64,000 nucleotides of DNA, from contig JAPLCP010000079.1 in NCBI GenBank assembly GCA_026392155.1, forward strand, positions 1-64,000, given 5' to 3'. Under the pieces are notes generated by a model. The model worked only from the letters and a program-made list of their open reading frames with translations. It did no database searches and was not told the DNA's origin. Positions 1 to 64,000 of this stretch are shown piece by piece. Position numbers and translations under genes: made by a program. Each line of letters opens with the position of its first letter. The first letter of the stretch is position 1. The stretch is from Armatimonadota bacterium. GTDB lineage: Bacteria; Armatimonadota; Armatimonadia; Armatimonadales; Armatimonadaceae.

Positions 1-1940
1 CGATCTCGATGCTGGAGGCGCTGCTCAAGAGCTGGTACAGCAAGTTCTTTGTCTTGATTCTGCTGGGCTTTGTGGCGACGGACTTCATTATCACGATGAC
101 CCTCTCCGCCGCTGATGCCGCCGCGCACGTCCGCGAGAACCACTTTGTGGCGCATTTTATGGAGCATAACCCAACTGCCTGGCAGATCGGGATCACGCTT
201 TTCTTGCTCCTCCTGCTCGGAGCTGTGTTTCTCAAAGGCTTTCAGGAAGCCGTGGGGATTGCGGTTGTTCTCACGCTGGCCTACTTGGCTCTCAATGCCA
301 TGGTCATTGGCCATGGCGTCCAGCTCTTGCTTGCGGATCTTCCCAAACATCAGAGTGACTTCCAAGAGATGCTGCAGGCAGCACGGCCACAGCTCTTTGG
401 CAAGCCCTTCGCCGTTCATGGGAGCATTGGACTGATTCTCTTGGCCGCTCTAGGGCTCTTTCCCAAGCTGGCTCTGGGACTCTCAGGCTTTGAGACGGGC
501 GTTGCCGTGATGCCCCTGGTACAAGGCGACAAAGACGATACTGATGCCAATCCCAAGGGCCGCGTCGCCAACACGCGCAAGCTGCTCTTCTCCGCCGCCG
601 CGATCATGAGCTGCTACCTGCTCGCGTCCAGTTTTGTGACAGCTCTCCTGATCCCCGCCCACGAGTTCTATCCCAAGATGGTCGCGGAGAAGAGCGTGGA
701 CAAAACGCACTTAGAGGGAACGGTTCTACTCTCTATCCACCCAGATAGTGCCTATGTGAAGGAGCCGGTCTGGAACGTCTCGGTTCCACTAAAGCCGTAT
801 CTGGAGGGCAAGTCTGAGTTCTCCGTTCCTGTGAAGGTCAATGGTATTGACAACGACGAAGTCAAGATCACGATTACCGATGACCCCAGCCGCTCAGACC
901 ATGTTATGATCCATGCGCTGAAAAAAGGTGGCACAGCCAATGGTCGCGCCCTAGCCTATCTTGCGGAGAAGTTTTTTGGCCCCGCGTTTGGCACGATCTA
1001 TGATATTTCCACGATCTTAATTCTCTGGTTCGCAGGCGCAAGTGCGATGGCGGGGCTCCTGAATATCGTCCCGCGCTATCTCCCCCGCTACGGCATGGCC
1101 CCTGAGTGGACTCGCGCCAATCGGCCTCTGGTGGTGGTCTACATGGTTCTTGCGGTCGCCGTGACACTGATCTTCCAAGCCGATGTGGATGCCCAAGGCG
1201 GTGCCTATGCCACGGGTGTTCTGGTGCTAATGACCAGCGCCGCTGTGGCCGTCACGATTGCCGCGCACAAAGCGGGCCAGAGAGGCCTTAGGGTTGCCTT
1301 TGGTGTGATCACGGCGATCTTTGCCTACACGACCATTGTCAATATCATCGAACGTAGCGACGGTCTCAAGATCGCGAGCTTCTTCATCGGGATTATTGTG
1401 ATTCTGTCTCTGATCTCCCGCGTCTGGCGCGTCACTGAGCTGCGCGTAGACAAGATAGAGTTCGATGAGAAGGCGCTGGAGATGCTCGCTCAGATGGCTC
1501 TGCAGCCCGAGGTGCGCTTTATTGCCAACCACCCCGACGAGCGCGATGTGGCGGAGTATAGCCTTGCCGCACGCAACGCGGCATGGACACACCACTTCCC
1601 GGAAGGGGAGCGCGATGCTTTCCTAGAGATCTACGTCCCGGACTCTTCCTCGTTCTCCTCAACACTTCGGGTAGAGGGCATTGATGTTGGTGGTTTCTGG
1701 GTGCTCCGCTGTCACGGGGTCGCTGTTCCCAATGCGATCGCGGCAATCTTGCTCGATGTTCAGAAGCGCCATAACCGCCGCCCACACGTCTACTTCAACT
1801 GGATCGAGTCCAACCCGATGGTATTTCTCGTGCGTTTCGTTCTCTTTGGTGAGGGCGATATCGCCCCCCTCACACACGAGATTCTGCGCCGCAACCAGCC
1901 CGATCCCGGCAAGCGCCCAATTGTGCACGCCGCAGGGTAA
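1..1940 (+). CDS. APC-type amino-acid permease, 5' end cut by window
   Basis: The reading frame is open upstream of the ATG at 9 (codons for I-S precede it) and the protein starts directly in a membrane segment, so the true start lies outside the window. About ten hydrophobic segments fill residues 1-460, followed by a soluble C-terminal part of about 180 residues. The stretch [19 protein letters not shown] resembles an early transmembrane region of large APC-superfamily amino-acid transporters that carry a cytosolic tail. By family it is an inner-membrane amino-acid or polyamine importer; substrate cannot be read. A soluble insert around residues 230-305 between membrane segments is noticeable. 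The gene ends directly before a palindromic repeat. Confidence 0.75.
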
Positions 1941-1943
1941 GCC

Positions 1944-2022
1944 CATCCCAGAACCCATCCCCATCCCAGAACCCATCCCCCCGGCCCCCTTCCCTCGACG
2001 AAGGAAGGGGGAGAGTGGGGGT
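1944..2022. repeat. GC-rich palindrome, long form (copy 1)
   Basis: The core is CCCCCTTCC, a short loop, then GGAAGGGGG, preceded by two direct copies of a CCCATCCC-type motif. Its reverse complement matches the repeat at 4251-4308 over both the palindrome and the GGGGGGATGGGTTC tail, so the two form a dispersed family. It sits 3 bp after the permease stop codon. Confidence 0.8.
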
Positions 2023-2111
2023 ATTTTTTTGGCAGACGTATTTTAATTCGTCAGAATCAAACTATGCTCTGCTATGATGTAGAACCCCATAAACCATAGG
2101 AACAAAAATTC

Positions 2112-2544
2112 GTGTCTTTTAATCGTGTTCTTGACAAGTACCGAAAGTTCTCATTCTCTGAGCATGACAAAGGTGACCGCTTTGAGAGGCTGATCCAAGC
2201 CTATCTTCAGACCGATTCCATGTCTGGTTGGCCTTACCCACGAGGGAGATTACGGGGCGATTTAGTTTAAGTGCTACCAAGAAACGACGACGCTGGATAA
2301 AGGGGCGTTTGATGCTTGTGACCTGATTGTCTGTGATGAGGCGCAGGCAGATGCGGTGTTGTGCTCGATGGATGGCTCGATGGGTGCGCCCAAGCGTGAT
2401 GAGCTTCTGAGCTGGCTGAGCGAAGGGGTGGATGTGGCGGCAGATAAGGCGCTGAAGCGCTCTCGTGCCAGCGACGAGGATGTCTTCGTAGAGATGGCTC
2501 GGGTGGTGAAGGAGTGGCTGTCCGCGAAGGAGCAGCACCTGTAA
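2112..2544 (+). pseudogene. Relic of a restriction-type nuclease/helicase
   Basis: A GTG start at 2112 opens a 53-codon frame (SFNRVLDKYRKFSFSEHDKG, then FERLIQAYL) that closely resembles, from memory, the N-terminus of large predicted DEAD-helicase restriction enzymes with an Mrr-like nuclease head. It stops at 2270. In another frame the sequence goes on as LTHEGDYGAI, stop, FKCYQETTTLDKGAFD, which resembles the next conserved block of the same family (LTHEGDY-AIQCK-Y). It then jumps to LIVCDEAQ and a C-terminal tail ending at 2542. The helicase body is missing, and there is at least one frameshift, one in-frame stop and one or more deletions. It is a dead gene. Confidence 0.7.
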
Positions 2545-2918
2545 AAACAGAAAAACGACCTCACTCCCAGCGGAGCAGATCGTTTGATACAAGGTTTAAA
2601 TCACTGGTTTCCCAGGCGACTATGTTTATAGTATACGGCAAAACCGCCTCTCTGTGCCATAGGAATTGGCTGAGGCAATGCTACGCAAAGCCGTTCTGAT
2701 TAAGGAATTTAGAGTTTTAACCGAACTTTAAAGAACAATTTTGTTTTTTAAGCATCTTTTTTTGGCGCGATTATGTCTCGAATTTGTCTCATAAAAACCA
2801 CGACGTTTCAGGATCAACTTCGTAATTTTCCCTAAGCCTCCGAGCACACCGAGCATCCACCTACATTTAAATGCGGGATAAATGACACATAAATACCGGA
2901 TAACTACCCACTTCGGCA
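2545..2918. other. Intergenic stretch with no gene seen
   Basis: This 374-bp stretch is clearly more AT-rich than its surroundings and holds no convincing reading frame. Short blocks GCCATAGGAATT and CTACGCAAAGCCGTTC recur, in changed order, in the repeat region at 57127-57265. It may be more debris from the same event that destroyed the upstream nuclease gene. Confidence 0.5.
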
Positions 2919-3515
2919 TCATTCTCTACTTCGGCGGGGACGGTCAAACACGGGCGGCTCGATCCAAGAGGAAAGCTCCGCCAGGCGAGCTGCCACGAGC
3001 TCATGTCCCGCTTCATCTAGGTCGTAAGCGTCGGATAAGCGAACAAGCTCAGCTCGCTCATGCTCCCAGCGAATCACCTGAGCACGGTGGTAGATGAGGT
3101 GTGGACGCCAAAGGAGTAGGTTCGCAATCGTGTAGGCACCTGTCGGTGTCAGGGCAATCAGGCTGCCATCTGGCTCAACTCGCCAGTGCAGGTCGTGATC
3201 GTCCTCAGGCGTGCAGGGATCTAGGAAGCGACGGCCTGCTTCATACTCTTCCAGGCTGGGCCAGGTGTCGCCCTTGATGGAGTTACATTCATTGCAGCAC
3301 CAGTGGAGATTGCTGTAGAAACAAACCAGATCAGGCCGTGCATAAGGGCCACCTTGGGGGCGATGATGGTCAATCACGCAGCCCGCCTCACCTCCCAGAA
3401 AGTACTCATGGCGCAGGCAGTAGGCGCACCGGTAGAGAAAATCGGGGCGCAGGTAGCGGCGGTAGCGGGTGTAGTCGGTGTAGGTGCGTGTCAGAACACG
3501 GCGAGTGAAGACCAA
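2919..3515 (-). CDS. HNH endonuclease family protein
   Basis: The 198-residue protein has the HNH metal-finger layout: CAYC near residue 31, an acidic-His pair in VIDHHRPQGG, then NLHWCCNECNSIKGDTWP carrying the second Cys pair and the catalytic Asn. Such domains nick or cut DNA with a divalent metal. The only upstream start in frame is TTG at 3515, which directly follows the TAG of the upstream gene, so the two are almost surely translated as a pair. No DNA-recognition domain is visible in the C-terminal half (residues 95-198), which has family-typical charged helices. Defence, homing or a regulated nuclease role are all possible. Confidence 0.75.
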   Translation of the reverse strand: MVFTRRVLTRTYTDYTRYRRYLRPDFLYRCAYCLRHEYFLGGEAGCVIDHHRPQGGPYARPDLVCFYSNLHWCCNECNSIKGDTWPSLEEYEAGRRFLDPCTPEDDHDLHWRVEPDGSLIALTPTGAYTIANLLLWRPHLIYHRAQVIRWEHERAELVRLSDAYDLDEAGHELVAARLAELSSWIEPPVFDRPRRSRE

Positions 3516-3992
3516 CTAAGTGCCTGTGGATTTCTCTGCGTTTTTGGGTTTCTTAGGGTGGGACTCGATGAACCTACGCAGCTCTGCGAACTCTTGGTCA
3601 ATGGCCGCCGCTGTCTTCTCGGCCCGCTGCCAGGCAGGGGAAGCGCGATCATAGGCATTGATGCCCTCACAGACTTGCGCCAGCTCCTGCTCTTCAGCCG
3701 CGGTGAGTCCCTGAGCGAGCTTCTTGTCAATGAGGCGCTTGTAGGGAGCCATGAGCTCTGGAGGATAGTGCCCTGGTGTTTGGCTCTGCTCCTGCCGGGC
3801 GTCTACCAGCAGGCGACGCAGTAGCTCTGAGAGTCCGCCTTCCTGCTGCTTGCCCCAGTTGGCGAGCGGCTCGTCTAGGTAGACCGTCACGCGAACGCGC
3901 TCTCGTGCTTGCCTGCCCGTAGCCTTCGTCTTCCGTGAGGGTGACTTCGCCTTTTCAGCGGTCGCGACAGTTCCTGTGGTAGTCGTTGCCAT
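3516..3992 (-). CDS. Small basic protein with ribbon-helix-helix-like segment
   Basis: The ATG at 3992 (MATTTTGTVATAEK) is preferred to 4007 because the upstream ATG overlaps a good -10 box. Residues 1-33 are Ser/Thr/Lys-rich and likely disordered. Residues 34-68 (RVRVTVYLDEPLANWG, then GLSELLRRLLVDA) have the strand-helix-helix pattern of RHH DNA-binding proteins. The rest is helical and charged. It directly precedes the HNH gene with no gap, an arrangement reminiscent of a DNA-binding partner plus nuclease. No database family is recognised with certainty; the RHH call is an inference from pattern. Confidence 0.55.
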   Translation of the reverse strand: MATTTTGTVATAEKAKSPSRKTKATGRQARERVRVTVYLDEPLANWGKQQEGGLSELLRRLLVDARQEQSQTPGHYPPELMAPYKRLIDKKLAQGLTAAEEQELAQVCEGINAYDRASPAWQRAEKTAAAIDQEFAELRRFIESHPKKPKNAEKSTGT

Positions 3993-4002
3993 GAAGTAGT
4001 TT

Positions 4003-4027
4003 ATCATAGCAACGTCTTTTATGACGT
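4003..4027 (-). promoter_or_regulatory. Candidate promoter and operator of the RHH-HNH pair
   Basis: Read on the minus strand, a TATGAT -10 box lies at 4008-4003. Immediately upstream is the inverted repeat ACGTC-6 nt-GACGT (4012-4027), where it would fall between -10 and -35. An autorepressing RHH protein would be expected to bind such a site. The -35 box is weak and the leader would be only a few bases. Confidence 0.4.
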
Positions 4028-4069
4028 AAAGAAATCTCCAGGCTTAGCCTTTGGGATGGAAGGTTCACT

Positions 4070-4213
4070 ATGCTAGACGAAGAACTTATAGCTCCTCCTT
4101 CACCAGGGCCACTGCTGACGGACCTGCGCCAGCTCATCAGTGCAGCACGGGAGCGAGTCGCTCGCTATGTCAATCAGGAACTGACGCTACTGCACTGGGA
4201 CATCGGACCATAG
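4070..4213 (+). pseudogene. N-terminal fragment of DUF1016/YhcG-type nuclease
   Basis: A 47-residue frame reads LLTDLRQLISAARERVARYV, then NQELTLLHWDIG and a TAG stop. This resembles the N-terminal helical domain of PDDEXK nucleases of the DUF1016 (YhcG) family, which normally run past 330 residues. The nuclease part is gone and a palindromic repeat follows within 40 bp. It is a truncated relic. Confidence 0.6.
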
Positions 4214-4250
4214 TCAAACAGATGTGGCGCAGTGCACCCCCTCTCCTATC

Positions 4251-4308
4251 TCCCCCTTCCCTGGCACAGGGAAGGGGGCCGGGGGGATGGGTTCAGGGAT
4301 GGGTTCGG
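4251..4308. repeat. GC-rich palindrome, long form (copy 2)
   Basis: A perfect 11-bp stem CCCCCTTCCCT / AGGGAAGGGGG with a 5-nt loop is followed by CCGGGGGGATGGGTTC and a second GGGATGGGTTC. This is the reverse complement of copy 1 at 1944-2022. It abuts the 3' end of the nitrilase gene and may act as its terminator. Confidence 0.85.
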
Positions 4309-5094
4309 TCACAGGGGGAAAGGCAAAATCCTAGCCACGACCATGCCTTCGTCTTTGCCCGTGCTGGCGATCAGCGTCCCATCCGGAGCGACAATGCGGC
4401 TGTGGCCGTAGTCCCAGGTCTGGCCGACCGTGCCGCCTTGGTTGGCGATCACATGCCAGCAGCCCGACTCAATCGCGTTTTGGGAGGCGTATTCTTCAAA
4501 GAGCCAGCCATGGTCGCCCGTCCACGCCGAGACGGTCGCGATAATTTGTGCGCCGGCCTCGGCGAGGCGCTTGCCGTAGCCGTGGGACATCTCCACACAG
4601 ATCATCAGGCCGACCTTGCCAAACGGGCTGTCCACCACGAGCCCTGCCTGCTCACCGTAGCTCCAGAAACAGTGCTCGTTGCCGCCGGTTTCTTCGTCCC
4701 AGAGCCGGTGCTTTCGGTAGCGGCCTAGCACGCCCTCAGGGCCAAGAAAGACGCTGGCATTGTAGAGCTTGCCGGTTTCTTCCTCTTGGCCCCGCTCGGT
4801 CATCCCGAAGATGAGGTGCAGCCCTAGGTCTTTGGCGTGTGCTTGGAGCCAGTCGCAGCTCGGGCCGGGGATAGGCTCCGCCGTTCGGGCAACATAGGCC
4901 TTCTCGTCGTCGGTGGGGACGTGCGAGAGATAGCCCCAGCCGGGGTTCTGCTGGAGCGCCGCCTCGGGAAAGAGCACCAGCTCTGCGCCTTGGGCCTTGG
5001 CGGCGCGGAGATAGCGCAAGAAAGTCTGCCGGTTGGCCTCGACATCGCACTCCGCACGCAGACAGACAGTGGCAATAGTAACCTCGCGCATCAT
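4309..5094 (-). CDS. Carbon-nitrogen hydrolase (nitrilase superfamily)
   Basis: The 261-residue protein carries the Glu-Lys-Cys triad of the nitrilase superfamily: Glu in LVLFPEAAL (about residue 43), Lys in GRYRKHRLW and Cys in GLMICVEMS. These enzymes hydrolyse nitriles, amides or carbamoyl compounds in the cytoplasm through a thioester. Length fits the 260-300 residues usual for the family. No extra domain shows the substrate. Two ATG codons in a row at 5094 and 5091 are both possible starts. The gene stands alone, with a palindromic repeat at its 3' end. Confidence 0.8.
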   Translation of the reverse strand: MMREVTIATVCLRAECDVEANRQTFLRYLRAAKAQGAELVLFPEAALQQNPGWGYLSHVPTDDEKAYVARTAEPIPGPSCDWLQAHAKDLGLHLIFGMTERGQEEETGKLYNASVFLGPEGVLGRYRKHRLWDEETGGNEHCFWSYGEQAGLVVDSPFGKVGLMICVEMSHGYGKRLAEAGAQIIATVSAWTGDHGWLFEEYASQNAIESGCWHVIANQGGTVGQTWDYGHSRIVAPDGTLIASTGKDEGMVVARILPFPL

Positions 5095-5148
5095 TTCCGC
5101 TCAGGGTACCACGCATGGTGCACTCTTCCGCGCTACAATAGCGCCGTG

Positions 5149-5822
5149 ATGGAGTACTTTGAACCCGAGGTTCGTGCGACTCTGGGAGACCCTAGAGCTT
5201 GATATCGCGCCGCTCATGGGAAAGAGCGCACGCCCCCCACTTAATCTTGGCTTTGGAGGCTCGACTCTGGCGGCCTGCGTGCACTACTTTGACCGGCTTC
5301 CGGGCAGAGTGATCAAAGAGCACGGGCCGCTCCGCTCGCTGGTGGTCTATGCCGGAGAGAATGACTTAGGTGATGGCAAGTCGGTCGCCGACGTGGTGGA
5401 CTCGTTTTTCTGGCTCCATGCCATGGTTCGAGAGTGGAACAGTTCGGCGCTGAGCCAGGAGATGGAGCTGCTGGTCTTTGGCCATGCGGGAGTGCGCACC
5501 CTGGTCTTTCCCAGACGAAGTCGTTCCCTTCACCGAGAAACGCAACACAAGCTCTTTACTTGCCGCGCATGGCTGTAGCCTCGGGGCGTTTCATGCGATG
5601 AACATTGCCCTCCGCCACCCCACGGTCTTCACACGCATCGTCGCCTTCTCCGGGCGCTACGACTTAACCGAGTCCGTCGGCTCGTTTCGGGGGCTCTTCG
5701 AGAACAACCTGCGCCTCACCGAGATTCTCACGGCGAAGGCCATCCCGCACGACTTTTATATCTGGGATGGCGAAGCGCACCGCCCCCGCTACTGGCGTCC
5801 GATGGCACGGCTCTATCTCTAG
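5149..5822 (+). pseudogene. Composite relic: SGNH hydrolase fused to alpha/beta esterase
   Basis: The ATG at 5149 starts MEYFEPEVRATL, which shifts frame into RLWETLELDIAPL, LNLGFGGSTLAACVHYFDRL and LVVYAGENDLGDG, recognisable parts of SGNH/GDSL lipases without the N-terminal Ser block. The frame then runs straight into EMELLVFGHAGVRTLVFP, the N-terminal signature of an esterase-D-like alpha/beta hydrolase. After a gap of roughly 60 residues and a frameshift near 5515 come LLAAHGCSLGAFHAMNIALRHP (nucleophile elbow G-C-S-x-G) and, after another deletion, IWDGEAHRPRYWRPM. Two unrelated hydrolase genes have been joined by deletion and are both dead. Confidence 0.7.
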
Positions 5823-5825
5823 TGG

Positions 5826-6959
5826 CTAGTACTTGGTGATCGTCGGGTCTACATCGTCGGCCCAGGCAAGAATCCCGCCCTTGAGATTCGTGAGATTCGT
5901 GAAGCCATTGGCCTGCAAGAACTGCAGGGCATCCGCGCTCCGCTTTCCACTGCGGCACTGAAGCACGATCTCCGCATCCGGGTCAAGCGCACTCAGGTGC
6001 TGTGGAATCGTGTTCAGGGGAATCAGGCGGGCAGTTGGAATCTGGCACAGCTCAAACTCATGGGGCTCACGCACGTCAATCAGCAAAAAATCATCGCCAC
6101 GATCTAGTTTAGCCTTTAGTTCAATCGGGGTTATCTCGTTCATTTCGTTTACACTCTCTCCTGAGGCGCATTGTACCCCGCTGGCGTCCGTGAGAGTGCG
6201 GATGCTAGGCGTGTCACCACAGGCAGCGCAGCTTGGATTTCGTGGTAGGCGGAGCTCACGGAAGCGCAGGGTCAGGGCATCTAAGAGAAGCAAGCGACCC
6301 ACAAGCGGCAGGCCGATCCCTAGAATCCGCTTCAGAGTCTCCGTGGCCTGGAGTGTCCCGATCAGCCCGGGGAGCACGCCCAGTACCCCCGCCTCGCTGC
6401 ACGAGGGAACCGTTCCCAGAGCGGGCGGATTGGGATGCAGGCAGCGGTAGCACGGGCCACTGGGAAGAAAGACACTTACCTCACCCTCAAACCGATGGAT
6501 CGCGCCATGAACATGGGCAATCCCCAGAAGCACGCTGGCATCACTGACTAAGTAGCGCGTCGGGAAGTTGTCCGCACCATTGACAACCACATCCGCCCCG
6601 GCGAGCAGCTCAAGGGCATTGTTCGCCATCAGCCGTGTGGCCAGTGCCTCCACCGTAATCAGCGGGTTCTGTGCCCGAAGGCGCTGAGCGGCGACTTCCG
6701 CCTTGGACTTGCCCACCTCTGCATCGGAGTAGAGAATCTGGCGCTGGAGGTTGGAGCGATCTACCACATCGTCGTCAATGATCCGGATCGTCCCCACGCC
6801 CGCTGCCGCCAGATACTGAAGCGCGGGACAGCCCAGTCCCCCCGCTCCCACCACGACCACCGTGGCCTGTCCCAATCGAAGCTGTCCCGCCGAACCAATC
6901 TCAGGCAAGAGAAGATGGCGAGCATAGCGCTCACGCTCATCGAGGGAGAGTTCATCCAT
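5826..6959 (-). CDS. moeB: MoeB/ThiF-type adenylyltransferase with C-terminal rhodanese domain
   Basis: Residues 1-250 form an E1-like adenylyltransferase: nucleotide loop GAGGLGCPALQYLAAAGVG, the R-finger region NLQRQILY, and Zn-binding CYRC and CAAC pairs. Residues 275-377 form a rhodanese domain with active Cys in LQCRSGKRS. By family (MoeB/MoeZ/ThiF) it adenylates the C-terminal Gly-Gly of a small sulfur-carrier protein (MoaD/ThiS-like) and passes sulfur to it for molybdopterin, thiamine or other sulfur transfer. No carrier gene is in view, so the pathway stays open. Its ATG starts at the base after the ankyrin gene's stop codon, so the two are coupled. Confidence 0.85.
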   Translation of the reverse strand: MDELSLDERERYARHLLLPEIGSAGQLRLGQATVVVVGAGGLGCPALQYLAAAGVGTIRIIDDDVVDRSNLQRQILYSDAEVGKSKAEVAAQRLRAQNPLITVEALATRLMANNALELLAGADVVVNGADNFPTRYLVSDASVLLGIAHVHGAIHRFEGEVSVFLPSGPCYRCLHPNPPALGTVPSCSEAGVLGVLPGLIGTLQATETLKRILGIGLPLVGRLLLLDALTLRFRELRLPRNPSCAACGDTPSIRTLTDASGVQCASGESVNEMNEITPIELKAKLDRGDDFLLIDVREPHEFELCQIPTARLIPLNTIPQHLSALDPDAEIVLQCRSGKRSADALQFLQANGFTNLTNLKGGILAWADDVDPTITKY

Positions 6960-8525
6960 TCACGGTGCGCCTTTCGTATAATCATCGGCGAGTGGGAGCA
7001 GGGCCAGGACACCTAGACGTGTGGTAGCCACGGCACGAGCCCCCTCAGGGCTGGCACCAAAGGTGAGCAGGCGCTGGACGGCGGGAACATCCCCATCTCG
7101 GGCGGCGTGGATCAGGGCAGTTTCTTGGTTCTCGTCGCGGGTGTCTATGTCCGCTCCGCAGAGGAGCAAGAAGCGCAGGGCATCATCGCCCATCACAGCA
7201 GCTTCGTAGAGGGCAGCGGTGTCCACACGCGCGTGCTCCAGGCGTGTCTGGGCAATCGGGAGCAAGTCAGGAAGCTCCCCCAGGAGCTCGCGAAGCTCTT
7301 CGGATTTGACGTGGCGCATCTGTTTCGGATCGGCTCCGCGTGCAAGAAGCAGTCGTGCCAGCTCGGGTTGATCGGTCAGCACGGCCACGTCCAGCGGAGT
7401 TCCCAGGGTGTAGGTGCCCGCGTTGGGTGATGCTCCCACGTTAAGCAGTAGCTCCGCCAGCTCGGCGCGCCCTCGGGCAATCGTGCCCATCAGCGGGGTC
7501 TCCTGCCCGGCGATAGGCGCATCCAGAAGGGTTCCAGGACGCGGCCACTGCTCGGCGGCACGCGCAGCATCTCCCATGGCGATGGCTTCCAGAAACCCGA
7601 CACGGGCCCCCGCTTGGGTCAGCAGAGTGGTGATTCTCAGGTGCTCTGCGGTCAGCGCAACCAAGAGCGGCGTGTGCCCGAAGGCATTACGGCCATTGAG
7701 CAGGCTTCCCCCATCCAGCAACGCGGCCACCAGCTTGGCGCTTCCCCCCTCACAAGCGGCGTGCAGAAGTGTGTCATCGGCGCGGCCACGGAGCGTGAGA
7801 AAGTCCGGGAGATCGTCGCCGGGCACGAGTGCCTTCCAGAGCCGCTCATCTCCCACTCGGAGGGCGCGGTGCAGAACCGTATCGTGATCGCCTGCCCGCT
7901 CTTTGGGCGAGGCGCCCGCCTCTAAAAGCAACGGGAGGACATGATTGGCCGTCCCAGGGCGCACATAGAAAATCGCCGTGTGGCCCCAGCGGTCTCGCGT
8001 CGCCGTGCTTGCGCCTGCCCGAAGGAGCTGGCCACAAAGAGCCGCATCGCCGTGCCGCACTGTCCACATCAGCGGCGTGGGCCGATCTTCAATGGCTTGC
8101 CCCTCCGGAGTGGCTCCGTGGCGCAGGAGCAGCTCGACCAGAGCACCGTCTCCACGGCGAATGGCAAGATGCAGAGGCCCCGAGCCTTTTTCATCCGCAA
8201 GATCCGGGTTGGCTCCAAAGGCGAGCAGGCGCTCCGCGATCTCAAAGCGGCGCTCATCCACGGCCCACCAGAGCGGCGTGCGCCCCCACTCATCGCGCGG
8301 ATTCACGGCAGCTCCGGTCTCTAGAAAGCGCTTGACGATCTTTGTGTAGCCCAAGGCAGCCGCGCCCCAAAGCGTGGTCCAGTCGTGCGGGCAGAAGCGA
8401 GCGGGAGCCGCGGTGTTGTTGATAGGAGCGGGAGCATAGCGCCCCATGCGTAGCAAGTCCTCACGTACATCGCGAATCTGGCGGAGCTTTCCCGCCCGTC
8501 GCGCACGCTTCCAGGAGAAGGCCAT
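6960..8525 (-). CDS. Ankyrin-repeat protein
   Basis: The 521-residue protein is made almost wholly of ankyrin repeats, about 13-14 units of 33 residues with the G-x-TPL-x-A and LL-x-x-GA consensus (for example EWGRTPLWWAV, AERLLAFGANPDL). There is a basic N-terminal 45 residues and no signal peptide, so it is probably a cytoplasmic protein-binding scaffold. A partner cannot be named. It is the first gene of a two-gene unit with the MoeB-like protein (stop and start adjacent). Confidence 0.85.
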   Translation of the reverse strand: MAFSWKRARRAGKLRQIRDVREDLLRMGRYAPAPINNTAAPARFCPHDWTTLWGAAALGYTKIVKRFLETGAAVNPRDEWGRTPLWWAVDERRFEIAERLLAFGANPDLADEKGSGPLHLAIRRGDGALVELLLRHGATPEGQAIEDRPTPLMWTVRHGDAALCGQLLRAGASTATRDRWGHTAIFYVRPGTANHVLPLLLEAGASPKERAGDHDTVLHRALRVGDERLWKALVPGDDLPDFLTLRGRADDTLLHAACEGGSAKLVAALLDGGSLLNGRNAFGHTPLLVALTAEHLRITTLLTQAGARVGFLEAIAMGDAARAAEQWPRPGTLLDAPIAGQETPLMGTIARGRAELAELLLNVGASPNAGTYTLGTPLDVAVLTDQPELARLLLARGADPKQMRHVKSEELRELLGELPDLLPIAQTRLEHARVDTAALYEAAVMGDDALRFLLLCGADIDTRDENQETALIHAARDGDVPAVQRLLTFGASPEGARAVATTRLGVLALLPLADDYTKGAP

Positions 8526-8663
8526 GTCTCTATTCTATCGCCTGAATACGTTTGCTAAAAGTTTGCCCAGCCCAAAGCATTCCTGGAAACCCAACCCTGG
8601 GGGAATGCGCGACTTTGTGCTCTTCGATCCCAGCGGCGTCTTGTGGTGGATCGCGCAGAGTGT

Positions 8664-8692
8664 TTAAAGGCGGGGCGCTGGTGCGCCCCGCC
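8664..8692 (-). terminator. Intrinsic terminator after the TlpA-like gene
   Basis: A perfect 10-bp stem GGCGGGGCGC / GCGCCCCGCC with a 4-nt loop lies 8 bp after the stop of the minus-strand gene. On that strand it is followed by only three T residues, so termination strength is uncertain. Confidence 0.6.
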
Positions 8693-8700
8693 GGAGAGTT

Positions 8701-9744
8701 CTACTTGGACTTGCTCTTGTAGAGCGCGAGCCGATCTACCACTTCTTTCTTGAGATCGTCTGGGAGACCCTCGGGAAGCTTGGCAACCGCCTTGGTCTGA
8801 AGCGCCAGGGCCTCCTTGAGGTTCCCCGCCTTGTAGTGGATAAAGGCCAAGGTGTCTAAGATCATGCCATCCTCTCCCTTGGTCAGCTCCACGGCTTTCT
8901 GCGCCATCACCAGAGCCGAGTCTTTTAGCTTGGTAAAGGGAGGTGGAACCTGCTCTTTGCCTTCCACAAAGGTCCACGCAAGCTGGTTGTAGAGCTGGGA
9001 GATCTGGGCGGTCATGATCGGGCTCTCGGTGGCTGTCTTATCGGCTAAGGCAAGGGCCTCACTGATCTTATCGGCTTCGAGAAGGGCCTTGAACTCTTTA
9101 TCAAAGGCTTGAAGCTTTCCCTCGACAGCCTGCTGCTGCTGGGCTTCTTTCTCCGCAGCGGCTTTCTCTGCTGCGGCTTTTTTCTTTGCGGCGGCCACAT
9201 CCCACTTGCCCGCGACGATCTTAGCAAGCGGCTCTTCCATCTGCATGGGGTGGCCGATCCAGGCAACTTTCCCCGTCTTGTCCACGATAAAGGCCGTCGG
9301 GATGCCGTCGGAGCCCGATGCTTCCATCCAGAGCGAGGCCATTGTCCCTTTTTCGGGTTTATCGTCAATGGCCACGCTGTAGTCCATCTTGGCTCCCATG
9401 CTCGCGACGAACTTTTTCACTTTGGTGGTGATCTGCGGTAGGGTCAGAGGCACTTGTGGGTTGCTCTCCCAGACCGAAACGCCCGTGAAGTCTGCCTTCC
9501 CCTTGTATTGCTTCGCGAGCTGAGTCAGGTGCGGGATGCTGGTCTTACACGGCCCACACCAGGTTGCCCAGAACTCCACAACATGAACTTTTCCCTTGGT
9601 AAGCGTCACGGGAGTTCCCTTGACCCACTTGGCCACCTTGAGTGCCGGGGCTGTATCGCCGACGGTAAGCTCCGCACGAGCCGCAGAAACGAGAGAGAAA
9701 CAGAGCGCAGCGACGAGGGCAGCCGCTGCAAACGAGAGTCGCAT
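8701..9744 (-). CDS. TlpA-like secreted thioredoxin with TPR-like tail
   Basis: The start is set at ATG 9744 because it gives a clean signal peptide (MRLSFAAAALVAALCFSLVSAARA), which the longer ORF would bury. Residues 25-175 are a TlpA/ResA-type thioredoxin fold with the active site FWATWCGPCK. Residues 180-225 are a Lys/Ala/Glu-rich helix (likely coiled coil), and the rest looks like TPR helices. By family it is a periplasmic thiol-disulfide reductase, for instance for cytochrome maturation or protein repair. The linker plus TPR tail is longer than in classic TlpA and suggests docking to other proteins. Confidence 0.8.
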   Translation of the reverse strand: MRLSFAAAALVAALCFSLVSAARAELTVGDTAPALKVAKWVKGTPVTLTKGKVHVVEFWATWCGPCKTSIPHLTQLAKQYKGKADFTGVSVWESNPQVPLTLPQITTKVKKFVASMGAKMDYSVAIDDKPEKGTMASLWMEASGSDGIPTAFIVDKTGKVAWIGHPMQMEEPLAKIVAGKWDVAAAKKKAAAEKAAAEKEAQQQQAVEGKLQAFDKEFKALLEADKISEALALADKTATESPIMTAQISQLYNQLAWTFVEGKEQVPPPFTKLKDSALVMAQKAVELTKGEDGMILDTLAFIHYKAGNLKEALALQTKAVAKLPEGLPDDLKKEVVDRLALYKSKSK

Positions 9745-9805
9745 GAGATTGAAAACCTTTCTGAGCAGATTATACAGCGAGCAAGTATGAACAAGTTCCG
9801 CCAAA

Positions 9806-9839
9806 CACAAAAAAAGCCCATGCCAGCGGCATGGGCTTT
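9806..9839 (-). terminator. Intrinsic terminator of the pfkB-suc operon
   Basis: A 12-bp stem AAAGCCCATGCC / GGCATGGGCTTT with a 3-nt loop lies 14 bp after sucD. Read on the minus strand it continues into a T-rich run, a classic rho-independent terminator. Confidence 0.85.
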
Positions 9840-9853
9840 GCGACGGCAGGGAG

Positions 9854-10744
9854 CTAGATCCCGAGCGCTTTTTTCACCAAGCCGGGAATATCGGCGGTGG
9901 TATCCGCGACGGGGGCTCCAGCGGCGTTGAGCGCTGCGATCTTGCTGTCCGCACTGCCGCTGGTTCCCGAGACAATGGCTCCCGCATGGCCCATGCGCTT
10001 GCCCGGAGGAGCGCTACGGCCTCCAATGAAGCCAATCACGGGCTTGGTCATGCGCTTGATGACCTCCGCACCAGCCTCTTCATCCGAACCACCGATCTCG
10101 CCAACCATCACGACCGCTTTCGTGGCCGGGTCGTTCTCGAAGAGCTCTAAGACATCGGCGAAGCGCATCCCGAGAATCGGGTCGCCGCCAATGCCAACAG
10201 CGGTGGTCTGTCCGAGACCCGCACGGGTGAGCGCATCCACGATCTCGTAGGTGAGCGTGCCCGAGCGCGAGACTAAACCAACAGGGCCTTCGAGGAAGAT
10301 ATTCTGCGGGATGATCCCGATCTTCGCCTTGCCCACGGAGAGCAGACCAGGGCAGTTGGTGCCGATCAGCCGCGTACGCTTCACACGCTTGACATAGTCC
10401 GTGGCCGTGATCATGTCCTGCTGCGCCAGACCGTCGGTGATACAGACAATCAGCTCACAGCCCGCGTCCGCGCCCTCGATGATCGAGTCGGCGGCGAACT
10501 TGGGAGGCACGACGACAAAGTGCGCATTTGCCCCGGTCTTCTCGACAGCCTCTGCGACGGTGTTAAAGACAGGAACCGTGTACTTGCCATCATCGCTGGT
10601 CCAGGTCTGTCCCCCCTTGCCTGGCGTTACCCCGGCAACGACCTGCGTTCCATAAGCGAGCATCTGCCCACTATGAAATGTCCCTTCCCGGCCCGTGATG
10701 CCGGAGACAACCACTTTTGTGGTCTCATCAATCAAAATCGCCAT
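9854..10744 (-). CDS. sucD: Succinyl-CoA synthetase alpha subunit
   Basis: The 296-residue protein matches SucD in length and motifs: N-terminal CoA-binding Rossmann fold ([21 protein letters not shown]), GTNCPGL, and the active-site His in [11 protein letters not shown]. With SucC it converts succinyl-CoA, NDP and phosphate to succinate, CoA and NTP in the citric acid cycle. It is the last gene of the operon, 7 bp after the small DUF4177-like gene and followed by a strong terminator. Confidence 0.95.
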
Positions 10745-10751
10745 TTTTCGC

Positions 10752-10952
10752 TTATTTCTGCCGCTTCATGTAGTACGTCGCAACTTCCTCGACGAACTCA
10801 TCTCCCTCTTCGCTCTCACCATTCTCTTCGACATAGGTCACTTCGCTGATCTGCACAGAGACCAGCTCCCAGCCCTCGCCGCCTAGCTCATTGAGCATCG
10901 TCTCATCATCTGCATCTTCCGCAGAGGTCACAATTTTATATTCCCAGGCCAT
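10752..10952 (-). CDS. Small DUF4177-like protein between sucC and sucD
   Basis: This 66-residue acidic protein starts [10 protein letters not shown] and contains [15 protein letters not shown], the W-E-Y-K and G-W-E-L pattern of DUF4177-type small proteins, whose function is unknown. The ORF-track version starts far upstream inside sucC; the internal ATG at 10952 has an A/G-rich upstream stretch (AAGAAAGAAG) and fits the family. It sits 25 bp after sucC and 7 bp before sucD, so it is co-expressed with both subunits. Confidence 0.75.
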
Positions 10953-10977
10953 CGTAGTTCTTCTTTCTTGCGACTGC

Positions 10978-12129
10978 TTACAGCAGCGCGACAACTTTCT
11001 GTGCGGCTTCCTGCATCGTGGCGGCAGGCACGAGGTTGGCATCTTTGAGGAGCGCGAGGCCCTCTTCAGAGTTGGTTCCCGCAAGACGAACCACCAGCGG
11101 GACTTTAATATCCATCGTGCTGGTTGCTTCGATAATGCCCTTAGCCACTTCGTCGCCGCGGGTGATGCCACCAAAAATATTGATCAAGATCGCCTTGACA
11201 TCTTTATCCAGCAAGATCAGCTCCAGTGAGCTACGCACCAGCTCGGCTTTCGCACCCCCGCCAATATCGAGGAAGTTGGCAGGCTCGCCACCGGCACGCT
11301 TGACCTCATCCATCGTGCCCATCACCAGGCCCGCGCCGTTGCAGATAATGCCGACATTGCCACCCAGGTGGACATAGTTATTGATCCCACGCCGCCGCGC
11401 TTCTTTCTCAAAGTGGTTGAGCTCATCGGAGCCTTCGCCATGAGCGGCCAGCTCCGGGTGGCGGTAGAGCGTGTTGTCGTCAATGTCAATCTTGGCATCC
11501 CCGGCGATAAAGTTACCGTCGGCGAGCACCACCAGCGGGTTAATCTCGGCCAGAGTCGCATCGGACTTGACACACGCGGCGTAGAGGTTCTTGATAAACG
11601 GAGCCAGCTTGCCCAGCTCAGAGTCCGGGATGCCGCCTTTGCGGGCCAGCTCACGGATGTGAAAGTCTTTAATGCCGATCGCAGGATCAATCGCGTAGCG
11701 GCCAATGGCATCGGGGTGGGAGTGGGCCACTTCCTCGATATCCATGCCCCCCTGCGACGACAAGATAAAGACATTGCGCTGGCTGTCACGGTCTACCACG
11801 ACACCAAGATAGTACTCTTTGGCGATCGGGAGAAGCTCCTCCACCAGCAGCGTGTTGATCGCGAGCTCCTCTTTGGCCTGCTCAAAGTAGAGCTTCTTGC
11901 CCAGGATCGAGCCCGCAAACTCCGCGCAGGCGTCGGCGGTCTTGGCGACTTTCACCGCACCGGCTTTGCCACGTCCGCCCGCGAGAACCTGCGCCTTCAC
12001 GACCGCACCGCCTCCGAGAGACTCGGCAGCCGCTTTGACTTCGTCGGTGGTCGTACAGACGATCCCCTTAGGCGTCGGGACTCCAAATTGGGCCAAGAGT
12101 GCCTTGGCCTGATATTCCTGCATTTTCAT
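10978..12129 (-). CDS. sucC: Succinyl-CoA synthetase beta subunit
   Basis: Start at ATG 12129 (MKMQEYQAKALLAQFGVP) overlaps the pfkB stop in an ATGA, and gives the usual SucC N-terminus. The 383-residue protein has an N-terminal ATP-grasp domain (GGRGKAGAVK, NPLVV, GDAKIDIDDN) and a C-terminal CoA-ligase domain with NIFGGITRGDEVA. It provides the nucleotide site of the heterodimer with SucD. Confidence 0.95.
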   Translation of the reverse strand: MKMQEYQAKALLAQFGVPTPKGIVCTTTDEVKAAAESLGGGAVVKAQVLAGGRGKAGAVKVAKTADACAEFAGSILGKKLYFEQAKEELAINTLLVEELLPIAKEYYLGVVVDRDSQRNVFILSSQGGMDIEEVAHSHPDAIGRYAIDPAIGIKDFHIRELARKGGIPDSELGKLAPFIKNLYAACVKSDATLAEINPLVVLADGNFIAGDAKIDIDDNTLYRHPELAAHGEGSDELNHFEKEARRRGINNYVHLGGNVGIICNGAGLVMGTMDEVKRAGGEPANFLDIGGGAKAELVRSSLELILLDKDVKAILINIFGGITRGDEVAKGIIEATSTMDIKVPLVVRLAGTNSEEGLALLKDANLVPAATMQEAAQKVVALL

Positions 12130-13028
12130 AACGGAGGCATTGTACCCGAATGTAGCGGTGTCCCGCCGGGCTGTGAGCAAACAAAAGCCGCTAATCTGCT
12201 CGCTTTGTCGTGGAGGGTGTCCAGATCATCAAAGTGCAGTAACCCAACGGCAAGCGCCGCTGTGAACGAGTCACCCGCTCCCACGGTATCTGGTGTCACG
12301 CCCTCCGCCAGCGGATAGCCCGGATGGTCAGAGCGCCGGAAGCGCGTAAAGAGCGTGCTCCCGCTTGCGCCACGCGTCAGCGCCACCACTCGGAGCGACG
12401 GATACTTCTCCCAGAGCGCGGCGACAAGCTCTGCTTCGTTGCCTGCAAGCTCCAGCAATTCCGCGACAACGGGCAGCTCCTCATCGTTGAGTTTAAAGGC
12501 ATCAGCGAGTAGGAGTGAGGTATCCACCACTTCTTGTGAGTAGTAGCTCTGGCGCAGGTTGATGTCGAAGATACGGAGGCATCGAGGCCGGACGCTGGCG
12601 AGAAAAGCAAATCGTTGGATGGAGCTCCGAGACTCCGAGGTGCGCTGGGCTAGACTGCCAAAACAGACAGCATCAGCACGTAGCGCTAGTGCACCCCAGG
12701 CATCGTCCTCTCCAATGTGGATTTGATCCCAGGCGGTGTTTTCATGGATGATGTAGGTCGCTTTTCCCTCGGCGTCAAGTGTCGCGGTGACGGTGCCCGT
12801 GGGCGCGTCGTTGCGCTGGACGTACTCCGTGGAGAGGCCGAGGCTGTCGAGGCGCTCGATGATCTCATCCCCCAACGCATCGCGCCCCACGGCACTGGCG
12901 ACAATTCCTTCCGCTCCGAGCTGACTGGCGTGAAAAGCGAAGTTTCCAGGTGCCCCTCCTAAAAATTTTCCATCGGGCAACAAATCCCACAGTACTTCCC
13001 CGATCCCCACAATCACTGGCCTACTCAT
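12126..13028 (-). CDS. PfkB-family sugar kinase (fructokinase-like)
   Basis: The 300-residue kinase shows both PfkB signatures: GGAPGNFAFHASQLGA near residue 23 and DTVGAGDSFTAALAVG near residue 250, with Asp of GAGDS as catalytic base. The N-terminal FLGGAPGN form is typical of fructokinases, which phosphorylate fructose in the cytoplasm. Its stop overlaps the sucC start by 4 bp, so it leads the succinyl-CoA synthetase operon, an unusual partner. It is divergent from leuB with only 49 bp between. Confidence 0.85.
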   Translation of the reverse strand: MSRPVIVGIGEVLWDLLPDGKFLGGAPGNFAFHASQLGAEGIVASAVGRDALGDEIIERLDSLGLSTEYVQRNDAPTGTVTATLDAEGKATYIIHENTAWDQIHIGEDDAWGALALRADAVCFGSLAQRTSESRSSIQRFAFLASVRPRCLRIFDINLRQSYYSQEVVDTSLLLADAFKLNDEELPVVAELLELAGNEAELVAALWEKYPSLRVVALTRGASGSTLFTRFRRSDHPGYPLAEGVTPDTVGAGDSFTAALAVGLLHFDDLDTLHDKASRLAAFVCSQPGGTPLHSGTMPPL

Positions 13029-13077
13029 TTGTGACAGTATACTTCAGTGTTAGGGCTCCGTGGTACCATAAACCGCT

Positions 13078-14130
13078 ATGCCAAAAGTTGCTGTATTGCC
13101 CGGTGATGGAATCGGGCCTGAGATTGTGGCGGAGGCCACTCGTGTCCTCCGCGTGGTCGCCCCCGATATTGAATTGACCGAGGCACTGGTCGGAGGCGCG
13201 GCCTACGATGCGACCGGCCATCCGCTCCCGGATGCCACCCTGGAGCTCTGTAAAGCCAGCGATGCGATCTTGCTAGGCGCAGTCGGCGGGCCCAAGTGGG
13301 ACGTGATCCCCGACCCCAACTTGCGACCTGAGCGGGGTGCACTTCTGCCACTGCGCAAGCACCTCGGTCTCTACGCCAACCTGCGCCCCGCGATCTGCTA
13401 CCCCGCGCTGGTCTCCGCCTCCAGTCTCAAGCCCGAGCTGCTAGAAGGTGGCCTGGATGTGCTTGTGGTGCGCGAGTTAACCGGCGGTATGTACTTTGGG
13501 CAGCCCAAGTCCAACGACGGCCAGCGTGCGATTGACACGTGCGTCTATACCAAAGATGAGATCGTGCGCATTGCCCATGTCGGCTTTCAGGCGGCGCAAC
13601 GGCGCGGCAAAAAGCTCTGCTCCGTGGACAAGCAAAACGTGCTCATGACCAGTGTCTTGTGGCGCTCGACGGTGGAGGAAGTGGCTAAAGAGTACCCTGA
13701 TGTCACGCTCTCGCACCTACTCGTGGACAACGCGGCGATGCAGCTGGTGCGCTATCCCAAGCAGTTCGACGTCATCGTCACCGAGAATCTTTTTGGTGAC
13801 ATCCTCTCCGATCAGGCCGCGATGCTCACCGGGTCGCTGGGAATGCTCCCCTCCGCGAGCCTAGGCACGGGCACGTTTGGCATGTACGAGCCCTGCCACG
13901 GCTCTGCGCCCGATATTGCAGGCAAGGGAATCGCAAATCCTCTGGCCACTATTCTCTCCGTCGCCATGCTCCTGCGCTACAGCTTTGGCCGAGAGACCGA
14001 GGCAAAGCGCATCGAGACCGCCGTAGAGAAAGTCCTGGAGAGCGGCCTGCGCACCGCCGACATCGCCCAAAACGGCGAAACCACGGTCGGTAGCCACGCC
14101 ATGGCAGAGGCGGTGCTAGCAGCGTTGTGA
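13078..14130 (+). CDS. leuB: 3-isopropylmalate dehydrogenase
   Basis: The 350-residue protein has the LeuB layout: [21 protein letters not shown], the [11 protein letters not shown] active-site region, and the NAD-binding [20 protein letters not shown]. It oxidises and decarboxylates 3-isopropylmalate in leucine synthesis, using NAD and Mg. Motifs favour LeuB over tartrate or isocitrate dehydrogenases. No leuA, leuC or leuD is adjacent; citramalate synthase lies 2 kb downstream, which links this area loosely to branched-chain amino-acid synthesis. Confidence 0.93.
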
Positions 14131-14151
14131 TTTTGAAGCGATAGAGCCTCA

Positions 14152-14922
14152 ATGGGCTCCAAACACATTAGGATGCATAACCGGCCTCTCTCTCTCAAAC
14201 AGCTTGTGACTATTGGAGCCCTACTTATTCCTCTGGTGAGTTTAGGGCTCTACAAATTCTTCACCGCACTCCCTCCTCCCGCAGATGATGCACGGGACGC
14301 TATGCCCCTGTACAACACAGCAGTTGTAAGCCTAGAGTTCGAGTTCGGGCCACTCACCCCACGGCGTATACCTGCACCATCAGAAAAAGAGCTAAATCAA
14401 CCAGTGCGACGCTCTACACAGTTAGAAATACAGCAGAAACTAGTTGAGCAACTAAGCAAGCCCACAAGGGTTTCCTCGCAAAGACGTGCTCAGCAACGTG
14501 CTCTGTTTGAAGCACAGCTAACACGTGAAGATAAGCTTCGGCAGAGTGCACTTGCCTATCTTGAGAGCTCGGGGGTTCTTGTGCAAACCAATGACTCCCA
14601 AACCTCGAAATCTCCAAGACGAGCTCCCCTTTATGTCACCATCAAAGTCGCCGGTGATGGAACCATCATCGAAGGGAAACCGGATTGGGGACATCTCAGC
14701 TATGAGCTGATTTTGGAGCGAGATTGTTATGCTAGCCTACAGGCCGCCACTCCTCTTCGTGTCCGTGTGCAGCCTAGCGAAATTGGTCTTTGGAACTCTG
14801 TAGGTACTGCCTCACCGCAAACACGGGAAGCAAGACAAGATGAAGCCGTTGGGTTAGCCTTGGAGACCCTAGCAAAAAGCTGGAAATCTGCCAACAGCCC
14901 AGAGTTTCAAGGGGAAAAGTGA
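14152..14922 (+). CDS. Membrane-anchored protein of unknown function (tandem paralogue A)
   Basis: The 256-residue protein has one N-terminal membrane segment (about residues 18-38, LVTIGALLIPLVSLGLYKFF) and a soluble remainder presumably outside the membrane. Residues 165-195 (DGTIIEGKPDWGHLSYELIL) and the end (LAKSWKSANSP) resemble the same places in the next gene (RPGWGMLSYKVIL, IARRWKSENS), so the two are diverged tandem duplicates. A Lys/Arg/Gln-rich helical section covers residues 90-130. No known family is recognised. The ATG at 14173 is an alternative start. Confidence 0.65.
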   Translation: MGSKHIRMHNRPLSLKQLVTIGALLIPLVSLGLYKFFTALPPPADDARDAMPLYNTAVVSLEFEFGPLTPRRIPAPSEKELNQPVRRSTQLEIQQKLVEQLSKPTRVSSQRRAQQRALFEAQLTREDKLRQSALAYLESSGVLVQTNDSQTSKSPRRAPLYVTIKVAGDGTIIEGKPDWGHLSYELILERDCYASLQAATPLRVRVQPSEIGLWNSVGTASPQTREARQDEAVGLALETLAKSWKSANSPEFQGEK

Positions 14923-14932
14923 GCTGAAACTT

Positions 14933-15598
14933 ATGTGGAATCCAAAACTCACTCGCTGGCAAGTTACCCTCATCGTGGGAACACTTCTTGCCGGTTGCGC
15001 CACGGCACTCTACCGGTACATTACCACGCCTGCTCGCAACCCTGACTGGAAGTATCCCAAGGCGGTTCGCCTCTACCATAACACGGTGATCGACGATATC
15101 TTTGTCATTCACAAACCGCTCGTTGAAAAACCTCGTGTCTTTGAGGCAAACTGGCAACCACCAAAAACTAATATGGGCGGCAGCGCTCTCACCCGTACGA
15201 AAGAAGAGAGGGATGATAATCGGGTGGAGGGCATTTTGCGTGCCCAAGGGATTCCCTTCACCCCACCAGAAAATCCCGATGAGCCCCTCAGTGATAGCCC
15301 ACCGCGCCTCTCAATTGTTATAGAGATTGGGGGGAGCTCTAATGTTCTTATTAAAGACAGGCCAGGCTGGGGCATGCTATCGTATAAGGTGATACTCAAA
15401 CGCCGGGTTGAGCTGGATGAGGGCCACACGATCCTATCCGTTGACGATATCGAGCTTCTTTATCGTGGGTCTCGAATGACTCAGAATAGCATCTGCTCCC
15501 CTGAGGAGTTTCCTGCACGACGTGATGCACTATTGCGTGATATCGCCCTTCAGATTGCGCGGCGCTGGAAGAGCGAGAACTCGGCAGTCCGAAAATAG
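14933..15598 (+). CDS. Membrane-anchored protein of unknown function (tandem paralogue B)
   Basis: The 221-residue protein has an N-terminal hydrophobic segment with a Cys (VTLIVGTLLAGCATALYRYI), possibly a membrane anchor or a lipobox-like site. The rest is soluble and resembles paralogue A in its WG-LSY--IL core and C-terminal WKS-NS motif. It begins 10 bp after paralogue A and is followed by a probable terminator-containing non-coding stretch. Confidence 0.65.
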   Translation: MWNPKLTRWQVTLIVGTLLAGCATALYRYITTPARNPDWKYPKAVRLYHNTVIDDIFVIHKPLVEKPRVFEANWQPPKTNMGGSALTRTKEERDDNRVEGILRAQGIPFTPPENPDEPLSDSPPRLSIVIEIGGSSNVLIKDRPGWGMLSYKVILKRRVELDEGHTILSVDDIELLYRGSRMTQNSICSPEEFPARRDALLRDIALQIARRWKSENSAVRK

Positions 15599-15618
15599 CT
15601 GTGATATAACAAGCGCAC

Positions 15619-15678
15619 ATGAACTTCTTTCACCGCTCGGGTGGCATCGCACAGATTACCCCGCGTCCTCAACAATAG
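15619..15678 (+). other. Possible 19-residue leader ORF
   Basis: ATG to TAG encodes MNFFHRSGGIAQITPRPQQ. It is followed within 10 bp by a strong hairpin (ACGGGCGC / GCGCCCGT, 15688-15709) and then by a terminator. The order short ORF, hairpin, terminator resembles attenuation leaders, but no amino-acid run fits the downstream citramalate pathway and there is no clear Shine-Dalgarno. Confidence 0.25.
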
Positions 15679-15712
15679 GGAGGCTTGACGGGCGCAGGGT
15701 CGCGCCCGTGAT

Positions 15713-15771
15713 GGGTTTAGCAAGCGTCTCTTCTTTGTGTGGGGGCGCTTTTGTTTTGCGTAGCTAAACCC
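15713..15771 (+). terminator. Nested hairpin with terminator-like core
   Basis: An inner 9-bp stem (AAGCGTCTC with GGGGGCGCTT, using G-T pairs) is followed by TTGTTTTG on the plus strand. An outer perfect repeat GGGTTTAGC / GCTAAACCC encloses it. It would end transcripts arriving from the two paralogues or from the possible leader. Confidence 0.6.
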
Positions 15772-15799
15772 GAAAAATTACTGGAGAAACGTAACTGAT

Positions 15800-16208
15800 C
15801 CCTCGGGTAAAGCCGAAGGCTTTGACAGTGACGAAAGGCAAACCTATCGTCCCATCTATAGGGCAAGTTACATTGCCCCGTGTTCGACCTCGATCTTCCT
15901 GCAGGCAGGAAGCAAGGCAGAGCCATATCGTCATATCTTTGAACAGATTTTTGTATAAACCGAAGCTCGCGCATAGGATGCAGTCCACGCGATTGCCTTA
16001 CCCGACTGCTACGGGTTTCTGTCATGATTCAAAGGTAAGTTCCTAACTATTGTGGGGACGAGCCACAAAGCGAAAACTCTACTAACGGACAGAGTATCAC
16101 AAGGGAAAACAAAATGCAAACAGAATTTCAGAATCAATCGCAAAACTTTCCATGCGGTTCACGATTCCTCCCCCGGCTAAAGCCGGAGGTTTCCTTGGAG
16201 GCTTTATT
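15800..16208 (+). mobile_element. Non-coding element resembling a tnpB-less IS200/IS605 remnant
   Basis: No open frame of note is present on either strand. The right end GCGGTTCACGATTCCTCC plus the hairpin CCGGCT-AA-AGCCGG and TTTCCTTGGAG has the look of IS200/IS605-type right ends and the tail of their omega RNAs. A similar block, CCTCGGGTAAAGCCGAAGG, is found at the left (15801-15819). The element ends exactly at the Shine-Dalgarno of citramalate synthase. This is pattern recognition from memory, not an alignment. Confidence 0.35.
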
Positions 16209-17780
16209 ATGAAAGTTTTTATCTACGACACGACCCTGCGCGACGGCTCCCAGATGGAGGGGGTCTCGTTTTCCGTGGAAGACAAGCTGCGCATCGCCCG
16301 GCGACTCGATGCCTTTGGCATTGACTACATCGAAGGCGGCTGGCCGGGCGCGGTTCCCAAAGACACGGATTTCTTCGCTCGCCTAAAAGCCGAGCCACTG
16401 GAGCACGCAAAGCTGGCCGCATTTGGAATGACCCGCAAGCCTGGTGAGACTGCCGAGGAGAGCCAGCTTCTGCGCTTCTTACTCGAAGCCGGAACCCCTG
16501 TGGTGACCATTGTCGGCAAGACACACTCGCGCCACGTGACCGAGACTCTCCGTATCCCGCTCACGGAGAACTTGGCGATGATCCAGGAGTCCGTGGCCTT
16601 TCTTAAGTCGCACGGCAAAGAAGTGATTTTTGATGGGGAGCACTTCTTCGATGGCTTCAAAGACGATGAAGCCTACGCTCGTGCCTGTCTGGAAGCGGCG
16701 GTTACCGGTGGAGCAGACTGGCTCTGTCCCTGCGATACCAACGGTGGAGCGCTTCCCCATGAAGTCAGTGAGACAATTGCGGCACTGGTGGCGGCGTTCC
16801 CTAGCACCCGAATCGCGATGCACCCACACAACGACGGTGACTGCGGGACGGCCAATGCGCTTGCTGCCGTCCGTGCAGGAGCGATTCAGGTGCAGGGGAC
16901 GGTCAATGGCTACGGCGAGCGCACCGGCAACGCCAACCTCATCCCCGTGATCGCCAACCTGCGCCTCAAGCTCGGCTACGACTGTCTTCCCGAAGGTGCG
17001 CTGGAGGAGCTAACCACACTCTCGCACTTTGTGGATGAAGTTGCCAACTTCTCCCCGCACCCCAAGGCGGCGTTTGTGGGCCGCAATGCCTTTACCCACA
17101 AAGCGGGGCTCCACGCCGATGCCATCTCCAAGTGGCCCCGCGCCTACGACCATATCGAACCCAGTAGTGTCGGCAACCAGCGCCGCATCTTGGTGAGTGA
17201 GCAGGCGGGAAGCGCCAGTATTGCACAGAAGGCCACGGAGCTGGGCTATGTCTTAGATAAAAAATCTCCCGTCGCGAAAGAGCTGCTCCTGACGGTCACG
17301 AGCCTAGAGCACCAGGGCTATGCCTTTGAGGCTGCCGAGGCGAGCTTTGAGCTTCTCCTCAAGAAAGCCACTGGCACCTATAGGTCGTTCTTTGAGCTGG
17401 TGACTTTTCGTGTCTTTATCGGCAAGCGTGCCAGCGACGATGTCCCGGTGACGGAGGCGACTCTGCGGCTTCTGGTCAATGGCGAAGAGGTTCTGGCCGT
17501 GGCCGAGGGCGATGGTCCCGTCAATGCCCTGGATCTAGCGCTCCGCAAGGCCCTTGAGCCCGCCTACCCGCAGCTTAAAGACATTGCTCTCACGGACTAC
17601 AAAGTACGTATTGTGACCAGTGGCGAAGGAACAGCGGCCAAAGTCCGTACGATTGTAGAGTCCACAGACCACCACGGGCACATGTGGTCTACCGTGGGGG
17701 TTAGCCCAAACCTAATCGAGGCAAGCTGGCAAGCGATTGTGGACTCGATTGAGTACGGGCTGCTAAAAGCGAACGCGTAG
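16209..17780 (+). CDS. cimA: (R)-citramalate synthase
   Basis: ATG 16209 is chosen over the ORF start at 16152 because TTGGAGG lies 7 bp upstream and the protein then begins MKVFIYDTTLRDGSQMEGVS, the canonical HMGL-like start with metal-binding Asp. The 523-residue protein has the TIM barrel (DGEHFFDGF, LCDTNGG-type CPCDTNGGALP, HPHNDGDCGTANA), then a LeuA-type regulatory dimer domain after about residue 390. Condensing pyruvate and acetyl-CoA, it gives citramalate for the threonine-independent isoleucine route. The insert and length match CimA rather than 2-isopropylmalate synthase. Confidence 0.88.
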   Translation: MKVFIYDTTLRDGSQMEGVSFSVEDKLRIARRLDAFGIDYIEGGWPGAVPKDTDFFARLKAEPLEHAKLAAFGMTRKPGETAEESQLLRFLLEAGTPVVTIVGKTHSRHVTETLRIPLTENLAMIQESVAFLKSHGKEVIFDGEHFFDGFKDDEAYARACLEAAVTGGADWLCPCDTNGGALPHEVSETIAALVAAFPSTRIAMHPHNDGDCGTANALAAVRAGAIQVQGTVNGYGERTGNANLIPVIANLRLKLGYDCLPEGALEELTTLSHFVDEVANFSPHPKAAFVGRNAFTHKAGLHADAISKWPRAYDHIEPSSVGNQRRILVSEQAGSASIAQKATELGYVLDKKSPVAKELLLTVTSLEHQGYAFEAAEASFELLLKKATGTYRSFFELVTFRVFIGKRASDDVPVTEATLRLLVNGEEVLAVAEGDGPVNALDLALRKALEPAYPQLKDIALTDYKVRIVTSGEGTAAKVRTIVESTDHHGHMWSTVGVSPNLIEASWQAIVDSIEYGLLKANA

Positions 17781-18227
17781 TGTCGGGGTGCGGGCCACGA
17801 GGAGCCCGAGAGCTGCCCCGACCAAGACATCATGGGGGTAGTGGCGCTTCAGGCTGACCCGGCTATCGCTGATCAGGGCGGCTCCCAGGTACCAGAGAGC
17901 CGCCTCGGTCTTGGTGTGCGCCTTGCTGGCCGCAAGCCCCGCAATCGTGAACGCCGCCGCCGCGTGCCCACTGGGAAAGCTGTCAGACGTGGTGCCATCC
18001 GGGCGTCGCTCGTGGGTGAGATACTTCAGGCTCGTGACAATCACCGTGCTGGTTACCAATGCCCGTGCTCGCTCCCGTGAGTCGCGCTGCATAAGTCCCG
18101 CGGCCAGAAACGCGATATTGCCCTCATGGGAGAAAAACTTCGCCTGAGGATGGTTCAAAAGCCCCGTCTGAGCGGAGGCGGGCACCAGGAAAATGACGAG
18201 CGCCCAGAGGGTTAAAAGGATTCTCAT
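17763..18227 (-). CDS. PAP2-family phosphatase, secreted or membrane-bound
   Basis: The ATG at 18227 gives a signal peptide (MRILLTLWALVIFLVPASAQ) and 154 residues; the longer ORF start lies inside the tRNA gene and is rejected. All three phosphatase motifs are visible: KYLTHERRP, PSGHAAAAF, and SRVSLKRHYPHDVLVGA. By family it hydrolyses lipid phosphates such as undecaprenyl diphosphate or phosphatidate at the outer face. It is short and has few membrane segments. It converges with cimA, overlapping it by 18 bp. Confidence 0.85.
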   Translation of the reverse strand: MRILLTLWALVIFLVPASAQTGLLNHPQAKFFSHEGNIAFLAAGLMQRDSRERARALVTSTVIVTSLKYLTHERRPDGTTSDSFPSGHAAAAFTIAGLAASKAHTKTEAALWYLGAALISDSRVSLKRHYPHDVLVGAALGLLVARTPTLRVRF

Positions 18228-18287
18228 GGCCTCAGTATCCCCTATCTTGGCAAATCTCACAAAAGGCGGTAGAATTGATCCTGTTCT

Positions 18288-18375
18288 GGAGTGGTGTCCG
18301 AGTTGGTCGAAGGAGCACGATTGGAAATCGTGTAGGCTGTCAAAGGTCTCGTGGGTTCGAATCCCACTCACTCCG
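18288..18375 (+). tRNA. tRNA-Ser (anticodon GGA)
   Basis: An 88-nt type II tRNA folds with acceptor GGAGTGG / TCACTCC and discriminator G, anticodon stem CACGATT-GGA-AATCGTG, a long variable arm, and T arm GTGGG-TTCGAAT-CCCAC. The CCA end is not encoded. It lies between a divergent PAP2 gene and a co-directional PIG-L gene whose ORF-track version runs through it. Confidence 0.95.
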
Positions 18376-18414
18376 CTCTCTATTTTTGTCGTTTTTCATG
18401 GAGGTTCTGCACGA

Positions 18415-19797
18415 TTGCGACACATTCACTGGAGAGATACGATTCAGGCGGTTCAAAGCTGGCCCCGCTGGAAGCGCTATGTCTTAATTGCAACCCTCTC
18501 TCCGGCTCTCCTCATCGGGCTGATCTCGATTGGCTTTTATGGCAATCTTCACTTGATTGCCCATGCAAAGTCTAACGTCGCCCTTCCGGTGCTTCCGGTT
18601 CCCACAAATCCGCAGCGCCTTCTAATCGTTGCACCGCACTGTGACGATGAGACTCTTGGGGCCGGGGGGCTGATCGCTCAAGCGCGCAAAAAGGGAACTC
18701 CTGTCCATGTCGTCTTTCTCACCAATGGCGATGCCTTTCCCGCCGCTTGCGCCCTTGTCGCACGTCGAGTTCCGCCCCAGGCCCACGACTATGTCCACCT
18801 CGGGGAGCTACGCCAGAAAGAGGCCCTCGCCGCACTACGCCAGCTTGGGGTGGAGCAAAAAGAGGTCACGTTTTTAGGCTACCCCGACCAAGGTCTCCGC
18901 GCGCTCTGGGAGACCAACTGGCTCCCTAATAAGCCGTTTCGTTCCCGGTTTACCCAGCGCAGCTCCACGCCACGCGGGCCGTACTGCGGCCAGAATGTTA
19001 CGAGAGACCTGACGGCGCTTCTGGAGTCCTTTAGGCCGACGGATGTCTACGTGACGCATCCCGCAGACGATCACGCCGATCATAGTATGGCCGCGGCCTT
19101 CACGGAAGCAGCCGTCACCAACCTGCCCCCAACATCACCAAATCCACAGCTTCACTACTACATTGTCCATCGGGGAGACTGGCCACTGCCACAAGGCTAC
19201 TCTCCACAAGACCCTCTCCTTCCGCCTGCAGGCTTCTCTAAAGCCGACACCCACTGGCAAACACTCCCCCTAGGCACAGAGGCCCAAAAAGCTAAGACAA
19301 GCGCACTGAACCGGTATAGTTCTCAGCTAGAGCTATGTGGTCGCCAGCTCCGATCATTTTTGAGAGAGAATGAGATTTTTGGACAGCTCACGGCTCCCCA
19401 ACTTCACACGGAACACCCCGCAAAAATTCGGGATGCTCAGGGCGATGACGTGGTGCGCTTCGCAAACCCCGGCAGCGATATTACCCAGCTCGCCGCGACA
19501 GTGGAAGGAGAGCTACTCAAGGTGACCATGGAGCTACGCGGAACCACCAACCCTGGCATTCGCTATGGCCTTCGTGCACGCAGCAGCACGGGAGCCTTCG
19601 TGGCACGAACGTTGCACTCTCCCACCTTGCCGCCACCGAGCAGTCGCACTCTCTCCTGCACGATCCCGCTTGCACAGCTTGGGATAGAGCAGCGCACAGC
19701 AAGTACACTCTGGCTCTCTGCGGACACAGGAATGACTTCACGCTACATTGTGGATCAGACGGGCTACCGAGAGTTTCACCTCAGCCCCACTCCATAG
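18415..19797 (+). CDS. PIG-L family deacetylase, membrane-anchored
   Basis: The ORF as listed starts upstream of the tRNA; the likely start is TTG 18415, preceded by GGAGG 10 bp upstream. The 460-residue protein has one N-terminal membrane segment (LIATLSPALLIGLISIGFYG) and then a PIG-L domain from about residue 60: LLIVAPHCDDETLGAGGLI and HPADDHADHS, the Zn-binding residues. Family members deacetylate N-acetylglucosamine-type sugars on lipids or small thiols. The last 110 residues form an extra domain of unknown role. It overlaps or nearly touches the next membrane gene. Confidence 0.8.
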   Translation: MRHIHWRDTIQAVQSWPRWKRYVLIATLSPALLIGLISIGFYGNLHLIAHAKSNVALPVLPVPTNPQRLLIVAPHCDDETLGAGGLIAQARKKGTPVHVVFLTNGDAFPAACALVARRVPPQAHDYVHLGELRQKEALAALRQLGVEQKEVTFLGYPDQGLRALWETNWLPNKPFRSRFTQRSSTPRGPYCGQNVTRDLTALLESFRPTDVYVTHPADDHADHSMAAAFTEAAVTNLPPTSPNPQLHYYIVHRGDWPLPQGYSPQDPLLPPAGFSKADTHWQTLPLGTEAQKAKTSALNRYSSQLELCGRQLRSFLRENEIFGQLTAPQLHTEHPAKIRDAQGDDVVRFANPGSDITQLAATVEGELLKVTMELRGTTNPGIRYGLRARSSTGAFVARTLHSPTLPPPSSRTLSCTIPLAQLGIEQRTASTLWLSADTGMTSRYIVDQTGYREFHLSPTP

Positions 19798-19819
19798 CGT
19801 CGGAGACGGTGCGAAAATA

Positions 19820-20221
19820 TTGGACGATGACAAGAAGGATACTCCCTCTGTGACTCAGGCAGAAATTCTGGATGCAGTTGCGCAGCGCCGCAACGACCTA
19901 CGACTCCTCTTTCGTGGACCGCTCGTTCTCCGGCGTGCCGCCGAGAAAGAGGCACTGTTACTGGCCGTGATCTGCATGGCAGATATGTTCACCACCCTCT
20001 ACTGGGTGACCATGGGCCATGCGGTCGAGGCGAATCACTTACTCGCTTGGACATTTAATGTTCACCCGGTGACGTTTGTGCTCGTCAAGTCCATTTCGTG
20101 TATGCCCGCCGTGCTACTTGCCCCACTGCTTGCCCGCCGCCACAAAAACTTCACGGTCTGGCTGCTGCGCATTATTATTGCGGTCTACGTGCTCACCTAC
20201 TTCAAGCTCGCACAGTTCTAA
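19820..20221 (+). CDS. Small membrane protein (DUF5658-like)
   Basis: After a charged N-terminus, about three hydrophobic segments follow (LLLAVICMADMFTTLYWVTMG, then FVLVKSISCMPAVLLAPLLA, then LLRIIIAVYVLTYF). The ADMFTT-YW and A-E-N-L arrangement fits small DUF5658-like membrane proteins of unknown role. The start is uncertain: TTG 19820 is proposed, since the ATG at 19748 lies inside the PIG-L gene. Its closeness to PIG-L suggests co-transcription. Confidence 0.6.
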   Translation: MDDDKKDTPSVTQAEILDAVAQRRNDLRLLFRGPLVLRRAAEKEALLLAVICMADMFTTLYWVTMGHAVEANHLLAWTFNVHPVTFVLVKSISCMPAVLLAPLLARRHKNFTVWLLRIIIAVYVLTYFKLAQF

Positions 20222-20225
20222 TACT

Positions 20226-21755
20226 CTAGTTTCCGACCGTAACGGTCTTCCGGTTAAGAACAAAAACACGACGCGGAGTGGTGGCCAAGACTGCTCCGCT
20301 AGAGTCCATCGCCTCAACCTCGATAAAGTACTCGCCGTCGGCAAGGCGCGTGGTGTCCCACGTGATGATAAAGGGCGCGAAGTTCTTTAGCGCCTTGATC
20401 TTGCCATCTACCGTGAGGCGCACAAACGCGACGCGGGTCGGATCTGTCAGGGTGGGGTTGATCGTCACCACACCACTCACCATCGGCGTTTTATTGGTCT
20501 TGGCCTCCGCCAGGCGCACGCTTCTGTAGCGCTCCAGTGTCGTCTCGACCACGAGCTTCATGGTCTCCACAGTAGGTTGAGGCAAGCGCAGCCGGAGCGC
20601 TGTCACGCCTCGGCTCGCGGTTCGCGGGCTCCCTGCCGCTTTCCAGAGATCGTTAAGGCCATCCGCTATGAAGGCATCGAGCCGCACCCCGAGAACCGTT
20701 GGGAGTGGCTCCCAGTCTCCTCCATCTATTTGGCAGTCAACCAGAGCACTCTCGCCAAATAGGCCAATATGGTTCAAAAAGAGTGGTGCCGTCCCTTCCA
20801 GGTCTTTGCGACGCGGAGTGGGCCTGCCATCCACTCCCACCGTACCAAGGAGAAGCATCATCGGAGCCCCATGCTCTTCGGTACGACCATTGTGCCAGAC
20901 CGGCGAGATCTGAAAGCCTCCACGCCGCTCCTTGCCTTCGCCTTCGGGCGAGCGCGCGTCAATGGGAGCCGTTGAGACCGTGATCACGCCGGTGTGTGCC
21001 GTGTTGATCCGCCCCACACCCGTGTAGCTTGTCCCATCGAAGCGCCCCACCCCTTGCACCGGCTTGACGACCTGTGTCAAGACGCGGCTCTCGCCACCCA
21101 TAAAAGTGCCGGTAACTTTCCCACCAAGCTTATTTTCGATCACCAGCTCCGAGAGGCGCTTGGTGGGGACGCGTACCAGAATCACCAGCACTTCTCCTTG
21201 ACCGTACGGCTTGAAGTCTTCGGGCAAGGGAACTAGCTTGCCCGTGCGCGACTCTGTGTAGACCATGTTGCCTGGCAACGGCGCGAGCTCCCGAAAGATG
21301 GACGTGCCTGCGGGAATATCGGTCTTCATGCCCACCGTGCCGGCTCGGTGCCCCCCGTAGCCGTAGTTGGCTTTATCTCCCGAGAGCTCTTTGGGGGAGA
21401 TTCCCAGCACCAAAGGCGCATGAAGCTGAGGATCTTCGCCGGAGACACGAATACGGAGCCCGTGCACCGCGACGGCAGCCACGGAGCCACGAGGGGCGTA
21501 CTCCGCTGCGATATAGCCTTCACTTGCCCCTGTGCTTGGCTGGGTCACCCGCCCCACCACGGACCACGTATCGCCTTCATTGGTCGAAACTTGAATGGTG
21601 CCCAAGCGACGGTTCACAATGCGAATCCTATGCAGCTCCACCATGTTATCACTCGCAGGCTCAGGCTTGGGAGTGTCCTCTTGAGCGGCGGCAATCGCGG
21701 GGGGCGTCAGTGCTCCAAAGGCAAGGGTAGTCAGAAAGTGTCTGCGGGTAAACAT
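20226..21755 (-). CDS. Secreted protein with Tat-type signal and Ig-like C-terminus, function unknown
   Basis: The 509-residue protein starts MFTRRHFLTTLAFGALTPPAIAAA, a twin-arginine-type signal. The body is beta-rich with many short strands and no catalytic motif that I recognise. Residues 415-500 (VSGVVTINPTLTDPTRVAFVRLTVDG, then WDTTRLADGEYFIEVEAMDSSG) look like a bacterial Ig-like (Big_17-type) domain often attached to secreted enzymes. It converges with the DUF5658-like gene, 4 bp apart. Confidence 0.65.
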   Translation of the reverse strand: MFTRRHFLTTLAFGALTPPAIAAAQEDTPKPEPASDNMVELHRIRIVNRRLGTIQVSTNEGDTWSVVGRVTQPSTGASEGYIAAEYAPRGSVAAVAVHGLRIRVSGEDPQLHAPLVLGISPKELSGDKANYGYGGHRAGTVGMKTDIPAGTSIFRELAPLPGNMVYTESRTGKLVPLPEDFKPYGQGEVLVILVRVPTKRLSELVIENKLGGKVTGTFMGGESRVLTQVVKPVQGVGRFDGTSYTGVGRINTAHTGVITVSTAPIDARSPEGEGKERRGGFQISPVWHNGRTEEHGAPMMLLLGTVGVDGRPTPRRKDLEGTAPLFLNHIGLFGESALVDCQIDGGDWEPLPTVLGVRLDAFIADGLNDLWKAAGSPRTASRGVTALRLRLPQPTVETMKLVVETTLERYRSVRLAEAKTNKTPMVSGVVTINPTLTDPTRVAFVRLTVDGKIKALKNFAPFIITWDTTRLADGEYFIEVEAMDSSGAVLATTPRRVFVLNRKTVTVGN

Positions 21756-21765
21756 GGCACGAGTA

Positions 21766-21944
21766 TTATATCGCCCTCTTTGCTGGAGAGAGGCGATCGA
21801 GTTCTGCCTTGAGGCGTGTGATTTCTTCCTCAGCCGCCTGACGCCTACTGGCTTCTTCGGCGATGCAGGTCGGTTTCTGCCATAGGTTTTCCATCAGACG
21901 TAGGATAAACGACACGCCGTGCAGGCTTGATAGAAGTCAGGGTG
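21766..21944 (-). pseudogene. Uma2-family nuclease relic lacking its core
   Basis: On the minus strand the sequence reads SIKPARRVVYPTSDGKPMAE, a typical N-terminus of Uma2 (DUF820) PD-(D/E)XK proteins. After a frame change it jumps directly to AEEASRRQAAEEEITRLKAE and LDRLSPAKRAI, stop, the typical C-terminal coiled coil of the same family. The whole nuclease core of about 150 residues is gone. No usable ATG start remains. Confidence 0.65.
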
Positions 21945-21969
21945 GCGGACGTGGAGATATAATACCGCC

Positions 21970-23874
21970 ATGTGGCTCCCGATTCCCATTCTTGCACTCA
22001 CTCAGACAGATGTTGCCGAGCTTAAAGCGCTGCTCGCGTCCGCTCCGCAAGCGTCTGAGTTTCCCAATGCGGCAAAGGCGACTCTGCTGGACCTTGCCGA
22101 TATCACGGTTCGCCCGGATGGCTCCGCTAAGATCGTCACGCGGCAGGCGATTAAGATTCTCAACCAGCGCGGACGGGAGCAAGAGGCGGAGATCAAGATC
22201 CCCTACAACGGGAGCTACGAGACCGTAAAACTCATCCGTGCCCGAACACTTCGGCCCAATGGAGTTGTTGTCGAGGTCAAGCCGACCGAGGTGCGAAGCG
22301 GTGCCGCCAGCGAGGGCTACGACGATGCCAAGGTCCTCTCGTTCTCCATGCCTGCCGTCGAGCCGGGCTGCCTGATTGAGTATGAGTATGTCACCGAGCA
22401 GAAGACCTCGCCCCTGCCTGGGCACTTCTGGTTCCAGTGGTACTTCCAGGGCGGCTTCGATCCCGTCCAGCACACCCGCCTGCGCATCACCGTTCCGTCC
22501 ACACTCAAGCTCGCCCGCAAGCTTCGCAATAGCGCCATCGAGCCGACCATCCGTACGGCGCCCGATAGTAAGAGCGTGGTCTACACCTGGGAACAAAAAA
22601 ACGTCGCGCCCCTCAATATCGAGCCCCTCATGCCTCCGGCAGAGCGCCAGCTTCCCAAGCTGACCGTCTCCACCGTGCCTAGCTGGCAGAGTGTCGCAGA
22701 CTGGTACACCAAGCTTGCACGTGCAGCGAGCCAAGGCGACCCCACCGTGACCGCGATGGCGCAAGAGCTCACCAAGAACTGCCGTACGGAGGAGGAGAAG
22801 GCGAGGGCGATCTTCTACTATGTTCAGGACAAGACCCGCTATGTCGCTATCGAGCTAGGCATCTCCGCCTACCAGCCCCGCCCGGCAAGCCGGACTCTGA
22901 CGGTCCAGTACGGCGACTGCAAAGACATGGCCACCCTGCTGGTGGCACTGCTACGGGCCGCTGGGATCACGGCGCACCCGGTCTTGCTTCAGGCGGGTGA
23001 GCCCTTCCCCCAGCAAGTCGAGCTGCCCTCACCCCATGCCTTCAACCACGCCATCTGTCAGGCTCAAGTGGGCGGAAAGACCTACTGGCTCGATGCCACG
23101 GCTCAGGTCTGTCGCTTTGGAGATATTCCTCAGGCAGATCGTGGGGTCGAAGTGCTGGTCATCAAAGACGGTAAAGCGGTCTTTGAGACCGTTCCCGAGG
23201 CGAGCCCAGCGGAGGCACTCAACCTCCAGCAAGCATCGGTTGTGCTGGACTCCGAAGGAGCGGCAATGGGAACCGTCCAGCTTTCTGGCACCGGCGACTA
23301 TGAGCTTAGTCTGCGCGCCAACCTGGTGGTTAAAAGCAACGATGAGCGCAAGAAATACGCCGAGGCACTTCTGGGCAGCATTGGCGTCAACCCGCGCATT
23401 GAGAGCCTTCAGCTCACGGATATCAGCAACCGGGACACCCCTCTGAGTATCTCCAGCAAGACTCGGTTTGCCAACTGGGCCACCGTCAGCGGGGACCTGC
23501 TTCTCTTCAAGGCGCGTCCCGACCAAGCGAGCCCCGCGTTTGCCTCGCCCTTTGTGGAAGACAATCGCCTCTACCCCATCTACCAGTCCGAGCCTCGCCT
23601 CATGCGTGCAAACCTTGAGGTGACGATCCCCGAGGGCTACAGCTATCTGTATATCCCCAAACCCATCTCAGGAGAGAGTGCTCTGGGTAGTTTCTCCCGA
23701 ACCGTGCAGCAAGAGGGGCGCAAGCTGACGATCTCCATTGAGGTACAAGACCGCCGAGCTACGGTCCCGGCAACGGAGTATCCGGCACTCCGCCAGTACA
23801 TCGATCGGTATCTTCGGATGTACGGTGAGCTAGTCATCGCGCGCAAAGACGCGGCAGCGCAGGTGATAAAATAA
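21970..23874 (+). CDS. DUF3857 / transglutaminase-like protein
   Basis: The 634-residue protein has a short hydrophobic start, a DUF3857 domain at about residues 40-200 ([20 protein letters not shown]), a transglutaminase-like domain at 250-350 with the triad Cys in [13 protein letters not shown], His in [11 protein letters not shown] and Asp in YWLDATA, and a C-terminal beta domain. Such proteins are exported in Bacteroidetes, Planctomycetes and relatives and may cleave or cross-link peptides; the substrate is unknown. It stands 8 bp before cysE, so the two may be co-transcribed. Confidence 0.8.
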
Positions 23875-23881
23875 GCCCCGT

Positions 23882-24550
23882 ATGTTTGCCCGTCTCCGCG
23901 AGGATATCACCACGATTTTCGAGAAAGATCCCGCCGCGCGCAATCTTCTGGAAGTCTTTACCTACGCGGGACTCTGGGCGGTGCTCTATCATCGCTTAGC
24001 ACATCGGCTCTGGATACACAACCTCAAAACGGCGGCGCGCTGGGTCTCTCAGTGGTCGCGGTTTATGACAGGTGTGGAGATCCATCCGGGAGCAACGATT
24101 GGAAGGCGTTTTTTCATTGACCACGGCATGGGAGTTGTGATCGGGGAGACGGCCATTATCGGCGATGATGTGCTGATGTACCACAATGTCACTCTGGGAG
24201 GAACGAGCCTCTCCAAAACCAAGCGTCACCCCACGATAGAAAATGGCGTTCTTATTGGTATGGGAGCAAAGATTCTGGGTGACATCACGATTGGAGCCAA
24301 GGCCCGGATCGGGGCCAATGCCGTCGTGATTCGCGACGTCCCACCCGACTCCACGGCGGTGGGAATCCCCGCCCGCATCGTGGGACAGGAAAAAAACCTT
24401 GCTCTGGCTCCCGTGATGGATGCCGCCCTCAACGCTCCCGACCCTGCCGCGGAGGCATTGCGTCTTTTGCGTGAGGAGGTACAATTACTCCGACAACGTA
24501 TCTCCGCCATTGAGAGACACGAAGAGCCTGAAACTCAGTCCCTTTCCTAG
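23882..24550 (+). CDS. cysE: Serine O-acetyltransferase
   Basis: The 222-residue protein has the helical N-terminus and left-handed beta-helix of Cys[46 protein letters not shown] and [16 protein letters not shown]-type hexapeptides. It makes O-acetylserine from serine and acetyl-CoA, the carbon skeleton for cysteine. A C-terminal 35-residue tail is predicted helical ([20 protein letters not shown]). No cysK is present in the window. Confidence 0.93.
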
Positions 24551-24575
24551 TCTCTAACCGCAACGAACAACTCGC

Positions 24576-25913
24576 ATGACAAGCTCAGAAACCAACAACG
24601 AATTTTCCGAATTTTCCGCAGAGTCACCGCGTCGCTCGCGCGGCTTTGTCCTTGGTCTCTCCACCGTGCTCGTTGCTCTTGGTGCTGCGGGAGCGGGTGC
24701 GGTGGTCAATTACTCCCATTCGCTCCCCGGTACAGACAGTATCGCGCCCGGCGTTCGAATTGGGGAGGCCGATGTCAGCGGGCTCTCAAGAGGCGACGCC
24801 GAAGAAAAGGCGCGTGTGTGGGCCAGAGAGCATCTGGCGAGAGCGGTTGTTCTCATGGCTCCTAAGTCGGAGAAGAAGTGGGCGATTACCCTCGGGGAGC
24901 TTGGTGGGCGCTTTGATCTGGAGCCTGCGGTCAATGCAGCGTGGCAGCTCGGCAAGGACGATAACTTTTTTGAGCGCCTCTACCACGGCAAGCGCGAGCG
25001 TAACATCACCTTGAACCCCGAGTTTAAGCTGAACCCCGCCAAGCTGGATACCTATCTGGGACGTGTTGCCAAAGCGGTTCGAAAGCCCGCTCAGAATGCG
25101 CGTGCCAAGATGGAGTCCGGGGGCGGTCTGTCGTTGGTCAAAAAAGAGGAAAAGGGAATTGAGCTCGATGTGGAAGCCACCAAAGCGGCGCTTCTTAGCG
25201 GTGGTATGGGCTCTCTCATTAGCGGCAAAACGACGACCATAATTGTCAGAGAAGAGCTGCCTAAAGTTACCGCGGAGGATCTTGGGAAGATGGGGACTCT
25301 GATGGGCTCCTACACGACAGACTATAGCGGCTCACCCCGTGCCCGTAAGACCAATGTCGCACTGGCAACCACAAAAATCAACGGGACGCTTCTTGGGCCA
25401 GGAGAAGTTTTCTCCTATAACGATATTGTCGGGCCACGCGAGTCGGAGCTTGGCTGGAAGATGGCCCATCAGTACCAGGATGGCTTGGTGGTGGACGGAG
25501 TCGGGGGCGGGGTGTGCCAGACCTCTACCACGCTCTACAATGCCGTGATCCGCGCGGACCTGAAGATTGTGGATCGCTCGAATCACTCCATGCCTGTTCG
25601 CTACGTCAGCGTGGGCTGCGACGCTGCTGTGGTCTATGGAGCCGTGGACTTTAAGTTCCAGAACTCGACCGACGGCCCTATCTTTATCGGGGGTAAGGCG
25701 GATGGAGACTCGCTCACCTACCGAATTTATGGCACCAAGCCTTCGGAACGTAAAGTTCTCTCCTTCTACGCAGGCTCACGTCGCTATAACTCCTCCGGGG
25801 GCTCATCGGTGACCAGCTACCGGAGAGTGCAACTTCCGGATGGCAGTATAGAAGTCGAAGTGATTGACTCCTCGTCATACCGGGCTCCCCGAGCAGTACC
25901 CCCAGGCCGGTAG
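24576..25913 (+). CDS. VanW-family protein, membrane-anchored
   Basis: Residues 20-45 hold one membrane segment, residues 55-230 a putative peptidoglycan-binding domain (GVRIGEADVSGLSRGDAEEK), and residues 245-385 the VanW domain with GEVFSYNDIVGPRESELGW and the GGGVCQTSTTLYNAVI motif. The latter with its conserved Cys is common in cell-envelope proteins. The role is unknown, though linked by context to peptidoglycan. It follows cysE by 25 bp and precedes a small secreted protein by 15 bp. Confidence 0.85.
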   Translation: MTSSETNNEFSEFSAESPRRSRGFVLGLSTVLVALGAAGAGAVVNYSHSLPGTDSIAPGVRIGEADVSGLSRGDAEEKARVWAREHLARAVVLMAPKSEKKWAITLGELGGRFDLEPAVNAAWQLGKDDNFFERLYHGKRERNITLNPEFKLNPAKLDTYLGRVAKAVRKPAQNARAKMESGGGLSLVKKEEKGIELDVEATKAALLSGGMGSLISGKTTTIIVREELPKVTAEDLGKMGTLMGSYTTDYSGSPRARKTNVALATTKINGTLLGPGEVFSYNDIVGPRESELGWKMAHQYQDGLVVDGVGGGVCQTSTTLYNAVIRADLKIVDRSNHSMPVRYVSVGCDAAVVYGAVDFKFQNSTDGPIFIGGKADGDSLTYRIYGTKPSERKVLSFYAGSRRYNSSGGSSVTSYRRVQLPDGSIEVEVIDSSSYRAPRAVPPGR

Positions 25914-25928
25914 TAGAAAGTTTTAGAG

Positions 25929-26369
25929 ATGAAATTGCCCCATACCCTCGCTTTTATTGCTCTTGGCATTGTCCTTGGGCAAGCCCCACCCGTCCGTGCC
26001 CAGCTGGATAAGACCATCAAGGCCGCCGCGATTCTTTTTGCCGTTGATCGCTTCGGCCCCGATATCAATACGTTCGTCAACGAAGTCACGCGCACCAAAG
26101 ACATCGGCGATGAGGCAGTGACCAAGGTCGTCCCGATTCTGACGGTGGGCAACGGCACCTACGCGGGAGCTGCACAGATCAACGGGCCACGCCGCCTCGT
26201 AGACACCGTTCGTGCCGTCGCGCAGATGGAGGGTGAGAAGCGCATTATCCAGCCTACCGTGCGCGTGCGCGGCCTGATTCCCATCTCGGATCGTGCTGTC
26301 AAGAGCCTCGAAACCCTCAAGCGCGTGCCCGGCGTCGGCGTCACCGCCACGCTGGAAGTGAAGCTGTAG
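25929..26369 (+). CDS. Small secreted protein, unknown function
   Basis: This 146-residue protein starts with a signal peptide (MKLPHTLAFIALGIVLGQAPPVRAQ). The mature part has regular alternating hydrophobic residues and two short repeats (VVPILTVGNGTYAG, VRVRGLIPISDRAV). No family is recognised. It ends just before the large palindrome at 26371, which may end its transcript. Confidence 0.6.
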   Translation: MKLPHTLAFIALGIVLGQAPPVRAQLDKTIKAAAILFAVDRFGPDINTFVNEVTRTKDIGDEAVTKVVPILTVGNGTYAGAAQINGPRRLVDTVRAVAQMEGEKRIIQPTVRVRGLIPISDRAVKSLETLKRVPGVGVTATLEVKL

Positions 26370-26370
26370 C

Positions 26371-26526
26371 CCTCCTCCGGGATACCCTCCTCCCCCTGCC
26401 CCTCCTCCCAATCCTGGGAGGAAGGGAATGGAGGGGAGCCAGCAATTCCTCGCAACCCCCCTCTTCCCAACCTGCCTCCGCAGGATTGGGAGGAGGGGCA
26501 GGGGGAGGAGGGTATCCCGGAGGAGG
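26371..26526. repeat. Large palindrome with perfect 46-bp arms
   Basis: Arm 1 (26371-26416) is the exact reverse complement of arm 2 (26481-26526), both dense in CCTCCTCC / GGAGGAGG. The 64-bp centre holds more of the same purine-rich motif (GGGAGGAAGGGAATGGAGGGG). It starts one base after the previous stop codon, and its right end GGAGGAGGGGGAGAAC doubles as the Shine-Dalgarno of the next gene. Confidence 0.95.
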
Positions 26527-26538
26527 GGGAGAACTTTT

Positions 26539-28362
26539 ATGACCTTCGAAGAACTCGCCTCCAAAGAATGGCTTCTCACCAACGGAATCGGCGGATTCGC
26601 CTCAGGCACGCTCGCCGGTTGCGCCACCCGCCGCTACCACAGCCTCCTCACCGTCGCGCTTGATCCGCCGTCGGGCCGAAGAATGTCGCTCCTCGGCGGC
26701 TTAGATGAAACCGTGATTATCGATGGCGTCGAGTACCCGCTCGCTACGCATATCTATAAAGACGGCACGGTTTTTCCTAATGGCTGGAAATGGCAAGAAA
26801 ACGCCTGGAAAAAGCCAGGAGGATATTGTTGGTCGTTTGCTCTCCCCAAACATGTATCACTGACCAAAACGGTCACAATGATTCCGGGACAAAATACTCT
26901 CCACTGCACCTATGAATTATTTGGCAGTGATGCCTCTGTCCAAATTCGACTTGCGCCGCTGGTTTGCTGGAAAGAGATCCATTCAGAGATGCAGCACTGG
27001 GATGGATTTCCACTTGTTTCTAAAGGTGACGATTCTGCATGGATGATTCAAGCAACACACGACTCACCAGAACTTACTCTTCAAGGAAATCTTGGGACAT
27101 GGGAAAAAGCTGGCTGGTGGAACCAACAGATATTTCATCGAATTGAGGCGGAGCGCGGATTTAATGCGATCGAAGAACTGTATTGCCCTGCCACCCTAAC
27201 AGCTCCATTGGAAATTGGACATCAAGGTCAACTCGTTTTTAAAGCAATGTTAGGATCAGGCTTAGCTGGCCAAGAAGCATTTGAGGCTTGGCATCCGTTC
27301 GGGAATCCAACAGATATTGATTTCCTTGTTCACTCGCTCCGTCAAAAACAAACAAGAACCACAATCCTAGCGGGCTATCCCTGGTTTACCGACTGGGGGC
27401 GCGATACGTTTATTGCACTTCCGGGGCTTTGCTTGACCACGGGACGTGAGGAGATTGCCAAGCAGATTATCCGTGACTTTGTGCCGTGGGTACGCAACGG
27501 CAGAATCCCGAATCGCTTTCCGGACAACGGCGACGAGCCTGCTTATAACAACGTGGACGGGACGCTGTGGTTTCTGCACTGCATCGGGCTGTGCGGGCTG
27601 ACCGACGAGCTCTCTGAGACCATGGAGGCAATAATCGCGGCGCATCTTGAGGGCACAGTCGGGGATGGAATCTACTGCGACTCTGAGGGGCTTCTGCGCT
27701 GCGGCGACGATCACACCAATCTGACATGGATGGATGCGAAGGTGGAGGGGGTGGCGATCACGCCGCGCGATGACCGGCCCGTGGAGGTGCAGGCGCTCTG
27801 GATCAATGCGCTTCGTGTGGCGGGAAAGACGGAACTAGCCGAGAAAGCGACGGCGGCATTTCTGGCGAAGTTCGTACGCCCCGATGGCCTCGGGCTCTAT
27901 GACTGCCTCTTCCCCGATGGCACGCCCGAGGGAGCGATTCGGCCCAACCAGGTGATCGCGGCGGCGCTTTTGGAGTTGCCGGACGAGGTGAACCAAGCAG
28001 TACTGGCCGTCGCGACGGAGCACTTGCTCACGCCGTTTGGCCTGCGCACGCTCTCCCCTGCCGACTCACGGTTCTGCCCACGCTACGAAGGCGGGCCGCA
28101 CCAGCGCGACGCGGCGTATCATCAGGGAACGGTCTGGCCGTGGCTGATCGGGAGCTTCTGCGATCTCACTAAAAAAGTCCACGGCACTGACGCAAATGTC
28201 GCGCCGTTTCTGGCCGAGCTAGAGCGCCACCGAACCGAAGACTTCGGCCTTGGGGGAATCGCAGAGGTCTTTGATGGAGCAGCTCCACACCGGCCAAACG
28301 GTTGTCCATGGCAGGCGTGGAGCCTTGCAGAGGTACTACGGTCGTCTTACCGGGCGGCGTAG
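26539..28362 (+). CDS. Amylo-alpha-1,6-glucosidase (glycogen debranching type)
   Basis: ATG 26539 gives [24 protein letters not shown], the usual start of the GDE family; the upstream part of the ORF is repeat sequence. The 607-residue protein has the N-terminal domain (residues 1-240) and the GH133-like (alpha/alpha)6 domain ([42 protein letters not shown]). It removes alpha-1,6 branches of glycogen. The stretch 26790-27370 has visibly lower GC and different codon choice from both flanks, yet stays in frame. It overlaps the convergent SOD gene by 16 bp. Confidence 0.88.
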
Positions 28363-28970
28363 AGCTCGGCGACTTTGTCCCAGTTGATCACGGCCCAGAT
28401 CGCTTCTAGGTACTTGGGGCGGGCGTTGCGGTAGTCAATGTAGTAGGCGTGCTCCCAGACATCAATGCCTAGGATCGGGGTGCCCGTGCAGCCTGCGACG
28501 GCGGTTCCCATGAGCGGGGTGTCCTGGTTGGCGGTGGAGACCACGGAGAGCGTGCCCGCGCCATCGGTGACAAGCCAGGCCCAGCCGGAGCCGAAGCGGG
28601 TTGCGCCTGCCTTGGCGACGGCCTCTTTCAGCGCCTCGAAGGAGCCGAAAGCAGCCGTGATGGCCGTGGCAAGCTCGCCGGAGGGAGCCGATGCGCCGCC
28701 GGGGGTGAGCAGGTCCCAGAACAGAGAGTGGTTGACATGACCACCGGCATTGTTGCGTACCGCGCCACGGATGGCATCGGGGACGGCGGAAAGATTCGAG
28801 ATTAGCGACTCCGCGCTCCAGTCCGCGACTTCGGTGTCTTTAATGGCCGCGTTCAGGTTGGTGACATAGGCAGCGTGGTGCTTGTCGTGGTGGAACTCCA
28901 TCGTCTCCTGGGAGATCACGGGAGCGAGCGCATCGTAGGCATAGGGCAAGGCGGGTAGTTCAATGGACAT
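28347..28970 (-). CDS. sodA: Fe/Mn superoxide dismutase
   Basis: The 207-residue protein has all four metal ligands of the Fe/Mn family: His of [12 protein letters not shown], His of [10 protein letters not shown], Asp of [13 protein letters not shown] and the His in the same motif, plus GSGWAWLV. It converts superoxide to oxygen and peroxide in the cytoplasm. Metal choice cannot be fixed from sequence. No signal peptide is seen. Convergent with the debranching enzyme. Confidence 0.93.
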
Positions 28971-29045
28971 AGTGTTTGTTTCCTTCTGGAAAAATATACC
29001 CCAATTGGCGACATAAGTTCACGGTTTTTCGTAGAGTGGTCGTCT

Positions 29046-29651
29046 ATGTGTATGATGAGCGAGATTGAGCTGTTAGAAAGGGCGAAAACCGGCGATGCGG
29101 ATGCTTTCACACGGCTCTGTGAGGCGCACCGGGGCCGGATCTGGCGGACCGTTTCTAGCGTCGCAAAACGTAAATCGGATGCGGAAGACCTGGCACAAGA
29201 GACCCTTCTCAAGGCGTGGCAGGCAATCGGCAGCTACCGGGGCGAGGCATCTCTGGGCTCGTGGCTGACGCGCATTGCGCTCAACACCGCCCACGATCAC
29301 GTGAAGTCCGCCTGGATGCGCCGGGTGCAGTTTTGGAAAGACGACCGCCCAGAGGAGCCCGATGGCTCCGCGCCACTACATGAGCAGACGGAGCGGGCGG
29401 AGACGCAGAGAAAAGTGCGGGCAGCCGTCGCCAAGTTAGGGGAGAAGGAGCGCACCCCCATCCACCTGATCTACTTCGAGGAGTACAGTATCGCCGAGGT
29501 AGCACGGCTGGAAAACGTGCCCGAGAGCACGATTCGCAGCCGGGTCAAGGTGGGGCTCAAGCGGCTCTCGGGTGCCCTCCGAGAGCTGGTCGAGCCGGAG
29601 ATTGAGGGATATCCCCCTTTTCCGTTTAGCACGGGAGAGGGGGCAGGATAG
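29046..29651 (+). CDS. ECF-type RNA polymerase sigma factor
   Basis: Region 2 (about residues 8-75, EDLAQETLLKAWQAIGSYRG) and region 4 (about 130-185, LIYFEEYSIAEVARLEN, VPESTIRSRVKVGLKRL) are clear. No region 3 is present, so it is an ECF sigma. Start is ATG 29046, or 29052/29055. The last 13 residues (PPFPFSTGEGAG region) are encoded by a palindromic repeat, so the natural C-terminus probably ended earlier. The next gene, 8 bp downstream, is a single-pass protein likely acting as anti-sigma. Confidence 0.88.
   Translation: MCMMSEIELLERAKTGDADAFTRLCEAHRGRIWRTVSSVAKRKSDAEDLAQETLLKAWQAIGSYRGEASLGSWLTRIALNTAHDHVKSAWMRRVQFWKDDRPEEPDGSAPLHEQTERAETQRKVRAAVAKLGEKERTPIHLIYFEEYSIAEVARLENVPESTIRSRVKVGLKRLSGALRELVEPEIEGYPPFPFSTGEGAG
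29612..29650. repeat. Palindromic repeat at the 3' end of the sigma gene
   Basis: TCCCCCTTTTCCGTTTAGC, then GGGAGAGGGGGCAGGA: an imperfect member of the C-rich/G-rich hairpin family lying inside the coding region's last codons. Confidence 0.6.
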
Positions 29652-29659
29652 GAAAACCT

Positions 29660-30238
29660 ATGGAGATCGAAGACTTACTCAAAGATGCTGCCGAGTGGCG
29701 GCCTAGTACGGAGATGCCAGCGGACTTAGAGCGCCGTGCCCTCAAAGCCGTACGCCGTCCCCCGCTCCGCCCGATGGGAATCATGCGTCCTCGAAGCGCC
29801 CTCTTCGCCACCGCGCTGGCCGGAGTCGCCTGTTTCTTTATGATAGGCCGAGTCGGGCAAAAGCCCCTTGAGCCTGTTGGAGTGCCCGTAGCGATCGCCG
29901 ATACCCGTCCTACACCAGCTCCAACACGCGAGCATATCAAGGAAACGCTTCCGATAAAGCCACAAATAGATCGACAAGCCAAGAGGTCCAAAAAGCGAAA
30001 AACATCACGGCGACAATCCCCTTTGACGCAGCGTTTGCCTGTGGCGCTTGACACCGTTTCTGACTCTGTCATTGTTGGAAGCCGAGTGGCGGTGGATGCT
30101 CCCGTCTATACTCCCGCCTACTACGCCGAGCCCTCCTCCGATGGGGAGAGCACAAAATACACCCCAGTGAAGGTCGCCCTCGACGATCCCGATGTTATTT
30201 ACTCAGAATCACCATCCGAATTTCAAAAGGAGAATTAA
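29660..30238 (+). CDS. Probable anti-sigma factor, single-pass membrane protein
   Basis: The 192-residue protein has a short cytoplasmic N-terminus (EIEDLLKDAAEWRPST), one membrane segment around residues 48-66 (ALFATALAGVACFFMIG) and a Pro/Lys/Arg-rich, likely disordered outer part. No ZAS His-Cys motif is visible. Its position 8 bp after the ECF sigma and 3 bp before an STN-domain protein suggests an anti-sigma role, as inference. Confidence 0.55.
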   Translation: MEIEDLLKDAAEWRPSTEMPADLERRALKAVRRPPLRPMGIMRPRSALFATALAGVACFFMIGRVGQKPLEPVGVPVAIADTRPTPAPTREHIKETLPIKPQIDRQAKRSKKRKTSRRQSPLTQRLPVALDTVSDSVIVGSRVAVDAPVYTPAYYAEPSSDGESTKYTPVKVALDDPDVIYSESPSEFQKEN

Positions 30239-30241
30239 TCC

Positions 30242-31465
30242 ATGAAATCTTTACTCACTCTTGCGCTCGCGGTAGCGCTTACCTCAACGACCGTCGCACA
30301 AGACTCACAGCGCCCCGCTCAGCCGCCCCGTGCCTCTGGAGCCGGTCGGGTGACAGCGGCTACGTCCAGTAGCCCAGATTGGTTTAGCAAGACCATCAAT
30401 CTCGACATTAAAAATGCCACACTGGCCGAAGCCATCAAGAAGATACTGGAGGAGGCTGATGTCAAAGTGACAAAGATTGACGATCAGCTAGAGCCCAATA
30501 AAAAGAACAAGCTCAGCCTAAAACTCGATGGCGTGAATGTACGCGATGCCCTCGCCGCAGTCTCCCGGCTCTACGCCGCGCAGGCCTTTGTTCTCTCCGA
30601 AGACGGTAAAACGACCATTGAGCTCAAGAATCGCGTGGCAGAGGCGGTCGGTGGAGGCGGGGGGGGGCTCGGTACCAGTATCTTCGTCGCTGGCAATGCA
30701 GAGCGCTACAAAGACCTGCCAGATAGGAAGATTCATATTAAAGTCCAAGAAGGAACCGCACTGGATGTCGTGAAAGCAATCTGTGAGAAAGCGGGACTTG
30801 ACTATGAGCTGGATGCAGACCTGAAAGGCGGGAGCAAAGTCAGCATGACCATGACGAATGTCTCCGTGGGCAATGCACTCGATAACGCAGCAGGTCTCTT
30901 GCAGTGTGGCTGGAAGGCAGAGAAAAAGGGCAGCAAGGTCAAGATCTATTTTGGCAAAAAGTACCCGAGCCAATCGCTCTTCGGGAATGCGGGACGCCTT
31001 GTCCTCCCCACCATGCCCGAGCTTCCCATTGTGAGCAATCTCTTTACACGAGGCGCCTCACTCCCAAGCAAGCGTGTCTCGCTCGATAAGAGGAGCACAG
31101 ATGTGCGGGAGTGCCTAAAAGAGATCCTCCAGCAGGCCGATCTGAGCTACGCCCTCGCCGATGACCTGCCCAGCGATCCAAAGTCGTTCACGTTCTCGAA
31201 TGTCCCCCTCGCAATGGCACTCGACATGATCTGCGCGAGCATCGAAGTGGGCTGGACGACCGAGGGAAGCGCCGATGGAAAGCCCATCGTCAAGGTAGGA
31301 AAGCGCTACAAAGGCCGCAGCAGGAGCCGCTCCAGCTTCTCATCGTACACGTCGATGCCGACTCTGTCTCGCGACAGCAGCCTGGCAGAGATGTACCGTG
31401 CAGCCCGTCCCGTGGCACCACGTTTTAGCTTGCCCGCGCCGCGCATTCCTCTGGAGTGCTTGTAG
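30242..31465 (+). CDS. Secreted protein with three STN/secretin-N-like domains
   Basis: After a signal peptide (MKSLLTLALAVALTSTTVAQ) come three similar blocks of 70-80 residues, each with the beta-alpha-beta STN / secretin N0 pattern: ISLDIKNATLAEAIKKILEEA-type at about 48, IHIKVQEGTALDVVKAICEKAG at about 162, and VSLDKRSTDVRECLKEILQQA at about 276. A Gly run (GGGGGGLG) separates blocks 1 and 2. There is no secretin barrel or TonB receptor. Following an ECF sigma and a membrane anti-sigma, it may be the periplasmic sensing component of that switch. Confidence 0.65.
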   Translation: MKSLLTLALAVALTSTTVAQDSQRPAQPPRASGAGRVTAATSSSPDWFSKTINLDIKNATLAEAIKKILEEADVKVTKIDDQLEPNKKNKLSLKLDGVNVRDALAAVSRLYAAQAFVLSEDGKTTIELKNRVAEAVGGGGGGLGTSIFVAGNAERYKDLPDRKIHIKVQEGTALDVVKAICEKAGLDYELDADLKGGSKVSMTMTNVSVGNALDNAAGLLQCGWKAEKKGSKVKIYFGKKYPSQSLFGNAGRLVLPTMPELPIVSNLFTRGASLPSKRVSLDKRSTDVRECLKEILQQADLSYALADDLPSDPKSFTFSNVPLAMALDMICASIEVGWTTEGSADGKPIVKVGKRYKGRSRSRSSFSSYTSMPTLSRDSSLAEMYRAARPVAPRFSLPAPRIPLECL

Positions 31466-31502
31466 AGGAGTTTGCCCTGTCGGTGGCGAAAACGTAGCCA
31501 TT

Positions 31503-32502
31503 ATGCCACAGGTAGACATGCCGCTGGAGCGGCTCCTAGAGTACACGGGGCGCAATCCGCGCCCCGTTGATTTTGATGCGTACTGGGACAACGCCCTCGC
31601 CGAGCTGGACTCCCACGAACCGCAAGTCGAGCTGATCCCCCACTCGCTAAAAACCCATAATGTCGAGTGCTTTGAGCTTTGGTTCACGGGGATTGGTGGC
31701 GCGAGAATCTACGCCAAGTATCTAAGGCCGAAAAAAAGCACCACGCCCCACCCTGCGATTGTGGAGTTTCACGGCTACTCAGGCCACTCAGGCGACTGGA
31801 TCGGCAAGCTACCCTACGTGGCGCAGGGCTACTCCATCGCCTCGCTGGACTGCCGCGGTCAAGGGGGAAAGTCCGAGGATTTGGGCGGCGTCAAGGGCAA
31901 TACGCTCCGGGGCCATATTATCCGTGGCCTCGCCGATAGCCCCGAGAAGCTTCCATATTATCCGTGGCCTCGCCGATAGCCCCGAGAAGCTTTACTACCG
32001 CAACGTCTACCTAGACACCGCGCTACTCGCCCGGATCGTGATGGGCTTCGACGAAGTCGACGCGAGCCGAGTTGGGGCGCTGGGAGGGTCGCAGGGCGGC
32101 GGACTGACACTGGCCTGCGCCTCGCTCACCCCAAGTCTCAAGAAAGCCGCCCCGACGTTCCCGTTTCTCTGTGACTTCAAGCGCGTCTGGGAGATGGACT
32201 TGGCCAAAGGAGCCTACGAGGAGCTGGCCACGTTTTTCCGCAACTTCGACCCGCGCCACGAGCAAGAGGACTTGTGGTGGGAGCGCCTGGGCTATATTGA
32301 CAACCAGCACTTGGCAGCTAGAATTCGCGCCGAGGTGCTGATGCCTGTCGCCCTCATGGACACGATCTCCCCTCCGAGGACCCAGTTCCCCGCTTATAAC
32401 AAGATCACCAGCAAGAAAAACCTCGTCCTCTACCCCGACTTCGGCCACGAGGGCCTGCCGGGCTGCAACGACATTGTTTTTGATTTTATGAGCGATCTTT
32501 AG
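31503..32502 (+). pseudogene. AXE1-type acetyl esterase, frame broken by a 40-bp duplication
   Basis: ATG 31503 reads MPQVDMPLERLLEYTGRNPR, then HGYSGHSGDWIG; the second half, in another frame, has the nucleophile elbow GALGGSQGGGLTLA and the catalytic His in PDFGHEGLPG. The two halves join correctly if one copy of a perfect 40-bp tandem repeat is removed; the result would be 319 residues, the normal length of acetylxylan-esterase/cephalosporin-C-deacetylase family proteins that remove acetyl groups from sugars. As it stands, translation stops at 31979. Next gene is 24 bp away, suggesting an operon. Confidence 0.85.
31913..31992. repeat. Perfect 40-bp tandem duplication
   Basis: 31913-31952 and 31953-31992 are identical. 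The unit length is not a multiple of three, so it shifts the esterase frame. Perfect identity points to a recent event or an assembly fault. Confidence 0.95.
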
Positions 32503-32526
32503 AGAAACCGTTAGGACACTTTTAAA

Positions 32527-33462
32527 ATGCTTTCCCTCTCGTTCTACGACACAAAGCCCTACGACCGCGAGTACTTCGAAAAGGTGACTGGTATCGAAAA
32601 CCTCAAGGTCACGTTTCATGAGTTTCGCCTCACCACCGAGACCGCTAGCAGCGCAGAGGGAGCACAAGCCGTCTGTGTGTTCGTCAACGATCTGCTGGAT
32701 GCCCCGTGTCTCAAGCAGCTCTACGACCGAGGAGTCCGGCTCGTGACACTTCGCTGTGCAGGCTTCAATAACGTGGATCTCATGGCGGCAAAGGCGCTGG
32801 GCATGGTCGTCACACGGGTGCCTGCCTACTCGCCCTATGCCGTCGCGGAGCACACCGTGGCGCTCTTGCTGGCACTTAACCGAAAAATCCATCGTGCCTA
32901 TAACCGCGTCCGTGAGCATAATTTTTCTCTCAACGGGCTGGTGGGCTTTGATCTGCACGGCAAGACCGTCGGGATTGTCGGCACAGGCAAGATCGGGCGT
33001 GTCGCAGCACAGATTTTCCGAGGGTTCGGCACCGAAGTGCTCGCCTACGACCCCTCCCCGTCCTTGGAGTGGGCGGCCGAACACCGCATTGGCTATGTGG
33101 ACTTCTCCACCCTGCTTTCCAAAAGCGATATTATCTCGCTGCATCTGCCCCTGACACCCGAGTCGCGCTATCTGCTCAATACGGAGACGCTGGCCCAACT
33201 GAAGCCAGGAGCCTATCTAATCAACACCAGTCGAGGCAAGCTTGTGGAGACCAAGGCTCTCATCAATATGCTCAAAGCGGGCACGTTAGGGGGGGTGGCG
33301 CTGGATGTCTACGAGGCTGAGGAAGGCTTGTTCTTCGAGGACTACTCCAGCGAGGTACTCCAAGACGACGAGATCTCCCGCCTTTTGACATTCCCCAACG
33401 TGCTCATTACGTCCCACCAAGGGTTTCTCACCCAGGAAGCACTGGGCGAGATTGCAATCTGA
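32527..33462 (+). CDS. D-2-hydroxyacid dehydrogenase (D-lactate-like), short C-terminus
   Basis: Residues 100-285 hold the NAD-binding core: GIVGTGKIGRVAAQIFRGFG, the Arg of INTSRGKLVET, Glu of the DVYEAEEGLFFED block and His of VLITSHQGFLT, the R-E-H set for reduction of a 2-keto acid. The match is best to LdhA-type D-lactate dehydrogenases of about 330 residues. It ends at 311 in EALGEIAI, so roughly 20 residues of the C-terminal helix are absent and shuffled relic sequence follows. Activity may be reduced. Confidence 0.82.
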   Translation: MLSLSFYDTKPYDREYFEKVTGIENLKVTFHEFRLTTETASSAEGAQAVCVFVNDLLDAPCLKQLYDRGVRLVTLRCAGFNNVDLMAAKALGMVVTRVPAYSPYAVAEHTVALLLALNRKIHRAYNRVREHNFSLNGLVGFDLHGKTVGIVGTGKIGRVAAQIFRGFGTEVLAYDPSPSLEWAAEHRIGYVDFSTLLSKSDIISLHLPLTPESRYLLNTETLAQLKPGAYLINTSRGKLVETKALINMLKAGTLGGVALDVYEAEEGLFFEDYSSEVLQDDEISRLLTFPNVLITSHQGFLTQEALGEIAI

Positions 33463-33504
33463 GTGCCGAGGGCAAGCCCCTGCTGCCAGGCTCGACTCTC
33501 TCTC

Positions 33505-33640
33505 CGTGATCGGGGCTCGCCGAGCCCCGAGAATGTCGCGGCGCTCAAGGCAAGTGGCCTCAGACTAGGAATCTATCAGCACTCAGTTTGCGGTCAACAA
33601 CAATCATGAGATCATCTTTGATTTTATGAGCGAGCTCTGA
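33505..33640 (+). pseudogene. Fragments of sugar-isomerase and esterase paralogues
   Basis: Bases 33530-33562 match the sugar isomerase gene near 35075 almost exactly (GAGAATGTCGCGGCGCTCAA), translating to GSPSPENVAALKASGL. Bases 33606-33640 encode EIIFDFMSEL, stop, like the esterase tail DIVFDFMSDL at 32470-32502. Two different gene pieces are thus joined behind the shortened dehydrogenase. Confidence 0.75.
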
Positions 33641-34794
33641 GGTTTGGGCTTTCGAAACTGCTGTGGAGCCTCGACCAGGCGATAAAAAACCCGCCCTGCG
33701 ATCACCAAAAACGGCAGAATGACGAAGAGCGCGACGGCAAATGTGGCGGTGGGGGAGAGTCCAAGAAGCGACAGCTTGCTGGAGATAAGCTGAAACAAGG
33801 GCAAGTGTACCAGGTAAACGCTAAAGGAGATCGTCCCGAACCCTTTGAGCGCACGAGCGGGAAGCTGTGAGAGCCAAGGTGCCTCGCTCATTCGGCCAAC
33901 CTCGATGATAATCAGAGCAAACGTGATTCCCCAGAGCTGGTCAAACCAGCAACCAAAGATTGGGCCAAACTGCGGCGGCGCTTGTGAGATCAGTAGGAGA
34001 TTTAGAGTCATCAGGCCCAGCGCAAAGAGAGCAAAGCTAGGGACAGGGGCGTTTCTTTGGCGAGCCACCAGCAGCGCGGCCCCCATGCCACAGACAAACT
34101 CAAAAAGGCGTCCGGGGAGTGCGTAGTAGGTCGCCACACCGATGGCAAAGTCCGGCAGGCTCTCCGAGAGCTTGGGATGAAGCTCGTGCATGAGTGTCTG
34201 CCACAAGAGTGCCAGAACCAACGTCGCTCCCAAGGTCTTGTGCAGACCAACGCGGCGCATGAGCAGGATCATGAGCGGAAACGCAGCGTAGAGCTGGACT
34301 TCTAACCCAAGCGACCAGAAGGCAATATTGCTCGTCGTCACGGTCTGTGGGAAGCAGTTCTGGAGACACAAAAGATGGACTGGAATGTCCCACCAGACGG
34401 TTGGCCTCTGTAGCAGTGACGGTGCTAGATAAGACAGAGTGCAAAACAAGGCAAGCGCCACATAGTATGGTGGCAAGATGCGCTGTGCACGCTTTCGGAT
34501 AAATTCCTTGAGATTTAGAGGCACAGAGCTTAGAGATCCACTACGGACCAGTGGCCACATCAAACAAAAACCTGAGAGTACCAAAAAGAGATGAACACCC
34601 AAGTATCCCCACCGGGCCGCGCCCCGAATCACACTCACGGCAGGTTCTAAGAGTGGCCCAACCTGAGGAAGGGGAGGAAGTAGCTCGTGCTCATGATGGA
34701 TCAATACCAGCAAGCATGCCAAGCCACGCAAGAGATCAATAAATTCCAGTCGTGAAGGAGCCTTTGATGCCTGAACAGGCATTTCTTGAGACAT
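33604..34794 (-). CDS. Acyltransferase 3 family membrane protein
   Basis: The 396-residue protein has the Acyltransf_3 start (LEFIDLLRGLACLLVLIHHEHE, with the conserved R and H) and about ten membrane segments, ending LFVILPFLVIAGRVFYRLVEAP. Family members (OafA-like) move acetyl or other acyl groups onto envelope sugars. The final residues (SSLIKSKMIS) are antisense to the esterase relic, so the reading frame has been extended into debris at its 3' end. Confidence 0.82.
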   Translation of the reverse strand: MSQEMPVQASKAPSRLEFIDLLRGLACLLVLIHHEHELLPPLPQVGPLLEPAVSVIRGAARWGYLGVHLFLVLSGFCLMWPLVRSGSLSSVPLNLKEFIRKRAQRILPPYYVALALFCTLSYLAPSLLQRPTVWWDIPVHLLCLQNCFPQTVTTSNIAFWSLGLEVQLYAAFPLMILLMRRVGLHKTLGATLVLALLWQTLMHELHPKLSESLPDFAIGVATYYALPGRLFEFVCGMGAALLVARQRNAPVPSFALFALGLMTLNLLLISQAPPQFGPIFGCWFDQLWGITFALIIIEVGRMSEAPWLSQLPARALKGFGTISFSVYLVHLPLFQLISSKLSLLGLSPTATFAVALFVILPFLVIAGRVFYRLVEAPQQFRKPKPQSSLIKSKMIS

Positions 34795-34955
34795 ATCTTA
34801 GATTGTCGGAGAGGGATTGAGACAAGCCGATAGATTCCCCAAAAACAGGTATTCCTTCGGGGACTGACTTAGGAGGCTAACTTGTCGTATACTAAAACAG
34901 CAAAAGTGAGAGTACCAGTATCCGGCTCTTGCACATTACCAAGGTTAGGAAAACA

Positions 34956-35813
34956 ATGATTTCAGTAGGATTTCGGATTCCGGGGGCGCTAGGGCGCATC
35001 CCCTTTGCAGAGATGGCGGCTTGGGCCGCTGAGAGTGGCTTTGGCTCCATTGATGTGGGTTCGCCAAACCCAGAGAATGTCGCGGCGCTCAAGGCAAGTG
35101 GCCTCGGGCTCGGGACATGCGATCTGGGCGGCACGCGTGAGCTGCTCTCGCCCGATGAAGCGGTGCAGAAGCAGGGCATTGAGACCTGTAGCAACGCTCT
35201 GGAGGCCATGGCGGCGCAGGGCTTTACCAAGGCCTTCACCACCTTCAACCCGCCCGACAGCAGCCAGAGCCGCCGCGTGAGCCTGGAGAACTGGAGCAAG
35301 AGCTTCCCCGAAGTGGCAAAAGTCGCGGCGCGGGTAGGCGTGCGAATCGCCGTGGAGGGCTGGCCGGGGCCCAACAACAATGCTTTAGGCGTGACTCCCG
35401 AGACACTCCGCGCGATGTTTGCCGTCGTCCCTGGTGAGGAGTTTGGGATCAACTACGACCCTAGCCACCTCGTGCGTATCGGCGTGGACTACCAGAGGTT
35501 TCTGCGTGAGTTCGGGGGCCGTGCGATCCATGCGCACGGCAAAGACACCCAGCTCGACGGCGACGGTGCCTATCTCTATGGCAATCTAGGGCCTAGCCTC
35601 GACCGCCCGGTGCACTGCGGCGGCGGCGACTGGCGCTACTGCATCCCCGGCGAGGGCGTCGTCAACTGGGCCTGGGTTCTCGGTGAGCTTCAGCGCCACG
35701 GCTTCGACGACACCATTGCGATTGAGCTGGAGGACTTCCGCTACAACGGCAGTGTCGAGGGCGACAAGCTCGGCCTGATCCGCGCCAAAGCCAATCTCAC
35801 GCCTTATCTCTAA
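34956..35813 (+). CDS. Sugar phosphate isomerase/epimerase (xylose-isomerase-like TIM barrel)
   Basis: Start at ATG 34956 (MISVGFRIPGALGRIPFAEM). The 285-residue protein has the AP-endonuclease-2-like TIM barrel with metal-site residues: Glu of IAVEGWPGP, Asp-His of NYDPSHLVRIGVD, His of IHAHGKDT, and Glu of IAIELEDFRY. Such enzymes isomerise or epimerise sugars or inositols. A duplicate fragment of this gene lies 1.5 kb upstream, showing that a second copy once existed. A TATACT box near 34887 could be its promoter. Confidence 0.83.
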   Translation: MISVGFRIPGALGRIPFAEMAAWAAESGFGSIDVGSPNPENVAALKASGLGLGTCDLGGTRELLSPDEAVQKQGIETCSNALEAMAAQGFTKAFTTFNPPDSSQSRRVSLENWSKSFPEVAKVAARVGVRIAVEGWPGPNNNALGVTPETLRAMFAVVPGEEFGINYDPSHLVRIGVDYQRFLREFGGRAIHAHGKDTQLDGDGAYLYGNLGPSLDRPVHCGGGDWRYCIPGEGVVNWAWVLGELQRHGFDDTIAIELEDFRYNGSVEGDKLGLIRAKANLTPYL

Positions 35814-35821
35814 ACGCCCCA

Positions 35822-35967
35822 TCGCCGCCGGTTGAAAACCGGCGTCTGCAGTGGCGTCGTTCCTCCGCCGCAAAGCCCGTGGCGGGCTGGGAAACAGAGC
35901 CCGTAGCCCGGCACGGGCTTTGCAGCCACAGGCTACTGCAGACGCCGATTTCAATCGGCGGTCAATG
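35822..35967. repeat. Long interrupted palindrome between convergent genes
   Basis: The outer arms read CCGCCGGTTGAAAACCGGCG and CGCCGATTTCAATCGGCGG, each a hairpin by itself and together near-complementary; an inner pair uses AAAGCCCGTG / CACGGGCTTTG. Related inner sequence is found at 57127-57265 (GCCACAGGCT / GCCGCAGGCT blocks). It looks like a REP/BIME-type element and may serve as a two-way terminator. Confidence 0.75.
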
Positions 35968-36702
35968 GCGAAACGGGAAGTGCTCCCCGGCTTGGTATTT
36001 TGGCCGTTCCAGGTACGTATTGATACCGGGGACGGCCTCACCGCGCAGCAAGAACGGGGCACCGATGGGCTTGGTGATCTGGGTGCTGGTCGGGATGTAG
36101 CGAATAGTGAGGCCGCAGCGGCGCTTGTCGCTTGTGTTGGCGTTGCTTCCATGGATCAAGTTCGGGTGGTGCACCGAGACATCCCCCGCTCTCAGGATCA
36201 CGTCCACGGCGGCGCTCTCGTCCACGCCCGCAATCCCCGACGACAGCACGTTCTCGACGCTCGTGTCTCTCGCGTGCTCCTGAAACTCCAACCGGTGCGA
36301 CCCGGGGATCACCCGCAGGCAGCCGTTTTCCGGCGTGGAGTCGTCCACGGCTAGCCAGAGTGTCACGACTTCACAAGGATCGAGCGGCCAGTAGCTACCG
36401 TCTTGGTGCCACAGAACCGGCAGGCCGTCGTGGGGAGGCTTGGCAAAATAGTGGCTGGCAAAGAGCGCGATATTCGGCCCGATAAACTTCTCCGCGATAT
36501 CGAGCAGCCGGTCATCGGCGATCAGGCGCACCCAGAACGGGTCATTGAGCACCAGAAACCAGTCCAGCTTCTCGGGCCGCAGCTCCGGGTTCTTTTTTTG
36601 TAGCCACTCTACATGGTCACTCGCCTTGCGGATCAGCTCCGCATCCAACACATGGCGAAAGACTGCATAACCGTCGCGCTCATAACTCTCCATTGGGTTC
36701 AT
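35962..36702 (-). CDS. Phytanoyl-CoA dioxygenase (PhyH) family protein
   Basis: The 246-residue protein has the Fe(II)/2-oxoglutarate jelly-roll pattern: H-x-D in LWHQDGSYWPL, the distal His in VHHPNLIHGS, and Arg in GLTIRYIPTS. In the family these enzymes hydroxylate small molecules or lipids. Start is M1 or M4 (MESYERDGY). It shares its 3' side with a palindrome and is transcribed away from the symporter genes. Substrate unknown. Confidence 0.83.
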   Translation of the reverse strand: MNPMESYERDGYAVFRHVLDAELIRKASDHVEWLQKKNPELRPEKLDWFLVLNDPFWVRLIADDRLLDIAEKFIGPNIALFASHYFAKPPHDGLPVLWHQDGSYWPLDPCEVVTLWLAVDDSTPENGCLRVIPGSHRLEFQEHARDTSVENVLSSGIAGVDESAAVDVILRAGDVSVHHPNLIHGSNANTSDKRRCGLTIRYIPTSTQITKPIGAPFLLRGEAVPGINTYLERPKYQAGEHFPFRH

Positions 36703-36758
36703 ATTCCATTATCCTATCTCGCAGCCAAGGCGATAGAACCAGCGTGAGGAAAGTGCCG

Positions 36759-38705
36759 CTAGTGGTCACTACCCGTGTCTTCGATGTAGTCCTTGCTCCG
36801 TCCGAGTGCCTCAGGAGCATGGAGACGTAGCATCTTCAGGTCGGCATCCCAGGGGATCTGCTTTGCGGTGGCTCTTGAGACCACAAACATAATGAGCAAG
36901 GCCAGTGGAACGCCCCAGATCGCAGGCTGCTCACAGAGCGCTTTGGTCAGGGGATCGTCAATGGTGATAATCTTCTTGTCCGAGAGCATGAAGGCGATAA
37001 TCGCCCCCAGCGAGAGCAGGCCACCTCCTAACATCCCCGCCGCCGCGCCGGGCATGGTCAGCCCACGCCACCACGCCCCGAGAAGTAAGAGCGGGAAGTA
37101 GCTCGCGGCGGCAATGGCAAAGGCCCAGCCCACCAACATAGCGATATCAAACGTCTCGACAAGAAGTCCCAGCGCCATCGAAGCGAAGCCGAAGATCAGG
37201 GCGGCGAGCTTGAACATCTTAATGCGCTCTTCGGGAGTCGCGGAGGGCTTGATGATCTTGCCGTAGATATCGTGTGCCAGAGCGCCACTCATCGAGACCA
37301 GCAGCCCCGAGAACGTGGACATGAACGCCGCAAATGCGCCCGCGCTGGTGACTCCCGAGAGCACATCCCCCCAGACCCCACCGATAGCTCTTGGGAGCGC
37401 AATCACGACTGAGTCGGTCTTGTTGTTTGCGTAGAGCATCGGCAAGTCCGCCCGGCCGAGAGCACCCCAGATCGGGGTGAAGGCGTAGAACGCACCGATC
37501 AGCACCATCACCCAGAAGGTCGTCGCTTTCGCACTCTTCCCATCGGGGTTGGTGTAGAAGCGCACCAGAATATGCGGCAGGCCCGCGGTTCCACAGATCA
37601 GGGCGATAATCAGCGAGTAGGTATAGAGGACGGGGAAGCCGTGCTTGCTGGTCAGAGTTCCGTAGGGCAGGCCCCACTTCGCGTTGTTCTGCGTGTTGGG
37701 CACAAAGCTCCCGGCGGCGAGAATCGCCTCCGTCGGCTTGGCGAACTCCAGCTTGGGGGCTGTCTTGATCGGCCTGCCCTCTTTGCTCAGCACAGCCTGG
37801 CCCGCTTTGGTGACCACAAGCGGCAGGATCGTCACTTGCGTCCCCGCCGGAACCACGCCCTCCAGCTTGGGCAGGATCGCTAGGCTTGCATCGAGCTTGT
37901 CTTCACCGGGCTCTGGCTTGCGTCCGGTGCTGATCTTATCAATCTCGGTGTCTTTGGTGAAGGTAATCACCGTCTCCGCGCCCGGCGAGAAGCTCACGGC
38001 ATTGTTGGGAGCCTTGTCCTTGCCCACGAACTTCAGGGGGGTGTCTTTGGTGACCTTCGGGATCCCCTTAGGCTCCCCCGTGAAGGTCCCTAGCTTGCCG
38101 CTGTAGCCGCCATAGACCGCCATGAGCACAAACACCGGCACGGAGATCGCAAAGAGCTTGACCCAGTACTGGAATGCCTGAACAAACGTGATGCCTTTCA
38201 TCCCGCCGAGCGCCACATTGAACGTAATCACCGAGCCCACCACCACGATTCCGACCCAGTAGGGCCAGCCCATGATGGTCTGCATCGCGACCCCGGCGCC
38301 CTTCATCTGCGGCATGGTGTAGAAGAAGCCGATGAACAAGACAAAGCTCACCGCAATCTTGCGAAAGAGCGGCGAGTCGAAGCGGCCCTCGGCGAAGTCC
38401 GGGATGGTGTAGGCACCAAAGCGGCGGAGCGGCCCGGCGATAAAGAGCAAGAGCAGCAGGTAGCCTGCCGCGTAGCCCACGGGGTACCAGAGCGCATCGT
38501 AGCCGTTCTTGAGGATTAGCCCCGCGACTCCCATAAAGCTCGCCGCCGAGAGATACTCACCCGAGATCGCCGACGCGTTCATGCCTACCGAGACCTGTCG
38601 CCCGGCCACGAAAAAGTCCGATGCGGACTGGGCACGCTTGGTCGCAACAATCCCCAGGATCACGGTCGCGACGGTGACGAGAATGACAAAGAGCAGAGGA
38701 ATCAT
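36759..38705 (-). CDS. actP: Sodium:solute symporter, ActP (acetate permease) type
   Basis: About 13 membrane segments and SSS motifs are present (AISGEYLSAASFMGVAGLI, GYLLLLLFIAGPLRRFG, FAAFMSTFSGLLVSMSGALAHD). At 648 residues it is about 100 longer than E. coli ActP because of a soluble loop of about 110 residues (residues 210-325, SPGAETVITF region), typical of larger members of this group. With its DUF485 partner upstream, it likely imports acetate or related monocarboxylates with Na+. It overlaps that gene by 4 bp. Confidence 0.85.
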   Translation of the reverse strand: MIPLLFVILVTVATVILGIVATKRAQSASDFFVAGRQVSVGMNASAISGEYLSAASFMGVAGLILKNGYDALWYPVGYAAGYLLLLLFIAGPLRRFGAYTIPDFAEGRFDSPLFRKIAVSFVLFIGFFYTMPQMKGAGVAMQTIMGWPYWVGIVVVGSVITFNVALGGMKGITFVQAFQYWVKLFAISVPVFVLMAVYGGYSGKLGTFTGEPKGIPKVTKDTPLKFVGKDKAPNNAVSFSPGAETVITFTKDTEIDKISTGRKPEPGEDKLDASLAILPKLEGVVPAGTQVTILPLVVTKAGQAVLSKEGRPIKTAPKLEFAKPTEAILAAGSFVPNTQNNAKWGLPYGTLTSKHGFPVLYTYSLIIALICGTAGLPHILVRFYTNPDGKSAKATTFWVMVLIGAFYAFTPIWGALGRADLPMLYANNKTDSVVIALPRAIGGVWGDVLSGVTSAGAFAAFMSTFSGLLVSMSGALAHDIYGKIIKPSATPEERIKMFKLAALIFGFASMALGLLVETFDIAMLVGWAFAIAAASYFPLLLLGAWWRGLTMPGAAAGMLGGGLLSLGAIIAFMLSDKKIITIDDPLTKALCEQPAIWGVPLALLIMFVVSRATAKQIPWDADLKMLRLHAPEALGRSKDYIEDTGSDH

Positions 38706-39007
38706 CGGTTCGCCCCCCCCGCCCCCGCTTCGCGGGGGAGCTTTTCTTGTTCTTGCACAATTGCGTCTTCGAGGGCATTAGAGCGCTTGATAAAATACGC
38801 CGAGAGCCCCCAGGTGATCGGGTAGAAAAGCACCGCCAGAATCAGCCACGTCAGTGAGAAGCCCCCGACATTGGTCGCGGCCAGCTCCGGCGCGTAGAGG
38901 TTGACGAGCGGCAGGACAAAGATAATCCCCAGAAATACCGCTGCCACCCGCAGGCTCAGCCCTGCCTGCCGTCGCATCACCGAGCGCAACAATTCCTTAT
39001 CATTCAT
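38702..39007 (-). CDS. DUF485-like small membrane protein
   Basis: Start at ATG 39007 (MNDKELLRSVMRRQAGLSLR); two membrane segments (VAAVFLGIIFVLPLVNLYA, LTWLILAVLFYPITWGLSAYF). DUF485 proteins are the usual companions of ActP symporters (YjcH in E. coli). The C-terminal PREAGAGGANR is encoded by a GC hairpin repeat (38711-38742), so that end is probably acquired. Its stop overlaps the symporter start in an ATGA, giving coupled translation. Confidence 0.78.
   Translation of the reverse strand: MNDKELLRSVMRRQAGLSLRVAAVFLGIIFVLPLVNLYAPELAATNVGGFSLTWLILAVLFYPITWGLSAYFIKRSNALEDAIVQEQEKLPREAGAGGANR
38711..38742. repeat. C/G hairpin repeat inside the DUF485 gene end
   Basis: A perfect 7-bp stem CCCCCGC / GCGGGGG with a TTC loop is flanked by CCCCCCC and AGCT. 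It is near-identical to the copy at 49549-49578 apart from the loop, and forms the last codons of the gene. Confidence 0.8.
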
Positions 39008-39085
39008 GCCCCGCAGGTTCACCGAGCCCCTCGGGAATTCCTGCCCGCAACCAAACGCCGCGCCGACGCGTTACAATAGAAGACG

Positions 39086-40300
39086 ATGCCAATATTCCGC
39101 TACGAAGCCACGGAGACCGATGGACGCGTTCTGCGGGGCGCGATGGATGCCGCCAGCCCACAAGAGGTCGAGCGGCGCCTCTCAGGGAAAGGCTACACCC
39201 GGATCGAGATTCAGGGGAACATAGCCCCCCCCACCCCGACACTGGCTCCCCCATTATTGGGGGCGACAGGACTTGTTCCGGCGGCACGGGCAGAGGACCT
39301 GGGACTTTTCTTTCGACAGATGGGCTCGCTCTTGCATGCAGGGATGACACCGGGAGCCGCACTCTCGAACCTTGCGCCGCGCACGGCCAACCCACAGCTC
39401 CAAGCAGCGGGGCTGGTTATGGCACAGAATGTCGCGCAGGGAGCGTCTTGGGCCGGAGAGATGGCTAGAACGAATGGGCTCTTTCCCGCGCACATGGTTG
39501 GGCTCGTGGCCGCAGGCGAGGCGGGTGGTTTTCTGCCGTTTTCCTGCGAAGAGGCCGCGCTGGGAGCCGAGCAGGACGCGGCGCTTCGCCAAGGACTCGG
39601 CTGGGTGCGCTTTCTGATCTGGCAGAGTATCTGGTCGGTTCTGCTCTTCCAGCCGATGTTTCCCAGTATTGACACCAAGAACTTTGAGAATATTAAAGGC
39701 CACGCGCTGACCTATCTGAAGTGGGAGGGATTTCTCTGTGTTCCGCTGGGGATCGCGATGCACCTGGGAGCCCATCTCGGTGGGAAGTGGTGGTCCAGCC
39801 CCGCCGGAGCCCACCTGCGCGACTCGCTCTCGCTCCGCATCCCGGTGATGGCCAAGCTCCACCGGGCACGGGCACTTGCCAGCTTTACCCGCGTGCTCTC
39901 TCGGCTACTGCGGGCGGGCGTGGGATCGTCGGTGGCCTACGAAGCCGCTGCCAATGCGGTTCCCAACTCCGTCCTCCGGAGCCAGCTGATGCGTGGCCTT
40001 CCTGAGATTCGTTCGGCGCGGGGGCTCGACAGCGCCATCCAAGCCACAGGACTCATGGACCACGACCCGATCCAGCTCCTGGTCACCGGCCAGCAGACCG
40101 GTCAGCTCACCGAGACTCTGGATCAGGTCACGGCGTTCTACCAAGAAGAGGCCGCCCGCGCCACCGATGCCGCGCGCAAGTCACAGAAACAGCTCGCGGG
40201 TATCATTACCATTGTCTCGATGGGCTATGTCACGATTCTGGCAACCTACTACATCTACAAAATGGGCTTCCAGATCGCCGACGGAATCGCACAAGAATAA
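39086..40300 (+). CDS. Type II secretion / type IV pilus inner-membrane protein, GspF/PilC-like (1)
   Basis: The 404-residue protein has two T2SSF domains (residues 70-185, DLGLFFRQMGSLLHAGMTPG; residues 270-390, SFTRVLSRLLRAGVGSSVAYEA) around a central membrane region. It begins with the usual M-P-x-F-x-Y-x-A motif. Such proteins form the membrane platform of pseudopilus or pilus assembly. It is followed 4 bp later by a second gene of the same family. The linker after residue 48 (PPTPTLAPPLLGAT) is encoded by a palindromic repeat. Confidence 0.82.
   Translation: MPIFRYEATETDGRVLRGAMDAASPQEVERRLSGKGYTRIEIQGNIAPPTPTLAPPLLGATGLVPAARAEDLGLFFRQMGSLLHAGMTPGAALSNLAPRTANPQLQAAGLVMAQNVAQGASWAGEMARTNGLFPAHMVGLVAAGEAGGFLPFSCEEAALGAEQDAALRQGLGWVRFLIWQSIWSVLLFQPMFPSIDTKNFENIKGHALTYLKWEGFLCVPLGIAMHLGAHLGGKWWSSPAGAHLRDSLSLRIPVMAKLHRARALASFTRVLSRLLRAGVGSSVAYEAAANAVPNSVLRSQLMRGLPEIRSARGLDSAIQATGLMDHDPIQLLVTGQQTGQLTETLDQVTAFYQEEAARATDAARKSQKQLAGIITIVSMGYVTILATYYIYKMGFQIADGIAQE
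39223..39270. repeat. C/G hairpin repeat inside the first GspF-like gene
   Basis: CCCCCA-TTAT-TGGGGG (39248-39263) with C-rich bases before it; it encodes the Pro-rich linker between the N-terminal peptide and the first T2SSF domain. Confidence 0.65.
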
Positions 40301-40304
40301 TTTC

Positions 40305-41552
40305 ATGCCAACATTTTCCTACCACGCCAAAGACCATGAGGGGCGGCGGATCTCCGGGTTGATTGAAGCGGTCAATCCAAGCCTTGCGGCCGCTTCTCTT
40401 CGCGAGCAGGGGCTCTTTCCCAGTAAGATCGAGCTGGCTCCCCCAGGCACTACCTACGACCACACGCTCCCGCCGACGCCCAACCCACAGCGCCCTCTCT
40501 CACTCGATCAGCCCAATCGGATCGAAGCGGCTCCGTTTGCCGTCTCGGTGCCTCTCCAAGAGCTGGCGATGTTCTACCGGCAGTTCGCGACTCTCCTGCG
40601 CTCAGGGGTTCCCCTGATCCAGGCGCTGAATGCGCTGGAGCAGCAGACCCGCCACACGCGCCTCAAAAAGATTCTGCGTGAGTGCCAGGCGACGATCTCC
40701 AACGGGGCTCCTCTCTCCCAGGTGATGGCCAACTACTCTGCGGTCTTCACCACGATGCAGGTGGAGCTGATCCGCGCAGGTGAGACGGGCGGCATGCTGG
40801 AGACGATGTGTAATCGCCTCGCGGACTACTTAGAGCGGGAGATCGAGATTCGGCGCAAGCTCTCCCGCGAGTCGCTCTACCCCAAGATCGTGCTCTCTCT
40901 GGCGGGGATTGTCTATCTGATTGTGAAGTGGACGCGTGCGGGGATGGGAGCGACGGGCAATGCGCTGGTTCTGGAGAAAGTCAAGTTCGCGGTGATCGTG
41001 GCCGTGACGCTTGCCTTTCTCTGGTGGCTGGCACGCTTCCTGAATCAGTTCCCCGCCTTTGGTGCCGCTTGGGATAACGTCAAGATGTTCATCCCCGGTG
41101 TCGGCGGCGTCTCCCGGCGCTACGCCACGGCGCGGTTCTGCCGAGCACTCGCGGCGCTTTTTGCCGGAGGCGTAAATATTGTCCGAGCGGTCGAGATCGC
41201 AGGGCGTGCCTGTGGAAACCGAGCGATTGCTCAGGCGATGCTCGATGGGGTGCCACTCCTGATGTCGGGCAAGGGAATCGCCGCCGTTCTGGAGCAGTCG
41301 GGGGTTTTGTCTCCCATTGCCGTGCAGATGGCTCGCACGGGTGAGTCCACGGGTAGTTTAGATGAGATGCTCAACCGCGTCGCAGATTTCTTAGAGTCCG
41401 AGGCGGACATGAAGGCACACCGGCTAGCAACCGTGATGGGGGTATTAGCGATCTTAGTGGCCGCCGTGATTGTGCTGATGGTCGCGATCCAGGCCTATAC
41501 GGGAATGGCAAACCAGGCAATGAGCTCCGCCGACGGTGGCGGGAGCGATTAG
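40305..41552 (+). CDS. Type II secretion / type IV pilus inner-membrane protein, GspF/PilC-like (2)
   Basis: The ORF track begins far upstream inside the previous gene; the start ATG 40305 (MPTFSYHAKDHEGRRISGLI) follows the previous stop by 4 bp and gives the normal N-terminus. Residues 80-200 and 285-405 are the two T2SSF domains (LAMFYRQFATLLRSGVPLIQ, FCRALAALFAGGVNIVRAVE, each with a G-E-x-(T/S)-G motif). The two adjacent genes are similar in layout but distinct in sequence. No GspE ATPase or secretin is near. Confidence 0.85.
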   Translation: MPTFSYHAKDHEGRRISGLIEAVNPSLAAASLREQGLFPSKIELAPPGTTYDHTLPPTPNPQRPLSLDQPNRIEAAPFAVSVPLQELAMFYRQFATLLRSGVPLIQALNALEQQTRHTRLKKILRECQATISNGAPLSQVMANYSAVFTTMQVELIRAGETGGMLETMCNRLADYLEREIEIRRKLSRESLYPKIVLSLAGIVYLIVKWTRAGMGATGNALVLEKVKFAVIVAVTLAFLWWLARFLNQFPAFGAAWDNVKMFIPGVGGVSRRYATARFCRALAALFAGGVNIVRAVEIAGRACGNRAIAQAMLDGVPLLMSGKGIAAVLEQSGVLSPIAVQMARTGESTGSLDEMLNRVADFLESEADMKAHRLATVMGVLAILVAAVIVLMVAIQAYTGMANQAMSSADGGGSD

Positions 41553-41610
41553 CTTCTCCCCACTCGATTGGGGGCATAAAAAAAAGATGAAACTTTTTTA
41601 TCGGGAACTC

Positions 41611-41639
41611 TTGACATAATCTTTAGCGTAAGTTATAGT
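41611..41639 (+). promoter_or_regulatory. Near-consensus sigma70 promoter
   Basis: TTGACA (41611-41616), a 17-bp spacer and TATAGT (41634-41639). The spacing is ideal and both boxes are one base or less off consensus. No protein gene begins downstream on this strand; instead there is a short transcript with a terminator. Confidence 0.8.
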
Positions 41640-41645
41640 CTCGTT

Positions 41646-41713
41646 GTGTGATCTCCTTTTCTCTCCACGTGCTGTGGAAGCGGTCAATCGCTTTAGATTG
41701 ACCGCTTTTTTTT
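41646..41713 (+). ncRNA. Candidate small RNA of about 68 nt
   Basis: From a start about 7 bases after the -10 box the transcript holds an unpaired CU-rich tract (ATCTCCTTTTCTCTCC) and ends with a 12-bp perfect stem AAGCGGTCAATC / GATTGACCGCTT, 6-nt loop and run of eight T residues. The tract is complementary to Shine-Dalgarno-like sequence (GGAGA, AAGGAG), as in trans-acting small RNAs that block ribosome binding. No ORF is present. Target genes are unknown. Confidence 0.65.
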
Positions 41714-41721
41714 GCGATTGC

Positions 41722-41745
41722 CCTCCTCCCGATAACGGGAGGAGG
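41722..41745. repeat. C/G hairpin repeat after the small RNA
   Basis: Perfect 10-bp stem CCTCCTCCCG / CGGGAGGAGG with an ATAA loop, between the small RNA terminator and the convergent orphan gene, where it may act as a terminator. Confidence 0.8.
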
Positions 41746-41759
41746 GGAGAAAAAAGGAA

Positions 41760-42621
41760 TTAGATCTCCGCGATGGCGCGGTTCATCAGGCTCCGGCAGA
41801 GCGACTGCGTCCCGGTGTGGGTGAAGTAGTCCGTGTGGGTGTCAATCAGCGCGGCGACGACATCCATCTTGCCCTCTAAACCATCAATGCGGCCTTTCAG
41901 GCTCTCGTAGATGTTCTCGGGGGTGAGGCCACGCTCTTGTACAAAGTTGCCGATCCAGCCAGAGACAGCCCCAAAGGTCTGCCCGATAAAGCCAAGCTGC
42001 CCGAGCGTGTCGCCGCCGGGGATCATGGACTTAAGCGCACTAAGCGTCTGGTTGCTCTCCAGGTGGCTGGCCGAGAAGCCCCGCAGGCTACTGTCCACTT
42101 TATCCAGAAACTCTGGCCCTAGTGGGAGCAGGCCATCGAAGGTCACGAGCGCTGCCATTCGGATCAGTGAGGCGTGCTCGTACTGGCCTAGCGCGGCCAC
42201 AAAGTCGCCAATAGAGTCGCCAGGAAGCCCATTGACATAGGATTTTCACCGTGAGATCCACCGTCTGAAGCGCCTCGTCATTGGGCGTAAGCTTCTCCAA
42301 GAACTTCAGCGCCGAGAAGCGCTCACCGAGCTGGTGGGCGATGGAGACATTGCCCAGCTTGTGGTCGGTGGAGTCTACGGCCTGGTAGATCCACAGCGCT
42401 CTTTGATACCCCTCTGCCGGATCGGCAAAGAGCTGGAGCGTGCGGTCTGAGACCTGCTGCAAGAGCCCTGGATCGCTCTCGCCAGTGTAGGCTGAGAGCA
42501 TGTTCTCAAAGCCGACGATATTGTCCCACTGCCCTGGTGCGACCCAGTCCAGCGCCTTCAGTGCCCCAATCGTGATCCCCGCCGTCGGCAGGCGATCTGC
42601 ATAAACATTAATATCTTCCAT
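41760..42621 (-). pseudogene. Unknown helical protein, split by one frameshift
   Basis: Two ORFs join if one base is removed near 42237: the first reads MEDINVYADRLPTAGITIGA to LQTVDLTVKI, the second continues YVNGLPGDSIGDFVAALGQY to NRAIAEI. Together they give about 286 residues, rich in helices and without a known domain or signal peptide. AAGGAA lies upstream of the ATG. Either the gene is freshly inactivated or the sequence has a one-base error. It is flanked on both sides by C/G hairpins. Confidence 0.7.
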
Positions 42622-42638
42622 AATAAATTCCTTATTGT

Positions 42639-42668
42639 CCCCCCGTTGGACGGGGGCTAGGGGGGGAG
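42639..42668. repeat. C/G hairpin repeat between two minus-strand genes
   Basis: CCCCCG-TTGGA-CGGGGG plus CTAGGGGGG, just upstream of the orphan gene and downstream of the lipoprotein. Confidence 0.75.
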
Positions 42669-42669
42669 G

Positions 42670-43290
42670 CTATTTCAGCCCCGCCAGCCCACTGAGATCA
42701 AACTTCTCCAGCCACGCTTGCATATCGGCATCGCTGAGAGCGCCGCCCGTGGCACGAATCTTCACTTGGTAGCGATCCCCCACCAGCATGGCAATTCCGC
42801 TCATGCCGTCGTTGGTGGCCGGGTTACCCGCAACCGAGCGCCCGGCGGACTTGAACTTATCGCGGCTACTGGGCAGCGCGGCGCAGTCGTTGATCGAGAG
42901 CGTCGCGACGGTCTTTCCGCCTTTGTTTAAGTTGGCCATGGCAAAGCCATTTTTCTCTTGGGTAAAGATTCGGTCGTAGCCATCCGCATCATTGGGGAAA
43001 AACTTATTGAGCGCACTGCCTGGCACCGGCTTTGCAGGAAGCGTCGTCGTGCCCACAGCCCCTGAGCTTGTGGGAGCACTCTTCGGACCACCATTTTTAA
43101 GTGCCCGAGGGTCAGGGGGAAGATCGGGCATGCCAGATCGGCCAGCCGGGGCGCTCATGACAGGCGGTGCGGGAGGCGGAGCACTGGGTGCTGGATTGCA
43201 ACCAGAGAAACAGCCCGAGATCGGCTGCGTCGCCAGCCCGAGGAGCAAGGTGAGAGCAAGGCTAGGTTTGAGAGTGTGAGGAATTCGCAT
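42670..43290 (-). CDS. Predicted lipoprotein, unknown function
   Basis: ATG 43290 gives MRIPHTLKPSLALTLLLGLATQPISGC with a lipobox-like I-S-G-C; the longer ORF start lies outside a sensible signal. The region 30-105 is Pro/Ala/Gly-rich and likely a disordered stalk, and the C-terminal 100 residues are a small domain with GIAMLVGDRYQVKIRATGGAL. No family is recognised. It precedes the frameshifted helical gene on the same strand (48 bp). Confidence 0.62.
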   Translation of the reverse strand: MRIPHTLKPSLALTLLLGLATQPISGCFSGCNPAPSAPPPAPPVMSAPAGRSGMPDLPPDPRALKNGGPKSAPTSSGAVGTTTLPAKPVPGSALNKFFPNDADGYDRIFTQEKNGFAMANLNKGGKTVATLSINDCAALPSSRDKFKSAGRSVAGNPATNDGMSGIAMLVGDRYQVKIRATGGALSDADMQAWLEKFDLSGLAGLK

Positions 43291-43381
43291 CGGATAATCC
43301 TTTAGTTTGTCTGATTCGTCAAGTTCATCTGGACGAAAAGTCGCAAACGAATTATATACCACGTTGGGTACAACAAAGATT

Positions 43382-44749
43382 ATGACGACGGCACAACACC
43401 AAGAGTTTCTGAGGGACGGCTATGCGATACTTCACCCGGCTCTGCCCGCCTCACTTCATGCACAGATCCAGCAGCGGCTTGCCTTTGTGCTCAAGCAAGA
43501 GTTTAATCTGGGGAACAATATCTTGCCCGCCGTCCCCGAGCTTCAGCAAGTCCTAGATACGCCGGAGCTGGTTGCGGCGCTCACTCAAGTTCTGGGAAAC
43601 GGCTACGTGCTCCATCCCCATCGGTTTTGCCACAATAATGAGCCCGCCCAGCAGACGGACACGGGCGTGAAAGCAGGAGCGGGAACCAATGCATTTATTG
43701 GGTGGCACCAGGACTCTCACAGCCCCCTCGCCCGGCCTCGGCACCACGCCTGCCGCTACGCGATGGTGCTCTACTACCCGCAGGACACCCCCCAGGAGCA
43801 CGGCCCCACGCAGCTGATTCCGGGCACGCACTACAGCCGTGAGCTGACCGAGGCCGACTACGTGCGCGGCTTCCAGGCGGCAGGCCCAGCAGGGACGTGC
43901 GTGCTGGTGCACTTTGATATCGCGCACGGCGGCTCGCTGAATTTGCTAGAGCAAACCCGCTACATGGTCAAGTTTGTCTTCGTGCGCACCGAGGAGCCTG
44001 AAAGCTTTGCGCTGCCAACCCAGCCCGTCCCCGACATCGCTGAGCTCCCCGCGCTCCTGGCCGCACTCAATGGCCCGGAGCCCGCGCGACTTCACGCGAT
44101 CTACTCCCTCGCCGCGCTGGGCGAGCCCGCCGTGGCTCCGCTGTGCGCTGCATTAGCTAGCCGCACAGATAGTGGCTGGGCCGAGAGCGCGATTGTGATG
44201 GACGATGCCGCCTACGCCTTGGCCGCTCTGGGAGCACCTGCCGTCACTGCTCTGAGGGGCCTGCTGGATCATCCGTCGGAGTGGGTGCAGCTCAACGCGA
44301 TCTTTGCGCTGGGCGAGCTGGGACGGAGAGCAAGCGCCGCCTCAGACGCGCTGATCGGCAAGCTCACCTCGCCTTCGCACCCCGTTGTTCGAACGGCCCT
44401 GGATGCGCTGGGCCAGCTCGGGGCCGATGAAGCCGTGCTCCTCCCCGAGCTGCGCCGCCTCCTGCTCACGAGCAATCCCGACTGGCAGGAGCCGCTCTAC
44501 CGAACGTGGACCGGCGAGAACCAGGTGCGAGTGAACGCGATCTGTGCGCTTCTCAAGCTCGGCTGGCACTCCGACGAAGCATTAGACTTAGTCATCGCCT
44601 CGCTCAACGATCCCTGCGGCTATGTCGGCGGCTTTGGGATTGAGATTTTAGAGCGCTCCGGCAAGCCCAAAGCGCTTAGAGCGGCGCTTCACTATCTCAA
44701 AGCCCATCGGTGGGACAACACGCTGGGCAAGGGCGTGCGAACCTACTGA
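43382..44749 (+). CDS. PhyH-like dioxygenase fused to HEAT repeats
   Basis: Start ATG 43382 (MTTAQHQEFLRDGYAILHPA). Residues 1-215 are a PhyH-type jelly roll: H-x-D in GWHQDSHSPL, distal His in VHFDIAHGGSLN, Arg in RYMVKFVFV. Residues 225-455 are HEAT/Armadillo-like repeats (ARLHAIYSLAALGEPAVAPL, VRTALDALGQLGADEAVLLP, VRVNAICALLKLG). The joined helical repeat domain is unusual for a 2-oxoglutarate oxygenase and suggests a protein partner or substrate. Convergent with the MFS gene, overlapping 7 bp. Confidence 0.8.
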   Translation: MTTAQHQEFLRDGYAILHPALPASLHAQIQQRLAFVLKQEFNLGNNILPAVPELQQVLDTPELVAALTQVLGNGYVLHPHRFCHNNEPAQQTDTGVKAGAGTNAFIGWHQDSHSPLARPRHHACRYAMVLYYPQDTPQEHGPTQLIPGTHYSRELTEADYVRGFQAAGPAGTCVLVHFDIAHGGSLNLLEQTRYMVKFVFVRTEEPESFALPTQPVPDIAELPALLAALNGPEPARLHAIYSLAALGEPAVAPLCAALASRTDSGWAESAIVMDDAAYALAALGAPAVTALRGLLDHPSEWVQLNAIFALGELGRRASAASDALIGKLTSPSHPVVRTALDALGQLGADEAVLLPELRRLLLTSNPDWQEPLYRTWTGENQVRVNAICALLKLGWHSDEALDLVIASLNDPCGYVGGFGIEILERSGKPKALRAALHYLKAHRWDNTLGKGVRTY

Positions 44750-46104
44750 TCCCGTGAGCTCGTCGTTAGAGGCTCGGCATCGTTGCGGCGGCGGAGGCCT
44801 GGCGGCAGTAAGATCGCCAAGATGCTTCCGCAGAGGCTAAAGAGTCCCAGCACCATCAGGGGATACATAAAGCCCCCGGTTTTGTCCTTGACCCAGCCCA
44901 CTAGAAACGGCCCCGCAAAGCCTGCCAAGTTCCCCACCGAGTTGATTAGTGCCAGCCCTGCGGCCATCGCCGTACCTCGCAGAAAGAGCTGAGGGATGGC
45001 CCAGAATGGCCCTAAAATCGCCCACATCCCACTCGCGGCAACTGCCATCAGAGCGAGCCTTGCCCACACTGGCAGACCTGGCAAACCGGAACTAGCCATG
45101 GCAATCGCTCCGATCATCGCCGGAATCGCAATATGAAACCGCCGCTCCCCGGTCTTGTCAGAATGACGCGCATTGAGCACCATGACACAGGCCGAGATAC
45201 TATAGGGGATTGCTGTCAACAGACCCACTTTTATCAAGTCTGAGCCACCACCACTCATGTCTTTGACGATCTGTGGAATCCAGAAATTGATCCCATACAT
45301 CCCACCTACCATCAAAAAGAAAAGGGTGAAACAGTGCAGTACTCGGCTATCGTGCAGCTGCTCCCCCGCGATCTTAAGGTCACGTTTCAGCCCTTGCATT
45401 AACGGCTCGTCACTGTTATGTCGATCCGTTCGCTCCCCCAAGCGACTCTGAATGTAGTCCCGTTCCTCAGGGGTGAGCCACTTTGCATCGTGGGGGCCAT
45501 TGGGAAGGTAGGCGAGTACCACAAACCCGAAGAGAACGGCAGGAAAGCCCTCCAGAATAAAGAGCCACTGCCAGCCGAAGAGCCCCAGCCAGTTATGGGT
45601 GGCTTGCGTAATCCAGCCCGAGAGCGGGGCTCCAATAATAAAGGCAACTGCATTGGCCGTCATGAAGAGCGCCACAACCTGAGCGCGCTCTTTCTGCGTG
45701 AACCAGTAGGTGAGATAAAGTAGAACGCCAGGAAAGAAGCCTGCCTCCCCAATCCCGAGCAAGAAACGCAGACTATAGAAGCTAGGAACATCGCGCACTA
45801 GCGCCATTGCCATCGAGATCGCGCCCCAAGTGAACATGATCCGGGCAATCCATTTACGCGCACCGACTTTCTCTAATATCAGGTTACTGGGCACTTCAAA
45901 GAGAAAGTAGCCAAAGAAAAAGATTCCCGCGCCAATTCCATAAATGGTGTCCGTGAAGTGAAGATCTTTCTTCATATCAAGTGCTGCAAAGCCCACGTTC
46001 ACGCGATCCAGATAGGCAATCACATAGAGAAAAAACAAAAACGGGAGGAGGCGTAGCGCTGCCTTACGGATCGTCGGATGTTCCATGACAGACAGTTTCG
46101 ACAT
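44743..46104 (-). CDS. MFS transporter, anion:cation symporter (ACS) type
   Basis: The 453-residue protein has 12 membrane segments and the ACS signature AYLDRVNVGFAALDMKKDL near residue 30. Relatives carry tartrate, galactonate, phthalate or similar acids with H+. No catabolic gene for such a substrate is adjacent, so specificity cannot be told. Confidence 0.85.
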   Translation of the reverse strand: MSKLSVMEHPTIRKAALRLLPFLFFLYVIAYLDRVNVGFAALDMKKDLHFTDTIYGIGAGIFFFGYFLFEVPSNLILEKVGARKWIARIMFTWGAISMAMALVRDVPSFYSLRFLLGIGEAGFFPGVLLYLTYWFTQKERAQVVALFMTANAVAFIIGAPLSGWITQATHNWLGLFGWQWLFILEGFPAVLFGFVVLAYLPNGPHDAKWLTPEERDYIQSRLGERTDRHNSDEPLMQGLKRDLKIAGEQLHDSRVLHCFTLFFLMVGGMYGINFWIPQIVKDMSGGGSDLIKVGLLTAIPYSISACVMVLNARHSDKTGERRFHIAIPAMIGAIAMASSGLPGLPVWARLALMAVAASGMWAILGPFWAIPQLFLRGTAMAAGLALINSVGNLAGFAGPFLVGWVKDKTGGFMYPLMVLGLFSLCGSILAILLPPGLRRRNDAEPLTTSSRDQ

Positions 46105-46199
46105 CCCCGTGTGAAAAACCTCCCAGGTAGTGCTGTAACAAAGCCCATCTCTACGGTATCCTCGGATCAGATATACAACAACTTGGGGAGGTTGGTTCT

Positions 46200-46736
46200 A
46201 TGACAAACGGGGATGTGGTCTTCTACTTGTCCATTCTGATCACGGTGCTGGTGACGCTTTGGGCGGCGATCTTGGCGGTGGGCCTGCTGTTTTCCGAGAA
46301 GACACGGCAGGCGGGGCGGCTGATCGAGAGCACGCCGGGGCGCTCGATTGGCTTTGGGGCGTTTCTGGCGCTGGTCGGGATCGGGCTGGGGATTGTGCTA
46401 CTAAGTAGCAAGAACGGCCTGTTCATGCTCATCGGCTGGGTGTTTTTGGGAATCACGCTTGGTATCTCGCTCGTGGGAAGCGCCGGACTGGCGCAGGTGA
46501 TCAGCAAGCGGATGCAGGCGCTTGCGCCCACGCAGAGTGCGCTGACGACGCTGGCGCGGGGTGGCGCACTTCTCATCGCGACCGGTGCCCTCCCGGCCGT
46601 CGGTTGGGTGCTGCTCTTCCCCCTTCAGCTCTTTGCCTCCCTTGGGGCAGGGTTCCAGGCGCTGACAAGCCGTGAGCGCTTCGCCTACGAGCAAATCACG
46701 GCGGCGAGCCCTCAGACACAGACGAACCAACAATGA
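46200..46736 (+). CDS. Four-TM membrane protein, unknown function
   Basis: GGGGAGG lies 9 bp before ATG 46200. The 178-residue protein has about four membrane segments (VVFYLSILITVLVTLWAAIL, GFGAFLALVGIGLGIVLLS, GLFMLIGWVFLGITLGISL, LPAVGWVLLFPLQLFASLG). Its stop overlaps the next start by 4 bp (ATGA), tying it to the DUF1800-DUF1501-PSD1 cluster. No domain recognised. Confidence 0.65.
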   Translation: MTNGDVVFYLSILITVLVTLWAAILAVGLLFSEKTRQAGRLIESTPGRSIGFGAFLALVGIGLGIVLLSSKNGLFMLIGWVFLGITLGISLVGSAGLAQVISKRMQALAPTQSALTTLARGGALLIATGALPAVGWVLLFPLQLFASLGAGFQALTSRERFAYEQITAASPQTQTNQQ

Positions 46737-48235
46737 GACGTCGGGAGCTACTTTTAGGCGCAGGCGTGGCTGGCGCGGCACTGGTAGGCTGTCAGCAAAA
46801 AGGCAAGCGAGGTGACGAAGGACCGCTTCGTGAGGCCCTGCGCAGCGTTCGCGACCCACGACCTCTCGTCCACACCAGTCCCCGTCCCCCGATGCGCCCC
46901 ATTGGAGATGCCAGCCACGGGTTGCTACTAAACCGGGCGGCGTTTGGACCGTCCGCCGCAGAGCTTCAGCGCCTTGGCGAGCTAGGAAAAGACGGCTGGC
47001 TGTCGGAGCAGCTCAAAGCGCCGGTGCACGACGACGACGAGTCGCTGGCCCTTCGCTGGCGGCTCAAGGGCCTGGAAGTCTTTCACACGCCCGCCTACGA
47101 GCTGCGAGACACTCCCCAAAAAGTGGTCATGGAGCAACTAGGCCGTAGCGCGATCCTGCGGGCGACCTACTCCCAGTGGCAGCTCCGTGAGCGGCTCTGT
47201 GACTTCTGGGCCAACCACCTAAATATCTATGCACGTAAAGTATACTCCGCCCCGACGCGCCCCAACACGGCGGCGGAGCTGATGTACTTACTCCCTACCG
47301 ATCTCACCCATGTCGTGCGGCAAAACGCCCTAGGCGCCGTCAAAGATGTCATCCGTGCCTCGATGAAGTCGGCGGCGATGCTGGGATACTTAGATCAGCA
47401 AGTCAGCGACGCCAAGCACCCCAACGAGAACTATGCCCGCGAGCTTCTGGAGCTCCACACGATGGGCGTAGACGGTGGCTACTCCCAACGCGATGTGATG
47501 GAGGTCGCACGCTGCCTGACCGGCTGGACAATCGAGGATCGCTTTCTCTCAGGCATTTTTCAAGATGGTATCCCGGAAGACCGGCATAAAACGGGTGAGG
47601 TCTACTTCAACGCCAAGCGCCACGACGATGGCGAAAAGCTGGTTCTGGGCACGAAAATCCCCGCAGGAGGCGGCAAGAAAGACGCGAGCATGGTCTTGGA
47701 CTTGATCGCCGCGCACCCTTCGACGGCTCGCTTTATCTCCCGCAAGCTCGTGCGCTACTTCTACGGCGACGACGAACACAGCACGGAGCTGACCGAGAAA
47801 GTGGCGGCGACCTACCAGAAATCCAGCGGTGCGATCACGGCGATGGTGCACACACTCTTCACCGCGCCCGAGTTTGATGCTGCCCCACCCATCCTGAAGC
47901 GCCCCTTTGACTTCACGATCAGCGCCCTGCGGGCCACCAACGCCCTCACCGACGGTAGCTTGGGCGTGCAAGACCATCTTACCCGCATGGGCCAGCCGCT
48001 CTACGAGTGGCCCATGCCCGATGGCTATCCCGAGAAAAACCTGGCGTGGACCGGCTCACTGCTGGCACGCTGGAACTTCGCCATCGCGCTGACATCCGGG
48101 GGAGTTGCGGCAACCCAGATAGACACGGACAAAGACGCTGCCCAAGCCCTGCTCGCCCCTCTCCCCGAGTTTTCCGGCAAGCCCGAGGAGCGCCTCGCGC
48201 TGGCGCTTGCCTCACCCGATTTTCATTGGAAGTAA
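46733..48235 (+). CDS. DUF1800 family protein (secreted)
   Basis: The protein starts MRRRELLLGAGVAGAALVGC, a Tat- or lipoprotein-type signal. The DUF1800 body shows LLNRAAFGPSAAELQRLGEL and the conserved WANHLNIYARKV, MGVDGGYSQRDVMEVARCLT and FISRKLVRYFYGDD blocks. The family is unknown in role but is regularly paired with DUF1501 in Planctomycetes, Verrucomicrobia and Armatimonadota. It is followed by DUF1501 6 bp downstream. Confidence 0.87.
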   Translation: MRRRELLLGAGVAGAALVGCQQKGKRGDEGPLREALRSVRDPRPLVHTSPRPPMRPIGDASHGLLLNRAAFGPSAAELQRLGELGKDGWLSEQLKAPVHDDDESLALRWRLKGLEVFHTPAYELRDTPQKVVMEQLGRSAILRATYSQWQLRERLCDFWANHLNIYARKVYSAPTRPNTAAELMYLLPTDLTHVVRQNALGAVKDVIRASMKSAAMLGYLDQQVSDAKHPNENYARELLELHTMGVDGGYSQRDVMEVARCLTGWTIEDRFLSGIFQDGIPEDRHKTGEVYFNAKRHDDGEKLVLGTKIPAGGGKKDASMVLDLIAAHPSTARFISRKLVRYFYGDDEHSTELTEKVAATYQKSSGAITAMVHTLFTAPEFDAAPPILKRPFDFTISALRATNALTDGSLGVQDHLTRMGQPLYEWPMPDGYPEKNLAWTGSLLARWNFAIALTSGGVAATQIDTDKDAAQALLAPLPEFSGKPEERLALALASPDFHWK

Positions 48236-48240
48236 CAACA

Positions 48241-49473
48241 ATGAACCAATGGGGACTTTGTGAAGAAAATAGCCAGGCGGCGCAGAGCAGACGTGCACTA
48301 ATCGGAGGCGCACTCGCCGCCGCGATTATGGCCTGGGCAGGACGCTCGGCGCTGGCACAGCTGACGGTCGGTAAGACGAACCGAAAGCCGCTGGTGACGA
48401 TCTTTCTACGGGGCGCGATGGACGGCCTAACAGCGCTTCCCCCTACCGGAGATGATGAGTACTTTAAAAATCGCCCGACGATTAAAGTGACAAATGCACT
48501 CAAGCTAGATGGCTTCTTTGGGCTACACCCTGCGCTGGGGGCGCTTCATCCCCTGTACTTAGAGGGCAAGCTCGCGCCACTGCACGCGGTGGGCTCGCTG
48601 GATCAAAGCCGCTCGCACTTTGAGGCGATGGCCGTGATGGAGCGGGGAGCAGCCAGTGACCCCGCCAGTATTCCGTCGGGCTGGGTGGCACGCTACCTCT
48701 CCGCACTTCCCGAGGACAACCCCTCACCGCTCCGTGGCGTCGCCTTCAATACCATCCTGCCCGACATTCTCCGAGGCGCAACCAGTGCCATGGCGATCAA
48801 CAGCATCACGGATCTTCAGCTCCATGCCTCGCCCAGCCTACGCACAGCCATTGAGAGTATGTATGCCAAAGGCCACGATCCCGCCTCGGTCGCCGGACGA
48901 GAGACGCTGGAAGTTCTGAGAGTCTTAGAAAAACTTGATCCCAAGAGCTATAAGCCCGGTGGCGACGCAAAGTACCCCGAGTCTAACCTCGGAAATGGTC
49001 TACGCCAGACCGCGATGCTGCTCAAAGCGGGAGTCGGGCTCGAAACTGCGTGTCTAGATCGCGGCGGCTGGGACACGCACGTCGGGCAAAACACCCCGTT
49101 TCTGGCGCAGCAGCTCCAGGACGTGGGAGACTCCCTCGGGGCGTTTACGAAAGACCTCGGGCCACAGCTTGAGGATGTCACGATCGTGGTGATGACGGAG
49201 TTTGGACGACGGGTGGCGGAAAATAGTGGACTGGGCACGGATCACGGGCGAGCGAGTGCCTGGTTTGTGGCAGGGGGCGGCGTCGAGGGAGGGAAAGTCT
49301 ACGCCCGCTGGCCCGGCCTCAAAGACGATCAGCTCGAAGCTCCCGGCGATCTTAAAGTGACAACAGACTACCGCGATGTCCTCACCGAGCTGGCAGCACG
49401 GCAGATCGGCCTCGAAAAAGCCGCCGCCCTCTTTCCCACCGCACCCGGAAAATTGGTGGGGTTGTTCGGGTAG
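48241..49473 (+). CDS. DUF1501 family protein (secreted, Tat-type signal)
   Basis: ATG 48241 is chosen over the much longer listed ORF because it sits 6 bp after the DUF1800 stop and gives the signal RRALIGGALAAAIMAWAGRSALAQ. The sulfatase-like DUF1501 body has LVTIFLRGAMDGLTALPP, GGWDTHVGQN, MTEFGRRVAENSGLGTDHGR; these conserved His/Asp positions suggest a metal-binding alkaline-phosphatase fold. Role unknown. Confidence 0.87.
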   Translation: MNQWGLCEENSQAAQSRRALIGGALAAAIMAWAGRSALAQLTVGKTNRKPLVTIFLRGAMDGLTALPPTGDDEYFKNRPTIKVTNALKLDGFFGLHPALGALHPLYLEGKLAPLHAVGSLDQSRSHFEAMAVMERGAASDPASIPSGWVARYLSALPEDNPSPLRGVAFNTILPDILRGATSAMAINSITDLQLHASPSLRTAIESMYAKGHDPASVAGRETLEVLRVLEKLDPKSYKPGGDAKYPESNLGNGLRQTAMLLKAGVGLETACLDRGGWDTHVGQNTPFLAQQLQDVGDSLGAFTKDLGPQLEDVTIVVMTEFGRRVAENSGLGTDHGRASAWFVAGGGVEGGKVYARWPGLKDDQLEAPGDLKVTTDYRDVLTELAARQIGLEKAAALFPTAPGKLVGLFG

Positions 49474-49482
49474 AATGACGGC

Positions 49483-52400
49483 ATGCCTCGCCGTTTTTTT
49501 GCTTGCGTCTCCGCCCTAGGGCTCGCTGGGCTCTGCTTAGCCGCTCCAGCCCCCCCCGCCCCCGCAAGCGGGGGAGCTGGTATTGGCGGGCTGGCGCGGC
49601 AGATTCTCTCGGAGAACTGCTTTGCCTGTCATGGCCCAGATGAGAAGCAGCGCAAGGCAGGACTACGGCTGGATTTGCCCAATCGCGCCGTGATTGGCGG
49701 GGATATTCTTGCCAGCACGCTCATCCAGCGTATCGCAAAGCCCGAAAGTGACCCGCTGGCAATGCCGCCCGCCATGAGCCATAAATCGCTCACGGAAGCG
49801 CAGAAAACGACACTAAGGCGCTGGATTGGCGAGGGCGCAACGTTCGAAAAGCACTGGGCGTTTACCATACCCTCCTCCCCAGCCCTCCTCCCAATCCTGG
49901 GAGGAGGGAGCCGGGTGGATGCCTTTATCCGAGCACGCCTTGCCAAAGAAAAACTCACGCTCGCTCCCGAGGCAGATAAACGGACTCTCTTGCGGCGTGT
50001 GACGCTGGACCTGACGGGCCTTCCTCCAACACCACAGGAGACAGAGGCGTTTCTCAAGGACACCACTCCGGGGGCCTACGAGCGTGTCGTAGATCGGCTT
50101 CTTGCCTCCCCACACTACGGCGAGCGCATGGCGATTGGCTGGCTGGATCTGGCACGCTACGCCGACACGCACGGCTACCACATCGACCCACACCGGGATA
50201 TGTTTCGGTGGAGAGACTGGGTCATTGCGGCATTCAACAACAACAAGCCCTACGACCAGTTTGTGATCGAGCAGCTCGCAGGAGACTTGCTCCCCAACGC
50301 AACCCGCGACCAGATCATTGCCACGGGCTTTAACCGTAATCACCCCATTAACTTTGAGGGCGGCGCAATCCCCGAGGAGTACCTCACGGCCTATGTCGCA
50401 GATCGTGTAGATACCACGGCAACAGCGTTTCTGGGGCTGACAATGCGCTGCGCTCAGTGCCACGACCATAAATACGACCCGCTCACACAGCGCGATTACT
50501 ACCGGCTCTTTGCCTACTTCAACAACAACGACGAGAACGGGCTGGACGGCACCAACGGCAATGCAAAGCCCTTTATCCGCGCTCCCTACCCGGAGCAAGA
50601 AGCACGTCTGGCGGAGCTGGAGAGCACGCAAAAGACACTCGATGCCAAGATCGCGGCGAAAGAGACAGGCCCCGTCGAGGTTCCCGCGCTCCTCGCAAGT
50701 GATTGGGATGCACAACTAGCGCCTGGGCTTGCCACACATCTGACTTTCGGCGGGAGTGGCGGCATTGTCAGTGGCGCCCTTGCCTTTAACGGCACCGATG
50801 CCAAAGACTATCCCGACCTGGGAGAGTTTGAGAGAGACCAGGCGTTTTCTTATGGCTGCTGGGTCATGCCCGAAGGCGGAAGCCAAGCGATTTTCTCTCG
50901 GATGGACAATGGTCTTGGGGTGCGGGGCTGGGATTTGTATCTTGCCGATGGACAGCCGATGGCGCACTTTATCCACAGCTGGCCCGATAACGCTCTTCGT
51001 GCCGATAGCAAAGAGCGCCTGCCGATGGGCAAGTGGAGCCATGTCTTTGTGACCTACGACGGCAGCAGTAAGCTCTCAGGTGTGAGGATCTATGTCAATG
51101 GAAAGCCCACCGAGCTTACCGCTGGCTCAGACTCGCTCAAGGCCACGATCAAGGTCAATAAGCCGTTGCGCCTCGCGGGACGCGACCAGGCAAGTGGCTT
51201 TAAAGGCAAGCTCGACGATATTCGCCTCTACAGCCGGGTGCTCTCCCCCACCGATGTTGCCTTGCTCGCCGAGACCGATCCGCTACGGCCTGCCCTAGCG
51301 CAACCTGCCGACAAGCGCACCCCGGAGCAGCAGCGCACTCTCACACGCTACGCCCTGCGTACCCGCGATCCGGAGTACCGCAAGCTGGCTGAGGAGAAGT
51401 CCAAAGCTGCCACGGAAAAAGACGCGCTTGACAAAGAGATCCCCACAACAATGGTGATGCAGGAGCGCAAGGACAAGCGCCCCACGTTTCTGCTGGAGCG
51501 CGGCGAGTACAACAAGCCCAAAGAGCGCGTCGAGCCAGGGCTACCCTCCTCCCTTCGCTTCGCTCTTCCCTCCTCCCAAGCTTGGGAGGAGGGCCAGGGA
51601 GGAGGGTCGCGGCTAGATCTCGCCAAGTGGCTTGTGTCTCCCGAGAACCCTCTCACCGCGCGGGTGGCGGTGAACCGCCTGTGGCAGCAGTTCTTTGGCG
51701 TGGGCCTCGTCAAGACCAGTGAGAACTTCGGGGTGCAAGGCGATGCGCCAAGCCACCCGGAGCTACTGGACTGGCTCGCGGTGGAGTTTCGAGAGTCGGG
51801 CTGGGATGTGAAGAAGCTGGTGCGCCGCATGGTCACAAGTGCGACGTATAAGCAATCGTCGGAGTGCACGCCCGAGCTTCTGAGGCGCGACCCGGAGAAC
51901 CGCCTGCTCGCCCGCGCCCCACGCCTGCGCCTTCCCGCTGAGCTGGTGCGCGACCAGGCGCTGGCGGTGAGTGGGCTGCTGGTCACAAAAATAGGGGGGC
52001 CGAGTGTGAAGCCGTATCAGCCCGCCGGTCTCTGGGAAGAGATGAGCTTCAAGGGCAACTTCTCCGCCCAGACCTACGAGCAAGACCACGGCGACAAGCT
52101 CTACCGACGCTCGATGTACACGTTTTGGAAGCGCACCGTCCCCCCGCCCAGCCTCCAGACCTTCGATGCCCCCGAGCGGGAGTTCTGTATCGTCCGACGT
52201 GGAGCCACCAACACCCCCCTCCAGGCACTGATCCTCCTCAACGACCCGACCTATGTGGAAGCCTCGCGCAAGCTCGCCGAGCGCCTGATGCGTGAAGCCA
52301 TCCCCTCAGCAGCTCAGCGCATTGCCTTTCTCTACAGCGTCCTGCTGGCCCGCGCTCCACGCGCCGAAGAGACGTCCTTGCTCATGACGATTCTTAACCG

Positions 52401-52560
52401 TCAGACCACCGCGTTTCGCAAGAGTCCGGAGAATGCGAAAAAGCTACTCCGTGTCGGGGAGTCGCCCCTAGATACGTCTTTGGATACGATTGACCTCGCG
52501 GCATGGACGGCAGTCTGTAGCACGGTACTCAACCTGGACGAAACCATCACGCGGGGCTAA
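49483..52560 (+). CDS. PSD1-type protein: cytochrome-like, DUF1549, LamG, DUF1553
   Basis: The 1025-residue protein has an N-terminal signal, a planctomycete cytochrome C-like domain with CFACHGPDEKQRKAG (haem motif C-x-x-C-H), DUF1549 (residues 140-345), a Laminin-G-like domain about 415-560, and DUF1553 from about 700 (PENPLTARVAVNRLWQQFFG). The standard partner of DUF1501 proteins, it is thought to act in outer-compartment polymer breakdown; no proof. Three palindromic repeats encode Pro/Gly/Ser linkers at residues 22-32, 128-142 and 686-709. Confidence 0.88.
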   Translation: MPRRFFACVSALGLAGLCLAAPAPPAPASGGAGIGGLARQILSENCFACHGPDEKQRKAGLRLDLPNRAVIGGDILASTLIQRIAKPESDPLAMPPAMSHKSLTEAQKTTLRRWIGEGATFEKHWAFTIPSSPALLPILGGGSRVDAFIRARLAKEKLTLAPEADKRTLLRRVTLDLTGLPPTPQETEAFLKDTTPGAYERVVDRLLASPHYGERMAIGWLDLARYADTHGYHIDPHRDMFRWRDWVIAAFNNNKPYDQFVIEQLAGDLLPNATRDQIIATGFNRNHPINFEGGAIPEEYLTAYVADRVDTTATAFLGLTMRCAQCHDHKYDPLTQRDYYRLFAYFNNNDENGLDGTNGNAKPFIRAPYPEQEARLAELESTQKTLDAKIAAKETGPVEVPALLASDWDAQLAPGLATHLTFGGSGGIVSGALAFNGTDAKDYPDLGEFERDQAFSYGCWVMPEGGSQAIFSRMDNGLGVRGWDLYLADGQPMAHFIHSWPDNALRADSKERLPMGKWSHVFVTYDGSSKLSGVRIYVNGKPTELTAGSDSLKATIKVNKPLRLAGRDQASGFKGKLDDIRLYSRVLSPTDVALLAETDPLRPALAQPADKRTPEQQRTLTRYALRTRDPEYRKLAEEKSKAATEKDALDKEIPTTMVMQERKDKRPTFLLERGEYNKPKERVEPGLPSSLRFALPSSQAWEEGQGGGSRLDLAKWLVSPENPLTARVAVNRLWQQFFGVGLVKTSENFGVQGDAPSHPELLDWLAVEFRESGWDVKKLVRRMVTSATYKQSSECTPELLRRDPENRLLARAPRLRLPAELVRDQALAVSGLLVTKIGGPSVKPYQPAGLWEEMSFKGNFSAQTYEQDHGDKLYRRSMYTFWKRTVPPPSLQTFDAPEREFCIVRRGATNTPLQALILLNDPTYVEASRKLAERLMREAIPSAAQRIAFLYSVLLARAPRAEETSLLMTILNRQTTAFRKSPENAKKLLRVGESPLDTSLDTIDLAAWTAVCSTVLNLDETITRG
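49549..49578. repeat. C/G hairpin repeat inside the PSD1 gene (first)
   Basis: CCCCCGC-AA-GCGGGGG with flanking C run and AGCT, almost the same as 38711-38742. It lies at the signal-peptide boundary and encodes PPAPASGGAG. Confidence 0.85.
49867..49910. repeat. C/G hairpin repeat inside the PSD1 gene (second)
   Basis: Perfect 11-bp stem CCCTCCTCCCA / TGGGAGGAGGG with an ATCC loop, preceded by CCCTCCTCCCCAG. The core (CCTCCTCCCAATCCTGGGAG) is shared with the palindrome at 26371-26526. It encodes the linker SSPALLPILGGG. Confidence 0.9.
51543..51607. repeat. Nested palindrome inside the PSD1 gene (third)
   Basis: An inner 26-bp perfect palindrome (two 13-bp halves meeting at AAGCTT) lies inside outer arms ACCCTCCTCCC / GGGAGGAGGGT. 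It is in frame and codes for a Ser/Gly/Glu linker before the DUF1553 core. Confidence 0.92.
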
Positions 52561-52565
52561 CGCAA

Positions 52566-52598
52566 AAAAACGAGCGGCATTTTTTGCCGCTCGTTTCG
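52566..52598 (-). terminator. Intrinsic terminator of the pseudopilin-peroxidase-microprotein unit
   Basis: A 12-bp stem AAACGAGCGGCA / TGCCGCTCGTTT with a short T loop; on the minus strand it continues into seven T residues. It lies 12 bp after the microprotein stop. Confidence 0.85.
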
Positions 52599-52610
52599 TG
52601 TTCATGTGAT

Positions 52611-52796
52611 CTACTTCGCCAAAATCTTTGCCTGGTTCGCCAGAATCTCTTCCTGGTTCGCCAGGAGCTTTTTCAGGAGTGCCTGGTTTTCCATAATCAC
52701 CGATTGATTCTCAACAATAGTCTTCTGATTGGCGATAATCATCGCCTGGTTCCCCAGGATGCTCTCCTGATTCGCCAACACAGCATCACTACTCAT
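52611..52796 (-). CDS. Heptad-repeat microprotein (N-Q coiled coil)
   Basis: The 61-residue protein consists almost only of seven-residue units of the form (I/V/L)-(L/I/V/M)-x-N-Q-x-x (for instance ILGNQAM, IIANQKT, IVENQSV, IMENQAL, ILANQAK), repeated seven times with one three-residue break (LKK). This predicts a single coiled-coil helix with Asn in the core. No signal peptide. It starts at the base after the peroxidase-like gene's stop codon and ends before a terminator, so it is a designed part of that transcript. No family is named with certainty. Confidence 0.7.
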   Translation of the reverse strand: MSSDAVLANQESILGNQAMIIANQKTIVENQSVIMENQALLKKLLANQEEILANQAKILAK

Positions 52797-53924
52797 CTAG
52801 TTTTTCTTTCCTTTCTCGGAGAAGTTCCCACCGTAGACCTCGCGGTAGGTCTTCACTGCCTCGTCCTCAGAGGGCAGGCGCAGGCCATCAGTGAAGCGGT
52901 TCATGAAGGCAAAGCGGCAGGTCTGGTGAAGCACTTCAAAGGCTGCAGGGCCGGGGAAGGACTTCTGTAGAGCCAGCCGATCCGCTTCGTTAAGTGCCCC
53001 GGGCGTTTTGGTGAGCTTGCGGGCAAAGTCCACGGCGGCTTTTTCATCGGGACTGAGGGCACTGTCTGACTTTTCGAGGGCGAGGAGCTTGCCAATCTCC
53101 ACACCCTGGCGGCGCAGGCCTTGCACTTGGTGGAGGACACAGTACCGGCAGCCATTGGCCTGCGAGACGGCGAGCGAGACCTGGAGCAGGGTCGTGCGGG
53201 GGACAATCACAGGAGGCGCAGGACTTCCGGCGGGGCGGGGCGGCGTCATCCAAGCATCGTGGATGTCAGGGACGCGTACCATGGCGCGCTGGGAGTTGGG
53301 GATCGCGATGCCCAGACTACTGCTCGCAGGGTTCTTCGCACGCTCTAGGAGTGCCGCCGCCATGGCAAGTTCGGCATCGGAGGCAAGCGCAACGCGAGCA
53401 ACCGTCAGTTCACTGATGTCTTGCCGGGGAAGCTGCGGGGCCGTGCTAGCCAGCCATGGCTCGGGAGTCACTCCAAGGCCAATGGTGAGGCGCGAGAAGT
53501 AGTTGAAGAAGCACGTCACCATCGTCAGCTCGATCACCTGCGCATCGTTGAAGCGCGTGTTGACGAGGTTAAATGTCTCGTCGCTGACTCCATGAATGTC
53601 CCGCGTCAGATCCGCGGCGTAGCGCACAGCAAGCGCGGTGCGTGGGTCGCCCCCCCCGACGGCCTTAGCGAGCCGCTGGACATGCGCTTGGGCATAGCGG
53701 GCCTGGCACTGCGGGGTGATCTGGCTTCCCATTGCGAGTTTGAGGCTTGCGGGGAGTGTTCCGCCAAAGAGCACCACGCGCACCAGCTTGGCCAGCCGCG
53801 CCGCCGCTTCCGGGCTCGCACCGGCCGTTGCTTGCAGAAAGTAAGGAACCCGCCCCGCAGCTTCTAACGAGTCCACAGAAGCCGGAGTGAAGCTGCCATC
53901 AAGAGGAAAGACAATGCTAGGCAT
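52797..53924 (-). CDS. Double carboxymuconolactone-decarboxylase/AhpD-like protein
   Basis: The 375-residue protein has two AhpD-like halves. The second (residues 245-330) has the redox pair in ANGCRYCVLHQ; the first (residues 60-150) keeps the fold helices but has only one Cys (ITPQCQARYAQAH), so only half of the protein looks catalytic. Family members reduce peroxides or decarboxylate. The end KGKKN is followed at once by the microprotein gene. Upstream by 2 bp lies the pseudopilin stop. Confidence 0.75.
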   Translation of the reverse strand: MPSIVFPLDGSFTPASVDSLEAAGRVPYFLQATAGASPEAAARLAKLVRVVLFGGTLPASLKLAMGSQITPQCQARYAQAHVQRLAKAVGGGDPRTALAVRYAADLTRDIHGVSDETFNLVNTRFNDAQVIELTMVTCFFNYFSRLTIGLGVTPEPWLASTAPQLPRQDISELTVARVALASDAELAMAAALLERAKNPASSSLGIAIPNSQRAMVRVPDIHDAWMTPPRPAGSPAPPVIVPRTTLLQVSLAVSQANGCRYCVLHQVQGLRRQGVEIGKLLALEKSDSALSPDEKAAVDFARKLTKTPGALNEADRLALQKSFPGPAAFEVLHQTCRFAFMNRFTDGLRLPSEDEAVKTYREVYGGNFSEKGKKN

Positions 53925-53926
53925 GG

Positions 53927-54811
53927 CTAAAAATCGGCCTTGAACTGAAGTGTTCCCTGAGCGCTGGCCGTGGCATCGTCTTGACCGATCGTCAGGCCAG
54001 GAGGATTGACTTCATTGGCACCGGTTCCCACTCTAGCCCCAAACTGTGCGAAGCGAATCGCACCGCGCTTTTGCCACTTGGCATGGCCATCGCAGAAGAG
54101 CAGGTTGGCACCGTCGTTGTGGGTGCTGTCGTAGTACATGTTGGCGAAGCCGGTGTAGAGCCCCGTGCTCAGCACCAAGCGCGGTTTCTCCTGGGCGGCG
54201 CGGAAGAAGTTGCGCACTTCGTGGGCGAAGATAATATCGGCAGGCGCGGAAATCGCGGCGATCGAGCGACCTGCGGGAATCCCGTTGAGCAGGATATTGC
54301 CATTGCCTGCCCCTGCCACGTTCACCTCACAGATTCCGCCAGTCGGGTTACTCCCCGCCGCTGCGTTCGGACAGGTGCCATCGGAGGAGCGGGGCTTTGC
54401 CTGAGGGCACTTGAAAAGCTGGATGTTTTTCACGTAGGGCTGAATGTCGCGTGCCCAGATGCGGTGCGTGCCTGGATTGGCGGCATTAAAGGGCTGCATC
54501 CAGCCAAAAGTCTCACCGAGCCCCGCACTATGCGCCGTGGCAGCATCGGGCCAGCGTGGATCGGTTATACCGTTGGTTCCCAGCGTCGAGTTGGCGGGCA
54601 GGACTTCGTCGTAGTCCTGGGTGTACATCATCAGCCCCGTACCGACTTGTTTGAGGTTGGAGAGACAGGACGTCTGGCGTGCTTTGGCACGGGCCTGAGC
54701 AAAGACCGGAAAGAGAATAGCAGCAAGTATCGCGATGATGGCGATGACAACGAGAAGCTCGATCAGCGTGAAGGCCACGCGACGGCGCGAGGAGGAAGTA
54801 ATAGAAAGCAT
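53927..54811 (-). CDS. DUF1559-type pseudopilin (prepilin-like)
   Basis: The N-terminus [20 protein letters not shown] carries the prepilin cleavage site (F/T-L-I-E) and a hydrophobic helix; next comes [20 protein letters not shown], diagnostic of DUF1559 proteins of Armatimonadota. Near the C-terminus [13 protein letters not shown] fits the H-x9-DG type end. Genomes of this group hold dozens of copies; the secretion system is not here, though two GspF-like genes lie 12 kb away. It is 2 bp from the peroxidase-like gene. Confidence 0.9.
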
Positions 54812-54933
54812 GCGGCAAGGCTATCAGGTGAAAAATAGTCCAACAAGGGCATTGCACCCCTAAGGCAGGGATAAACGGCCCCTCTGAACGCCCCACGGCA
54901 GGGAAATAGCGCCTCCATCACGAACCTTTAGCC

Positions 54934-55968
54934 ATGAAGACACCCACGGAACTCCTCGCGGATCTTGTCGCCCTTCCTGGCCCTCCCGGCCAAGAAGATG
55001 CCGTGCGCGACTACCTAGCCCACACGCTTGAGGAGCTAGGTCTGCCGTGGCGTGTGGATGCTAAAGGCAACTTTCTCTGTGGCGCGGAGAACCCCAAGGT
55101 CATTGTCACCGCGCACTTAGACGAGATCGCGCTCATGGTCGCAGGAATGCGCCACGATGGCTCCCTGGCCGTGATTCCCCTCGGCGGCGTGCAACCCTGG
55201 AAGTGGGGCGAGGGGCCGGTTGAGGTGCTTCCCTTAGAGGGCGGCGAGCCTATCCCCGGCGTGCTCTCGTTTGGCTCGATCCACACCAGCCATCCCGCCA
55301 CGGCCATCGAGCGCAGCCGCGCGGGAAACGCCCTGACCTGGGGCGATGCACGGGTTCTCATCAGCCCGGTTCAGGATATTCCCGTCGGCTCCCGAGTTGT
55401 CATGGCCCGCTCACGGCGTACCCTCTGGCCGATGGGCGATAAGCTCAGCAGCTACTTCCTCGACGACCGCGCGGACTTAGCTGCCTGGCTGAAAGTCATC
55501 GAGGCAATCCAAGGCTCCCCCAAGCTTGGGAGCGGGATATTATTTGCCGCCACGGCGTCGGAGGAGCTAGGCGGCCACGGTGCCCTCTGGCTCCTTGGCA
55601 ACACCCGCCCGGAGGTCTGTATCGCGCTGGAGATCGGGCCGATTGCCCCGGATAATGCCATCCAGCTCAGCGCCACCCCCACCTGCTGGGTCACCGACGG
55701 CTACGCCCCCACCGATCCCAAAGACATCGCCCTCGTGCAACGCGCGGCTCAGAGCGCTAAGACCGGCGTCCAGTTTCAGGCACTCACCCGCGGCGGCTCC
55801 GATGCAAGCTGCGCGGCGGCACAAGGGCTCTGTGCGCGGCCTATCACGCTCGCCTTCCCCTGCGAAAACACCCACGGCTTTGAGATCATGCATAAAGATG
55901 CTATGGGCAAGCTCGCGGCTCTGACGAGAGCTGTCCTGGAGGCGCTAGAGCAGGAATCCACCCCGTGA
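54934..55968 (+). CDS. M42-family aminopeptidase
   Basis: The 344-residue protein has the dinuclear Zn ligands and catalytic residues of M42/M20: VTAHLDEIAL, Asp of SYFLDDRADLAAWL, Glu-Glu of ATASEELGGHGA, Asp of ITLAF-region and His of PCENTHGFE. M42 enzymes remove N-terminal amino acids from peptides and form tetrahedral dodecamers. The motif GG has a normal dimer-insertion domain (residues 70-165). Confidence 0.85.
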   Translation: MKTPTELLADLVALPGPPGQEDAVRDYLAHTLEELGLPWRVDAKGNFLCGAENPKVIVTAHLDEIALMVAGMRHDGSLAVIPLGGVQPWKWGEGPVEVLPLEGGEPIPGVLSFGSIHTSHPATAIERSRAGNALTWGDARVLISPVQDIPVGSRVVMARSRRTLWPMGDKLSSYFLDDRADLAAWLKVIEAIQGSPKLGSGILFAATASEELGGHGALWLLGNTRPEVCIALEIGPIAPDNAIQLSATPTCWVTDGYAPTDPKDIALVQRAAQSAKTGVQFQALTRGGSDASCAAAQGLCARPITLAFPCENTHGFEIMHKDAMGKLAALTRAVLEALEQESTP

Positions 55969-56004
55969 CTGTCGAATGCCTAGCCAGGAGGCTGAGTAAT
56001 TCAC

Positions 56005-57126
56005 ATGGCATTTAGTGGTAGAGCGGCAGTTTTGACTGAGGCGGGAAAAGACGTCGAGCTGATTGATATCTCGGTGGCGGAGCCCGCACCCGACGATGCG
56101 GTGATTGAGGTAGTGGCAAGCGGCGTCTGCCACACGGACCTGACGATCAAGATGCAACAGGGCGCGGGGATGAAGTTTCCGATTATCCTAGGGCACGAAG
56201 GCGCGGGGATTGTGAAGGCGGTGGGAAGCAACGTGACGCACCTCAAGCCTGGTGACCCCGTGGTGATTGCCTACCGCGCTCCATGCGGAAACTGCCCCGC
56301 CTGTCGGCGCGGCGATCCACGGCGCTGCTACATGGCGCTACGTCCCACTACGCCCATTACCCGCGTCGGAGACGATGCACGGTGCTCGCAAGTGCTGCGC
56401 TGCGGGACGTTCTCCACGATGACCGTGGTCAATGCCAAGGCGGCGATCAAGATGCCGGAGAGCATGCCGCTGGACAAAGCGTGTCTTTTAGCGTGCGGCG
56501 TGATCACCGGTGTTGGGGCGACGATGAACACAACCCAGGTCTGGCCGGGCGCGAGCGTCGCCGTGGTGGGCTGTGGTGGCGTGGGGCTCTCGGTGATTCA
56601 GGGCGCAAAGATCCAGGGCGCGAGGCAGATCATCGGTGTGGACGTGAACCCAACCAAGCTAGAGTGGGCGAAAAAATTCGGCGCGACACACTTGGTCAAC
56701 GCACTCGACGGTGATCCCGTCACTGCCGTCCGCAACTTAGTGACCGACGACTGGCCCGGCTACGAGGGCGGCGTGGACTTTGCCTTCGAGGCCACGGGCC
56801 TGATGAAGTGTATCGAGCAAGCCGTGCGCATGGTGAACTACAACGGCACGGCGGTCAATATTGGCTTCCCCGGAAAAGACGCGGAAGTGACGCTCAACGT
56901 CGGCAATATTGACACGGGCGTCTACTGGAACAAAGTGAACCTCAAGGTCTGCCACTGCGGCGACGCACTCCCCAGCCACGACTTCCCGCTCCTTGCCCAG
57001 CTCTATCTGGACGGCCGTCTGGATCTCGACGCGATGGTCACGGGCTACGTCAAGCTAGACGAGGTCGAGCACGCATTCCACACCATGGAAACCGGCAACG
57101 TCATCCGCTCCGTCATTCGGCTGTAG
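56005..57126 (+). CDS. Zinc-dependent alcohol dehydrogenase (MDR, class III-like)
   Basis: The 373-residue protein has the catalytic Zn ligands (GVCHTDLTI, GHEGAGIV), the structural-Zn cysteines (CGNCPACRRGDPRRC) and the Rossmann motif GCGGVGLSVIQGAK. It resembles class-III-type or NDMA-dependent alcohol/formaldehyde dehydrogenases. It probably oxidises alcohols with NAD. It stands alone between a peptidase and a palindromic repeat; start ATG 56005 is supported by the good N-terminal match (AAVLTEAGKDVELIDI). Confidence 0.85.
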   Translation: MAFSGRAAVLTEAGKDVELIDISVAEPAPDDAVIEVVASGVCHTDLTIKMQQGAGMKFPIILGHEGAGIVKAVGSNVTHLKPGDPVVIAYRAPCGNCPACRRGDPRRCYMALRPTTPITRVGDDARCSQVLRCGTFSTMTVVNAKAAIKMPESMPLDKACLLACGVITGVGATMNTTQVWPGASVAVVGCGGVGLSVIQGAKIQGARQIIGVDVNPTKLEWAKKFGATHLVNALDGDPVTAVRNLVTDDWPGYEGGVDFAFEATGLMKCIEQAVRMVNYNGTAVNIGFPGKDAEVTLNVGNIDTGVYWNKVNLKVCHCGDALPSHDFPLLAQLYLDGRLDLDAMVTGYVKLDEVEHAFHTMETGNVIRSVIRL

Positions 57127-57265
57127 CCCCCTCGATCAGAACGAGGGGACGGGAGAGCTAAAGCTACGAAGGCCGTTCCGGCCATAGGAATTCGGTATGG
57201 GCGGCACGCCCTTTGTAGCCGCAGGCTCTCCAGTCCCGCCCCTCTAACGGGCGGGACACCAAACG
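57127..57265. repeat. Composite repeat region between convergent genes
   Basis: Hairpins CCCCTCG-ATCAGAA-CGAGGGG near 57129-57147 and a GTCCCGCCC / GGGCGGGAC pair near 57233-57257 flank a centre with GGCACGCCCTTTGTAGCCGC. The centre relates to the 35822-35967 repeat and to 2658-2693. No ORF. Confidence 0.7.
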
Positions 57266-57270
57266 GGGAG

Positions 57271-58125
57271 CTATTTCGGCTTGGGCTTCATGAACGCCTC
57301 GCCCTCGGGGTCGGACTTATCGTTCTGACCCTCGATGATCCGGGAGATCATGGCGCGGGCTTCGATGCTCTTGGCAGGAAATGGGAGCATGGCGTTTTTG
57401 ACCACGTAGCTTGAGCGCACCAGCTGGCGGGTCTTGGCATCTAGCCAGTAGGTCTCGGTGAGCTGGAAGTACTCTTTCTCCGTGATCCCGTAGGCCGTGG
57501 GAAAGCTCGCCTTTAGCTCAACCTTGAGGCAGTCTAGGCCCAGAACCGTCTCGTTGCCCACCAGCGTGGAGTTAAACGTCACGATCTTGTTCTTGAGCAT
57601 GGGGTTTGGCAGGTCCGTCTTCCAGGAGTCGCCCGCCTTCACGCCCACGGGAGGCACAGGAAGCGCACTGAGGAGCGGCAGGAGCCTCTGGGTCTGATCG
57701 CCAGGATCGGCCAGCGGATTGAGCCGCTTGAGTACCACGCCGTTCTTACCAAACGTGATCGTCACCGGCTTCACTTCGTCGGCGGGAGGCAGGGGCATTC
57801 CGTTGAGAGAGGCGGCGCTCCCCGGCTCATCAAGCTGCTCCCAGATCACATTTCCCTCGGGCGTAAGCTCGCGCGTGGTGTTCTTGGAGGTACTCCGAAC
57901 CATCAGATCCACCTCACCGGAGTCATCGGGCGTGCGGGCCAGGATCCGAATGTAGGTGCGGTAGCGCAGCTCCTCGCCTTTTTTATGCGCAAACGTCCAG
58001 CCCGGCGCAGCGGCTACGGCCTGCGTCGTTGCGGCAACTGGCGCTTGGGCGCGGGTCAGGGAAACCACCAGAGCGAGCAGGGCTCCCGTGGCAAAAATCG
58101 CGTGTGGTACTCTCGACTTTCTCAT
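57271..58125 (-). CDS. Secreted protein of unknown function
   Basis: ATG 58125 gives a signal peptide (MRKSRVPHAIFATGALLALVVSLTRAQ); the listed longer start lies inside selB's opposite strand. The 284-residue protein has a beta-rich body with GLDCLKVELKASFPTA and TYWLDAKTRQLVRSSYVV, like periplasmic beta-barrel or DUF-type lipocalin-like proteins, without a clear family. It is divergent from selB with 21 bp between. Confidence 0.6.
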   Translation of the reverse strand: MRKSRVPHAIFATGALLALVVSLTRAQAPVAATTQAVAAAPGWTFAHKKGEELRYRTYIRILARTPDDSGEVDLMVRSTSKNTTRELTPEGNVIWEQLDEPGSAASLNGMPLPPADEVKPVTITFGKNGVVLKRLNPLADPGDQTQRLLPLLSALPVPPVGVKAGDSWKTDLPNPMLKNKIVTFNSTLVGNETVLGLDCLKVELKASFPTAYGITEKEYFQLTETYWLDAKTRQLVRSSYVVKNAMLPFPAKSIEARAMISRIIEGQNDKSDPEGEAFMKPKPK

Positions 58126-58146
58126 GCGGGTATGATACCAGAACCT

Positions 58147-60051
58147 ATGCGACATCTCATTATTGGAACCGCCGGACATGTGGACCACGGCAAGACGACT
58201 CTCATTCGTTCCCTCACCGGCACCAACACGGATCGGCTCGCGGAGGAGCAGGCGCGGGGAATGACGATTGACCTTGGCTTTGCCTTTCTGGCGCTTCCCG
58301 GCGAGATCGAGGCGGGAATCGTGGACGTGCCCGGCCACGAGCGCTTTGTCAAAAACATGCTGGCAGGCGCGGGTGGTGTGGATGTCGCGCTATTGGTCAT
58401 CGCCGCCGACGAAGGTCCGATGCAGCAGACCCGTGAGCACTTAGACATTCTCACCGTGCTGGGCGTGTCGGTCGGTGTGGTGGCGCTTACTAAGACCGAT
58501 TTAGCCGACCCTGATATCCAAGAGATCGCCGAGCTAGAGACGCGTGAGCTGCTCGCCAAGACGCCGCTTAAAGATGCCGTGATTGTTCCCGTGAGCGCCC
58601 AGACCGGCGTGGGCTTGGAGGCACTAAAGGCCGCACTAACCGAGGCAGCAGCAAAGACGCCCCTTCGCGATGCAAGCGCCGCCGTTCGGCTCCCCGTGGA
58701 CCGGGTTTTCTCGCTCCCTGGTGTCGGCACCGTGGTCACGGGTACCCTGATTGCGGGGACGCTTCATGCAGGCGATGCTGTCTCACTAGAGCCGCAGGGT
58801 TTGGCAAGCAAGGCACGCACCCTCCAAGCACACCGCAAGAAAGTCGAGATCGCCGAGCCGGGAATGCGCGTTGCGGTCAATCTTCCTGGCATTGAGGTGA
58901 GCGAGATCGAGCGCGGCGCGGTTCTCTGCACGCCCGGCGCACTCGCCGCTACCACCCTTTTAGATGCCCGTCTCTCGGTGCTTCCCTCCGCCAAGAAGCC
59001 TCTGCGTCACCGGGAGCGCGTCCGGCTGCACCTGGGAACCGGCGAGCTTTTAGCGCGCATTGTGCTGCTCGAAGGCGCGGAGATCTTGCCCGGCACCGAC
59101 GATGTGCCTGTCCAGTTCCTCTGCGAGAGCGACGCGGCTCCGGTGAGGGGCGAGCGTTTTGTGGTTCGCACCTACTCTCCCGCCCGCGCGGTGGGCGGGG
59201 GAGCCGTCGTGGATCCGCACCCGGCCCGCAAGTACCGGCGTGGCGATGCCTCGGCTCTGGCACTCTTTGAGGCGCGGGGCGAAGGCTCCCCGGAAGAGGC
59301 GGTCTATGCCCAGCTCTCCTCGCGCCACGCGGAGTTTACCGCCAAAGAGATCAGTGACGCGGTCGGGTTTCCTGCCGAAGCGGCCCTTGAAACGCTTGCG
59401 GATGCCGGACGTGCCATCGTCATTGGCGGCACCCACTACCTCTCCGACGAAGCAGCGCGTCGGCTCAAAGAAGCGACACGGCGCACTCTAGAGCAGTACC
59501 ACAAGCAAAACCCCTACCGAAAGTCCATGCCCCGCGATGGCCTGCGCACGCCCGTCAGCAAGGCCGCGACCGTGAAAGACTTTCACGCACTGGTTGCCTA
59601 TCTCGTGAGCGAGGGAGTGCTGGTGATTGAGGGGACGAAGTCTAAAGGGCTTCGCGCACCCGACCATGAGGTCATTGTCCCCGAGGGCTGGAAAAAACCC
59701 GCAGAGCACATCCTCTCCGTCTACCAGAGCGCCGGGTTTGCCCCGCCCAACCCCGGCGACTTTGCCGCCAACTACCCCCGCGATGTTCACGTCCCCACGA
59801 TCCTCAGCATTCTCTGTGAGCGCGACCAGCTCGTCAAGATCGCAGACAATGTCTATATCAGTGAGGCGGCCTTCAGCGAGGTCAAACAAGTCGTCCGGCG
59901 GCTCGCCAGCACGCCTGAGGGAATCACCGTCGGTGGGGTGCGTGATGCCATCGGCAGCTCCCGAAAGATCGTCCTTCCCCTACTCGAATACCTCGACGGC
60001 ATCCGCTTCACCCACCGAAACGGCGACACCAGAACTCTGGGAGAGGCATAG
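58147..60051 (+). CDS. selB: Selenocysteine-specific elongation factor
   Basis: The 634-residue protein has an EF-Tu-like GTPase: GHVDHGKTTLIRSLTG (G1), the switch RGMTIDLGFAF, DVPGHERFVKNMLAGAG (G3) and TKTDLAD (G4), then beta-barrel domains 2 and 3, and C-terminal winged helices (residues 390-630) that bind the SECIS hairpin. It delivers Sec-tRNA to recoded UGA codons. Start ATG 58147 is fixed by the family N-terminus; the ORF track overextends it. selA, selC and selD are not in this window, but selB means the organism uses selenocysteine. Confidence 0.95.
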   Translation: MRHLIIGTAGHVDHGKTTLIRSLTGTNTDRLAEEQARGMTIDLGFAFLALPGEIEAGIVDVPGHERFVKNMLAGAGGVDVALLVIAADEGPMQQTREHLDILTVLGVSVGVVALTKTDLADPDIQEIAELETRELLAKTPLKDAVIVPVSAQTGVGLEALKAALTEAAAKTPLRDASAAVRLPVDRVFSLPGVGTVVTGTLIAGTLHAGDAVSLEPQGLASKARTLQAHRKKVEIAEPGMRVAVNLPGIEVSEIERGAVLCTPGALAATTLLDARLSVLPSAKKPLRHRERVRLHLGTGELLARIVLLEGAEILPGTDDVPVQFLCESDAAPVRGERFVVRTYSPARAVGGGAVVDPHPARKYRRGDASALALFEARGEGSPEEAVYAQLSSRHAEFTAKEISDAVGFPAEAALETLADAGRAIVIGGTHYLSDEAARRLKEATRRTLEQYHKQNPYRKSMPRDGLRTPVSKAATVKDFHALVAYLVSEGVLVIEGTKSKGLRAPDHEVIVPEGWKKPAEHILSVYQSAGFAPPNPGDFAANYPRDVHVPTILSILCERDQLVKIADNVYISEAAFSEVKQVVRRLASTPEGITVGGVRDAIGSSRKIVLPLLEYLDGIRFTHRNGDTRTLGEA

Positions 60052-60055
60052 CGGT

Positions 60056-60888
60056 ATAATTTCCGGTGTAGCGAAGCCCTTTGATGCAACAACCAAGTTC
60101 TTAGTGGAGACGCACCCTGCCGACACGCTCCTGCGTGTTCAGACCACGCCGCCCTATCTGCTCATCTTGGATTTTCAGGGCAACCACGACGCCTCGCTCC
60201 TGGCGCGCCTCCAGCTCTACCGGGCACTGGTGCGTCGCGAAAACCCGAAGATCGCCATTGTCTGCGCCTTGATCCTCCTGCGCTCTTTCACAGGTCATAG
60301 GGAGCTGACCGGCCTCTACGAAGAGCGTGGCCTCGACGGTGAGACCGATACTTTCCTGCGCTACAAAGTCATTCGGGTATGGGAGCTTCCTCCTGAAGTT
60401 TTCCTAAAAGGCGGCCTTGCGACGTTGCCGTTGTGTCACAAGTGCGTAAAAATGAGTTGCCGGATGTGCTGAGGCAAGTTGAGTACCGTCTCAACAACGA
60501 AGCAAAACCCTCGGAGGCGGATCGCCTGCGCACCGCAAGCTTTGTTTTAATGGGTCTGAAGTACGACCCGAAATTCGTGGAGAAACTTATGGGAAAAAAT
60601 GTACTGGAGCTGTCATCAACCTACCAGGCCATGATGCGCGAGGGCATCGAAAAGGGTATAGAACTCGGCAAAGAACAAGGCTTAGAGCAAGGACGAGAGC
60701 AAGGACGGGAGCAAGGACGGGAGCAAGGCTTGCGAACGTCCCTTCTTCGCATCGGGCGGCGGCGCTTGGGTGAGCCTTCCACGGCTATCACGGACGCTCT
60801 AGCGAGTATCTCCAAGGTGGAGCGGCTTGAGGCGCTGCTAGATCGGGTTCTTGAGATCGAGTCCTGGGACGAGCTCCTGGCCACGTGA
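60056..60888 (+). pseudogene. Rpn/DUF4351-type transposase-like nuclease relic
   Basis: Plus-strand text begins ISGVAKPFDATTKFLVETHP without a usable start codon, jumps to ILDFQGNHDASLLARLQLYR, which skips the catalytic part around the first Asp, and keeps on to VWELPPEVFLKGGLATLPL. After a frameshift near 60445 it reads SQVRKNELPDVLRQVEYRL and TYQAMMREGIEKGIELGKEQ, the GREQ-repeat helix and ERLEALLDRVLEIESWDELL end typical of Rpn-like proteins. It is a damaged copy. Its stop overlaps the next gene's start codon by 4 bp. Confidence 0.75.
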
Positions 60889-63800
60889 GTCTCTGGCAGA
60901 TCTTTGCAGACACAGGCGGGACATTTACAGACTGCCTGGCGCTCTCTCCTGATGGCGAGTGGCACCGGGCGAAAGTGCTCTCCAGCGGGGTATTGCGAAC
61001 CGACTTGGTAGGAAATGCCCCGTGGCGGGCAGGGCTCCCCGATAGCTTTCTGGAGGGAGTGAAGTCCCACCACGACAGCGCGATGATCACGTACTCGCCC
61101 GGTCTGGAAGCGCCGCTTGTCGCGGCGCACTTGGTCACCAAAACCCCTTTTTCGCAGCCACTCCCCCCGCTGGAGCTGCGCTTGGGCACCACGCGGGGCA
61201 CCAATGCGCTCCTCACACGCACAGGGACACCTCCCATTTTCTTTGTCACGGCGGGCTTTGAGGACCTGCTCCGTATCGGCAACCAAGCACGCTCGGATCT
61301 ATTTGCTCTGGATATTGTCAAGCCAGAGCCGCTCTACACAGAGTCCATCGGTGTTTCAGAGCGCTTGAGCGCGGACGGCTCACTTCTACGCCCACTCGAT
61401 GAAGCCGCGCTCCGTGAGGCAGCAACGCAGCTCGTGGCGCGAGGCCATCGGACGGCGGCAGTGGCGCTTCTTCATGCCTGGCGCAACCCCACGCACGAGC
61501 AGCGGGTTGCGGAGATTCTGCGTGAGTGCGGCTTTACCCATGTCTCGCTTTCGTCGGAGCTCGCGGCGCTTCAGAAGCTTTTGCCGCGTGCCGAAACGGC
61601 TGTTGTTAATGCCTATCTCACGCCCGTTCTAGAGAGCTACCTGAGTGGCGTGCGACGTGGACTCAGCGCGGGTAGCACGCTCACGATCATGACGAGTGCA
61701 GGTGGGCTCGTCCCCGACAGCCAGTTCCGTCCCAAGGACAGCCTCCTCTCCGGGCCGGCGGGGGGCGTGGTGGGAGCGTGTGAGTCGGGGGTGCGTGCAG
61801 GGTTTACCCAGCTTATCGCCTTCGACATGGGCGGCACCAGCACCGATGTCGCGCGTATCGAAGCGCCTGAGCTTCCGTATGTCTTTGAGCACAAAGTCGG
61901 CGATGCCTTGCTTCTTGCCCCCGCTGTGGCCGTGGAGTCGGTCGCGGCGGGCGGTGGCTCGATCTGCGGCTGTGACCGTCACGGGCGCCTCTTCGTTGGA
62001 CCAGGGTCGGCGGGAGCGCAGCCCGGCCCCGCGTGCTACGGCGCGGGTGGCCCCCTCACGATCACGGATGTCAATCTCTTGCTAGGCCATATTCCCGAGA
62101 AAGATTTCTCGCTCCCGCTAAGCCGCAGCGCCGCCGAAAAGGCGCTCCAAGCCGTCGCCAAAGAATCGGGCCAGCCTGGCGAGGCACTCCTCCACGCCTT
62201 CTACGACCTCGCCAACGAGGCCATGGCGGACGCGATCCGTCAGATCAGTGTCCGCAAGGGCTACGATCCCACGGAGCACGCTCTGGTCGCCTTTGGGGGT
62301 GCGGGGGGTCAGCACGCCTGCGCCATAGCCGAGAAGCTCGGGATTCGCACCATCGTGGTCCCCCCCGACCAGAGCCTCCTCTCCGCCTTTGGAATCGCCC
62401 ACGCCCGCCATGAGCGCTTCGCCGAGCGCCAAGTTCTCCAGCTCTTGGATAAGACAGATGTCTCAGCCCTTCTCACCGAGCTAGAGACCGAAGCACGAAA
62501 TGCTCTGGGTGAGCTGAGCGAGGTCACCCGTCGGATCGCACGCCTACGCCTTGTCGGGCAGGAGACACCGCTCGAAGTCCCCGCTACGAGTGCACTTTCC
62601 AAAGCCTTCCAGGAACACTTCAAACGCCTCTACGGCTACGCGCCTGATCCGAGCCGGGCCATTGAAGTCGAGAGCTTGCGGGTGGTTGTGGCGGAGACCC
62701 GGCCAGAACCCACCCGGCTTTCCGTTCGTCCCTCACTCCAAGCCACCCTCCCTCTACGAAGGAGGGTTGAAGGTGGGTTGATTGTGGAGGCGTTTAGTGT
62801 CACGGTTATGCGAGAGGGATGGACAGAAACAACATCGGAGAGCGGGGCGCTGATGCTACAGCATTCTTCTCCCACGCCAAACCAGGGTCGAGAGGCAGAG
62901 GAAGTGGTAGCACTTGAGCTCTTCACGCGCCGCTTTGAGTCGATCGCAACCGAGATGGGTGAGGCGCTACGGCGCACGGCGCTCTCGGTGAATGTCAAGG
63001 AGCGACTGGATTACTCCTGTGCCCTACTTGGCCCTAGCGGCGACTTGGTGGCAACGGCAGCCCATATCCCGGTGCATCTCGGAGCGCTGGGGGGCTGTGT
63101 CCGTGAGCTCATTCGTGCCAAGGCTTTTGTCGGGGAGCAGCCGATTATTGTCAACCATCCCGCCTTTGGTGGCTCGCATCTCCCCGATGTTACGGTTATC
63201 AACCCCGTCTATGACAGCGAGGTTCTTTTGGGCTTTGTCGCGAGCCGGGCGCACCACGCGGAGATCGGGGGAACACGGCCCGGCTCGATGCCTCCTGGCG
63301 CAAAAACACTGGCAGAGGAAGGCGTCGTGATCCCGCCCACGTCCTGGGATCGGGAGACGCTCACCGCACTTCTCACCCAGGCCCCCTACCCCACCCGCGC
63401 TCTTGCTGACAACCTCGCCGACCTCGAAGCACAGCTCGCCGCCAACCACCAAGGCGCACAAGCCCTCCGTGCTCTCGCCAAGCAGCATGGCCCCGAAAAG
63501 CTCTTCGCCCTACAAGCCGCCCTCGCCGACCGATGCGAGCAGATTGCAAGGAAACACCTTAAATCCCCCCTGCCGGGCGGGGGATGGGGGGGTGGTCGGT
63601 TAGACGACGGCCATACGATCCAAGTCACGCTCCGCCAGGAAGCTAACAAATTTATCGTTGACTTTACGGGCACGTCTTTGACCCATCCGGCGAACTTTAA
63701 TGCCCCGCCCGCAGTGACAGTCGCTTGTGTCCTATTTGTGTTGCGGCTTCTGATTGGCGAGGACGTCCCGCTCAACGAGGGGCTCTTGCGGGCAGTGGAG

Positions 63801-64000
63801 ATAATCCTGCCACCCGACACGCTGCTGAATCCGACGTTTCATGCCGACCCGACCCTCTGCCCTGCGGTGGTGGCGGGCAACACAGAGGTCAGCCAGCGGG
63901 TGGTGGCGGCGCTCCTCCAGGCCTTTGGGCTCTCGGCGGGCTCTCAGGCGACCATGAACAACACGCTCTTTGGGAACGCACGCTTTGGCTACTACGAGAC
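60885..64000 (+). CDS. Fused hydantoinase A/B (5-oxoprolinase-type), 3' end cut by window
   Basis: This frame is open from GTG 60885 to the window end (1038 complete codons) but is not in the ORF track. It reads SLWQIFADTGGTFTDCLALS (HyuA N-terminal phosphate site), GTTRGTNALLTR, FDMGGTSTDVARI (HyuA ATPase), VAFGGAGGQHACAIAEKLGI, and from about residue 690 a HyuB domain (FTRRFESIATEMGEALRRTA, HIPVHLGALGGCV). Such fused proteins hydrolyse 5-oxoproline or hydantoins with ATP. The HyuA-HyuB linker near residue 625 and one loop in HyuB contain palindromic repeats. About 150 residues remain outside. Confidence 0.9.
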   Translation, partial: MSLWQIFADTGGTFTDCLALSPDGEWHRAKVLSSGVLRTDLVGNAPWRAGLPDSFLEGVKSHHDSAMITYSPGLEAPLVAAHLVTKTPFSQPLPPLELRLGTTRGTNALLTRTGTPPIFFVTAGFEDLLRIGNQARSDLFALDIVKPEPLYTESIGVSERLSADGSLLRPLDEAALREAATQLVARGHRTAAVALLHAWRNPTHEQRVAEILRECGFTHVSLSSELAALQKLLPRAETAVVNAYLTPVLESYLSGVRRGLSAGSTLTIMTSAGGLVPDSQFRPKDSLLSGPAGGVVGACESGVRAGFTQLIAFDMGGTSTDVARIEAPELPYVFEHKVGDALLLAPAVAVESVAAGGGSICGCDRHGRLFVGPGSAGAQPGPACYGAGGPLTITDVNLLLGHIPEKDFSLPLSRSAAEKALQAVAKESGQPGEALLHAFYDLANEAMADAIRQISVRKGYDPTEHALVAFGGAGGQHACAIAEKLGIRTIVVPPDQSLLSAFGIAHARHERFAERQVLQLLDKTDVSALLTELETEARNALGELSEVTRRIARLRLVGQETPLEVPATSALSKAFQEHFKRLYGYAPDPSRAIEVESLRVVVAETRPEPTRLSVRPSLQATLPLRRRVEGGLIVEAFSVTVMREGWTETTSESGALMLQHSSPTPNQGREAEEVVALELFTRRFESIATEMGEALRRTALSVNVKERLDYSCALLGPSGDLVATAAHIPVHLGALGGCVRELIRAKAFVGEQPIIVNHPAFGGSHLPDVTVINPVYDSEVLLGFVASRAHHAEIGGTRPGSMPPGAKTLAEEGVVIPPTSWDRETLTALLTQAPYPTRALADNLADLEAQLAANHQGAQALRALAKQHGPEKLFALQAALADRCEQIARKHLKSPLPGGGWGGGRLDDGHTIQVTLRQEANKFIVDFTGTSLTHPANFNAPPAVTVACVLFVLRLLIGEDVPLNEGLLRAVEIILPPDTLLNPTFHADPTLCPAVVAGNTEVSQRVVAALLQAFGLSAGSQATMNNTLFGNARFGYYE
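62738..62778. repeat. C/G hairpin repeat in the hydantoinase gene (first)
   Basis: ACCCTCC, a 9-nt loop, GGAGGGT, then GAAGGTGGG. It is in frame and encodes ATLPLRRRVEGG in the linker between the two enzyme halves. Confidence 0.75.
63562..63597. repeat. C/G hairpin repeat in the hydantoinase gene (second)
   Basis: TCCCCCCTGCC-GGGCGGGGGA plus TGGGGGGG; encodes KSPLPGGGWGGG as a surface loop of the HyuB half. Confidence 0.75.

What the first reader, a model, noticed from the sequence alone, without database searches (positions are those of the whole stretch)
41611..41713. Candidate small RNA with anti-Shine-Dalgarno tract
TTGACA-17-TATAGT is followed in 7 bases by a short transcript with no ORF, an exposed CU tract complementary to ribosome-binding sites, and a 12-bp terminator stem with eight T residues. 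Both signals are much better than anything else between genes in the window. Trans-acting small RNAs of Gram-positive bacteria often carry such C/U-rich single strands. It would be a previously undescribed RNA if confirmed.
Basis: partly seen in the sequence, partly recalled or inferred. Interest (0 to 1): 0.72.

Follow-up and report, generated by a model that had tools for sequence, protein, structure and literature searches.

The report
New stress-linked small RNA family
The spot encodes what looks like a real, previously uncatalogued small regulatory RNA whose first bases resemble the ribosome's own mRNA-binding tail; related copies occur across the bacterial phylum Armatimonadota, many behind a stress-type promoter, so it probably shuts off translation of selected genes.

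Summary
Window 41611-41713 has TTGACA-17-TATAGT, a 68-nt transcript unit with an unpaired CU-rich 5' end, a small hairpin and an intrinsic terminator. The unit is conserved in 12 of 12 genomes of its family, in 1-9 copies each. Across 41 aligned members, 96% of structural cells pair and 12 of 14 pairs show two-sided changes. The 5' block GUGAUCUCCUUU is nearly invariant while the terminator sequence turns over. More distant members occur in three other families of the phylum. In all seven found without promoter information, the RNA starts a few bases below an ECF-sigma-type promoter (GGAAC-N16/17-CGTC). Within the window's family, copies carry either that promoter or a sigma-70 one. The ECF-driven form therefore looks ancestral, and the window copy a promoter-swapped duplicate. 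Hfq is encoded in the family. No Rfam family matches above threshold. Best reading: a trans-acting, probably Hfq-assisted sRNA that occludes ribosome-binding sites with an anti-SD-like 5' seed. Expression and targets are unproven; the best target candidate is a SWIM zinc-finger gene in both species of the genus.

The parts
41611..41616 (+). -35 hexamer TTGACA (sigma-70 type)
   Evidence: conserved in G001 and in most sigma-70-type copies
41634..41639 (+). -10 hexamer TATAGT, 17-bp spacer
41646..41713 (+). small RNA (68 nt; start inferred from promoter spacing and from where conservation begins)
   Evidence: covariance model R1, 82.8 bits, E 2.7e-19 for the genome; model built from the family including this copy; fold z -6.0
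41646..41663 (+). unpaired 5' seed GUGUGAUCUCCUUUUCUC, anti-SD-like; near-invariant core GUGAUCUCCUUU
   Evidence: A1/A3 alignments, unpaired probability, 16S 3' end comparison
41664..41678 (+). small hairpin UCCAC-GUGCU-GUGGA
   Evidence: helix 1: 97.7% of cells paired, 3 of 5 pairs with two-sided changes
41679..41713 (+). intrinsic terminator: 11-bp stem and U-tract
   Evidence: helix 2: 95.4% of cells paired, all 9 modelled pairs with two-sided changes

Best explanation
The locus makes a short, stand-alone, trans-acting small RNA. RNA polymerase starts at about 41646 and stops at the terminator at about 41713 (inferred from sequence; no RNA data). The unpaired 5' end, GUGUGAUCUCCUUUUCUC, pairs with purine-rich ribosome-binding sites of the type GAGAAAAGGAGAUCAC and keeps the ribosome off chosen mRNAs. 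The terminator hairpin with its U-tail stabilises the RNA and probably serves as the Hfq site. The window copy is one of a family of siblings. Elsewhere in the family and phylum the same RNA sits behind an ECF sigma factor promoter, which suggests that it is the noncoding repressor arm of an envelope or general stress response. In this family some copies were duplicated onto housekeeping promoters, as in the window. Shown: RNA architecture, conservation, covariation, copy number, both promoter classes, Hfq genes. Inferred: transcription, Hfq use, repression at the RBS, the stress signal, the ancestral state. Unknown: true targets.
For: Conserved in 12/12 genomes of the family, multicopy (1-9). 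Promoter-like elements at the right distance: of 44 copies, 17 sigma-70-type and 18 ECF-type, against 1.5% and 0.16% in shuffled upstream DNA. Covariation: 96.1% of cells paired against 34-49% for slid partners; 153 two-sided changes against 46 in shuffles. Promoter-agnostic model R1 found seven credible members outside the family (f2, f9), all with GGAAC-N16/17-(C/A)GTC. Copies sit next to many different genes, so it is not a leader of one gene. In the window the downstream gene is convergent. Hfq profile hits in all 12 genomes, over the cut-off in 11. 5' tract open: median unpaired probability 0.88. Target hint: the RBS of a SWIM zinc-finger gene pairs in both genus members (predicted -37.4 and -39.7 kcal/mol).
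Against: No transcript was observed. No target conserved across genera at 17 nt with up to 3 mismatches. Candidate targets differ by genus and were chosen by complementarity, and part of the RBS enrichment is expected because the seed complement resembles any SD. Nine of 44 copies do not pass either promoter threshold, although several of these have recognisable variants (L247, L029, L250, L313). The promoters of the R2-found members (L298-L302, L311, L313) are not independent evidence.
Confidence: 0.8

Rival explanations
1. The RNA acts mainly by binding something other than mRNA, for example as a sponge for a pyrimidine-binding protein (cold-shock protein, S1, Hfq) or as a decoy of the 16S 3' tail that soaks up SD-like sequences in bulk.
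For: The 5' block is nearly invariant over 30 family copies and no conserved mRNA target was found; the 5' block resembles the 16S 3' end; multicopy dosage would suit titration.
Against: The conserved tract extends beyond SD complementarity (GUGAU and UCUCUC), which suggests sequence-specific pairing; an SD decoy would need rRNA-like abundance; promoter, seed and terminator anatomy match known base-pairing sRNAs.
Confidence: 0.12
2. It is a cis-acting leader or attenuator: the terminator ends an aborted 5' UTR.
For: Some copies have a same-strand gene downstream (for example L034, L022, L024).
Against: In the window and in many copies the downstream gene is convergent, and neighbours are unrelated between copies; no alternative antiterminator is conserved.
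Confidence: 0.03
3. It is a homologue of enterobacterial RybB.
For: Window copy matches RF00110 end to end at 30.7 bits (E 1.1e-4 for 201 bases); same layout, and ECF promoters in siblings.
Against: Below the 40-bit gathering score; none of 21 other loci searched, each carrying a member, gives a RybB match at E up to 0.5.
Confidence: 0.02
4. Chance promoter and terminator around noise; no RNA.
For: No transcript data available.
Against: Family-wide conservation, compensatory changes and two promoter classes.
Confidence: 0.02

Closest known systems
RybB / MicA (sigmaE-dependent Hfq sRNAs of enterobacteria)
   Same: Short RNA starting a few bases below an ECF-type promoter (in siblings), single-stranded 5' seed, small hairpin, terminator with U-tail, Hfq encoded
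   Different: Seed sequence unrelated (general knowledge, not aligned here); RybB Rfam score below threshold in the window copy and absent in other members; here multicopy with sigma-70 copies; targets unknown and no link to porins shown
FoxI / FoxJ of Fusobacterium nucleatum (PMC11005410)
   Same: sigmaE-dependent sRNAs in a bacterium far from Proteobacteria, C-rich seed; FoxI and FoxJ both repress fomA
   Different: FoxJ is about 156 nt and F. nucleatum lacks Hfq; the resemblance is functional, and sequence homology was not tested
LhrC1-5 of Listeria (PMC4132741)
   Same: Multicopy siblings, CU-rich motif (CUCCC...UUUU) that blocks a Shine-Dalgarno sequence
   Different: LhrC has three redundant UCCC motifs in loops and linker and depends on LisRK; here there is one 5'-terminal tract and ECF/sigma-70 promoters

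Membership tests
Trans-acting base-pairing sRNA (general class) | Independent short transcription unit: own promoter and intrinsic terminator, conserved | tested here: met
   (sequence level only)
Trans-acting base-pairing sRNA (general class) | Conserved, accessible single-stranded seed | tested here: met
   near-invariant 5' block, median unpaired probability 0.88
Trans-acting base-pairing sRNA (general class) | Encoded away from a conserved target gene | tested here: met
   different neighbours for different copies
Trans-acting base-pairing sRNA (general class) | Conserved complementary target sites | tested here: inconclusive
   SWIM gene in both species of the genus, Hsp20-like gene within another genus, none across genera
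Trans-acting base-pairing sRNA (general class) | Expressed as a short RNA | not testable with these tools
   no RNA data
RybB (RF00110) | Score at or above Rfam gathering score (40 bits) | tested here: not met
   30.7 bits in the window copy; no match in other members' loci
ECF-sigma-dependent sRNA (functional class) | ECF-type promoter just upstream of the RNA start | tested here: inconclusive
   met in 18 of 44 family copies, not in the window copy, which has a sigma-70-type promoter
Any Rfam family | Match above gathering score | tested here: not met
   only a tRNA in the window

The most novel reading that the evidence does not exclude
A phylum-wide sRNA, ancestrally the noncoding arm of an ECF-sigma stress response in Armatimonadota, whose 5' end evolved as a mimic of the 16S anti-Shine-Dalgarno tail, and which in one family was repeatedly duplicated and rewired to housekeeping promoters.
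Probability: 0.5. Interest if true: 0.72.

Novelty: new member of a known kind. Interest (0 to 1): 0.6.

Why it matters
My searches of a 5.4-million-paper open library found no paper on an Armatimonadota regulatory RNA. If right, this gives the phylum a base-pairing sRNA family with a tight sequence definition, shows ECF-linked sRNAs outside Proteobacteria and Fusobacteriota, and offers many natural copies with two promoter types for studying how sRNA paralogs are rewired.

Tried and rejected
Rfam membership (RybB, Betaproteobacteria toxic sRNA; sub-threshold and not shared by members). Coding leader peptide (frame length not conserved, no synonymous variation). Cis-leader (neighbours vary). 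Hits judged chance or unconvincing: L026 (Bacteroidota), L030 (Gemmatimonadetes), L063, L072, L077, L237-L239, L252 (antisense of an Hsp20 start region), L254, L256, L307, L308, L310, L312, L314 and the G161/G064 pattern hits. A common target regulon: AAGGAGATCAC-ATG sites in 26 genomes gave mixed genes with no shared one; a DUF1559-like prepilin recurs only within genus g10. An out-of-phylum negative control with R2 was not possible ('of' needs a genome handle).

Full report
Observation. The window carries TTGACA (41611-41616), a 17-bp spacer and TATAGT (41634-41639), then an RNA of 68 nt (41646-41713) with an unpaired C/U-rich 5' end, a 5-bp hairpin and an 11-bp terminator stem with a U-tract. 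The promoter scores 11/12. The only other 11/12 site in the window, 32297, lies inside overlapping ORFs. Fold z-score is -6.0. It lies between a type II secretion F-like gene (my reading of the ORF, not tested by profile) and a convergent gene.

Conservation. A DNA search of the window's genome and 60 relatives found the core in all 12 genomes of its family and in no other genome at blastn level. A 21-base pattern with up to 3 mismatches found it in 12/12 family genomes, with no hit for the reversed control pattern. A scan of one genome per species (85,462 species) with a 21-base degenerate pattern gave 26 stretches. 24 are labelled Armatimonadota/Armatimonadaceae. The other two, a Bacteroidota and a Gemmatimonadetes contig, lack the promoter-hairpin-terminator anatomy. 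Copy number ranges from 1 to 9 per genome. The window's own genome has a second, diverged sibling on contig C193 (L247, 34.2 bits) with a GGAAC...CGTA promoter, near a fasciclin-like gene.

Structure. On the model-fitted alignment of 41 members, 96.1% of cells form standard pairs and 12 of 14 pairs have two-sided changes (153 cells against 46 in shuffles); slid partners give 34-49% paired. That alignment leans towards the structure, but the unfitted MAFFT alignment of 24 family members already shows 10 of 14 pairs with two-sided changes. The terminator sequence turns over while the 5' block GUGAUCUCCUUU stays put: selection acts on the 5' sequence and on the fold of the 3' part.

Promoters. 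Of 44 copies, 17 have a sigma-70-type promoter scoring at least 9/12, and 18 have an ECF-type promoter (GGAAC, 15-17 nt, CGTC) scoring at least 8/9, close above the RNA start; shuffled upstream DNA gives 1.5% and 0.16%. Model R1 contains no promoter, yet all seven credible members it found outside the family (L229-L233, L235, L236) have the ECF type. A promoter-plus-seed model R2 then found seven more (L298-L302, L311, L313), six of which (all but L313) pass the promoter threshold; their promoters are not independent evidence, but most also have a terminator-like hairpin downstream. By parsimony the ECF form is ancestral; this is an inference. Class-B ECF copies in several family genomes share a folC-like neighbour, and four f9 copies share a translin-like upstream gene (both names are my reading of the sequences).

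Mechanism. The 5' block resembles the 16S 3' end of the same genome, GGATCACCTCCTTTCT, and is mostly unpaired in the predicted ensemble. Hfq profile hits occur in all 12 family genomes, over the cut-off in 11. RBS occlusion by 5'-seed pairing is therefore the favoured mechanism. In the window's genome, 17-mer complements with up to 3 mismatches fall at the start of FlgE (Pfam-confirmed), a SWIM zinc-finger gene (Pfam-confirmed), and genes that read as FlgK and catalase. The SWIM gene was found only in this genus within the family, and its RBS pairs strongly in both species (-37.4 and -39.7 kcal/mol). These sites were selected by complementarity, and the seed complement resembles SD sequences in general, so they are leads and not proof.

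Comparison. Known analogues are RybB/MicA (ECF-driven 5'-seed sRNAs), FoxI/FoxJ of Fusobacterium (PMC11005410) and the multicopy CU-rich LhrC of Listeria (PMC4132741). The window copy's RybB score (30.7 bits, gathering 40) is not shared by other members, so membership is rejected while the functional likeness stands. Text searches for Armatimonadetes with small or noncoding RNA found no relevant paper.

Limits. There are no RNA data. Model E-values are rough. The distribution outside the phylum was tested only with the family-specific pattern.

Noticed in passing
window 41721-41748: Palindrome CCCTCCTCCCG..CGGGAGGAGGG just downstream of the sRNA recurs at 88-100% identity at about a dozen other places in the same genome: a dispersed REP-like or terminator-like repeat.
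   Followed up: no
window 41760-42621 (- strand): Two overlapping ORFs (146 and 173 aa) in different frames correspond to one 294-aa ORF at the same place in G001 (L002): a frameshift in this assembly, from sequencing error or a decaying gene.
   Followed up: partly
L004, L020, L040, L249 terminators: The terminator loop carries an inserted mini-hairpin around GGTTGACTTGTCC in four copies, three of them in one genome (G006).
   Followed up: no
L247 (G000:C193:10939-11012, - strand): Second, ECF-promoter sibling of the sRNA in the window's own genome, with an altered seed (GCATGTCCTCCTTTTCACTCTCC), upstream of a fasciclin-like gene on the same strand.
   Followed up: partly
L079, L082 (G000:C84): Two flagellar genes (FlgE, and one that reads as FlgK), about 16 kb apart, both have seed-complementary start regions in the window's genome; the sites did not reappear among the G001 hits.
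   Followed up: partly
L148, L163, L155 (genus g5): A gene that reads as Hsp20 has a conserved RBS (GGGAAAAGGAG(A/C)ACAC) matching the seed in three species of one genus.
   Followed up: no
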